From assembly GCF_000264995.1 (NCBI RefSeq), contig NW_006767437.1, positions 1,173,383 through 1,221,453 of the forward strand: a stretch of DNA of 48,071 nucleotides. Reading direction: 5' to 3'. A program made the translations under genes and the position numbers. This stretch comes from Punctularia strigosozonata HHB-11173 SS5. Taxonomy: Eukaryota; Basidiomycota; Agaricomycetes; Corticiales; Punctulariaceae. The notes beneath the pieces were generated by a model that worked only from the letters and a program-made list of their open reading frames with translations, was not told where the DNA came from and ran no database searches. This document shows, piece by piece, positions 1 to 48,071 of this stretch (position 1 is its first letter; each line of letters starts with the position of its first letter).

Positions 1-1293
1 TCACGTATGGACATGTAAGGTCCACATGCGATGCCGGAGCACCCTGGACGATCGAGCTGGTACGTCGTTGGCGGGGACGCGATGGGCATGCATTCTGCAC
101 GCGGGGATTAGAGGACGTTACAAAACAAAAATAAATAAACTGGCGTACCCGTCATTCCGTATGATGGAAGAACGACAGCGCCGTTGAACGTTTCCTTGAG
201 CTGTATAGCGAGCGCGGGGAGAAGCCCGCCCGCAGCATTGCAGATCATGCGAATCCGCGTGTCTTTCGAGGGGACGATATCGGAAGGTTGCGCGGACAGG
301 ATGGCGTGGTGCATCGTGGGCGCCGCGTAATACCTGTACAACATCAGCAATTTTCGAAGGTCAAAGATACGACGCTCTTACCATGTCGCTCCAAGACCAG
401 TCGCAAGTTCCCAGAAGGCGTTGGCGTCGAACCCGGAGGCGATGATCGCGCTGCCTCCTGACATCATAGGCGCGAAGAGATTCCGGACGATACCGCCAAC
501 GTGGAAAAGAGGCATCATGTTCATGTTGACGTCGGACTCGCGCAGGTCCCAGGACTTGACGACGGCCAACGTGCCGATAATGATTGATCGGAGCGCATAA
601 CTGAAAAACGTTGAGAAAATAGACAATGACAATGCAAATAACGACTCACGGGACGACCTTCTTCTTTCCGCTCGTTCCAGAGGTATGAAGGACCAGAGAC
701 TGATCGTAGAGGCCGTGCGGCTTGGAGGGCGGTAACGTCACGCCGAACGAGCCATCCGCGTTGTCGACGACCATATCGAAGAGGCCCACCGGCCCCCCGA
801 GATGGTGTTCGACGTAGATGATTTCGCACCCGAGGTGCTCGCGCAGCTCGCGCAGCTCGAGACGCTCGGCCGCATCGCGCGTGGTCACCACGGCGCGGAC
901 ACCCAGTCGTTCTGCGTCTTCCCGAAGCTCGGCAGCCGTGCAGCTGGCGTTAACGGGCGCGCAGGTGTGATATGTCGCCAGAGCGATGAGGGCGACGGCG
1001 TTCTCGCACCCGGTGGGGAGCGCGATCATCACGCGGTCGTTGGGGCCCAGGCGCTTCGAAGGGTCGGAGACGGGGAGCGCGAAGTGCGAGACGAACTCGC
1101 GGAGGTCGGCGTGGGTGAGAGGGGGTCGCTGGGGGTCGGGATACCATAGCGCAGGCTGAGATGTGGACGGTAGGCAGTCGAGGAAGGTCTCGACGCGTCC
1201 GGCGTCGGTGACGAGTTCGGCGAGTTGGTCTCCGAGGGAGATACCGGACGGAGGCGCAGGGAGAGAGTGGATGAAGGCTAGAGGAACGGACAT
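1..1293 (-). CDS. AMP-binding (acyl-CoA synthetase / adenylate-forming) enzyme, N-terminal part, cut by window edge
   Basis: Adenylate-forming enzymes activate a carboxylic acid with ATP and then usually pass it to CoA or a carrier thiol. Exons read on the minus strand are 1293-650, 600-382, 333-149 and 94-1, about 380 codons, and the gene continues off the left edge. The protein starts MSVPLAFIHSL and carries the P-loop-like A3 core HTSGTSGKKKVVP near residue 205, a PLFHVGG motif typical of the family, and the A5 core SYGMTECMP, which is created only when the intron at 148-95 is removed. No signal peptide is visible. The missing C-terminus would hold the hinge and the catalytic lysine, so the exact class cannot be decided: a stand-alone acyl-CoA ligase or a longer NRPS-like synthetase with a carrier domain are both possible. 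It is divergent from the permease gene 2.5 kb away. Confidence 0.88.
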
Positions 1294-1390
1294 GATGTGT
1301 TTCGGCTTGAGGGGGAATAATGTGAATCCAATCGTAGGACATATTCAGACTTAAGTACAGACAAAGGCTAGGGGTTCGGCTGGAATGCGC

Positions 1391-1601
1391 GAATTGGAGC
1401 GACCGTCGGATACGATTGGCATGTCACGATATCTGTGTGACAAGAACGCGGAATGAGGAATTGGAGGGACCGTCGGATACGATTCGTATGTCCCGATCGC
1501 TGTATGACAAGAAAGCGGAACGCGGAATTGGGGCCTCCGTCGGATACGATTGGTATGTCACAAACACTGTGTGACAAGAAAGCGGTATGAGGAATTGGGG
1601 C
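1391..1601. repeat. 67-bp direct tandem repeat, three units plus a partial
   Basis: Units begin with GAATTGG at 1391, 1458, 1525 and 1592, a constant period of 67 bases. Each unit contains the shared core CCGTCGGATACGATT followed by a diverged tATGTC and a TGACAAGAA segment. Differences between units are scattered substitutions, so the array is not brand new. It lies 100-300 bases upstream of the acyl-CoA ligase start codon and could affect its promoter; that role is inference. Confidence 0.85.
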
Positions 1602-2799
1602 CTCACTCCTTTTCCAGGCCAACCGCTCTGGGGTCGCTCGGACGAGTTTGTGAGGGCTGGACTACCCCACGCCGCGACGCAGAGCGAGCGTTCGATAAGC
1701 AGATCCCAAAGAGTAATGTGCCGTCCGTGCCTGCCCATCCGGACACCCTTGCGCGATCGCCAAAATTCGGGTCCAAACAAAGTCCGGCGGAGTATCTGTC
1801 CAGCTTTCGCGCGGATGGAAGACTGTCATCCCCGAGACGATGCTCACAAAGGCAACATCCGCTCGACGCATCTCGGTCTGGCACAGCTTTTCCAAGGGAC
1901 CTAAACCATGCTGCCGGGGGCTTCGATATGTGGTGCAGATCGATTGTTGTGGCGCGTGCGGGAATGCACATAAACGGACGCAAAGCGGACCGGAAAGGAA
2001 ACGTCGGTGGAGGGCGTCCTTCTGCGGCGGGCCAGCGGGAGCAGTGATCATGGCGATGCAGTGGCGGAATCGGAGAGATCGGCGGTCACGTCGCGTGCTT
2101 TCGACGGTGGATGCCGGAGGACGAGGAGGAGTGGGGAACCGGATGCGAGGCGGTATTCGTTGGCGAAACATGCACTGTTCCCGGGCAGTCCGTCATTGAC
2201 CCCTTATGACACTGGGGTTGTCGTCGTACTATCCGCACTCGGCATCTGCAAATGCATGGGAACTTCGCGGAGAGGATTAGCTTCCTTATCCACACCACAG
2301 CAGCGCTAAACTCCTTACAGACGCTCATGCCGCATTGCGGTCGATCGTGCAAAGAGCAATAGGGGTACGGAAGAACATCGCCCCAAAGTAGCCAAGGCAC
2401 GGAAGTGTGTAAGGTCGGTGTGTCACTGGGCTCCCTTGCACATTCGCCCTCTTTCGTTCTCTTCCGCCCCGGGACGGGGGGTACGCGCCTCCGAGGCGGG
2501 GCCCGGATAGCGCATGCAGTGTACAGTACCTTTTGGCTTGCTCGAAACGGGATACCCGCGCCCGCTATCTTTTGGCGGTCGAGAGCAGGTCGAGAACAAA
2601 GATCAGAGTGAAACTGCGGGCGCGCGCATACGGTTATCTGGCCGACACAATAGGACCAGTATGGAGCAGTATGGGGGGCGGAATGATTGTTTTGTTCCGC
2701 GCACCTCCACGCTTCCGCTGAGGAATTACCGCAGCCCGCGTGGCAAAATACCCACAGTCACAGGCGTGATCCCACGGTAAGTACAGAGTCAGCCGGGCC

Positions 2800-3003
2800 G
2801 CTCGCGCGCTCCACAGCGCCGAACACTGCGCTCAACAGCGCCGCCGCCGCGCTCAACAGCACCGTGGCCATGCTTAACAGCGCCGCCCCCCCGCTCAACA
2901 GCGCCGTGGCCACCGCGCTGAACAGCGCCCCCACGACACCGCGCCCCACAGCGCCGAACACGAACAGCGCCGCCAACGCCGCGCTCGACGGCACCGGGCT
3001 CGA
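2800..3003. repeat. GC-rich minisatellite built on a CTCAACAGCGCCG core
   Basis: The core GCTCAACAGCGCCG and variants (ACAGCGCCGAACAC, TGAACAGCGCC) recur irregularly about every 15-35 bases. One forward frame (2687-3151) reads it as Ala-Leu-Asn-Ser repeats, but that frame has no start context, no splice structure and no recognisable domain, so I treat it as a repeat and not a gene. Confidence 0.7.
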
Positions 3004-3799
3004 CATGGCGGATTTTCGTCTTGTATATACAGTTGAACAGCTGGCGATTCTGATTTTTTTTTTCAGTGTCTACCTGCGCTGCCGCACGCACATGCGACAA
3101 AGATGGCCGACGACGGGACTGCGCGGATGGCGTATGCACATGGCAATCTGACTGTTGATATCTGTTGATTCGCATTTTGACTGATCGTTGATCAATATGA
3201 TTGGGTTGTAGATCCGGGAAGGTATGTACGATACGCCGAAGTTCGATTGGAGAGCAAGGACCAGGTCAAAGCGCACATACTAGCAATGCATCGTACTGCG
3301 TATGTGTACGTTTGTGTACTATTGGTGTAATCGCAGGTAGAAGCTGAGAAGGCTTGGACACCCGCGCGTGCCTGAAGGTGCGAGCCGGACCTACGTTAGT
3401 TCCGAGGCTCTCGAGCTGCGAGAACGGATGAGGTAGCATTATCCGGAGAGCTGGCTATTCCTGCGTAGAGTTCAATATAGACGGCGCTTCGCCGTACAGC
3501 ATGATGTCTTGTATGTAGCTTGTCTGCCCGTTCCAGCCGGCTCGGAGTCCGGAGCCAAGGGAGGAGCAAAGTATGGACGCACGTGCGCGTTCTCTGTATC
3601 GTTTTGGTCCGCGCACTGCCATCATTTTTTGATTTTGGGAGAGGCGCTCCCACCGAGCGAGATAAGAACGGGAAGGGGGGAGGGCAGAAAGACCCACCTG
3701 CGTTCTGTTTCCGTCTGCATCGGTGTCTTTCCCTCTTGCTCGTATACGACGCGCAACGACCATCGGACCTTGACCAGGACCAGTCCTTGTGCTGCAAAG

Positions 3800-5686
3800 A
3801 TGTCGATGTTCAAGCTGAACAAGCCGCTGTCGCAGGTCTCGCTCATCTTCGCGTGCGGGACCGCGCTGTTCTCGGACGGGTACGCGAACAACATCATCGG
3901 GAGCGGTGAGTAGCCAAGCGTTTTCGAGCTTCTCCGACGTGCAGTGAGCTCACGGGATGAATTGTTGTGGCGGGATAGTCACCACTTGTGAGTAACCCGT
4001 TCAAGGACCCTTCTAAATGCATGGGCTTCTCTGAACTGCACCTGTGCTAGGCATGAGGCGAACCTATGGCGCGGACAGGGTCAACGCGCACTCCTTCCCG
4101 ACCGTGTTGTCGTCCCTCACGTTCGCGGGCACGGTCGTCGGCATGCTCACCTTTGGCTACCTTTCCGACAAGATGGGCCGTAAATTTGGCATGGTACGTC
4201 CCCTCTGCCTCCTCGTAATCCAGCGTACGTACGCTCAACGAAATGCTTTCTCCGCCTCTGTGTTTCAGATGACCGCGACGGGCATCGTCGCCTTCTTCTC
4301 CGCGCTCTCCGCCGGCTCGAGCGGCACCAATTTGCACGGGCTAGTCGCCATGCTCGCTGTCTGTCGTTTCTTCCTCGGTATCGGCGTCGGCGCGGAGTAC
4401 CCTTGCGGGTCCGTCGCGGCGAGCGAACAGAGCGAGGAACCCGGGATCGCGAAGAACGCGCAGCACCGCTGGTTCGCGCTCGCGACGAACACGATGATCG
4501 ACGTTGGTTTCGTCGTCGGCGCCTTCGTCCCGCTCGTGCTCTGGTGGATCTTCGGCGACAACCACCTCCGCGCGGTGTGGAGGCTCTCGCTCGGGCTCGG
4601 CGTCATCCCAGCGCTTGCGGTGTTCGTGTGGTACGTGCTTCCTGCGTGCATAAGTGCATATATGTGTCGGGAGATCTGAACTGGATTGTGTATGGAACAG
4701 GCGTCTGCGGATGGAGGAGCCCACGCGCTACAAGGAGAGCTCGATCACGCGCGGTCGCATCCCGTACTTCCTCATCCTCAAGCGCTACTGGAAGGGCCTT
4801 CTCGGCGTCTGCATCTCCTGGTTCCTGTACGACTTTATCGTCTACCCCTTTGGCCTCTACTCGTCCACCATCACCGACAACATTACCGGCGGCGACTCCC
4901 GGCTCAGCGTCGTCTTCGGTTGGTCTGTCGTCATCAAGTACGTATCCTCTCGTTAGTCTCTTCCTTCTCTCTCCCCTCACGCATCTTCTTTGTCAGCTTG
5001 TTCTACATTCCGGGCACCGTCGGCGGCGCGTTCCTCGTTGACTACCTGGGCCCGAAGAACACGATGATCTTCGGGCTCATCATGCAGGCCATCATCGGCT
5101 TCATCATGAGCGGCGCCTACCAAGCGCTCACCAAGCACATCGCCGCCTTCGCCGTCGTCTACGGCATCTTCCTCTCCTTCGGCGAGGTCGGCCCCGGTAA
5201 CTGCCTCGGCATGCTCGCGGCGAAGTCGGGCCCGACCGCCGTCCGTGGCCAATACTATGGCTTCGCCGCTGCCGTGGGCAAGATCGGCGCGTTCGTCGGG
5301 ACGTGGGGTACGTTTCCTTCTATCCTTTGCAGCCACTCCTCTCCTCCGCCCTTCACTCACTCACCTTCATCTTGGCAGTGTTCCCCCCCATGATCAAGGC
5401 CTTCGGCGGCTCGGGCACCGCGCGCGGCAATACCGGCCCCTTCTGGGTCGGCTCCGGCCTCGCGATCTTCTCCGCCCTCGTCGTGTTCTTCCTCATCAAG
5501 CCGCTCACGCACGACGGCATGGTTGCCGAGGACATCGCGTTCCGCGAGTACCTCGAGGCGCACGGGTACGACACCTCGCTCATGGGTCTCGGCGGCTCGT
5601 CCGACTCGCTCGCGCCCCAGTCCGACGCGCCGTCGATCGTGGACGAGAAGGCGGCGCCGGAGAAGGTGTCGGAGAAGGCGGTTTGA
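3800..5686 (+). CDS. MFS permease of the GIT1/phosphate-type (glycerophosphodiester or phosphate transporter)
   Basis: A major facilitator superfamily membrane transporter, most like fungal GIT1/PHO84-type permeases that import phosphate or glycerophosphodiesters at the plasma membrane; the substrate is inferred from resemblance. Exons: 3800-3905, 3979-3987, 4051-4193, 4269-4630, 4701-4937, 4997-5307 and 5379-5686, giving 491 residues, normal for the family. The second exon is only 9 bases. The start gives MSMFKLNKPLSQ. The MFS signature GYLSDKMGRKFG follows the second helix; other family stretches are GIGVGAEYPCGS, MEEPTRYKES in the central loop, and GEVGPGNCLG in the second half. The acidic C-terminal tail after LMGLGG is cytoplasmic and unconserved. 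Upstream DNA at 3640-3799 is CT-rich in part. It converges on SEM1 downstream. Confidence 0.93.
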
Positions 5687-6132
5687 GCGAGCGGGGGCGT
5701 CCGCACGCATACCCAGGCGTCAAAAAAAACTGATTATTTAAGTAATGTTGTAATGACGGTCACGTCTTTCTTGCTACGGATGGTAGATCGGTGTTGTGTT
5801 ATAATTTCATGCTGTGCGCTCGAGCAATATAGCGACGTATGCTCGTCATCTTACGAACGTCTGGGCGGTTCCTGCATCGTGCGATGATTCTACACGGAAT
5901 TTCAGGAAGGAGAGCCTTAAAATAGCCGTTCAGCGCTTCCATGATCCACCTTGACGAGCGCTGGTGGAACACGAGGACCGTTGGGACTGCAGCTACATTA
6001 ACCATTTGGTCGAATGCGACAGGTTTCTGATAGGAAAGAAGGAATTCAGGCAGAGGAGAATACGACGTGCTTTCCAGGGCAAAAAGAGTACAGCTTGCGA
6101 CAGAGATACGAACGGAAACGTGGTTCGATTCG
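5687..6132. other. Intergenic stretch between convergent genes (permease and SEM1)
   Basis: This 446-base stretch lies between two tail-to-tail genes and must contain both 3' untranslated regions and polyadenylation sites. An A-rich run follows the permease stop at about 5722-5730. I see no gene in it. Confidence 0.6.
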
Positions 6133-6578
6133 TTATGTCTGCATCGCATCTCCGCCCTTCCCAGTTTTCGCCAGTTCGTTGCTGAGGAGAAAGGTTTGTT
6201 GAGGCTCTCTTTGTAAGCGTGCGTGCGGGTCCGACAACGTACCGTAGCTGCATGCTGAACTCGTCCTCGATGTCGTCGTCGTCCCAGTTGTCCTCCCAGA
6301 GCTTGTTGCCGCCCGACTGCGCGGCACCTGGAGCGGCACCGCCAAGGTGCTTCAAATCTGTCTCCGAGTCGTCCCAGTCTATCGATTAGGCGGTGATCAA
6401 TATGGCGATGGACTTGCAGCTGAGTTATGGGGAGGGGCCGACCTTGTACAGGGAACTCCTCAAACTCGTCGTCCTCTTCCAATACGCCGAGAGTGGGCGG
6501 GGCATTCTGTTCTTTGTTGGATTCCTCTAGCGCGGCAGCGTCTGTCTTTGCTTTGGATGTGGATGCGTCGGAGGACAT
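6133..6578 (-). CDS. SEM1: SEM1/DSS1 proteasome lid and TREX-2 subunit
   Basis: SEM1/DSS1 is a small disordered acidic protein of the 26S proteasome lid, also found in TREX-2 and bound to BRCA2 in species that have it. Exons on the minus strand are 6578-6443, 6378-6243 and 6181-6133, giving 106 residues. Both diagnostic acidic blocks are present: EEDDEFEEFPVQ followed across the first intron by DWDDSE, then KLWEDNWDDDDIEDEF, which reaches SMQLRNEL across the second intron. The N-terminal 30 residues are Ser/Ala/Lys rich and variable. The C-terminal tail is LAKTGKGGDAMQT. The usual length is 70-110 residues, so this is complete. The assignment is firm because both acidic blocks are spliced together in frame at canonical sites. 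Confidence 0.95.
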
Positions 6579-7265
6579 GATGCGATGGGGCGAGATGGAA
6601 CGCGTCCGAGGAGGGACGCGTACGCGCTGCTTTTGGCTGTTCAGTCAGGTGACGTATTCTACTTCATAATATAAGTACTTGACTGTATATTATGAAAGGC
6701 CTCTTTCCCCACTACTGTGCCGTAGCGATGGCCTGGAACGGGTATATTCGGGACATCAATGAGTGGTCTCAACCTCAGCCTTTTCTGGGATCTATCTCTC
6801 TACAGTGTCTTTGGTACCGGTCATCTTCGGGTGTGCTTTCAGTCGTCGGGGTACGGGCCTTGCCACTGGTTGTTCGACAGTCCGAGTTCTTGGTGCGCTT
6901 GGACAAAGCGTCGTGTGGCCGTGATACATCGAAACAGGGCTCGGAAGGATCTTGTGTTCGATAATAAGAAACTGATGTTAGTCACTCGTACTCCAATTTC
7001 TCTCTGCATTATCCGCCTGTAAGGTTGTACTCAAGGTTGAAAAGTAAACATCTAGACTCTTCGCATGCTTCGAAGTTGTCCTGCTCTCATTGTTGGCCTG
7101 CAGACGTTGCTTGTGGTTTTATCTATCTAAGTCGGTGCCTATATCTGCCATCGGAGTCATAGGGCTATCGAAGCTGTGTATCCGATGATGGTCGCGCTAT
7201 AAAGCCAATACGGGCAGCGAAGATCGCCAAGTACACCACCCAAATACCTCAACGTGTCTCTCTAC
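6579..7265. promoter_or_regulatory. Divergent intergenic region of SEM1 and the PARG-domain gene, with TATA-like element
   Basis: This 687-base gene-free stretch drives SEM1 to the left and the PARG-domain gene to the right. A TATA-like CTATAAAG lies at 7198-7205, about 60 bases before the ATG at 7266, a plausible core promoter. Nothing else in it is recognisable as a gene. Confidence 0.5.
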
Positions 7266-8217
7266 ATGCTGAGCCACGCCGACAGAGTTGCAGCGCGCAT
7301 CAAGGTCGCCCATGAAAACATCACCCACCACTTTCCCGAACTTATACCCTCTCTCGCGATACCCTTCCACCGCGCCGCATACTACCCTACCCTACTGCCC
7401 ACCACCGAGCCCGTGAAGCTCAAGCACGCGACCCGATTCTACGTCGCACAGCAGGACACGCTCACCTGCGCCAAGGCACTCGTGCGCGCTCACGGGAGCG
7501 ACAAGGTTGCGGTGCTCAACATGGCGAATCACAAGCAGCCCGGCGGCGGGTTCCTCACCGGCGCTGGCGCGCAGGAGGAGGCCATGTGTCGCCGCAGCAC
7601 GCTCTTCCTGCACCTTACGCAGACGCAGGGAACGCTGGGCAAGATGTACCCGTTTCCGAAGCACGTATCCGCCATCTGGACGCCGGGCGTTCGCGTGTTC
7701 AGGGACGAGGGCGCGGCGCACTATAACGTGTGGCCGGATCACCAGCGGTTTGACGTCGCGGTCATCACCGCAGCGGCGGTGCAGAACCCCCCTCTAGATC
7801 GCACCGGTCAAGAGTTCAAGTATGTGGCAGACGTTCAGCGCACGAGGGTCAAGATGGCTCAAATAGTGGGTGCTCTTGGTGTTCGATCAGTGAGGCACGT
7901 TTACTGACGGCCTTTTCGTTGGCAGCTGCGCATCGCCAAAGCTCAGGGGATCACGCATCTTGTCCTCGGTGCTTTCGGATGCGGCGCGTTCGGCAATCCC
8001 CCACCTGCCATAGCAAAGCTGTGGTGGGAGGCGCTCTTTCAACCTGACGTTCGTGGCGCTTTCACGGAAGTCTGGTTTGCGGTCATCGATGTAAGCACCA
8101 GCTGCACGTCCAGAAAGATGCATTCTGATATGTGGTAATGAAATATAGAAGAGCGGGAGTAGTAATTATCCCATATTTCACGCCATGTTCCATGGCAAGG
8201 TGGATTCGGGTCTTTGA
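7266..8217 (+). CDS. Microbial-type PARG catalytic domain protein (DUF2263/TIGR02452 family)
   Basis: A probable poly(ADP-ribose) or ADP-ribose hydrolase of the bacterial-type PARG fold. Exons 7266-7865, 7926-8090 and 8149-8217 give 277 residues, typical of the family. The first in-frame ATG is at 7266 (MLSHADRVAARI); a GTG twelve bases upstream is not a likely eukaryotic start. The N-terminal helical part precedes KVAVLNMANHKQPGGGF. The PARG signature GGG-x(7)-QEE is present as GGGFLTGAGAQEE near residues 93-105. The macro-domain core continues with VITAAAVQNPP and ends in VLGAFGCGAFGNPP in exon 2, the second ADP-ribose-binding loop. The last exon gives the short tail after WFAVID. No targeting signal is evident, so a cytosolic or nuclear place is likely. 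Catalysis is inferred from the intact signature. Confidence 0.9.
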
Positions 8218-8790
8218 TTAACATCGCTTGTGACTAGGGACGTAGGCGCGTGTGTATTCGCCTTCGACTGTATGCTTGCATTTGTATCATCTAGCGCCGA
8301 AGCCGTTGGAGGAACTTCAGACTGATACCCTGCCGCGTTGTTACAGCCACAGGAATCCGACTTGACGAAGGTTCCTGCGTTTCGCGCACTACTTCTGTCC
8401 ATCTGTACTCCCGTCCATGTGCACGATTAAATGCATCTGTGGGCCCAGGATCAACCTATGTTCAAAATGGAAATCTTACACAGAGCAAAACAGGAGGTTG
8501 TGAAGGACGTTCGTTCTAAATATATTTTCGCAACGCAACCATCCCTGATCCGGCTAGAGCTCGAGATGGTTGAGTACAGATGCAGAGAAGGCGAACGAGC
8601 CCGATGTGATTCGCCAGCCCCAACCGCATGTGATTACCGCTCACGATGATGTCAACCGGCCTCTGCGAGAATCCGGTGGCTTGCGCTCGGATCCTAATTT
8701 GTATACCCCAGAGCACTTCGTCTTTAGCCTCCGCATACCACCTTTGCACAGGAACTGTTGCGTCTTGATATCCTTTGGCCAATCGTGACG
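8218..8790. other. Intergenic stretch upstream of the citrate synthase
   Basis: 573 bases between two same-strand genes. It contains the 3' end of the PARG-domain transcript and the citrate synthase promoter. The open frames on both strands are short and have no family resemblance. No gene is called. Confidence 0.55.
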
Positions 8791-11132
8791 ATGGGCAAGC
8801 AACCGGAGAGCGAGAGCCTCACTGTGCGCGATAACCGCACAGGCAAAACGTACAATGTCCCGTAAGTTTCAGTCTTGTCTCATCGAGCATGGCCATGGTA
8901 TGTCGAGGAACTGGCGGTAATGGTGTGGTTGTAGGATCGTGAACAACACGGTGTCGGCTTCGGCCTTCAAGTCGATGTCGGCGCCCAAGAAGGAGGGCGA
9001 GCGCGATGAGAATGATACAGAGAAGGGTCTTCGGGTGCTGGACAAGGGATTCATGAACACTGCTGTGATCCAGAGCGAGATCACGTATATTGACGGAGAC
9101 GCCGGCGGTATGTGGAATACACTCAAAAACCAGGCGATTGTTACTGAGCTTTCGCGAGCAGTACTTCGATACCGGTATGCACCCCGAAGACATGAGTATG
9201 CGCGCAGAGACGCTGAAGCGCGTTTGCTCCCAGCGGATACCCAATCGAACAACTTGCGCTCCACTCCAGCTTCCTCGAGACGGCATATCTCCTCATCTAT
9301 GGTTCTTTGCCCAGCAAGAGACAACTTCATACCTTCGAAACCGAGGTGATGCATCACAGCGGTGCTCACTCGGACGCGGAGGACTTCTTCCGTTCCTTCC
9401 GGTGCGGCTTCCGCTTCCGCCAGAGCATGCAGCGTTACCGATTATCTCGTTGCCAGATATGATGCGCATCCAATGGCAATCTTGACGTCTGCGTTCTCGT
9501 ACCTCGGCTCATACTACAGCGAAGCTAATCCATCCCTACAAGGCGAGGGGCACATAGTTCATCGCATCGACGTCCTAGCTAACGTCAACATCGTCTACAG
9601 GACAAACCTTGTTCACGAAGCGGGACCCAGCATCAATTTCCAATATGGACAAGCAGATCTATAGGCTGATTGGCAAAGCCACTACATTCGCTGCGTACGT
9701 CATGCCCATGATTTGTATCTTTTGTGTGCGCAGCTCACGTTCTGCGTAGGATGGCATATCGTGTTCGTCAGGGCCGGGACTTTGTGACCCCTCCTACAGG
9801 ATTCAGTTATACCGGCGCGTGAGTCGCAACAAGCCGCGTTTGTACCTGTCATGTCTCATTGTGTTCAAGCTTTCTGTACCAAATGGATCACCTAGGCGAA
9901 GAGAACTACGTCCCGAATCCAGTCCTCGAGAAGGCGCTCGACATTTTGTTCATCCTCCACGCTGACCACGAGTTGAACGCCTCATGTCAGTTCATCTCCG
10001 ACCCCTTACACTGGTTCTCCGAGTATCCCCCCACGGTGTTGCTGAGATTACGCTGCTTTCTGTCTGCCAGGTACAACTGTCCTTCAGACGGGTTCCTCTC
10101 TTGTCGACCCATACTCTGCCATTGCTGCCGGTTGTGCTTCGCTTTATGGCCCACTACACGGTGGCGCCAATGAAGCCGTCATTCGCATGTTGATCTCCAT
10201 CGGCAAGCCTGAGAACGTACCCGCGTTCATTGAGGCGGTCAAGAGGAGGGAGAAGGTGTTGTCAGGGTTTGGTCATCGGTAATGCTTTTTTTGGTTATTA
10301 TCAGGCTACCCGTGTTTCATTAATGGTCATTCTCTTCTTTTAGAGTATATAAGACGGTAAGAAGCCTACCGAACTGCACGCGTTGTAACTGTCGTTGATG
10401 TGCGTGTAGTCCGACCCCAGGTCTTTCATCGTGCGTCGGACGGCGGACGAAGTCTTCAAGGTGTCAGTACTTTCCCCGTCTCTGCTTGTGGGTGGATGAC
10501 TGTACTCAAGCGAACTTGCCAGCACGGGGAAAGATGAGCTCCTGGAGACTGCGATGGCATTACATGACGCAGCCATGAAAGATGAATTCTTTATCAAGAG
10601 GAAGCTCGCACCGAACGTGGACTTCTGGAGCGGCCTGATCTACCGTGCAATGGGTTTGTGGTACCTGTGATAATTCCCAACATACACGCTCATATGAATG
10701 CTAGGTTTCCCGCTCGACTTCTTCCCAGTGCTTTTCGTCGTCCCGCGCGTGGTGGGATGGATCGCGCACTGGCGACAGGTGCGCGTTGTCTCGGAGATGA
10801 ACGACCTTGGGACGTCCTGACCAAAGTCGCGTGTATTCACAGATGATGCTGCAAGAAGGCGGGGTGAAGATATGGCGACCGCGCCAGGTACGCCCGTCAT
10901 CCATTTGAAGGTTAATCGAACCCTAACACGACGTAAAGGTGTACCTCGGTTCCGGCAAGCGCGACTACGAGCCTGTTGACAGCCGTCCGGACGCTCAGAT
11001 CGCTCCCTCGCCGGTCGTGCATTCCGGGTGAGCTCAGCCGTCTCGCAGCCCGGCATTCGCGTTGACTAGGTACCGATCAGGATCACCAAGCGCACCAACC
11101 TCGCGAGCTTCAAGGGCAAGAGCAAGTTATAG
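8791..11132 (+). CDS. Citrate synthase with C-terminal peroxisomal signal (SKL)
   Basis: Condenses acetyl-CoA with oxaloacetate to citrate. Sixteen exons: 8791-8861, 8935-9107, 9162-9174, 9234-9401, 9457-9542, 9601-9694, 9750-9818, 9870-9985, 10071-10278, 10344-10356, 10410-10462, 10511-10653, 10705-10778, 10843-10887, 10939-11027 and 11081-11132; total 488 residues. Catalytic regions are visible: HADHELNAS (first active histidine), [11 protein letters not shown] (second histidine) and FGHRVYKTSDPRS (aspartate), the last assembled over three exons. The N-terminus [12 protein letters not shown] has no amphipathic mitochondrial leader, and the protein ends KGKSKL, a classical PTS1. Together these argue for peroxisomal citrate synthase serving the glyoxylate/acetyl-CoA route, as yeast CIT2 does. 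Two exons are only 13 bases, and the intron at 9543-9600 has a GC donor. The position of the intron 10463-10510 is the least certain. Confidence 0.94.
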
Positions 11133-11310
11133 TGTGCTGCTCCTCGACGCTGCCGGACGATTATCGTGCTTGTTGTCGACTTTGATGCTTTGTGCTTACC
11201 CTAACATGAACCTGGCAATAATGCATTGTTGTGCGCGCTGTCGACGACAGGCCGGTCGCCGCTTGGCGACCCTACGCGTGATTGACTTGATGATCATTAT
11301 CATTGTTGCC

Positions 11311-11318
11311 ATATAAAG
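11311..11318 (+). promoter_or_regulatory. TATA box of the GPI-protein gene
   Basis: ATATAAAG lies 165-172 bases upstream of the ATG at 11483 and is followed by a CT-rich stretch (about 11380-11475), the usual architecture of strongly expressed basidiomycete genes. Functional role is inferred from position. Confidence 0.5.
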
Positions 11319-11482
11319 GCGGCGTGGGCGTGGCGGAGTCCGAATAAGCGAGACGGCCCTTTACGGTCTCACAACCCCGTCCCGGTTTCCAGTCTCTTCT
11401 TTCACCTCCGTCCTCGACGACTGTACCTGCCCCGGCTCCCTCCCTCTTCCTCTCATCCACCCCCACCGTCTCTCCGTCGAAG

Positions 11483-12390
11483 ATGTACACCACACTCGTT
11501 TCCACCGCCGCTCTCGTTTTCACGCTCGCTGTCTCTGCCGTCTCTGCGGAGTTCACCGTTAGCACCCCTCAGCTCAACCAGGTCGGTCCCACGTTTTCCG
11601 CGACGGGAGGAATAGTTGGTTGTTGACACGCGCTTCTCGTAGTGCGGTAGCGCCCAGATCACCTGGTCCGATGGCAAGGGACCCTACAACTTGGTCGTTG
11701 TTCCTGCTGTGAGTCGTTCATTCGGATCTTGTGTGGTCGCGTGAGACTGACGCGCTGCGCACCCTCCAGGAGGACCCTTGCGGCGACATTCTGTGCGTTC
11801 AATTTTTTTGTCCCCGCCAGGCGCGGATTCTGACGTGGTCTTGCAGCGCCGACCTCGGAGACCACAGCGGTGCTTCCATGACCTGGAAGAACATTAACTT
11901 TGCCGCCGGCACGAAAGTCATGCTCTCCCTCGAGGACGACAACGAGGATGAGGCTTGGTCGGGCGAGGTATGTTTTTCGCATTCGGAGAATGCGTGTTCG
12001 GCGTACTCATTCGGTTTCAGATTACCATTGGCGCCAGCGACGACGCGTCCTGCCTCGCTGTTGCCTCGTCGGCCTCGGGCTCTGCATCCGTCGCGAGCTC
12101 CTCTACCGCCTCGTCCGACAGTGCGCGCACCACGTGAGTCGCCAGATAATGCAGCTGTACTCTAGGGTGAAATTGAACACTCCCGTTTTGCCAGTCTCGT
12201 CGTTGGCGCCCAGCCCACCCACGCTGTCGCCTCGACCGCGGCAGCGGCCACCACCTCCCTCGCCGTCGCCGGTGCCGTTGGCAACAGCGGTTCTGACCCG
12301 CTCTCCTCCGGTGCGCTCTCGATGCGCCAGCTCAGCACCCCCGTCGCGGCCTTCGGCGTGATCGCCGCTGCGCTCGTCTTCGCGCTCTGA
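11483..12390 (+). CDS. Small secreted Ser-rich GPI-anchored protein, Kre9/Knh1-like
   Basis: A cell-surface protein of a family very common in agaricomycetes; biochemical role unknown, with wall assembly suggested only by likeness to Kre9/Knh1. Exons 11483-11581, 11643-11708, 11770-11792, 11847-11967, 12021-12133 and 12195-12390 give 205 residues. A signal peptide occupies roughly residues 1-22 (MYTTLVSTAALVF, cut after VSA). The folded domain has the family pattern: CGSAQITWSDGKGPYNL, then VVPAEDPCGD, SMTWKNINFAAGT and ITIGASDDASC. A Ser/Thr/Ala-rich stalk follows, and the C-terminus is hydrophobic (AAFGVIAAALVFAL), as required for GPI attachment. The gene has a TATA box and a pyrimidine-rich leader. 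Confidence 0.9.
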
Positions 12391-12853
12391 ATATACCCTC
12401 TCTTTATCCTTCTTTAACGAGATCGCCCCATTTTGTGTGTGAATAGGGGTGTGTGCTGGCACACGGTGGCGGTCTCGGGTTCCGTTGTTTTTTTGCTGCT
12501 GTTCCTCGCTTTTATTACCTATTCCGCGCACAGATGTGCGCTCCGCTGATTGCTGTTGCGCAACCACCGTTGCCGGTCCGAGACTCGGCCTTGTTCATAC
12601 TTGACAATTAGGGTGGAACGGCTGGGAGCCTTGGATCTGGTCTTCAATGCTCGACTCGATTCGCGATACCACACCCGTTGTTGTTACCATTATCTGAAAG
12701 TTGAAATATTTGGTCTGGAGTCTGCGCTGTTCCAGTGCTATAGTTGCCTCTGTATAGCCAAGCCACAACAATATACAGTCTGCGTCCTGCGATCTTTCTG
12801 CGATCTGTTTCCATTCGCGTTCGCGGTCAGTCCCTCGTCTTGCTCCTACCATC
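12391..12853. other. Intergenic stretch before PCC1
   Basis: 463 bases containing the 3' end of the GPI-protein transcript and the PCC1 promoter. I see no gene and no recognisable RNA. Confidence 0.55.
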
Positions 12854-13257
12854 ATGACGGAACCCGAGTGGCACACAGTGTGAGATGAGATATCTCCGTC
12901 TCGTGTTCATGACTTCTGATTAGAAGATGAAGCTCGGCTAGAATTCCGTTTCTTACGCCCGAGCATGCGCGGATAGCCAAGCAGGTCATCGAAGTGGATG
13001 CGGAGCTGCAGCCGCACGCAGTAAAACGAACCTTAGCGGTCGAGGACAACGAGCTCGTGGCGTTGGTTTTTTCCCCTCGAGATCGCCCCAAAAAAATCCC
13101 ATCTAATCTAGCATCGGGGTGTAGGACTTTCAACACGTTGACGGTCCGATTAGCACGTCTCACGTTGAACGCGTTCCTCGAGAACGTCGATCTGGTCATA
13201 CGGACAATAGGGGAGTTCGGTGAGGAGGCGGCGCGCGGTCCCCCTCCAAAGCCGTAG
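12854..13257 (+). CDS. PCC1: EKC/KEOPS complex subunit PCC1
   Basis: PCC1 is the dimerisation subunit of KEOPS, which makes the universal t6A tRNA modification and also affects telomeres and transcription. Exons 12854-12879, 12933-13061 and 13125-13257 give 95 residues, the normal size. The protein begins MTEPEWHTVSARIPF and shows the CTAG/Pcc1 fold pattern: HARIAKQVIEVDAEL, then VEDNELVATFNTLTVR across intron 2, and the highly conserved ending LNAFLENVDLVIRTIGEFG. The donor of intron 2 (GTTGGT at 13062) was chosen because it restores VATFNTLTV; reading straight through would insert about 21 foreign residues without a stop. It converges on the EBP1-like gene 140 bases away. Confidence 0.93.
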
Positions 13258-13397
13258 ATATATAGCTATAGGGCTACACTGCATGCTACAAATATAACGC
13301 AGCAGTCCTACAGCAGCATCGGGTGTACAATTTGCGATTTCATTGACTTCAGCGTCCGTCGTTGCGCCCTGAGGTTCCTGGATCATATTTTTGTCGT

Positions 13398-14972
13398 TTA
13401 TTTAGCCTCGCCCTCCGCAGCTTTCTTCTTCTTGTCCTTCTTCGACTCGCGAAGAGGCTTCGTCAGGAGCTCCTTGAGTTCCTCATCTTGCAGCTCCTTC
13501 TCGGTCTTCACCAGCTCCGGCTTGTACCAGACTGGAGGGTGGGTGAGTAGCGAAGGTCCACCGGCGAGGAGCGCGATAGTGAAGTGGAAGGCAGCCACGA
13601 AAGTTCCGGCAGGCGTGTAGCTAGCAAGTCAAAGTTGTTAGGGTGGTATTCCCTGGCAGGAAAATCCCGGTACGAACATGACTTCGTATGGCTTGACTAA
13701 GCTGTGCTGCACGGCCTCCTGAAGACCGAGACGCGCCCGCTTCTCGTCTTCCAGCGCGCGGATGTTGAAGGGGAAGGCACCGGCCTTCTTTTGCACGTCG
13801 GAGAATACGGCACGCGAAGTCTTCATCTTCAACTGGTAAGTGACCGTCGAGTCCCGCTGATACACGGTGGTCCTAGACTCTTCGATGCGAGCCTGCGACG
13901 CGATTAGTACCAGATAATAGAATCGGACTGTGAAGAACGCACCTTGCCATCCTCCCCGGTCGAGATGAGAATGTCCATCCCGTACACTTCGCCCTCCGCG
14001 AACGTAACAGTCTCAAACTCCTGCTTTTGCTGCGCAGTGGGGTTCAGGATAATGCGCTTCTTGCCGTCAATCACGTTTTGCGTTTGTTGACACGAGAGCA
14101 TGCCTACGACCAAGTCCGCATTAGCGATCGGACACTTGGGACACCACCAAATGGAATGGAGTGGAATTATCGCTAACGTACCTTCTACCGGCTTGCAATC
14201 CCAAGCAGAGGCGACTTTGGCGACAGCATCGGTCACCGTCCAGTTTTTGTTTCCAACCTTGATCAACCGCATGGCGGCCTCGGCGGCGGTCCATGCAGCT
14301 TTCAGCGCATCAGCCTTCCGTCCGGTGACAGGGTTTTCAGGCGTAGCGCCAACGACTAGAGTCTCCGCGCTGATGGCAGCGAATCCATCGATGTGAGCAC
14401 CCAGGTGAATCTTCACAACGTCGTCTTTCGCGAGTGTCTGTTCAGACAACGGATCGGAGCTGTAAGATATGCCGATCAGTCGAGATAGCATTAGGACGGC
14501 GCGGTGCGACGTACGCCAGGGGCGAAAAATGCGCGACGGCGTTGTTGACCGAGACGCAGGTGGGGAACGCGAGGCCTGGCGGTCATAATACGTAAAGATC
14601 TGTACGCAGAGTCCGGGGTTGCCCACGATCATCAACGGCGTACCTTTGCTGACCTTGACGCCCTTCACCGATTTGTTGTAGACGGCGCTGCAACCCTCCT
14701 CAATCAATTTGTCGCCCTCCACGCAGATGTCGAGGATTTTCGCGCCCTCCACGCAGAGCGGGATCAATTTTTTGACGACATTGTTCACGATGTCTGCGGC
14801 TCCCTGTTGCACGAATGGACAGGACGTAGCGCCCCGGTCAGCTATAGTGGATCTGTAGACCGTAGGGCGTTTGGCCATCGGAACTCGGGGAACTTGCCTT
14901 GTACTTGGTAATGTCGGCCTCAGCGATGGGCTTCTTGTCCTCGACCTTGGGAGCTGCTCCTTCAGCGGACAT
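13398..14972 (-). CDS. EBP1/PA2G4-like (methionine aminopeptidase fold, proliferation-associated) protein
   Basis: Homologue of human PA2G4/EBP1 and S. pombe Cdb4: a pita-bread fold that has lost aminopeptidase activity and binds ribosomes, RNA or curved DNA. Exons on the minus strand: 14972-14898, 14803-14644, 14575-14515, 14459-14182, 14103-13943, 13892-13678 and 13620-13398; 390 residues, as expected. Start MSAEGAAPKVEDKK. Family landmarks are GLAFPTCVSVNNAVAHFSP, KDDVVKIHLGAHIDGFAA, and LSCQQTQNVIDGKK. The C-terminus is Lys-rich (ESKKDKKKKAAEGEAK), typical of the nucleolar/RNA-binding tail. Intron 1 uses a GC donor (GCAAGT after 14898). Intron 6 was placed at a GTTCGT donor because that yields VIYTPAGTFVAAFHF. 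Cellular role in ribosome biogenesis is inferred from orthologues. Confidence 0.92.
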
Positions 14973-15408
14973 GGTGTTTACGGTGTGATGAGGGGACGAG
15001 TCGACGAATTGGGATGAGGACAGGAGAACGGCAGCACTTCAACTGAAGATTTCAAATCTATGATGTTATGTTGATCTGGTCCCATCGGATTAGATATATA
15101 CCTCGCACCTTACTGTGATCTAACGAAGTCAATCCAGCGTTGGCAATCGGGATGGAGTTCAATAAATAGTGTCTGAATTACATGAAGTACTACTTCTATA
15201 GAGATGCGAATATATGCAGCACTACGATTGTAACTAGATGATATATAACCCAAGCCACTGACATGATCCATTGGAGATGCGGATGTTGAGAACACAGGGG
15301 ATGAGGGGAAGGGCTTGCAAGGAGGTCCGCCAAGTAGAACTTGTAGTAGAATATGTGCCCTGGAGCATGCAACCAAACGAGAAAGCTATATTTGTAGAAG
15401 ATCGCCCA
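14973..15408. other. Intergenic stretch upstream of the EBP1-like gene
   Basis: 436 bases containing the EBP1-like promoter and the 3' end of the upstream methyltransferase transcript, both on the minus strand. No gene seen. Confidence 0.55.
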
Positions 15409-17313
15409 TCACATTGGTGGTTGGTTGTCGGCTTTCCATCCGACGAAGCACCTCATGCGACGACAAATATCCTGACCAGGTTGGCGCTCGAAGCCCTCCG
15501 TGTGCGGAAGGTTTTCCCTCCACACGCGCCAACCTGGGTCCCCGCCGACCTGGGGCTCGGGCCATTTAAACTGCTCGAGAAGCCGGCGCGGCTGAATGCG
15601 GTCCTCCATATCGCTGCGGCGCACGCGATGTCAGCGTAGAGTTGACATAATCTGAATGATATAGGAGACGCACTGTCGCCAATTGGAAAAATAGAGCTCG
15701 AATTCTTCTTGCAGCGTTTGCGCTTGATCGTGCTCGTCAAGGATTCGAGGAGCATCCGCGAATAACCGTTCATATTGCTCCCAAAGAACTTCCTTGCACT
15801 CGACGATGATCTGCACCGTTCGTGCGAGCATCATAGGGGCCCACTGTTGAATGAGCGACTTGCTAGACTCTTGTATCGGATGTATTGGTCGTAGCTCTGC
15901 CGACGGTCGAGAAGTGCCGGGCACTGCAATAGAGTCCCTAGAGGATGTGCTTGCGCTCTGCGGCAGCGAGAGGTGCGGGGTGTTGGAGTTGGGTGGCAGC
16001 GGAACTTGCAGTAGCGGGAACGATCGGATGTCAACGAAAGTGGCGGAGAGATACAGTGGCAGTATGGTTAGCGGATTTGGGGCGATGAAGCGGCTTTCGA
16101 GGAGTTCGTCCCATGTGGCCTTCAGCATCCGGTGGTCCTGGGGGTGCGGGCGTCGAGAGCCCACTGTGCTTGACTTGCGATCATCGTACGGCGGGAGTTG
16201 ATCTGTCGAGTGTCCATTCGATACGGCGGAACCCTGGTTAGCGCTAGCGTTTGACTGTGATCTGGAGCTGCGACCAAGGGAATTGTTGGACGTCGAGGCG
16301 TCCGTACGGTACGATAAATTGCCGCTAGATTCCCTGTGGGGTGTAGGGAGCTGCAGTTGCTGCGGGGAGTCCAGTACCACCGCCGATGCGGGTAAAGGGC
16401 CGGTGGGGAATATTAAATCCTCTTCAATTATCTGCACTCATGGATGGTGAGGGCCGAACGTGAGAAGAGAGGGAGCATGGGGATACCTCGAGTACGCCGC
16501 CTGGCTTTAAGATTCGGTGAATTTCCTGAAAAGGAGGCGTCAGCTATACCACACCGATAGGATGGCGTTCAGGCAAGCTCACCTCCAAGATACTCGGCCA
16601 CTGTGAGGACATCAGCAGGGGTGTAACCTCGGAGATGAACTTCGTCAAGTACACGCACCTCGTCTTCAGGGACGCCAAGACCGATACCCTGGAATCGGAT
16701 CATGTCGAAATGATTCGGCGCGAAAGGTAGCCGGTCCAACCTGGCGAAGCAGCGAAAAATCGCTGTGAGCGGAACGTGTGGCGGGAAACACATGGGGAAG
16801 GATGGGGCGGGACCTACATGTTCGCATGCACCCACTTTACGCGTCGCAAAACGTCGGCATGTGCGGTCTTCTCCAGCTCTTCCAGCTTGGGTTGTATGTC
16901 CTTCATGTCGAGCCCGATCAGATGGCTGTTCTGGATAATGCCAAGAATAAGGTCACGGACTGAGACCGGAACGCAACAAATTGAGTAAACTGACCGGCCA
17001 TTGTTGCGCGGCCTTGATGCACCACAAGCCGCTCCCGCAACCCAAGTCGAGCACAAGCTTGGGGGGCTCTTCGAATTCGTGGATGGTCAACGTGCCGGTC
17101 AGTTTGTACATGAACCTGAAGTCGAAGTTATCGCTGAAAGGCATCGCGTGAGGTCCTCGTCCATGTCGCAGCGGCGCGCCACACGCACTAGTCGATCAGG
17201 TTCCTGCTGTAGTCCAGAGGGTACGGGATCTCGCCCGCGTCGCGCTTCCGCTTGCGACCCTGCTTGAGCAAGTCGTCTTGCACCGCGACATCCTGGCCCA
17301 GGCGATCCGTCAT
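15409..17313 (-). CDS. Class I SAM-dependent methyltransferase with Ser-rich insertion
   Basis: A Rossmann-fold methyltransferase of unknown substrate. Exons on the minus strand: 17313-17189, 17133-16995, 16930-16818, 16740-16659, 16600-16583, 16525-16487, 16431-15674 and 15613-15409; 492 residues. Start MTDRLGQDVAVQDD, with a basic GRKRKRD patch that could be a nuclear signal. SAM-binding motif I is LVLDLGCGSGLWCIKAA; motif II contains LIGLDMKDIQP; the post-motif WPSILEEIHRILKPGGVLE is spliced from four exons, one of only 18 bases. After it comes a low-complexity Ser/Asn/Pro-rich region of roughly 100 residues, a helical segment (RMLKATWDELLESRF), and a conserved end near MRCFVGWK. The last intron donor (GTGCGT after 15674) joins NWR to HDMEDRIQ. 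It shares a 221-base divergent promoter with NDUFB8. Confidence 0.87.
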
Positions 17314-17534
17314 GGACGTTGTGAGAGCAGGAGATGGCTCATCGGGGTAGCCCCGGGGTCCGGAGGCTAATTGAGCGGAGCGGTGAACCTGTTGGTATTA
17401 GTCGCCGCCACACATTCCAGAAAAAGTGATTTCGCTAGGTTAACGTAAATATAGCTAATTTACCACGCCACCAGGGCGTTTCCCACTCGCCGACGACGGT
17501 GACCCCGACCTCACCGCGTTCCTCATCGTCCTCC
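17314..17534. promoter_or_regulatory. Short bidirectional promoter (methyltransferase / NDUFB8)
   Basis: Only 221 bases separate the two opposed ATGs, so both promoters and 5' leaders share this segment. I see no clear TATA box. Co-regulation is possible but not shown. Confidence 0.6.
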
Positions 17535-18099
17535 ATGTTACGGCGCGCGCTTGCACCGACGGGGCGCGCCTTACGCGCTGCGCGCACCTATGCTACTCCG
17601 ACGGAGTACTCTCAACCGACTGTTGACCCTCAGCTAGGAGGCTACGACAACCCTCCCTACATCTCCCGACAGCGCTTACCTGCGAAGGGCTGGAACTGGG
17701 ATCCCCAAATGAGGCGCAACTTTGGCGACCCGGTACGCAAGACAACCATTTGATTAGAATTATACCCAATGACCGTGCGATTGCATCCAGTTACATGAGC
17801 AAGAGGAGCTCTTGTCTATGGTTGGACCCGACGTTCCCGTGGTTGAGCCTAAGAAGGCTCTCCGGTGGTTTACTATCGCTACCCTCTCATTCGTCACCTT
17901 CGGCTTCCTCTGCAAGGATGTCTTCGTCCCCGATTTGCCAGCCGTCAGGCGAGAATATCCCTTCGACGGTTTAGTTACTGAGCTAGGCGGCTTGGAGGAA
18001 AACAAGGTATATAATGCTCTTGGTAACAGCGGATTCTGGAAACTGATGCATGCGCAATGGCTACAGGCACGGCCGGAGCAGATCAGCGAGGACGAGTAA
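17535..18099 (+). CDS. NDUFB8: NADH dehydrogenase (complex I) ASHI/NDUFB8 subunit
   Basis: Accessory single-pass subunit of the membrane arm of mitochondrial complex I. Exons 17535-17732 and 17791-18099 give 168 residues. The N-terminus MLRRALAPTGRALRAARTYA is a clear Arg-rich mitochondrial presequence. The mature domain contains the family stretch YDNPPYISRQRLPAKGWNW, then RRNFGDPLHEQEELLSM across the intron. One membrane helix follows (about ALRWFTIATLSFVTFGFL), and then the intermembrane-space tail PAVRREYPFDGL. A short GTATATAATGC...AACAG segment at 18007-18029 looks like splice sites, but at 23 bases is too short to be an intron and reads in frame. Confidence 0.92.
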
Positions 18100-18301
18100 A
18101 TCATCCGTCTATCCTGTATTTCCCTACTGCAAACACCTGCAATCGTAGTTTCTCCTGTTCTCATTCGTCGCCCGTAACTGAGATGTCCTAAATATGCGAG
18201 CCTCGCGGTCCCATTGGTCCACTGCAACATGCGCACTCGGCCACTCCTTCACAGGGCTTGGAATCTATCATCATCGTGTGCTACTGTAGGTCCTGTGCAT
18301 G

Positions 18302-20928
18302 TCACTCCTCCGGCTCCTCCGAGTTCGCCGCTTTGCGTTTGTTGACTGGTCGAGGACGAGGCCTCCGTTTCGGGGGTTCAGGTGCCGGTGCAGCGACACC
18401 TGAAGCGAAGTCATGATATTCATCTTCGTCGTCGCTCGTCCTCACCTTCCGCTTCCTCGACGTCGAAGCTCCGCCTCGGCCACGGGATTTTGCGATCTTA
18501 CCCTTCGTTGCACCCCGCTTGTTTTCCGCGTTCCCTGTATTCGTCTTTCGCTTGCGTGTCTGCTGAGCAGGTTTCGCCTGAGCCCGGACCTCCCCGCTGA
18601 CCGCATCAATACCCTCCGAGCCAGAGTCAGGGTCATCGCCACTGCCACCACCGGCTCTGCGCCTGGCCTGTTCGGTGCGAAACTCGGAGACAACCTGCTG
18701 GAGACGCTTGCTCGCGTACGCCTGTCGCTTCCTGGGCGCGTGGCTTCCCGTGCCGGAGATGTCCAGGAACTCGTTGAGCGTCCCTTGCTGATTACGCGCC
18801 GCCGCCTGTAATTCGATGCAACGGTAAGGGAACCGAGCAAAACGTGAAGAATCCGCCCTTGGCCCAAGAGACCCCCCTGACAACGTGGGCGGATCTGTAG
18901 AAAAGGACCCACCTGGCCGCGTTTGGTCACTTTGTGGATGATCGGAAGCAGAAGCTCGTCAACTTTCGTTTGGCCCCACCCCAACTCGTCGTACAGGAAT
19001 CTGCGTGTCACACGAACGTAAGAAACCTCGGCGACCCCATACGCATTTTCTCAAGCTATCGGATGGGCGGCGTACCCGCGTAGCGCATCAAGGTCGGGAA
19101 GACCCCATTTGAATGGCTCTTCTGATTCGTCCACGGTCGGGTGATAATATGCATCCCGCTATTTGCCGATGGTCAGCACCTGGAGACGTTGCGCCATTCG
19201 ATCCTGTGAGATAGAGACGGACTCACAACCGCCCCGTTCGGCCAATCGTCGTTCAGATGCAACACGTCCTTAAATCTTTTCTTCTGCATCACCAAGCACG
19301 GCCGTCAGCGCACCGAGAAACCGCAGCGGCGAGGCTGACAAAGAGCGCCGCCTAGGCCGTGCCCACACTCACGAAGCGCTTGCGGAACTTGGTGCTGGTG
19401 TCCGCCTCGCGGTCTCTGCCCATCTGCACCTTGCGCCACCAGTCCTTGAATTTGTGGAGGCCGTCTTCGCCCTGGAACTCTTTCAGGAGCTCCATGGCTA
19501 CCACCGGTCCGACGCCAGGCAGGCCCTCCGTGTAATCGCTCCCCAGAAGATATGCGAGGCGGATGAGGGTATCGCGGTCCAGTCCTAGTTCACGCGCGAG
19601 GTCCGGGAGGAGAAAGCATTCGACCGTTTTGGACTGATTAAACATGTTCTTCAGCACGCGTTTACCTCCAAAAAGGAAGACGTCCGAGTCGTCGGTGATT
19701 ATGCCGTCCACCAGGCCGAGCTCGTTGAGGGTCGCACATTGGGCTTCGGCTTCCATCGGCGCGGTGATGTACGGAATGCCGAAAAGTCGTAGCATGGTCT
19801 GTAGGTGTTCAGATTGAGTAAAATGACGGAGAGCTTGGGGGCTTGAGTGTTCGCCTCTCCCTCACCATGATTTGGGCCACCATCTGGTGCGTAATCTCCT
19901 CGGAGTCTCGCATCGCCGCCTTCCTTTGCTGGTTGAGAACGCGGATTTCCTCGTCGATCTCCTTCCGTACGGCGCTCAGGTCCTTGCCCTTGACCTGGGA
20001 CACGAAGTTCAAGAAGTCACCTTCTTCAGCCTGCGGGTCCATCTCCTGCGCGGCGTCCCACGTTTCGTCATCCCGCGGCCGGTCCAAGGCTTCATTAGTC
20101 CCTCGCCCCGGCGATGGCGTTCTTGACCAGTGCTCGGGGTCTTCGTCATCTGACGAGTCAGCGGCGAAGGTTACATTTTTCACCTCAGAGGAAGTAGTCG
20201 ATTTGACGGTTATCGAAGATGGACCAGCGATAGGATCGGACGTCTGTCTTGGTGGAGTTATTACAGGCGACAGAACTTCCGTTGGTTCGGAGTGAGAAGG
20301 TCCGGCCACTTGCGGCGCCAGTGACTGTGGCAATGGAACGGGCCGTAAAGTGCTTGAAGGAACCGACTGATCGGCTCCCACATTGAGGCGGGAAGGGGCA
20401 GCAGTTGTAGTCGGACGATAGGTTGAAGAGCCACCCTCACCAGCAGGAGGCTCCCGAGTCGATGTAATACTCTGCGACCTTGGACTAACGTCCGGTAGCG
20501 GTGTAACGTCCTCCATGTCATCTTCATCCTCCGATACGGTCACCGACTCAGGGGCCGAGGTCGCGGTCGAGATGCTAGAGACTTGCGCTGAGATCGACGG
20601 CCGTCTCTGAGACGGGACGTTATGTACCGCCGTTTCCGCAAAGCTCTGAGACGGGACGTTATGTACCGCCGTATCCGCAAAGGCCCGAGTCGGTGTTGGG
20701 ACGGGTAGAACATCTTCCATGTCATCGTCGGAATCATCGAGATTGATGGTCGGAGTGGCGGTCGCGCTGGGCCCCTCGTCGAGCAGGAGAGAGGGGGTAC
20801 CGAATGAGGAAGAAGTGGCCGTGTTGAGCCGTACGGTCTTCCGCGCTGACTCCTGAGCAGAGAATCGGCGTGGAGCGGCGCCTCCGATGGCGAGTGCGGT
20901 CTCCAACCGGTTAGGGGTCGCGTACAGA

Positions 20929-20959
<31 letters not shown>

Positions 20960-22728
20960 GGTGCGGCGCATTGCGAGGAGGCGAGATGTGAGCCTCTGAT
21001 GAACTCGGCTTCGCTGGCGTTTGGGGCATCGCGGACGTGGAGGCTTCGATAGCGCGTTGCAACTCGAGTTCTTCGGCATCTGCAGCGGATTGTTCCAGCG
21101 CCGCTATGAGCTCCATGTCGTCGTCCTCATCCTCAGATGGTTCCAGTTGTTCAGGGGTAGCATCATCATCAGGCTCCGGCTGAAATAAAGGTTGGGGTGT
21201 TTTGGTCGCCTTCGGTCTCGGTTGTGTCCTTAAAGGAGCGAGCTTCTTCGAGGTGTCACGTCGAGCAATGGCTGTGAGCGCCTGGCCTCGTCGCAGGTCT
21301 CGCAGGTCAGGATCCATCTGAGGTGGGGCTGGTCTTGATGCAGGCAAAGAGACGGAACGCCGGTGAGGGAAAGGTCCATCATGAGCATACACGCTGCGAC
21401 ATACATAGGTACCGGTTCCATGTCCATATCCGAGTCTTCGTCTTCCTCCGCGTCGACGTCGCTACTAACACGGTCGTCTGGCTCGTCGGCGTCTATCTGG
21501 ATCGGCTTGTCGATCGTGCCCTCGTCCCGCCTGCCTAGTATCCACCCTCCGCCCTTGTCGGCGTCGTTCTTGACGAGGACGTACTGCCTATTACGCTCGG
21601 CCGCGATCCGGACGGGGATGGTGATGTTCGCCTTGCCGATCGTGTCAGTCGTGACGAGCAGCTGCTGCGTGAGCGCGTTCCGCAGCTTCAGGTTCTTGAT
21701 CTGCTCCTTGGAGAAGTCGAGCGAGGTGCGCGCGTTGCGGAGCATGCTCTGCAGGCGCTTGTACGACGTCTGGCGCGATTTGAGCCGGAGGTCGCCGATG
21801 ATCTCGTACTGGACCTCCGTCGGGAGCTCGCGGAAGGCGGGCGAGGTCACGTCCAGGTCCTCGGGCCGCATCTCGTCGATGAACGCTTGGAGCTCTTCCT
21901 CCGTCGCGAGTCGCGGGTCGGGAGCGGCGGAGTTGGTCGCTTTGGCGATGGTCGCGCCCATGTCGATGTCTGGGAGGCGGTAAGGATCGTGGTCCTGCCA
22001 TCGGGTCTTCTTAGAGGTGGAAGGTGGGGAGATTTGTTCGACCGTCTTGTCGGTCTGCGGCTGTTTGGCTTTCGCGGGAGTTTTGGATATCGTAGGATCT
22101 ATATCTTCGAGGTAGACTGTATCTTCGTCCACGGTGATCGGTCCGGCAGGTGCCTTGCCCTTCCCTTTCGAACTGGAAGCAGCCCTGGGCAACTCGTCAG
22201 TTCATGTCCGGAGAAAAGAGGTGAAAGACGCACGCGTGCGCTTGAGCCTGGTTGACAACCTCCCTCCTCATCTGCGCAGCCAATAGCTTCTCGGCGATCT
22301 GCTGGTGACTCGCGGCCGCTCCGTTCTTCTTGTTCTTACGCTCTGTCTTGAAATGATCGGACGTGAGGCCAAGAACGCGTGGAGTATAGTCAGGAAGTGC
22401 GCACCAGAGTACTGCGCTTCAAGGCCGGAGCGCCTCCGTCGAACACGAACACGGGCTTGATCCCGTAGTACATGAGCTTGCAGATGCGGCGCAGGAAACC
22501 GACGACGTGCGCGTTGACCAGACCGCGGCCTTCTTTATCACGCATCGTGGCTTGGAACTGGTATATCCAGATACTGGAGTCGATGGCCATTGCCTTGCCC
22601 TCCATGGTCTCAAGCCTAGCGGCGACATCCGTCAAGGTCACGCTTTAGTAGCGATTAGGCGGTGGTCCTACGTACATGACGGGGCGCCCGACTGGTGTGA
22701 GGAGCTCCCATAGCGACTTGACACCCAT
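18302..22728 (-). CDS. RAD2: DNA repair endonuclease RAD2/XPG
   Basis: Structure-specific nuclease making the 3' incision in nucleotide excision repair. Exons on the minus strand: 22728-22676, 22615-22405, 22346-22234, 22184-21405, 21333-19866, 19798-19373, 19283-19227, 19158-19076, 19000-18913 and 18805-18302; 1260 residues, normal for XPG. The N-region starts MGVKSLWELLTPVGRPVM and includes AIDSSIWIYQFQ and PVFVFDGGAPALKR. The I-region includes ITAPMEAEAQCA, ITDDSDVFLFGG and LGSDYTEGLPGVG, so the acidic metal ligands are all present. The acidic spacer (about residues 230-850) holds two ubiquitin-interacting-type motifs, LIAALEQS and LQRAIEAS, an Asp run and a 13-residue tandem repeat. The C-terminus has a PIP-like QGTLNEFL and basic nuclear signals. 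The intron 21404-21334 has an alternative placement. Confidence 0.95.
20606..20683. repeat. 39-bp tandem duplication inside RAD2
   Basis: Two adjacent near-identical 39-base units start with TCTGAGACGGGACG at 20606 and 20645. They differ at about one position and encode 13 residues each (TAVHNVPSQ core) in the disordered spacer. The length keeps the frame. Confidence 0.85.
20929..20958. repeat. Trinucleotide microsatellite (TCG)10 inside RAD2
   Basis: Ten uninterrupted TCG units read as GAC/Asp on the coding strand, giving a poly-aspartate run before LYATPNR in the acidic spacer of RAD2. Such runs are prone to length variation between strains. Confidence 0.9.
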
Positions 22729-23112
22729 AGTGAGCCCTGCTCAGATAGCGTTGAGTCTGGTTGGAGGTCGGGTATCGTTGGGTCGAGCACAACATCGCCG
22801 AAGACTTTGAGTCAGCCGAAGAACCCCCTCCGACGCCGGAGTCAGGGAGCGGATCACAGCCACGCTGGTGACACCTTCCTTCGTTCCGTCCGAATCCTCT
22901 TTCCCCGCATTACATACCTCCTGCTAAAGTTGCTTAATCCTGGGATCTACAGGGGCCAACGCGTTTGTAGTCGAATCGTAACAAGTTTCGCATCGGTCAT
23001 CTTGGCCCTTGGGTCCTCGCGTCCGACAACGCGTCACGGAGACGGCTGAGTGTAACATATCCTAAGCACCCGGGCGACCCAACACATACTACTCATATAC
23101 CTCCCACATACT
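22729..23112. promoter_or_regulatory. Divergent promoter region of RAD2 and the ThuA gene
   Basis: 384 bases between opposed ATGs with no gene. Both promoters must lie here. No unambiguous TATA or repeat was seen. Confidence 0.5.
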
Positions 23113-24423
23113 ATGGTTTCTACCTACATTATAAGACATTCTTCCCTGGTTGTTGCTTTCTTATGCTTGGCAACGCTCGTCTCTGCAAACCCGCGGGTTC
23201 TCATCTACTCTGCCACCGCGGACTTTCGGCACGACAGCATACCGACCGCGGTACAAGCGCTACAGAACACCTCGGAATCTACCAACACTCTTTTTGATCA
23301 CACGGAAGACAAGACCTTGTTCACCGATGATAATCTGGCGAATTACGACGCGTTGCTGTTTTTGATGAATACTGGGGAAGGTCAGGCTTTGTGTCATACC
23401 AAACTCCTCTCAAATGCTTTATTACTGACCAAGTACACGGATTCTCCTAGTTCTCGATCAGCAGGGTAAGGATGCTCTACAGAAATACCTCGACAAAGGC
23501 GGCAACTTCGTCGCGATCCATGCCGCGTCGGACGCGCTCCGAAACACCACTTTCTACGGCCATGAAGTGGGTTAGTGGAATACATATCACCTCCGTTGTC
23601 CATCTTTGAAACCGAGTTATCATCAGGAGCGTTCTTTGATTACCACCCAGAGCTGCAGAACGGGGTACGCTTTGTCCTCCGCAGCCTGAAGATACTTTCG
23701 TTGCACCGACACAAACGGTCTCACAGACGATAGACGTCATAGGTCCTTCCCACCCTAGCACGTCCATGCTCCCCGCACAATGGCACGTCCAGGAGGAATT
23801 CTACAACTTCAAGTCCGATCCGCGCGACGTCGGCGCGATCGTCATCCTGTCCGCCAACGACTCCAGCTACACCGACACCGGTACGCGCATGAACCAGGGC
23901 GCGCCGCATCCGACGGCATGGTATCAAGAGCACGGAGCAGGTACGTGCTCCTCCGTATCCCCTTCCGTCCCGTTCCCGCGTATGGTGGTATTGTTAGGCG
24001 TGCGCTGAGAGAGACTCTTTCCCAGGCGTCGAGAGCGGGGGCACGGCCGGCCGCAGCTTCTACACGAGCCTGGGACACCTCAACGCGACGTGGCACGACG
24101 AGCTCTTCATGGGGCATGTCACGGGCGGCATCGCGTGGGCTCTGCAGGCGAACACGACGAGGGCATTCAATGCGAGCGCCGCGGTCGGCAACGCGGCGGC
24201 CACGTCCTCGTCTTCTGCGACGCCCGGCTCTGGATCCAGCTCGGCCGTGTCGACGGCGGGGTCTTCTGCGCAGCCCACGTCCTCGTAAGCAGGCCTTATT
24301 TATCCCCTTCAGATCGCCATGACTAACTTGACTTGCAGCTCGGCGGCGCTTGGACTGTCCGTATGTTGGACAGCGCTCGCTGTCTATCCTCTGCTACACG
24401 GACTACTCGCATTTCTACCATAG
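23113..24423 (+). CDS. Secreted ThuA-domain protein with GPI-type C-terminus
   Basis: ThuA-like domains have a class I glutamine amidotransferase-like fold; the name comes from trehalose utilisation but the reaction is not settled. Exons 23113-23380, 23451-23570, 23627-23664, 23727-23940, 24026-24284 and 24339-24423 give 327 residues. A signal peptide is present (hydrophobic LVVAFLCLATLVSA, cut before NPRVLIYS). The domain shows VLIYSATADFRHDSIP, then DALLFLMNTGEVLDQQGK across intron 1, GGNFVAIHAASDALRNT, GPSHPSTSMLP and SLGHLNATWHDELFMGHV, ending near GGIAWAL. A Ser/Ala-rich stalk (about residues 250-295) and a hydrophobic tail ending LLHGLLAFLP follow, consistent with a GPI anchor or a single membrane span. 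It probably acts at the cell surface. Confidence 0.88.
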
Positions 24424-24792
24424 TCGCTCTTTGACGAACCTCTTGCTGCACATGCCAATGGACAATCCAGATTGACTGCAGTGCTCCCCGTGCAACGCGC
24501 CGTAAAATGGCGAATTCTGCTTCCGCGCTCACGTGCCCGGACGTCAGGAAATCCCTCGCGTCTGATTGGCCCACCAGCTCCCTTCCTGACGTCACGCTGC
24601 GGGCACCGCCACCGATCCCTTCGATATTTGAGTTGACCGGGGGCGCGGGGCTGTCGGAGAGCCCGCATGCTACGGTTCGGGGCACGCCATCTTCTCACTG
24701 ACCGCCGCGCCTATAAGATCCGCTTACACACCGCACGGTCGTATCTCTATCTTCAGCACCATCCTCTGAGTTCTAGTCCAACGTTGCGCGCG
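24424..24792 (+). promoter_or_regulatory. Promoter region of the Rieske/AIF gene with TATA-like element
   Basis: This 369-base gene-free stretch separates two same-strand genes. CTATAAG at 24711-24717 lies about 80 bases upstream of the ATG at 24793 and is followed by a pyrimidine-rich leader, which is a plausible core promoter. Confidence 0.5.
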
Positions 24793-27253
24793 ATGTCGAC
24801 CCAAACGATCGCCGTTCTCGACGAGTCCGAGCTTAAGGATGGGCAATTGTTGGTCGACTCGTTGTGAGACGGGGAGATGAGCTGCGTTGGCTGACATGGA
24901 TTCCGTATGACAGGAAGGAAGTCCCGTTCGGCGAAGGCAAGGTGTTGCTGTCGAGGCTGGGCGACACCGTGCACGCAACGTCCGCGTTCTGCACGCACTA
25001 CGGCGCCCCGCTCGCTAAAGGTGTTCTTACCGCCGATGGACGCGTAGTATGGTGAGCGCCCAGGCCCGCTGCGGATTTATAGCAACTGCTAACCGTTCAT
25101 GCACGTCAGTCCATGGCACGGAGGTGAGCACCCAACCTGTCCTTGGTCGCGTATCGTTCCTCTGACCCACCTCGATTCGCAGCGTGCTTCAATGTATGCA
25201 CTGGGGACATTGAGGACGCACCCGCACCTACCGCCCTCCACTCGTTCAAGGCCACTATCAAAGATGGCAAGATCCACGTATCCGCCGACCCCAGCAAGAC
25301 CAAGAAGGAGAACATGTCGCGACCGCCCAAGTAATTTCCTTCCGTCGAGTTCGTCGCAGAAGATTATAACCGACGTTTCACTCGTACAGATTGCTCGCCT
25401 CCGGCGCAGAAACATCAGAGAACCCTGTGGTCATCGTCGGTGGAGGAAGCGGTGCCTTCCACGCCGTCGAAAGCTTGCGCGAGGTAAACACTTGTAATCC
25501 TCTGGAGTGGGAGCAAAGGGCTCAATACTGCTGAATCTATTTATAGCACGGCTTCAAGGGTCCTATCACTATCCTCAGCAAGGAGACTTACGCGCCCATC
25601 GACCGGACTAAGCTCTCCAAAGCCCTCGTCACCGACCCATCCAAGCTCGAATGGCGCAGCGCTGCGGACCTCAAGATCAAGTACGGAACGATTCTCAGGA
25701 CCGGCGTCGTAAGTTTTTTTTTTCGCGACCTCAATTCACAGTCGCATTGCCTAGGTGCTGATGTCGAGTAGGAGGTCACTTCGGTCGACTTTGCGAAAAA
25801 GAGCGTCGTCATCGGAAACGGACAAGAGAGCGTGAGCTATGGCACGTTGATCCTTGCCTCGGGAGGAACGTCCCGTCGGTTGCCCATCGAGGGCAAGGAC
25901 TTCTCAAACGTGTTCACCCTCCGGGGGATCAACGACGCCAAGCAGATCGATGCAGGTACGTGTCTACCCAACCGCAACGTCGAAGGGAGGCTAATCGCCG
26001 TCGGCGGCGCAGCTGCCCAGGAGGGTAAGCGCCTCGTCGTGATCGGTAGCTCGTTCATCAGTATGGAGCTCGTCGTCGCGGTGTCGAAGCGCAAGCTGGC
26101 GTCCATCGATGTTATCGGCATGGAGGAGTACCCCTTCGAGGTGACTACAACCCGCCTCCTACTTATACTCGTCCCGGGATTCGTATTAACACGCATTGCA
26201 GGCGGTCCTCGGCAAAGAAATCGGCAAGGGGCTGAAGCAGGTGCGTGACTCTCCCATCTCGCTCGGCGCGTCAGTCGTGGTGCTGATGGCGCGCGATGTC
26301 AGTTCCACGAGTCGCAAGGCGTCAAGTTCCACATGCAGGTCAAGGTCGAAAAGATCGTGCCCGCTTCGGACGACCCGTCGAAGGCCGGAGGCGTTGTCGT
26401 CAACGGCCAGATCCTCCCCGCAGACCTCGTCGTGGTTCGTAGCGCTCTCCATCCCTCTGAGACCATCCCCAGTCGATCATGCTAATCTCCTGGTGACAGA
26501 TGGGCGTCGGAGTGGCGCCCGCGACCGAGTACCTGAAGGCCTCCGGCCTGCCGCTCGAGCGCGACGGCTCCGTCGCCGTCGACGAGTTCCTCCGCGTGAA
26601 GGGCCAGCAGGACGTGTTCGCGATCGGCGACATCGCGACCTACCCGCAGATCAAGACGGGCGAGAGCCGGCGGATCGAGCACTGGAACGTGGCCGGCAAC
26701 CACGGTCGCGCGGTGGGCAAGACGATCGCGATGCCCGGCGAGAAGCAGCCGTTCGTGAAGATCCCCGTGTTCTGGAGCGCCCGTGAGTGTGACGTCGCGA
26801 TTCTGGTCATGGAGAACAGGGGCGGGGAAGGGCTGACTGTGACTTTGGCGATCGACAGAGGGCCAGCAACTGCGGTACTGTGGCGTCGGCGCAGGGTTCG
26901 AGGACGTGATCATCAAGGGCGACCCGGGCGAGATGAAGGTCGGTCTTGTCATTCGTTGCGGATGACTTGCGCTCGCTGATGCGCCGGTCCCAGTTCATCG
27001 CGTACTACGTGAAGGACAACACCATCGTCGCGGTCGCGACGATGCAGAACGATCCGGTCGTGAGCAAGGCGTCCGAGTTGCTCCGGCTCGGTTTGATGCC
27101 CTCGCCGCAGGAGGTGAAGGATGGCAAGGTGCGTCTAGGACCCGGAACAGCTCGTCGCAAGCCGCTGACGCAAATCAAATGCTACAGGACCTGCTGTCCA
27201 TCGACATTTCCAGTGTCGCGGTCAAGGAGAAGGTGGCAAATACTGTGGCTTAG
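24793..27253 (+). CDS. Rieske-type apoptosis-inducing-factor-like flavoprotein (AIFM3-like)
   Basis: A fusion of an N-terminal Rieske [2Fe-2S] domain with an FAD/NAD(P)H pyridine-nucleotide-disulfide oxidoreductase, the layout of AIFM3 and bacterial ferredoxin reductases. Fourteen exons: 24793-24848, 24914-25051, 25110-25123, 25183-25330, 25390-25483, 25547-25708, 25772-25955, 26013-26140, 26202-26240, 26303-26434, 26500-26782, 26859-26938, 26994-27128 and 27188-27253; 552 residues. Cluster ligands are CTH in [12 protein letters not shown] and CPWH, the latter encoded largely by a 14-base exon. FAD motif [19 protein letters not shown] motif [13 protein letters not shown]; second FAD motif [11 protein letters not shown]. 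The C-terminal reductase domain starts near IPVFWSAQ. No obvious mitochondrial leader is seen. Role in redox or cell death is inferred from the family. Confidence 0.94.
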
Positions 27254-27462
27254 AAGGAGGCTCGGTTCCGATGTGTATAATAGACGCAAGCGCGCCGCGA
27301 TGTAACAACAAAGCAGAATTCACTGTCAATCTGTATTCACAGCCATTCGTCTCCAACCCTTCCTCCCAAGACGTGTACTTTTCAACAGTTTGAGCGCGTA
27401 CAGTAAGAATATGTTCAGGACAGAGCACGTAAACAGGCGATATCGACAACAAAGCGACCCTT

Positions 27463-29498
27463 CTACCCCAACAAGCTCCTAACGTATTTCATCAGGTCCC
27501 TGCTCCCCCGTTTCTTCACGTCGGCGATCATCGCGTTCACCGCGTCCACTTCCTCCTCTACCTCTTCCTGCCCTTCGTTCTGCCCCTCTTGCCCCGCGAG
27601 AACGGAAAGGGGAGCCCGCCGCCGCGCACGGTGGCCGAGGCCGTAGCGCGAGAGCACGGTCAGCACCGCGCGCCAGCCCTCCATCACGTCTTCTTTCGGT
27701 TTTGTCCCGGTCGCAGTGGCGTTAGCGGTGGTGTCGCTTGATGAGGTGGATGTGGAAAGCGAAGGCGAGGGAGGGGAGGGGAGGGTGGGAATGACCGTCG
27801 ATCGCACGAGGTAGGGGCAGTACGAGCGGTGCTCCTTGAGCAGGTCGAACGGCCGTTGGTGCTGCTGTTGAGCGCGCGGCTTTGGGGTCGGCGGAGCGGA
27901 GTCGACGTCCATTGCAGCAGCACTGCTCGGAGGAAGAGGGGGAGGCTCTTTCTTGGGGATAAACGTCCACAGTCCGACGCGGCGTTGGCACAACTCGCAG
28001 AAGAGGGTCGCGTTTTCGGGTTTAGTGTAAGTACTACTCGTTCTCGCTCCGTAGGTGGACGAGAAGGGGTTGGGCGTGCCGGCCCGGGAGACGGAAGTCG
28101 AGGCCGATATGGAGGGCGTGGGCGAATCGTCGCCCATAGAGCGGAAAGAGGCGACGGAGGCGGAGCGTGAGAGGTTGACGAGGGAGGCGGAGGACGCAGA
28201 TGGATAGTGCGAGGGGAAGCGCGATGTCGAGGTGGAGGGGGGTGGCGGTGGAGCGGGGGCCCAGCCAAAGAGGGCAGCGAGGGCGGCGGTGTCGGATGGT
28301 TCAGCAGAGGCGGGGGCAGGAGCGGGAGTAGGAGTGGGTGAGGGAGAGGCCGGTGGAGGAGAGGAAGCTGGTTCGGGGGTAGAGGAGCGCGAGGCGGAGG
28401 AGCCGGCTTGGGAGGCGGAGGTGGGCTGAAAAAGTGGCGGGACGGTCACAGAGGCCAACGTCTTTTGGAGCGCTGAAACCTGTGTTGAGGTCTAGTACAA
28501 GAGTTAGTGAGACTATGCGGGTAAAGATTACTGGAAGCTTACCAAGGGGTGACGGATTTGAAGGCCTTCAAGTAATGGCTCGAGTAAGAGCGCGCGGGAT
28601 TTGACTTCGCGGGCCATGTATGCAGGAGGTTTGAGCGGTATGCGATATATCAAATCTGCACGCGAGTTCAGCCTCTATACTTGCAGGAGGACGTGAAGGA
28701 GACGCTGTATGCTCACCATCGCACTGACGCGTCTTCCACGGACATAAGTCCTTGTGCATCGACGCGAGCTGCAACCTCTGTTTCTCGACGAGCGCCGCGG
28801 CCGCATCCCGTGACAGACCTTCGCGACCAGCGACGACCCAGGACGCGCCGCAGAAGTCGCACACCAGCCGGTCCTTCGTCACGCCGTCGCTCGTCCAGCC
28901 GCGCTTCGCCGCGGCAACGGCGTCGATCGCAGGAGGCTTGTTGCCGTAGGTAGAGAGCTTGAAGGTGCCAAGACGGCGGATGAAGGAAGGCACGGAGGAG
29001 GGCGAGAACTCTTTCCCTGGAAGGGCGGTTGTTTGGCTGCTACTGGCGATGGCCGAGGCTTTCTTGCGACGCGACGCGGTGCGGGAGAGGATGGCGGAGA
29101 GGTGAGGAGCTTTTACGAGCGCCTCTGACTTGAGTGAGAGACTACTCGTCCTGTACAGGGCGTCAGCAAGGCATTTCAAGGAGTACATGGACCGCTGAAC
29201 GCGACTGACGCAGCGCGCGGCTCTTTCGTCTTTATGCCATACTTGGCGAGAGTCGTGTATATCGACCGTGCACCATGATGGCGTTTTGAAGGCGGCGAGA
29301 GGTCGGAAGTCGAGGGCCCAATGGCCTCGTCGAGGGTGTGGATGGCGTCGGCGATCTTGCGCTGCACAGTGGGTTCGCGTATGAGCGACGGATGTCTAAG
29401 ATGAAAGAGGCACGATGTACCTTGCGCGACGCGTCTGAGCTGGCCGGCTCATTCTGGGAGGTGGATGGTGTTGCGAGGGCGGCGGTGATGGAGCTCAT
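27463..29498 (-). CDS. C3HC zinc-finger / Rsm1-like protein (ZC3HC1/NIPA family)
   Basis: Family members include S. pombe Rsm1 (mRNA export) and human ZC3HC1/NIPA (nuclear basket). Exons on the minus strand: 29498-29421, 29361-29210, 29150-28717, 28655-28543 and 28491-27463; 601 residues. Start MSSITAALATPSTSQ. The C3HC domain spans exons 2-4: GARSIYTTLAKYGIK, FKLSTYGNKPPAIDAVAAA, the zinc ligands CDFC and HKDLCPWKTRQC, then IYRIPLKPPAYMAREVKSRA. The second half is the Rsm1 zinc finger: CELCQRRVGLW with HRSYCPYLV, followed by the conserved EGWRAVLTVLSRYG. Between them is a long Pro/Ser/Ala/Thr-rich linker. It converges on the AIF-like gene. A partial, broken copy lies at 40108-40975. Confidence 0.92.
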
Positions 29499-29979
29499 GA
29501 GGACAGAGCGTCCGACGCCGTAGGCCTCAGGACTGAGGAGAGTAGAGAGGGAAGAGACGCCGGGTCGAGCTGTGTGGCGGTGACTCAATAAGGTCAAGCG
29601 CCCGCATGACCTCGAGCTTGTCAACGTTACGATTCACCAAGTCTGGGTTCATTACCGGAGGACGACACGTTCAAGACCAGCTTCAGACGCGCGCAGGATT
29701 TTATGGGTGCTGTGCGCTGAGCAGTAATAGCTCAGTCTTCTGTATATACTACCGCACCCGGGCCTGCACTCAGCTCTATGCGTCATCGGGTAAAAGTTCA
29801 AGTAGACCTATTCAGCGTTCTATAGGCTTCTGTTAGCGTTCTGTTGCTTTATATACGTCGGATCGCTATCGTGCACATTGTAGTACAATTTGTATCAATA
29901 TGATGAACGAATGTCGTACCTCCGTCTTCCTCTGGATCCACCATCCACCGTCCACCAGTGTCCCACTCAAGCATATGCA
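29499..29979. other. Intergenic stretch between C3HC gene and DUF6535 copy 1
   Basis: 481 bases with the C3HC promoter and the 3' end of DUF6535 copy 1. Parts, such as TCAAGCGCCC and the GACGACACG segment, recur in the second copy near 41050-41140, so the intergenic DNA was duplicated too. No gene seen. Confidence 0.6.
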
Positions 29980-32836
29980 TCATCCTTCCTCCGCCACAGA
30001 TGATGATCGAGCGCCATTCGCATCACCCACCACCAGATTTCGATCGCTACCGCGTTCGACCTCTATTCTTTCTTGTCCAGCTCCGGGCTCGCGTGTCTCG
30101 GCTCGGATTGAGCCAGAGTTGGTTCCCTGCATTTGCAGGATCGTGGAAGTCGAGAGGACGTTTGACGCGTCTACTCTATGATTGGGTTGAATGCCATCGC
30201 TACCGTCGTTACACAAGACAAGCTCAATTATGGGTTCCGGACAGGTACTGGGCTTTGACACCGTCTCGAGAACGGAATTTGAATGTAACGGGGCGTCTTG
30301 ACGCGGGCCCGACGAAGGACCGGCGACCCGTCGACTGCCCATTGTTGACTCAAGGCCGAAGTGCTTGTATACATCCTCTGCATCGTCCCAATACGCGCCC
30401 CGCCAATTCCTGAAGTAGATGATTGCGGACGTGATATCTTCATTCGGGAATGAGCCGCGCCGGTGCGCCTCCAAAATAAACCTCGTGACCTTCCATGAAC
30501 AGCCGGGTGCGAATTCTCGATGGCATTCCAGAAAACGGACGAGATTATACCAGTGAATTCTCAAGCCTCCTTCAGCACCATGCTCTCCGTCGCCAGGGTC
30601 GGTCCATAGCGATAGGGCGTCAATCAAGCAGTCACCAAACGCACTCATGGCCATGCGCCAGCGTTGGAACTTGAAGGATTCCGTGTAGCGCTGGGCTCGC
30701 GCGATCCCCTCATCTGCTTCTGTATTGGTGACGCACGACACCGCGGTCCAGAAGCGATCACGATGCACGTAAGCCGACCGAAACGCGGCACGGTCATAGC
30801 ATGAACATGCAAGCTCAAGCATGTCAGTCATGTCTTTCAGCTCTGAAAACATTCAATCAGCCTTGCTTGTCGCCACAGGGAAGGTATGAATGCACCCCGG
30901 TAGATAAAACGTATTTTATCCCGAAAGCCATAGAATATAGCAGAAATATTCTCATTCGCGTCTGTCAGGTCGGACTCGTCGGACTTTGTAAGGTTTTTGA
31001 GCAAGAAATTGACGCATGGGACATGAGTACGATCATTTTGTGTCGCGATGAAGAGAATCATGACCAGCGATTTACTGTAGAGGTCGGAGGTATTCGTAAT
31101 GGTGCTCATTGCATCGGGTAGGAGCGTATCGAGACCGGATCTGAGCAGTTCTGATATCAGTAGAACTTGTGTGTCGTTGAAGGATGTCAGCGAAGCGAAG
31201 GCATCACAAAGTTTCGCGTGGTTGATCTGGGAGGTTCCCTGGCCAAAGTCGTAGATGCACGCCTTGTCGAGTATATCGAGCGCCGGGATCGTAGGTCCGA
31301 CGCATGGCATCCCGAACAGCTCCGAGATGGCCTTCCAGTACCCACGTATGCGCCGCTCCGGTTTTACAGGCCAAGAATTGTCAACCCGTTGGAGGGCAGA
31401 ACGGGTGCGCACGCGCGGTCCTGGTGAAGCGGAGATGCATCGCGCGATCACATCGTCTCCGAGTTCCTCGTGTGAGGCAAGCCACAGCAGCGAGTGGAAT
31501 TGATACGCGATGCTGCTCTCGGAATCACGTCCGAAGCACCGCAGTGCGAGATCGCGATGATCCCATCCGTCGAAAGCGTACATGTCCGGGACGGGATATC
31601 GACAATTCCAACAGTACTCTTTGATGGCTTTGAGCCGGTCTGGCCAGTTCCAGAGGTACAGGGAGGACACAAATGGTCTGATCATGCGGTAAAACGGTCG
31701 TAGAATAGGGCGTATCATCCATCCAAAAGGTGTCTTGTATGGACAAGTCTCGAAGAACAGCGGTAGTAGCACAGTCAGCGAGGCCAGGGATATGGTCAGG
31801 CCAGCGGCAGCGCAGCACACTCCGGATACGATGATATCAATAGGCCATAGAAGAGTGACGAGGCCACCGAAGAATAGTACGACTGCAAGCTGTAGTAGGC
31901 CAGGAACCAGCGTCACGATGGCGGGGACCTTCCACTTATGAAAGGCATCATAGCGGAACTTCCGAAGCTGTATGGCGTGCTGAACTGGAGAGATGTTTGG
32001 CCAAGCCATGTACTCGCGGAGCCACTGTTTCACGAATATGCCGAGCAGAGCGGAGGCGAGGGCGAGGATCAGACTCAGGAACCAGAGCATGTTGATCGCG
32101 ACCACATGTGAATCGGCCTGAAAGGACATATTCAGCGGTTCGACAGACGCAGGGGCGGCTTGGTTCAAGGAGATCTGCTGGAGCTGGAGAGAAATGTTCG
32201 AGAGGAGTTGGACAGACAGCTGGGTGTTGTCCGGTTGCAACTGGGTGTAAACCTCAACCAGGAACGCGGTGAGGACCGCGGAAAATAGACCTGCCTGGAG
32301 TACACAGTGCCTTAGCAAGCGCGGGAACGGACGAACTGGATTACGCACAAAGATGAGGAGGTTGTCGATATCCTGGGAGTAGCCCTTAATCATTTCCTGA
32401 TCATATAACCTTAGTCGGTCGTACACGTAGTCCCAGCCGGTGATATCAGTTTTTGACGGCTTGCTTTGCGCGGGCTGAAAGAGAGCCGTATTTGAGTGCT
32501 TGCATCATTGTTCAAGAATGCCCCGTCTTACCTTCGTGTACAAGTTGTGTGTCGATGGCGGATCGCCACGACTTCTCGCTCCGTTGCCGACGTTTGGAGC
32601 TTCCGAGCGTGGTTCGCCCACTACGGGCATGGCAGTTTCATCGGAAGCATCTCCTCCTTGGCTCGTGGACTGGCGATTGCCAGTGTTCGGCACCGATCCG
32701 TCCTACGACGAACATCTTAGCGACCTCCGCTTTGAGCTACACGGCCCTCCCGTCTCACATACGGCCCGGGTTCCTCATGGGGCCCGCGTCCTTCCTCAAA
32801 ACTGGATAAATCGACGGAGTGTCGTCGCGACGTCAT
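29980..32836 (-). CDS. DUF6535 multi-pass membrane protein, copy 1
   Basis: Function unknown; DUF6535 is an agaricomycete family that is often multicopy. Exons on the minus strand: 32836-32759, 32702-32532, 32474-32349, 32294-30896 and 30842-29980; 878 residues. Start MTSRRHSVDLSSFEEG. A polar N-terminus leads to GWDYVYDRLRLYDQEMIKGY. Four hydrophobic segments follow: AGLFSAVLTAFLVEVY; LWFLSLILALASALLGIFV; TLVPGLLQLAVVLFFGGLV; and a VCCAAAGLTISLASLTVLL span. The FVKQWLREYMAWPNISP loop between segments 2 and 3 is identical in the copies. A cytosolic helical region follows, then a final exon with DMLELACSCYDRAAFR and a Ser/Gly/Glu-rich tail. Intron 3 is 54 bases without a stop, so its retention would only add 18 residues. 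The gene is head to head with acetate kinase copy A. Confidence 0.87.
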
Positions 32837-33392
32837 GATGTAAGAATGAATATGCGTAGAGTGGAGGGATCAGAGTGAGTGCAGCGCGCAGGCGGCGATA
32901 GTTGTCGTGTAGCTACAGCTCGAAGGCGGACTCAAGATGGCTTCTGATATATCTGATAGCTTATGGCGCACGCGTTCACAGCGTGTACTGAGGCAATACA
33001 TCCCGAAAGCTAGAGCTCCAAAGCCTGATCCAGCACCCAAGAAGGACGCATGCGCACGCACGTACGTCGCATAACTCTGAAGTCTCATCGGAGAAAGGCA
33101 GGGTGACAAGTCGGCGGGGACGGGCAAGGATAGGCAAGGATGGGCATTCGTGAACGTATGGCGCACGGTCACCGTCACTGCTTTGCTCCCGGCATCACAA
33201 TCAATTTTGCTTAGATCCTCTTCAACGCGTGCTATAACCACGAGTATGCTCGTTCAGATATTGGACTTTGAATGGGGATGGTTTATGTCGGACACTCGCC
33301 AGCGATGACACAGGGTTGACGTCGACACGCTCCTCCCTCGCACTGCGCCTGGAGATAGACCGCATCATGCCGCATACGGAGGATACCCAACC
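32837..33392. promoter_or_regulatory. Divergent region between DUF6535 copy 1 and acetate kinase copy A
   Basis: 556 bases between opposed starts, with no gene. A segment beginning CTTCTGATATATCTGATAGC (32941) is repeated exactly in the equivalent region of copy 3 (from 44615), so the shared promoter was duplicated with the pair. Confidence 0.6.
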
Positions 33393-34757
33393 ATGTCGAT
33401 GGCACTGACTTCACTTTTCTGTGACCACTCTTGGTCCCGACCACGACCATGCTCATCCAACGACGAAGCCTGATCCTTTCCGTCAGCGCTGGCTCGTCCT
33501 CCCTCAAGGTCTTCTCTCCAAGCCCTCAGGATCCACTTTCTCGGACAATCTCGAATCTTCCATCGACAATCTCTCTTCTCTGCCCGTCCGCTTCACTCTG
33601 GAGCACGAAGACGCCTCTCCGTCCGACTCGTCCCAAGACGTCAAAAAATAACAGAAGGATGACATCAAAGACCACGCGTCCGCGTTCGCCTAGTAGACCA
33701 TCTGGAGCATGGATCCGGCATCAAGAAAGGCGACCTCCAACAGGTCTACCACCGTGTCGACCACGGCGGCGGCTGCGCAGAGCCCGTCGCCATCTCCTCA
33801 AAGACGTACGACGACCGCGTCGAGAAGCTCACCGACCTCGCGCCTCTGTACGTTCCCTCCACCCGTTCTCTCTTTCATGCCTATCATGCTGATGCTGGAA
33901 CTCGGACAGACACGACGGCACCGCCCTGGCCGTCATCCAAGCCTGCCTCAAATCCCTTCCAAACGCGCGCTCCATCGCCTCCTTCGACACCACCTTCCAC
34001 TGCGCCCTCCCGGCCCACGTCTCCTCCTACGCCATCGACCCCTCCGTCGCCCGCCCGCGCAGCCTCAAGACATAGGGCTTCTACGGCATCTTCTGTAAGC
34101 CTACCCTCCCCTCTCTCTCCCACGTCTCTCTAACGTACCGCATAATATGCAGACGCCTACATCCTCCGCACCGTCTCCGCCCACGTCCGCAAACCACCCA
34201 CGGGGGTCTCCAAAATCGCCCTCCACCTCGGCTCCGTCGCCTCCGCCTGCGCCATCCACGCCGGCCGCTCCATCGACACCTCCATGGGCCTCACCCCCGT
34301 GCACGGCCTCCCGGGTGCCACCCGCGCCGGCGCAATCGACCCCAGCCTCATCTTCCACTACACCAACACCGCCGGCCGCATCTCGCACGACCCCGCGCAC
34401 GCGACGAACGCGGGCGTCACAGAGGCGGAGGAGATCTTGAACAAGAAGAGCGGGTGAAAGGCGATGACCGGTTCCGCGGACTTTAGGGAGATCGCGAAGC
34501 GGGATGCGGGCCGCATCGGCGAAAAGTCGGTGGAGCTCCGGGAACGCATCGCGGAGCGCGTGCGGTGTTTGGGATACAGGCCCGTGGATCCAACGAAGAA
34601 CGCGGGTGTGGGGGATGCGGAGGGGGCGGTGGTGGATATCACGGCAGCGGAAGGAGGGGAAGGGGAAGGGGAAGGGAAGAGGGTGTTGGTGTGTAGGACG
34701 GACGAGCAGTACGAGATGGCGAGGGAGTGCGCTTTGGAGGATGAATTTTGGAAGTGA
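33393..34757 (+). pseudogene. ack: Acetate kinase pseudogene, copy A
   Basis: Acetate kinase makes acetyl phosphate from acetate and ATP, or the reverse; fungi use it with phosphoketolase. Homology runs from an ATG at 33393 to TGA at 34757 in five former exons, recognised by ILSVSAGSSSLK and by RTVSAHVRKPPTG, LHLGSVASACAIHAG and SIDTSMGLTPVHGLP. The copy is dead: a one-base loss at the exon 2 acceptor (GACGAAG, near 33465), TAA replacing a Glu codon after DVKK (about 33648), TAG codons near 33692 and at the Tyr of LKKYGFHG (about 34071), and TGA for Trp in KSGWKA (about 34455). A deletion of roughly 170 bases near 34510 also removes the last intron and the VGYVGAYFVALQGNVDALVF segment. The 3' end (EKSVELRER onward) is nearly identical to copy C. 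Confidence 0.88.
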
Positions 34758-35122
34758 GGGCCTACGAGGTACGGGCGGTTGTGACACATGCTCCTCTTCG
34801 GTACGCTGATGTTTTCGTCGGGATAGATAAAGATCGTGCATGATATGGTACAGCGCGAAACCAATAACGATTAATTGAATTCGATACGTTTCGCGTCGAA
34901 GTCAGCTCCAACTACCGCGGAGACAAGCGTGTATGGTCCATACATCCTCGGACGGTCATGAAAACACGAACAAATACATGCTCCCGGTATCACTAACGAC
35001 ATCACTTGCTCAGACCTGCCCGACAGTCTATAGGTTATCACGTTCCAGGACAATCAATATGGGCGCTCCCGGGCTATCGTGCACAACGTCACCTTCCGCG
35101 CTTCATAGCAATAAACGGGCTT
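34758..35122. other. Intergenic stretch between convergent acetate kinase copy A and DUF6535 copy 2
   Basis: 365 bases with no gene. The sequence is almost identical to 46679-47044, the matching interval after acetate kinase copy C, which shows that this part of the duplication is recent. Confidence 0.75.
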
Positions 35123-38100
35123 TCATACCTCGGATTCCCCCATGATACGTCCCGAGAACCCTGACCCTTCCTCCGCCCCAGGTGACGACTCGATGTCTCG
35201 TACGGCCCCCACCCCGGTGTCCTCGGCGCGATCGTGCTCGACGCCTGCCTGCATGAGAACGCTGTCCGTGATGCCCGCCTGTCCTCTACCGCCGTCCTGG
35301 CTCTCGACGCGAGACACCGGTCGATTTTGGCTCGACGACGGGACTCCGTCGTAGTGTGAAGTTCGATTCGAGATATCCTGCGTGTCCGAGGTATTGGGCG
35401 ATGGAGGCGCGCTCGCACCTCCAACATCGCGCTCCATCTCCACACCAGTTTCTCCTGCAACAATCGACAAAGTGCTGCCCCGGGCACTGATATTCGGGCT
35501 TCCGAGGTGAATCTGTCCGCCATAAGGAAGCGAGTCGTCATCGACAACGCTCTGCTGTCCACCTCCGGGCTCCCCATTCGAGTGAGAGTCGGTCCGCTGC
35601 GCCTGCAGGCTCCCGGAAGTCGCGAGTGCGTTCGACGCGGCAGCCCTACGATCAGATCGCGTGCCATCATGACCATCGTCATCGGAGACGGTTTCATTGT
35701 TGAAGTCCGAATCGAGATGTGGCGTTGACTCCATGTTGCGAACGGAATGTGGATGTGGTAGCACTGACAGGGCGTCTTGGCGCGTATCCGACGAAGGACC
35801 GACGGCCCCTCCGCTGCCCGGTGTTGGGTCAACCCCGAAGTACTCACATACATCGTTTGCGTTGTCCCATCCCGCATCCCACCAATACTTCTCGCTGATG
35901 AATGCCTCCATTACCCTTCCATCCGAGAAGGACCCGCGCCGATGAGCTTCCAAAATCAACTTTGCGACCTTTTTTGGACAATCTGAGCCCGTGTCGCGAT
36001 GGCGTCCCAGAAACGCGACAAGTTTTTTCCAGTCCACCCTCAAGTCTCTTTCAGCCAAATGGCCTCCGTCGCCAGGCTCGATCGATTGTGACAGTGCATC
36101 TACCAAGCATTCACCAAACGCACTCATACCGGTGCAACAGCGTTGGTCGTCCGCCCAACCGTGCCCCTCGAACCAAGTTTCCCATGCCTTCGTGATGCAC
36201 GACACCGCAGCCCAGAAGCGACGACGGTGCTCCTGACTCGAACGAAACTTGGCACGGTCGTAACATAAACATGCAAGCTCAAGCATGTCAGCCATGTCTT
36301 TCGCATCTGCAACCATCCAGTCAGCCTTGCTATCGCCACATGAAGGCTATGCATGTACTCAAGGGGTAGAAAGGTATTATCTTTGTAAAGGCAGGAATTA
36401 TAGCAGAAATCTTCGGAATCACCCTATCTATCCGGAAGGACCGTTTGGAGTTTGCCAGGTTTTCAAGAAGGAAGATGGCGCATGGGGAATGGAGACTGTC
36501 ACTCTGTCCTGCGATCAACGTCATCATGATCAGCGAGTTGACGTAGAGGTAAGACCAGCTCTCGGCGAAATCATGCTTGAACATATCGAGACCGGACCGG
36601 AGAAGTTCAAATATGAGTAGAACTTGTGTGTCGTTGAAGGAATTCAGCGAATCGAAGGCACCATGCAAAAGTTGATCATAGGAGATATCATACGTTCCCT
36701 TGACATCGTCGTAGTTGCATTCCCTGTTGAGTACAACGAGCGCCGGGATAGTAGGTCCGACACATGGCGTCCCGAGCAGTTCACAGATGGCCCTCCAGCA
36801 CCCATGGAGTCGGTACTGCGGCGACATCATAAAATCATCAGATTCAGCCAATGTTTTGAGAGCGGCACGGGTGCGCATGCGCGGTCCTGGTGCATCGGAG
36901 ATGCATTGCGCAATCACACCGTCTCTGGGTTCCTCGTGTGAGGCAAGCCACAGCAGCGAGTGGAATTGTGACGCGATACTGCTCGCGGGATCACGTTCAA
37001 AGTGCCGCAATGCGAGATCACGATGATCCCATCCGTCGAAAGCGTAGCTATCGACATGGGGGGCCAAACGGCGATAGCGGAATCTCGGGGTAGGGTCCAT
37101 CAACCCCAGGTCTTGCCGACGATCCCATTGCGCTCTCATTCTCCGCCGCATATAATTATCAAGGAGGCGATATAATGGTCGTAGAGTCGCCAATATCATC
37201 CAACAAAAGGGTGTCTTGTATGGACAAGTATCGAAAAAAAGTGGTAGCAGCACAGTTAGGGTTGCCAGGGATATGATCAGTCCAGCGGCAGCGCAGCACA
37301 CCCCAGCTACGACGGTGTCAATGGGCCACAGTAGAGTGACGAGCCCGCCGAAGAAAAGCACGACCGCGAGCTGCAAAAGGCCAGGAACCAACGTCACGAT
37401 AGTGGGGACCTTCCACCTCTGAAAGGCATCATAGCGGAACTTCCGAAGCTGTATGGCATGCTGAACGGGGGAGATATTCGGCCATGCCATGTACTCGCGA
37501 AGCCATTGCTTCACGAATATGCCGAGCAGAGCGGAGGCGAGCGCGAGGATGAGGCTGAGGAACCAAAGCGCGTTGATCGCGACCACGTGGGAATCGGCCT
37601 GAAAGGACATGTTCAGCGGATTGATAGACGCAGGGGCGGCTTGGTTCAGAGAGATCTGCTGCAGCTGGAGAGAAATATTCGAGAGCAGTTGGACGGAGAG
37701 CTGAGTGTTGTCCGGCTGCAACTGGGTGTACACTTCGATCAGGAACGCGGTGAGGACCGCAGAGAACAGACCAGCCTACCAACGCACGTCGCGTTAACAA
37801 GAGCGGTGATAGATGAAGAGAATAGCGCACGAAAATGAGGAGGTTATCGATATCCTCCGAGTATCCCTTGATCATCTCCAGATCATATATCTGCAGCCGC
37901 TTGTACACGTAGTCCCAGCCCGAGACATCTGATGTTGTCGGCTTGTCTTCCGCGGGCTGTCAAAGGGTCGCATTTCAGTAACTTACAGCTATCCAAGAAT
38001 GTCGCCATTTACCTTCGCCTTAAGGTCGTCTGCGGATGGCGGGTCGTTACGATTGCCCGCTGCACCGCCGCCGTTTTGAGTTTCTGGACCTGGTTTGCCC

Positions 38101-38316
38101 ACTACAGGCCTGGCCGCTTCATTACGAGCATCTCCTCCTTGGCTCGTGGATCGGCGATTGCCAATGTGTGGCACGTCCTACGGTAAAGAGGTCAGCGACC
38201 ACTACTTGAACAGCACGGCCTAGATCTCGTCTCACATCCATCGGGGGTTCTTCTGGAGGCTCAGGCCCTCGTTCAGCGATGTTTAATACCGGGCTGGAGG
38301 GTGGTGGCGACGCCAT
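35123..38316 (-). CDS. DUF6535 multi-pass membrane protein, copy 2
   Basis: Second intact member, function unknown. Exons on the minus strand: 38316-38236, 38177-38013, 37956-37831, 37775-36359 and 36306-35123; 990 residues, the longest of the three. Intron positions and phases (0, 0, 0, 1) equal those of copies 1 and 3. Start MASPPPSSPVLNIAER differs from the other copies, but GWDYVYKRLQIYDLEMIKGY, the four hydrophobic segments and FVKQWLREYMAWPNISP are conserved. Here intron 3 is 55 bases and must be spliced out, which supports splicing at this site in all copies. The final exon has DMLELACLCYDRAKFRS and a long Ser/Gly/Asp-rich tail of about 220 residues ending GRIMGESEV. The last 640 bases of the gene are repeated almost unchanged at 47045-47697. 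It is the most diverged of the three in its 5' half. Confidence 0.87.
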
Positions 38317-38786
38317 GCGAGAAGGAGTTGAGCAGGTGTGGACGGTATCCGCAGAGAGAGGAGAGAACGGAGGGAGTGCGGCTCAGGCAGAGAAAGGCGT
38401 TTTGTAAGTAGCTCCAGGCAGTAGGCGCTCGAGCGCAGAGCGAAACTTCATATCGGCTCAAGATATTTTGCGGCGTAGGGCGTGTTGACAGCGTGTATGC
38501 ACGATATCCTATATACGTATGTACTCATGAATGCATATGACCCGTTCCGTAGACGGATTCTTGTTCCAACTCAACTCAGGACCGAAGACGCACATCGCAC
38601 ACCTCTCAGCAGGAGAAGGACAAGTCGGCAAGGGCAAGTGTTCGTGACCCTTCGCCATTTGCTTTGCTCCCGAACGTTGTCCGAGGCGTTGACGGGCATC
38701 ACATTTATCCGCTAATCACGTTGCTCTCGATACACGCCGAAGAACAACACCGTCCTTGACGGAACACGTTACTCAGCGTATCAACC
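38317..38786. promoter_or_regulatory. Divergent region between DUF6535 copy 2 and acetate kinase copy B
   Basis: 470 bases, gene-free. It corresponds in position to the divergent regions at 32837-33392 and 44462-45115 but is strongly diverged; short matches such as ACAGCGTGTA remain. Confidence 0.5.
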
Positions 38787-39974
38787 ATGCCGCAACAGTT
38801 CAGGTTTGTTGTGGGAACGACGTTGACGCGCTCTTATGGAGGCTATCGTACTTATCTTATCACGTCAACAACCGGGCCTTCACGTTGTCCACTGTGCAGA
38901 CCGTCGACGACCGTACCTGCCCAAGATTTGATCGTCTCCGCCAATCCTCCCTCAAGATCTTCCTCGTCCAACATTCAGGCTCTTCCTCGGATTCAGACCC
39001 TCGTGGACTTTCTCCTTGAGCCTTCTGTCGACCGTCTCTCATCCTGGCCAGCACGCTTTACACCTGAATACGATGATACCTTTATCTCCAACTCCAGCCA
39101 AGACTTCGAGAATGAGCAGGAAGACAAGATCAAAGACCATGCGCCCGTCTTCTCTTCCTGGCCCACCTGGCGTTAGTTCTCGGGGCCAAGAGTAGTTCTG
39201 CCACCGCGTCGTACACGGCGACTGCTACTCCAAGTCTCTCGCCATCTCCTCCAAACCTACCACCACGTTAAGATGCTTGCCGACCTCGCGTGTTTGTACG
39301 TCTCCTTCCACCCTATTCCGAACGACGTGATATGCTGACGCTTTCATGTCGATAAACATAACGGCGCTAGCAGACCTTCAAGCCTGCCTCAGATCTCTGC
39401 CAATCGCACGCTCGATTGTCGACTTCGACAGGACCTTCCAACGTGCCCTCCCCGCCCGCGTCGCGTCGCACCCCATCAACCCTTCTATCGCCCGTCTACG
39501 CGGCCTTAAGAAACACGGCCTTCACGGAATCTCATGTACGTGCCTCCCCTCCCTCTGCCCTTCCCATTCATCTCATATCATACTACGCGATGCAGACATA
39601 CATCCTCCACCCCGTCTCTACACTCTCCCGCCGCAAACCCCCTGCCATGTATCTCTCATTGCCACTATCTCGGCTCTGGCGCCCCCACCTGCGCTATCTG
39701 CGCCGGCCATTCCATCGACACCTCTATGGACATCACCCAGGCGCACGGCCTCCCGAACGCGATGAACGTGAGCCCGATCTTCTGTTGCATCAATACCGCC
39801 GGCCGCATCTTACACGATCCTGCTCACGCGACGAACGTGGGCGTGTCCGAACCGAAAGAGATCACGAGCAAGAAGAACGGGATGGAAGGCGACGACCTGC
39901 TCTGCGATCGAAGAGATATCGCAGACGGGACACGGACGAGAAGAGGTGAGATTGCGACGATATCATATGCTTGA
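38787..39974 (+). pseudogene. ack: Acetate kinase pseudogene, copy B (highly degenerate)
   Basis: The oldest and most damaged acetate kinase copy. Homology can be followed only piecewise in changing frames: a start-like ATG at 38787, a LIVSANPPS/SRSSSS segment equivalent to ILSVNAGSSS, SSQDFENEQEDKIKDHA equivalent to SSQDVKKEQKDDIKDHA, ADLQACLRSLPIARSIVDFD equivalent to IQACLKSLPNARSIAYFD, and SIDTSMDITQAHGLPNA equivalent to SIDTSMGLTPVHGLPGA, then CINTAGRILHDPAHATNVGV. Frame changes and stops separate these pieces, and the C-terminal part with the GGIGEKS motif is missing. It stands head to head with DUF6535 copy 2. Confidence 0.8.
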
Positions 39975-40107
39975 GCTTGTAAACATGAAGTTGAAGATGC
40001 TGACCTTTTCCGTACGTCTGCAGGTGAGCCTTCGAACTGCTGGTGCACCGCATTTTGGCCTGCACCCCGGGGAAGCGTCGACGACGCGCTCGTCATCGCA
40101 GGTAGTG

Positions 40108-40975
40108 CGCGGGATTTGAGTTCGCGAGCCATCTACGAGGGAGGCTTGAGCAGTATGCGGTGGATCGAGTATGCACGCCAGTTGAGACTCTACATTCGCA
40201 GGAGGATGTAAAGGATGTAAAGGAGACGCTCATTGCTCACCATCGCACGGACGCGTCTTCCACGGACACGATTCCTTGTGCATTGACGCGTGCGGAAACC
40301 TCTGCTTCTCGACGAGCGCCTCCGCCGCGTCCCGAGAAAGACCCTTGCGCCCCACGACAACCCGGGACGCCCCGCGGGAGTCGCACACCAGCCAGTTCTT
40401 CGTTACGCCGTCGCTTGTTCAGCCGCGCTTTGCGGCGGCGCGTCAGTTCCAGGAGGCTTCTTGCCGTAGATCGAGCACTTGAGGTATGCGGAGGAGGGCG
40501 AGAACTGTATCCTCGGCAGGGATGTTTTGTTGGGCTGTTACTGGCGATGGACGCGGCTTTTCTTGAGACGCGACGCGGTGCGGGAGAGGATGGCGGAGAG
40601 GTGAGGAGCTTTTACGAGCGCCTCTCATTTGAGTGAGGGACTGCTAGTACTGTACAGGGCTTCTGGAAGACAGTCCAAAGAGTACATAGAATGCTGAACG
40701 CGACTAACGCGGTGCGCGTTTCTCTCGTCCTGATGCCGTACTTGGCGAGAGTCGTGTATATCGACCGTGCACCATGACGATGGTTCAAGGGCGGCGAGAG
40801 GTCGGAAGTCAAGGGGGCGATGGCCTCATCGAGGGTGTGGATAGCGTCGGCGATCGTGCGCTGCATGAGCAACGGATGTCTGAGGAGTCAGGACAGGAGA
40901 GGTGCGGCGTAGTTCAGTCTAAGAGGAGGATGGTGTTGCGAGGGCAGCTGTGATGGAGCTCATGAGGAAAAGGTA
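40108..40975 (-). pseudogene. Partial duplicate of the C3HC zinc-finger gene
   Basis: On the minus strand this matches 28590-29505 of the intact C3HC gene, covering its exons 1-3 and part of exon 4 with introns. Recognisable pieces are GARSIYTTLAKYGI, KIADAIHTLDEAI (here TIADAIHTLDEAI) and the zinc-finger strand near 40270-40400. The copy lacks the region encoding the Rsm1 half, has lost the KLSTYGNKPPAI stretch around 40460, and contains small indels that shift the frame, such as a repeated GGATGTAAA at 40203-40220. It is not expected to make a working protein. Confidence 0.85.
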
Positions 40976-41346
40976 TTTGACGTCGCAGGACTCCGCAGAC
41001 GCTGCTGGAGAAGGGACAAACAAGCGCTGGTCGGATTGTGTGGAACAAGCTCAAGCGCCCGGATGACCTCTCGTTTCAATTCTTGCTTATCAACATTACC
41101 GGCTCAGCGTCAGGACTGGTATGGGAGAACGACACGGGCATGGTCAGCCTCAGATGCGCACAGGATTCGGTAGGTGCTGAACAACACCAGCGCAGCGCAC
41201 GGTTATGCATGTAGGACTAAATGAGCATTCTGTCGCGCTATATATGCTCTCTTGCTATCGTGCATACTGTCGATACCACGAGATCAATTCGATGAACGAG
41301 TTTCAGACGGGCTCAACCTCCCTGTCCACCGGCCACCAACGTCCCG
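40976..41346. other. Intergenic stretch downstream of DUF6535 copy 3
   Basis: 371 bases, gene-free, diverged copy of 29506-29979. It contains the 3' end of DUF6535 copy 3. Confidence 0.55.
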
Positions 41347-44300
41347 CTATTCATGTCCTCCTTCAGACGACGACCCTGCGCCCTCCGCGTGTCCCACCTC
41401 CAGATTTCGATTGCCGCCGCGTTTGACCTCTGCCTGCGCCGCAACGCTATTCTTGGCGCTATCCTGTTCGCCGCTACCGTCTTGGCGTTCGACGTGATGC
41501 GCCAGTGGATTTCTGCTCGACGTAGAGACTGAGTCGTAGGCTGGGATTCTATCCGGCGTATCCTCCGCATCCTGTCTGTCTGACGCAGGCCATGTCGGCG
41601 CGCTGGCACACTTGACGTCGCGCTTGATCTCACTACTCTGTCCCTCTGTAATAGTCGCTGAAGTGCTGCCTTCGGCCGTAATCATCTCCGGGGCTTCAAG
41701 GGGAATTCGTTCACCATGAGAAAGCGAGGGTTCGTCGGGAATGTTCTGCTTTCCAGTTCCGGGCTCGCGCGTCTCGACGCGGAGCGAGGCAGAGTCGGTT
41801 CCCGACGCTTGAAGGATTGTTGAAGTCGAGAGTACGTTTGACGTATCTACCCCATGATCGGGCGGTGTACCACCGCGATCGCTCTTGTACGAAGCGGCTT
41901 CGTTGACGGGTTCCGTACCGAGATGCGACTTAGATACGGATTTCCGACCAGAGTCCGAATGCAACAGGGCATCATGAAGCGGATCTGACGAAGGGCGGAC
42001 CTCCCCTCCGTCGTCTAGTGTGGGCTGAATCTCGAAGTACTCGTATACATCATTTGCACTGTTCCAGCTGAGATCCCAAAAAGAACGCCAACTAATGAAT
42101 GCACCCATGATGTTCTCATCCGCGAGGGAGTTGCGTCGGTGAGCCTCCAAAATGAGCTTCGCGACCTTTCTTGAGCAATCGGGGGCGGTGTCCGAATGGG
42201 ATCCCAGAAAAGAGGCTAGATCATACCAGTCCACCCTCAAGTCGGCTGCAGCAACAGGGTGTCCATTGCCAGGCTCGGTCCATAGCGAGAGCGCCTCTAC
42301 CAAACGGTCACCGAACACACCCATAGCCGTGCTCCAGCGTTGGGAGTCGTTCCAGCCTGTCCGTGCTTGGGTGACCACGGACACCGCCGCCCAGAATCGG
42401 AGACGATGCAATGGATCCGTCCGAAACGCGGCACGGTCATAGCATGAACATGCAAGCTCAAGCACGTCAGCCATTTCTTCCGGCTCTGCAAACATCCAGT
42501 CAGCCTTGCTATCGCCACAGGAAAGGTATGCATGCACCCAGCCAGATGTACAGCATGTGACTCCCAAGTGCGCGAATGAAGGCAAAAATCTTCTCATTTG
42601 CGCGGCTTGTCAGTGAGGACTGGTTGGAGTATGCGAGGGTTTTGAGAAGGAAGACGATGCATGGGTAATCGAAATAAGTATTCATTCTTGTAATGAAGGT
42701 CATCATGATCAGTGAGCTGGTGTAGAGGCCAAACCAACTGTCAATGTCGCTCATCGATTCACGGAGGAGCGTATCGAGACCAGACTTGAGTAGTTCAAAT
42801 ATGAGCGAAATTTGGGTGTCGTTGAAAGATGTCAGCAAATCGAAGGCATGCTGAAGTTTTTTGTAGTTGATTGCGACGGTTCCCTGGGCATCGTTGTATT
42901 TGCACTCCTTGTCGAGTACATCGAGCGCCGGGATTTTAGATCCGACACATGGCATCCCTAACAGCTCGGAGATGGCCTTCCAGTATGCACGCAGGCGTAG
43001 CTCCGGCGTTACAGGCCAAGAATCGTCATAATGTTGGAGGGCAGAACGGATGCGCACGCGCGGTCCTGGTGCATCGGAAATGCATTTCTTTATCACACCG
43101 TCTCTGGGTTCCTCATGTGAGGCAAGCCACAGCAGCGAGTGGATTTGAGTTGCGATGCTGCTCTCTGAGTCACGTCCAAAGCGTCGCAAGGCGAGATCGC
43201 GATGATCCCATCCGTCGAAAGCGAACATGTCGGGGACGGGATATTGGCAGGTATAACAGAAAGCTTCGATGGATCTGAGCCAGCGCGGCCAGTTCCAAGA
43301 GTATAGGGAGTACAGGAATGGTCTGATGAAGCGGTAAAACGGTCGTAGAATAGGGTGTATCATCCATCCGAACGGTGTCTTGTATGGACAAGTCTCGAAG
43401 AACAGCGGTAGTAGTACAGTCAGCGTCGCCAGGAATGTGGTCAGGCCAGCCGCAGCGCAGCACACTCCAGCCACGACGGTGTCGATGGGCCAAAGTAGAG
43501 TGACGAGACCGACGAAGAAAAGCACGACCGCGAGCTGCAAAAGGCCAGGAACCAACGTCACGATAGTGGGGACTTTCCAGTTTTGAAAGGCATCGTAGCG
43601 GAACTCCCGAAGCTGTATGGCGTGCTGAACGGGGGAGATGTTCGGCCATGCCATGTACTCGCGAAGCCATTGCTTCACGAATATGCCGAGGAGAGCGGAG
43701 GCGAGGGCGAGGATCAGGCTCAGGAACCAGAGCGTGTTGATCGCGACCACATGGGAATCGGCCTGAAAGGACATATTCAGCGGTTCGACAGACGCAGGGG
43801 CGGCTTGGTTCAAGGAGATCTGCTGGAGCTGGAGAGAAATATTCGAGAGGAGTTGGACAGACAGCTGGGTGTTGTCCGGCTGCAACTGAGTGTAGACCTC
43901 AACCAGGAACGCGGTGAGGACCGCAGAAAATAGACCTGCCTGGAGTGCACGCTGCCTTAGCAAGAGCGGGAACGGACGAACTGGATTACGCACAAAGATG
44001 AGGAGGTTGTCGATATCCTGGGAGTATCCCTTGATCATTTCCTGATCATATAACCGTAGTCGGTCGTACACGTAGTCCCAGCCGGTGACGTCAGATTTTG
44101 CCGGCTTGCTTTGCGCGGGCTGAAAGAGAGCCGTGTCTTAGTAACTTGCGGCATTGTTCAAGAATGCCATGTCTTACCTTCGTCTTTAGGTTGTGTGTAG
44201 ATGGCGGGTCGTCACGATTTCCCGCTGCGTCGCTGATGTTGGGACCCTCTACGGGCATGGCAGTTTCATTGCGAGCATCTCCTTGGCTCGTGGACTGGCG

Positions 44301-44461
44301 ATTGCCAGTGTTCGGCACCGATCCGTCCTACGACGAACATCTCAGCGACCTCCATTTCGAGCTACACGGCCCTCCCGTCTCACATACGGCCCGGGTTCCT
44401 CATGGAGCCCGCGTCCTTCTTCAAAATTGGATAAATCGATGGAGGGTCGTCGCGACGCCAT
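41347..44461 (-). CDS. DUF6535 multi-pass membrane protein, copy 3
   Basis: Third intact member, duplicated from copy 1. Exons on the minus strand: 44461-44384, 44327-44178, 44119-43994, 43939-42538 and 42485-41347; 964 residues. Start MASRRPSIDLSNFEEG matches copy 1 closely. GWDYVYDRLRLYDQEMIKGY, the four hydrophobic segments and the FVKQWLREYMAWPNISP loop are retained with few changes. The last intron (42537-42486, 52 bases) joins MLYIWL to EPEEMADVLELACSCYD. Exon 5 is longer than in copy 1 and ends in a Ser/Glu/Gly-rich tail (AEGAGSSSEGGHE) that has diverged much more than the membrane part. Intron 3 is again 54 bases with no stop. It is head to head with acetate kinase copy C. Function unknown. 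Confidence 0.87.
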
Positions 44462-45115
44462 GCAAGAACGGACTGAACACGTGTAAACGGCGCGGTATGC
44501 GTAGAGAGGAGAAAACAGAGTGTGCAGCGCGCAGGCGGTGGGAGTTGTCTTGTAGCTACAGGCAGTAGGCGCTCGGACGCGGAGCGAAGCCTGATATCAA
44601 TCAGCTCAAGGTAGCTTCTGATATATCTGATAGCTTATGGCGCACGCGTCGACAGCGTGTACAAAGGCACTACATCCCGAGATCTAGAGCTTCAAAGCCT
44701 AGTCCAGGACCCAAGACGGACGCATGCGCATGCGCACCGCATAACTTTAGAGTCTCAGCTAGTCTCAGTCGAAGAAAGGCAAGATGACAAGTTGGGGGCA
44801 AGGACGGGCATTCGTGAACGTATGGCGCACGGGCACCGCCACTGCTTTGCTCCAGAACGTCGTCGACGCCTTCGGACTCGTTGACGAGCATCACCATCAA
44901 TTTTGCTTGGATTTCTCCTCAACGCGCTACTGCCACGAATATGCTCGTCCACGGATATGCTCGTCCAGATATTGGATTTTGGGATCGCCAGCGCATGGGG
45001 ATGGTTTATGTCGGATGCTCGCCGGCGATGACACAGGGCTGACGTCGACGCGCTCCTCCCTCGCACTGCGCCTGGAGATAGACCGCAACACGCCGCGCAC
45101 GGAGAATATCAAACC
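44462..45115. promoter_or_regulatory. Divergent region between DUF6535 copy 3 and acetate kinase copy C
   Basis: 654 bases between opposed ATGs. It keeps long matches to 32837-33392, including CTTCTGATATATCTGATAGC from 44615 and the CGCTCCTCCCTCGCACTGCG segment near 45050, close to the kinase start. An open frame running through it into the kinase (from 44784) is probably fortuitous. Confidence 0.6.
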
Positions 45116-46678
45116 ATGTCGACCACACTTTACCGCCATCCTTTCCGTGATCACTCCTCTTGGTACCAACCACAACCACAACCATGCCCAACGACAAGGC
45201 CTGATCCTCTCCGTCAACGCCGGCTCGTCTTCCCTCAAGATCTCCCTCTTCAAGCCCTCGGGATCCTCTTCGTCGGACAAGGACCCCGTCGCGGACCTCC
45301 TCCTCGAATCCTCCATCGACGACCTCTCCTCCCCGCCCGCGCGCTTCACCCTCAAGCACGAAGACGCGTCTCCGTCCGACTCGTCCCAAGACGTTAAGAA
45401 AGAACAAAAGGATGACATCAAAGACCACGCGTCCGCGTTCTCGTACTTCCTAGGCCATCTGGAGCACGAATCCGGCATCAAGAAGGCGGACATCAAGCAG
45501 GTCTGCCACCGCGTCGTCCACGGCGGCGACTACGCAGAGCCCGTCACCATCTCCTCCGAGACCTACCACCATATCGAGAAGCTCACCGACCTCGCCCCTC
45601 TGTACGTTTCCTCTATATCTCCTTCTCTTTCGCGCCTTATCATGCTGACGCTTGGAACTCGGGACAGACACAACGGCGCCGCGCTAGCCGTCATCCAAGC
45701 CTGCCTCAAATCCCTCCCGAACGCGCGCTCGATCGCCTACTTCGACACCACCTTCCACCGCGCCCTCCCCGCCCACGTCTCCTCCTACGCCATCGACCCC
45801 TCCGTCGCCCGCCCACGCGGCCTCAAGAAATACGGCTTCCACGGTATTTCCTGTAAGCTTCTTCCTCCTCCCCTGTCCTCCTCTTCTACGTCTCTCTCAC
45901 GTCCCACATAACACCCAGACGCCTACATCCTCCGCACCGTCTCCGCCCACCTCCGTCTCCATCATCGCCCTCCACCTCGGCTCCGGCGCCTCCGCCTGCG
46001 CCATCCACGTCGGCCGCTCCATCGACACCTCCATGGGCCTCACCCCGGTACACGGCCTGCCCGGCGCCACCCGCGCCGGCGCAATCGACCCCAGCCTCAT
46101 CTTCCACTACGCCAACACCGCCGGCCGCATCTCGCACGACCCCGCGCACGCGACGAACGTGGGCGTGACGGAGGCGGAGGAGATCTTGAACAAGAAGAGC
46201 GGGTGGAAGGCGATGGCGGGATCCGCGGATTTTAGGGAGAGATCGCGAAAAGGGATACGGACGAAAAGAGGTGATTTTTTTAAAACCTCGATTTCACTCT
46301 CCTGGACGAAGAACTGCTGACGACGTTATGTGTAGGTTGGCCTTTGACTTGTTCGTGGACCGTATTGTCGGATACGTCGGCGCCTACTTCGTCGCGCTCC
46401 AGGGCAACGTCGACGCCCTCGTCTTCGCGGGCGGCATCGGCGAAAAGTCGGTCGAGCTCCGGGAACGCGTCGCGGAGCGTGTGCGGTGTTTGGGATTCAG
46501 GCCAGTGGATCCGAAGAAGAACGTGGGTGTGGGGGATGCGGAGGGGGCGGTGGTGGATATCACGGCAGCGGAAGGAGGGGAAGGGGAAGGGGAAGGGAAG
46601 AGGATGTTGGTGTGTAGGACGGACGAGCAGTACGAGATGGCGAGGGAGTGCGTTTTGGAGGATGAGTTCTGGAAGTGA
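45116..46678 (+). pseudogene. ack: Acetate kinase, copy C: best preserved but frameshifted
   Basis: Five exons can be traced: 45116-45146, 45199-45601, 45668-45852, 45919-46270 and 46336-46678. The start MSTTLYRHPFR joins LILSVNAGSSSLKISLF, the phosphate-binding motif. HRVVHGGDYAEPV, SIAYFDTTFHRALPAHV, KKYGFHGIS, LHLGSGASACAIHVG, FVDRIVGYVGAYFVAL and AGGIGEKSVELRER follow, covering the whole ASKHA fold. In exon 4, 17 bases present in copy A are missing after CACCTCCG (near 45956), and two extra bases (AG) lie in the DFREIAKRD codons near 46241. Between these lesions the normal frame is displaced and the displaced frame stops at TAG before the second lesion. It is therefore probably non-functional, unless the two lesions are assembly errors. 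Role, if functional: acetate/acetyl phosphate interconversion. Confidence 0.82.
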
Positions 46679-47044
46679 GGGCCTACGAGGTACGGGCGGT
46701 TGTGACACATGCTCCTTCTCGGTACGCTGACGGTTTCGTCGGGATAGATAAAGATCGTGTATGATATGGTACAGCGCGACACCAATAACGATTAATTGAA
46801 TTCGATACGCTTTCGTGTCGTTGTCAGCTCCAACTACCGCGGAGACAAGCCCGTATGATCCATACATCCTCGGACGGTCATGAAAACACGAACAATCCAT
46901 GCTCCCGGTATTACTAATGACATCACTTGCTCAGACCTGCCCGACAGTCTATAGGTTATCACGTTCCAGGACATTCAATATGGGCGCTCCCGGGCTATCG
47001 TGCACAACATCACCTTCCGCGCTGCAAAGCAATAAACGGGTTTC
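46679..47044. other. Intergenic stretch after acetate kinase copy C
   Basis: 366 bases without a gene, nearly identical to 34758-35122. Confidence 0.75.
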
Positions 47045-47697
47045 TTACCTCGGATTCCCCCACACCAGTGTTACGTCCCGAGAACCCTGACCCTTCCCTG
47101 ACCCTTCCTCCGCCCTAGGTGACGACTCGATGTCTCCTACGGCCCCTACCCCGGTGTCCTCGGCGCGATCGTGCTCGACGCCTGCCTGCATGAGAACGCT
47201 GTCCGTGATGCCCGCCTGTCCTCTACCGCCGTCCTGGCTCTCGACGCGAGACATCGGTCGATTTTGGCTCGATAACGGGACTCCGTCGTAGTGTGAAGTT
47301 CGATTCGAGGTATCCTGCGTGTCCGAGGTATTGGGCAATGGAGGCGCGCTCGCACCTCCGACGTCGCGCTCCATCTCCACACCAGTTTCTCCTGCAACAA
47401 TTGACAAAGTGCTGTCCCGGGCACTGATCTTCGGGCTTTCGAGGTGAATCTGTCCGCCATGAGGAAGCGAGTTGTCATCGACAATGCTCTGCTGTCCACC
47501 TCCAGGCTCCCCATTCGAGTGAGAGTCGGTCCGCTGCGCCTGCAGGCTCCCGGAAGTCGCGAGTGCGTTCGACGCGGCAGCCCTACGATCAGATCGCGTG
47601 CCATCGTGACCATCGTCATCGGAGACGGTTTCATCGTTGAAGTCCGAATCGAGATGTGACGTTGACTCCGTGTCGCGAACGGAATGTGGATGTGGTA
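47045..47697 (-). pseudogene. DUF6535 copy 4: truncated C-terminal tail only
   Basis: Minus-strand open frame that matches the last 640 bases of DUF6535 copy 2 almost base for base, including HSNGEPGGGQQS, STLSIVAGETGVEMERD and SQDGGRGQAGITDSVL. Everything upstream, including all membrane segments, is missing because homology stops at 47697. The C-terminus differs: a 10-base duplication (TGACCCTTCC) and an insert near 47060-47100 change the end to KGQGSRDVTLVWGNPR. Without a start region or DUF6535 domain it is a gene fragment. Confidence 0.85.
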
Positions 47698-48071
47698 CTA
47701 TCATTCCCACACTTGCTGGACACCCGGGGATTCTGGACACTCGAATCTTTTGCGTCCTCCCGTGGATTTCCTGAGCTCAAACTGGTGTAGATATGTTGTA
47801 TCACATCTGATCTACTGTGCCGCGTTGAGAGCACGGAAATCAGTTGGGGAAAAGTAGCACGGTGAGCCTGGCAAGTCCCAGAATCATGCTACGCCGCCGG
47901 TAATCCCGCCGTTCCTGCTTTTATACCAATGCCTTGTACATGTTACCTCCCAGAGTACATTGCTTGATGTATCAATGAGTGCAGACTGCAATAAAATTGG
48001 ATGTTAGGGTGTTTCCGAAATGGAAAGCCGGGTCTCAAGACACGCGCGGGAGCAGACAGGACGTGCATTCC
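47698..48071. other. Unique sequence at the right edge
   Basis: 374 bases beyond the duplication breakpoint. I find no gene, repeat or RNA in it. Confidence 0.5.

Follow-up and report, generated by a model that had tools for sequence, protein, structure and literature searches.

Tandem superunits in a multi-copy DUF6535 gene array of Punctularia strigosozonata, with signs of exchange between copies and a transposon insertion

The HNWD family of Podospora anserina, to which het-d and het-e belong, exchanges WD repeats between its loci, and positive selection has been reported for it in the accessible portion of the account (PMC1805685). The P450 clusters of Phanerochaete chrysosporium are tandem gene clusters of a basidiomycete, according to the available part of their description (PMC1184071). 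The phosphoketolase-acetate kinase pathway of basidiomycetes has been described in Phlebia radiata, and the gene identifiers plus.g11264 and plus.g11263 in the accessible sections of that report suggest that these genes are neighbours (PMC7038570). In a search of open-access papers, the name DUF6535 turned up in one paper, in a table only. DUF6535 is a family of mushroom-type basidiomycetes.

In this study, we analyzed a stretch of 48,071 nucleotides from P. strigosozonata HHB-11173 SS5 (the window), which corresponds to C5:1,173,383-1,221,453, C5 being a 2.27-Mb contig in an assembly of 33.57 Mb and 32 contigs. Copies were compared within this one strain's contig. We consider it likely that the window carries two tandem superunits of about 12 kb, the second in part, in a multi-copy array, made mosaic by exchange and broken by a transposon, in which the DUF6535 genes were kept and their passengers decayed. 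The gene names used in a preliminary description of the same DNA agreed with the Pfam matches (zf-C3HC and NuBaID_C, DUF6535, and acetate kinase, ack). The features are listed below; positions without a contig label refer to the window.

27463..29395, (-), complete C3HC/NuBaID gene at the edge of the array's right-hand part (Pfam zf-C3HC and NuBaID_C)
29980..32504, (-), DUF6535-1 of alpha type with two exons, both open (Pfam PF20153)
33449..34757, (+), ack-A, pseudogene with stop codons and a 4-nt deletion; 193 nt of coding sequence missing around intron 3
34150..35780, boundaries approximate, tract of high identity (about 92-96% per 250-column window); counterpart about 45,900-47,697
35123..37974, (-), DUF6535-2 of beta type, frame open in all 481 codons examined (Pfam)
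38945..40074, (+), ack-B of beta type, a pseudogene both truncated and diverged
40104..41179, (-), 5' fragment of C3HC, pseudogene; the second superunit starts here
41347..44137, (-), DUF6535-3 of alpha type, frame open in all 472 codons examined (Pfam)
45184..46678, (+), ack-C, pseudogene with two 2-nt insertions, one of them behind the start codon, and a 17-nt deletion
47045..47697, (-), DUF6535-4, 3' part, beta type, interrupted by a transposon; the gene continues at C5:1,224,409-1,226,628
47696..47697, first copy of the duplicated TA target site, the other being C5:1,224,407-1,224,408
47698..48071, left end of a Tc1/mariner-like element, 3,327 bp as a whole and ending at C5:1,224,406; termini CTATCATTCC / CTATCATGCC

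Self-BLAST of the window returned three matches in the same orientation, each with a printed E of 0.0, namely 28,589-29,712 with 40,104-41,179 (74.3%), 30,076-34,509 with 41,752-46,260 (79.0%) and 34,506-35,760 with 46,427-47,697 (94.0%). The block 28,589-35,760 is therefore repeated at 40,104-47,697, far beyond chance, and the preliminary description had both the coordinates and the offsets of 11.5 and 11.9 kb right. Its proposal of a tandem segmental duplication was borne out by self-BLAST and by alignment of unit against unit, the adjacent copies having equal gene order, orientation and homologous intergenic DNA; the right-hand C3HC copy is truncated, as it had stated. DUF6535-2 and ack-B also repeat, since 35,758-40,074 matches C5:1,224,406-1,228,814, outside the window. 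The order within the superunit of about 12 kb is C3HC(-), DUF6535-alpha(-), ack-alpha(+), DUF6535-beta(-) and ack-beta(+). The first superunit extends from the C3HC gene as far as about 40,074, and the second from the C3HC fragment at 40,104, past the window, to C5:1,228,814.

A single pair of left and right copies, as first supposed, did not describe the locus, because DNA and family searches placed in the window two of several copies, which occur in both orientations. Copies of DUF6535, ack and C3HC are spread over about 255 kb (C5:983-1,238 kb), in + orientation at C5:983-988 and 1,201-1,238 kb and in - orientation at C5:1,050-1,067, 1,104-1,118 and 1,139 kb. Genome-wide family counts are lower bounds, and by these the region holds at least 11 of at least 47 DUF6535 match rows and every one of at least 16 acetate kinase match rows; 107,339 bases of the region plus the window were read. 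An assembly artefact, with heterokaryon haplotypes placed one after the other or a wrong junction at 35.7-40.1 or 47.7 kb, would agree with the assembled contig being the sole basis of the comparison and with the partly N interior of the transposon. Such an artefact is very improbable, as divergence between aligned copies is about 6-35% (in matches over 500 bp), the copies occur in both orientations across about 255 kb of the 2.27-Mb contig and carry different disablements, and the join at 47.7 kb has a TA duplication with matching ends.

Other repeats were seen in and beyond the window. Positions 26-2016, which include part of an AMP-binding enzyme, are repeated inverted at C5:1052380-1054305 (86%), beside an array copy about 120 kb off, and short direct repeats (84-86%) lie at the left edge, in 1382-1604. 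Further groups of DUF6535 matches occur at C22 67-175 kb and C19 252-297 kb, apart from any acetate kinase match; several of the C22 matches contain stops, and the four C19 rows contain 0.

The right copy had been said to break off inside a coding region at 47,697, and this end had been taken as a duplication breakpoint. An interruption in DUF6535-4 was indeed present, but the repeat does not stop there: a TA-flanked transposon occupies the site, and homology to 35,758 onward picks up again at C5:1,224,406, behind it. The empty site is seen in DUF6535-2, which reads ...GGATGTGGTAGCACTGAC without interruption. In DUF6535-4 the insert splits this site, with ...GGATGTGGTA abutting CTATCATTCC on one side and GGCATGATAG abutting TAGCACTGA on the other, and TA stands on both sides. 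The terminal inverted repeats are short and agree at 9 of 10 bases; a repeat search in 3,300 bases of element sequence without the left end, partly N, found no terminal inverted repeats. The first 374 bases of the element and the preceding TA occur at four places in the genome including this one, with different flanks, the others being C6:1999020-1999395, C3:220981-221356 and C8:1276629-1276960 (99, 95 and 82%), where the left end likewise abuts TA. Tc1/mariner elements are known for a TA target duplication and short inverted ends. The insert resembles these DNA transposons in both respects and is here called Tc1/mariner-like, the superfamily being assigned from its ends alone.

The uneven identity pointed out earlier was confirmed by a sliding-window check, which gave 62.9% to 97.6% in 250-column windows over the whole unit. 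In this alignment of unit against unit, with the transposon left out and identity taken per 250-column window, values were 80-85% in C3HC, 63-75% in the spacer and the C-terminal half of DUF6535-1, 84-97% in its N-terminal half, 83-87% in the 5' part of ack, 92-96% from about 34.13 to 35.7 kb, 79-98% in DUF6535-2 and 69-76% in ack-beta. Part of this unevenness fits selection, with a conserved DUF6535 domain set against the C-terminal part. Among nine DUF6535 genes picked for near-completeness, median dN/dS over 36 pairs was 0.06 in columns 0-180 (residues 71-250 of D1, most of the Pfam domain), 0.52 in columns 180-240 (34 usable pairs), 0.22 in columns 240-300 and 0.73 beyond. Mean dN was 0.04 in the domain and 0.30 in the C-terminal part, and because mean dS was similar in the two (0.58 vs 0.49), the domain appears to be kept by selection and not by exchange. 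Positive selection on DUF6535, sought by pairwise comparison of dN with dS, was not shown. In columns 180-240, dN exceeded dS in 2 of the 34 usable pairs (Fisher p 0.28 and 0.32), the pairs not being independent; the same non-independent pairs gave counts, without a significance test, of 1/36 in columns 240-300 and 6/36 beyond 300.

Selection alone, acting on the conserved and fast parts of one old duplicate, is thus true in part, as the median dN/dS values of the domain and the C-terminal part (0.06 vs 0.73, 36 pairs) indicate. As an account of the whole unit it has very little probability, since synonymous and non-coding divergence should then be even along the unit, which was not seen, and since topologies switch between segments. 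Moreover, the most similar tract includes non-coding spacer (A/C 94.8% of 363, with the copies named as below) and a pseudogene's last exon (95.1% of 244). With spacer and pseudogene exon this alike and the 1.111-Mb copy at 83-87%, the high tract is not explained by protein constraint, and exchange in register can explain it. The earlier hint at conversion was supported; the contrast between the DUF6535 C-terminal part and the domain fits constraint and not conversion (mean dN 0.30 vs 0.04).

Four copies of the ack-alpha / DUF6535-beta part were aligned, namely A (window 32.6-38.0 kb), C (in the second superunit) and two that lie inverted, at C5:1.065 and 1.111 Mb. Along this alignment pairwise identity changes partner, and the 346 two-against-two sites among its 4,281 ungapped columns were divided by segmentation into five segments. 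Sites pairing A with C, with the 1.065-Mb copy and with the 1.111-Mb copy numbered 10, 4 and 1 in 32,924-33,275, and 0, 0 and 39 in 33,365-33,775, where ack-A groups with the 1.111-Mb copy at 39/39 sites. In 33,863-36,015, which includes the high tract, they numbered 12, 14 and 17, and no topology stood out. The counts were 226, 3 and 3 in 36,020-37,273, where DUF6535-2 goes with DUF6535-4 at 226/232 sites, and 11, 3 and 3 in 37,308-37,995. The best single breakpoint had a log-likelihood ratio of 96.7, compared with at most 13.8 in 2,000 shuffles, in tests that treat sites as independent and use segments picked on the data being tested. Between 34.5 and 35.76 kb, identity among A, C and the 1.065-Mb copy is 90-97%, against 83-87% for the 1.111-Mb copy; the high-identity tract from 34,510 is common also to the inverted copy at C5:1,063,817-1,065,085 (93%). 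In the nine DUF6535 genes, each of the two parts, columns 0-180 and the remainder, rejects the tree of the other (AU p 0.0015 and 0.00016), the trees themselves being weakly supported (43-62% on 5/6 branches for the N-terminal part, 30-63% on 4/6 for the C-terminal part). Internal tracts are related otherwise than their flanks, beyond constraint, and the four-copy mosaic is good evidence, at the level of aligned sequence, for ectopic conversion or recombination. These topology switches support the preliminary proposal that gene conversion or several events lay behind the uneven identity. We infer that the tracts arose by conversion and not through double crossovers; any direction of transfer would be inferred in the same way.

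Two successive duplications of different age, an old one of C3HC-DUF6535-ack and a recent one of the right end, could also produce such steps without conversion. Identity does step sharply at about 34.15 and 35.8 kb, and the array clearly grew through several duplications. We nevertheless regard this scenario as unlikely, because the high tract is internal, its flanks keep mutually incompatible relationships, gene order is unbroken through it, and a new duplicate would have to land exactly in register. Exchange between the copies of the array is thus the preferred reading of the high tract.

The state of the reading frames differs among the gene families. Nine of the 12 DUF6535-like places (fetched stretches or family rows) stay open for 467-483 codons, beginning at about residue 71. 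The damaged ones are C5:1,050 kb, which lacks the domain, 1,139 kb, which has the first part alone, and 1,237 kb, with a stop in the family match; DUF6535-4, one of the window's copies, is itself interrupted by the transposon. Among second-exon matches, 12/13 are stop-free and the thirteenth runs into the transposon. Stops within the first 70 residues were found in 5/9 genes at shared positions (residue 9 in three, residues 66 and 70 in two), which is compatible with an intron whose end lies near residue 70, together with a start or an intron after residue 9. The C3HC copies fared differently: NuBaID_C has one place genome-wide, in the gene at 27463..29395, which we take to be of NIPA/Rsm1 type, and zf-C3HC has three places (genome search). 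The C3HC copies at C5:1,116 and 1,213 kb have 24-nt and 4-nt deletions in common as well as stops, and in the 983-kb copy the zinc-finger domain is still open but just 29 residues of the next part are seen. The disablements that copies have in common show that dead pieces were duplicated together with the DUF6535 genes.

Acetate kinase shows a similar pattern of decay. At the threshold used for the window, Pfam matched ack-C, and ack-A and ack-B were recognized through the genome search. One of ten ack places in the stretches read is intact, at C5:1,064,837-1,066,375, outside the window and inside the array; a complete PF00871 domain in an open frame was found there and in none of ack-A, ack-B and ack-C. 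This gene encodes 438 aa and has three introns, with all four exons matched by the genome search and GT-AG ends chosen by the analyst, and its best solved match is 4h0p (E = 1.2e-79). Apart from its indels, ack-C is close to the intact copy. The pseudogene ack-A and the inverted copy at C5:1.111 Mb have 1-nt and 21-nt deletions in common, and each has further ones of its own. The five ack-beta copies contain several frame-breaking indels each and 0-4 stops, as counted in an alignment of rather diverged DNA, and their match stops by residue 332; the ack fragment at C5:1,234,674-1,235,389 is spread over three frames. An exon-by-exon search, which could miss a gene, found no match in the genome to phosphoketolase (PF03894, PF09364) or phosphotransacetylase (PF01515); its controls gave matches in 3, 4 and 10/14 named genomes, no fungus being among those listed. 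The array thus holds the one acetate kinase gene that was found intact genome-wide, and matches to these two enzymes were not found.

Considering these results together, we propose a probable course for the locus. Several duplications of the superunit gave rise to the multi-copy array in both orientations on one contig, and ectopic gene conversion or recombination between copies would have made each a mosaic, with identity jumping at the borders of donor tracts. The apparent break at 47,697 is due to a Tc1/mariner-like transposon that entered DUF6535-4 at a TA. Selection would keep the DUF6535 genes, presumably the selected part of the unit, with the domain conserved and the C-terminal part diverging, and the acetate kinase and C3HC pieces would be mostly passengers that have decayed, one ack outside the window remaining intact. 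A birth-and-death DUF6535 cluster with decaying passengers is the best reading of these data. The block repeat with its ragged end became readable once the other copies in the genome were seen, and duplication, exchange between copies and the transposon each left a separate mark. The locus represents a well-marked case of birth and death in the DUF6535 family.

The processes seen here, namely duplication, exchange and transposition, are already known. The intact acetate kinase belongs to the same family as that of the Phlebia radiata pathway, as far as the accessible sections of that report describe it, whereas no phosphoketolase or phosphotransacetylase match was found here by the exon-by-exon search (PMC7038570). 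The DUF6535 array is like HNWD, in the available part of its description, as a fungal multigene family with exchange between loci, whose variable part is diversifying in HNWD; it is unlike HNWD in consisting of DUF6535 genes, not WD repeats, and dN > dS is not significant here (PMC1805685). That the array is a recombination-driven diversification locus, in which conserved domains and variable C-terminal parts are exchanged, including between oppositely oriented copies, in the manner of fungal non-self recognition families, is a tentative and rather doubtful extension of this likeness. With the P450 clusters, so far as the available part of their description goes, the array shares local duplication leading to clusters of paralogues, but its unit, which occurs in both orientations, brings together several genes unrelated to one another, of which many are dead (PMC1184071).
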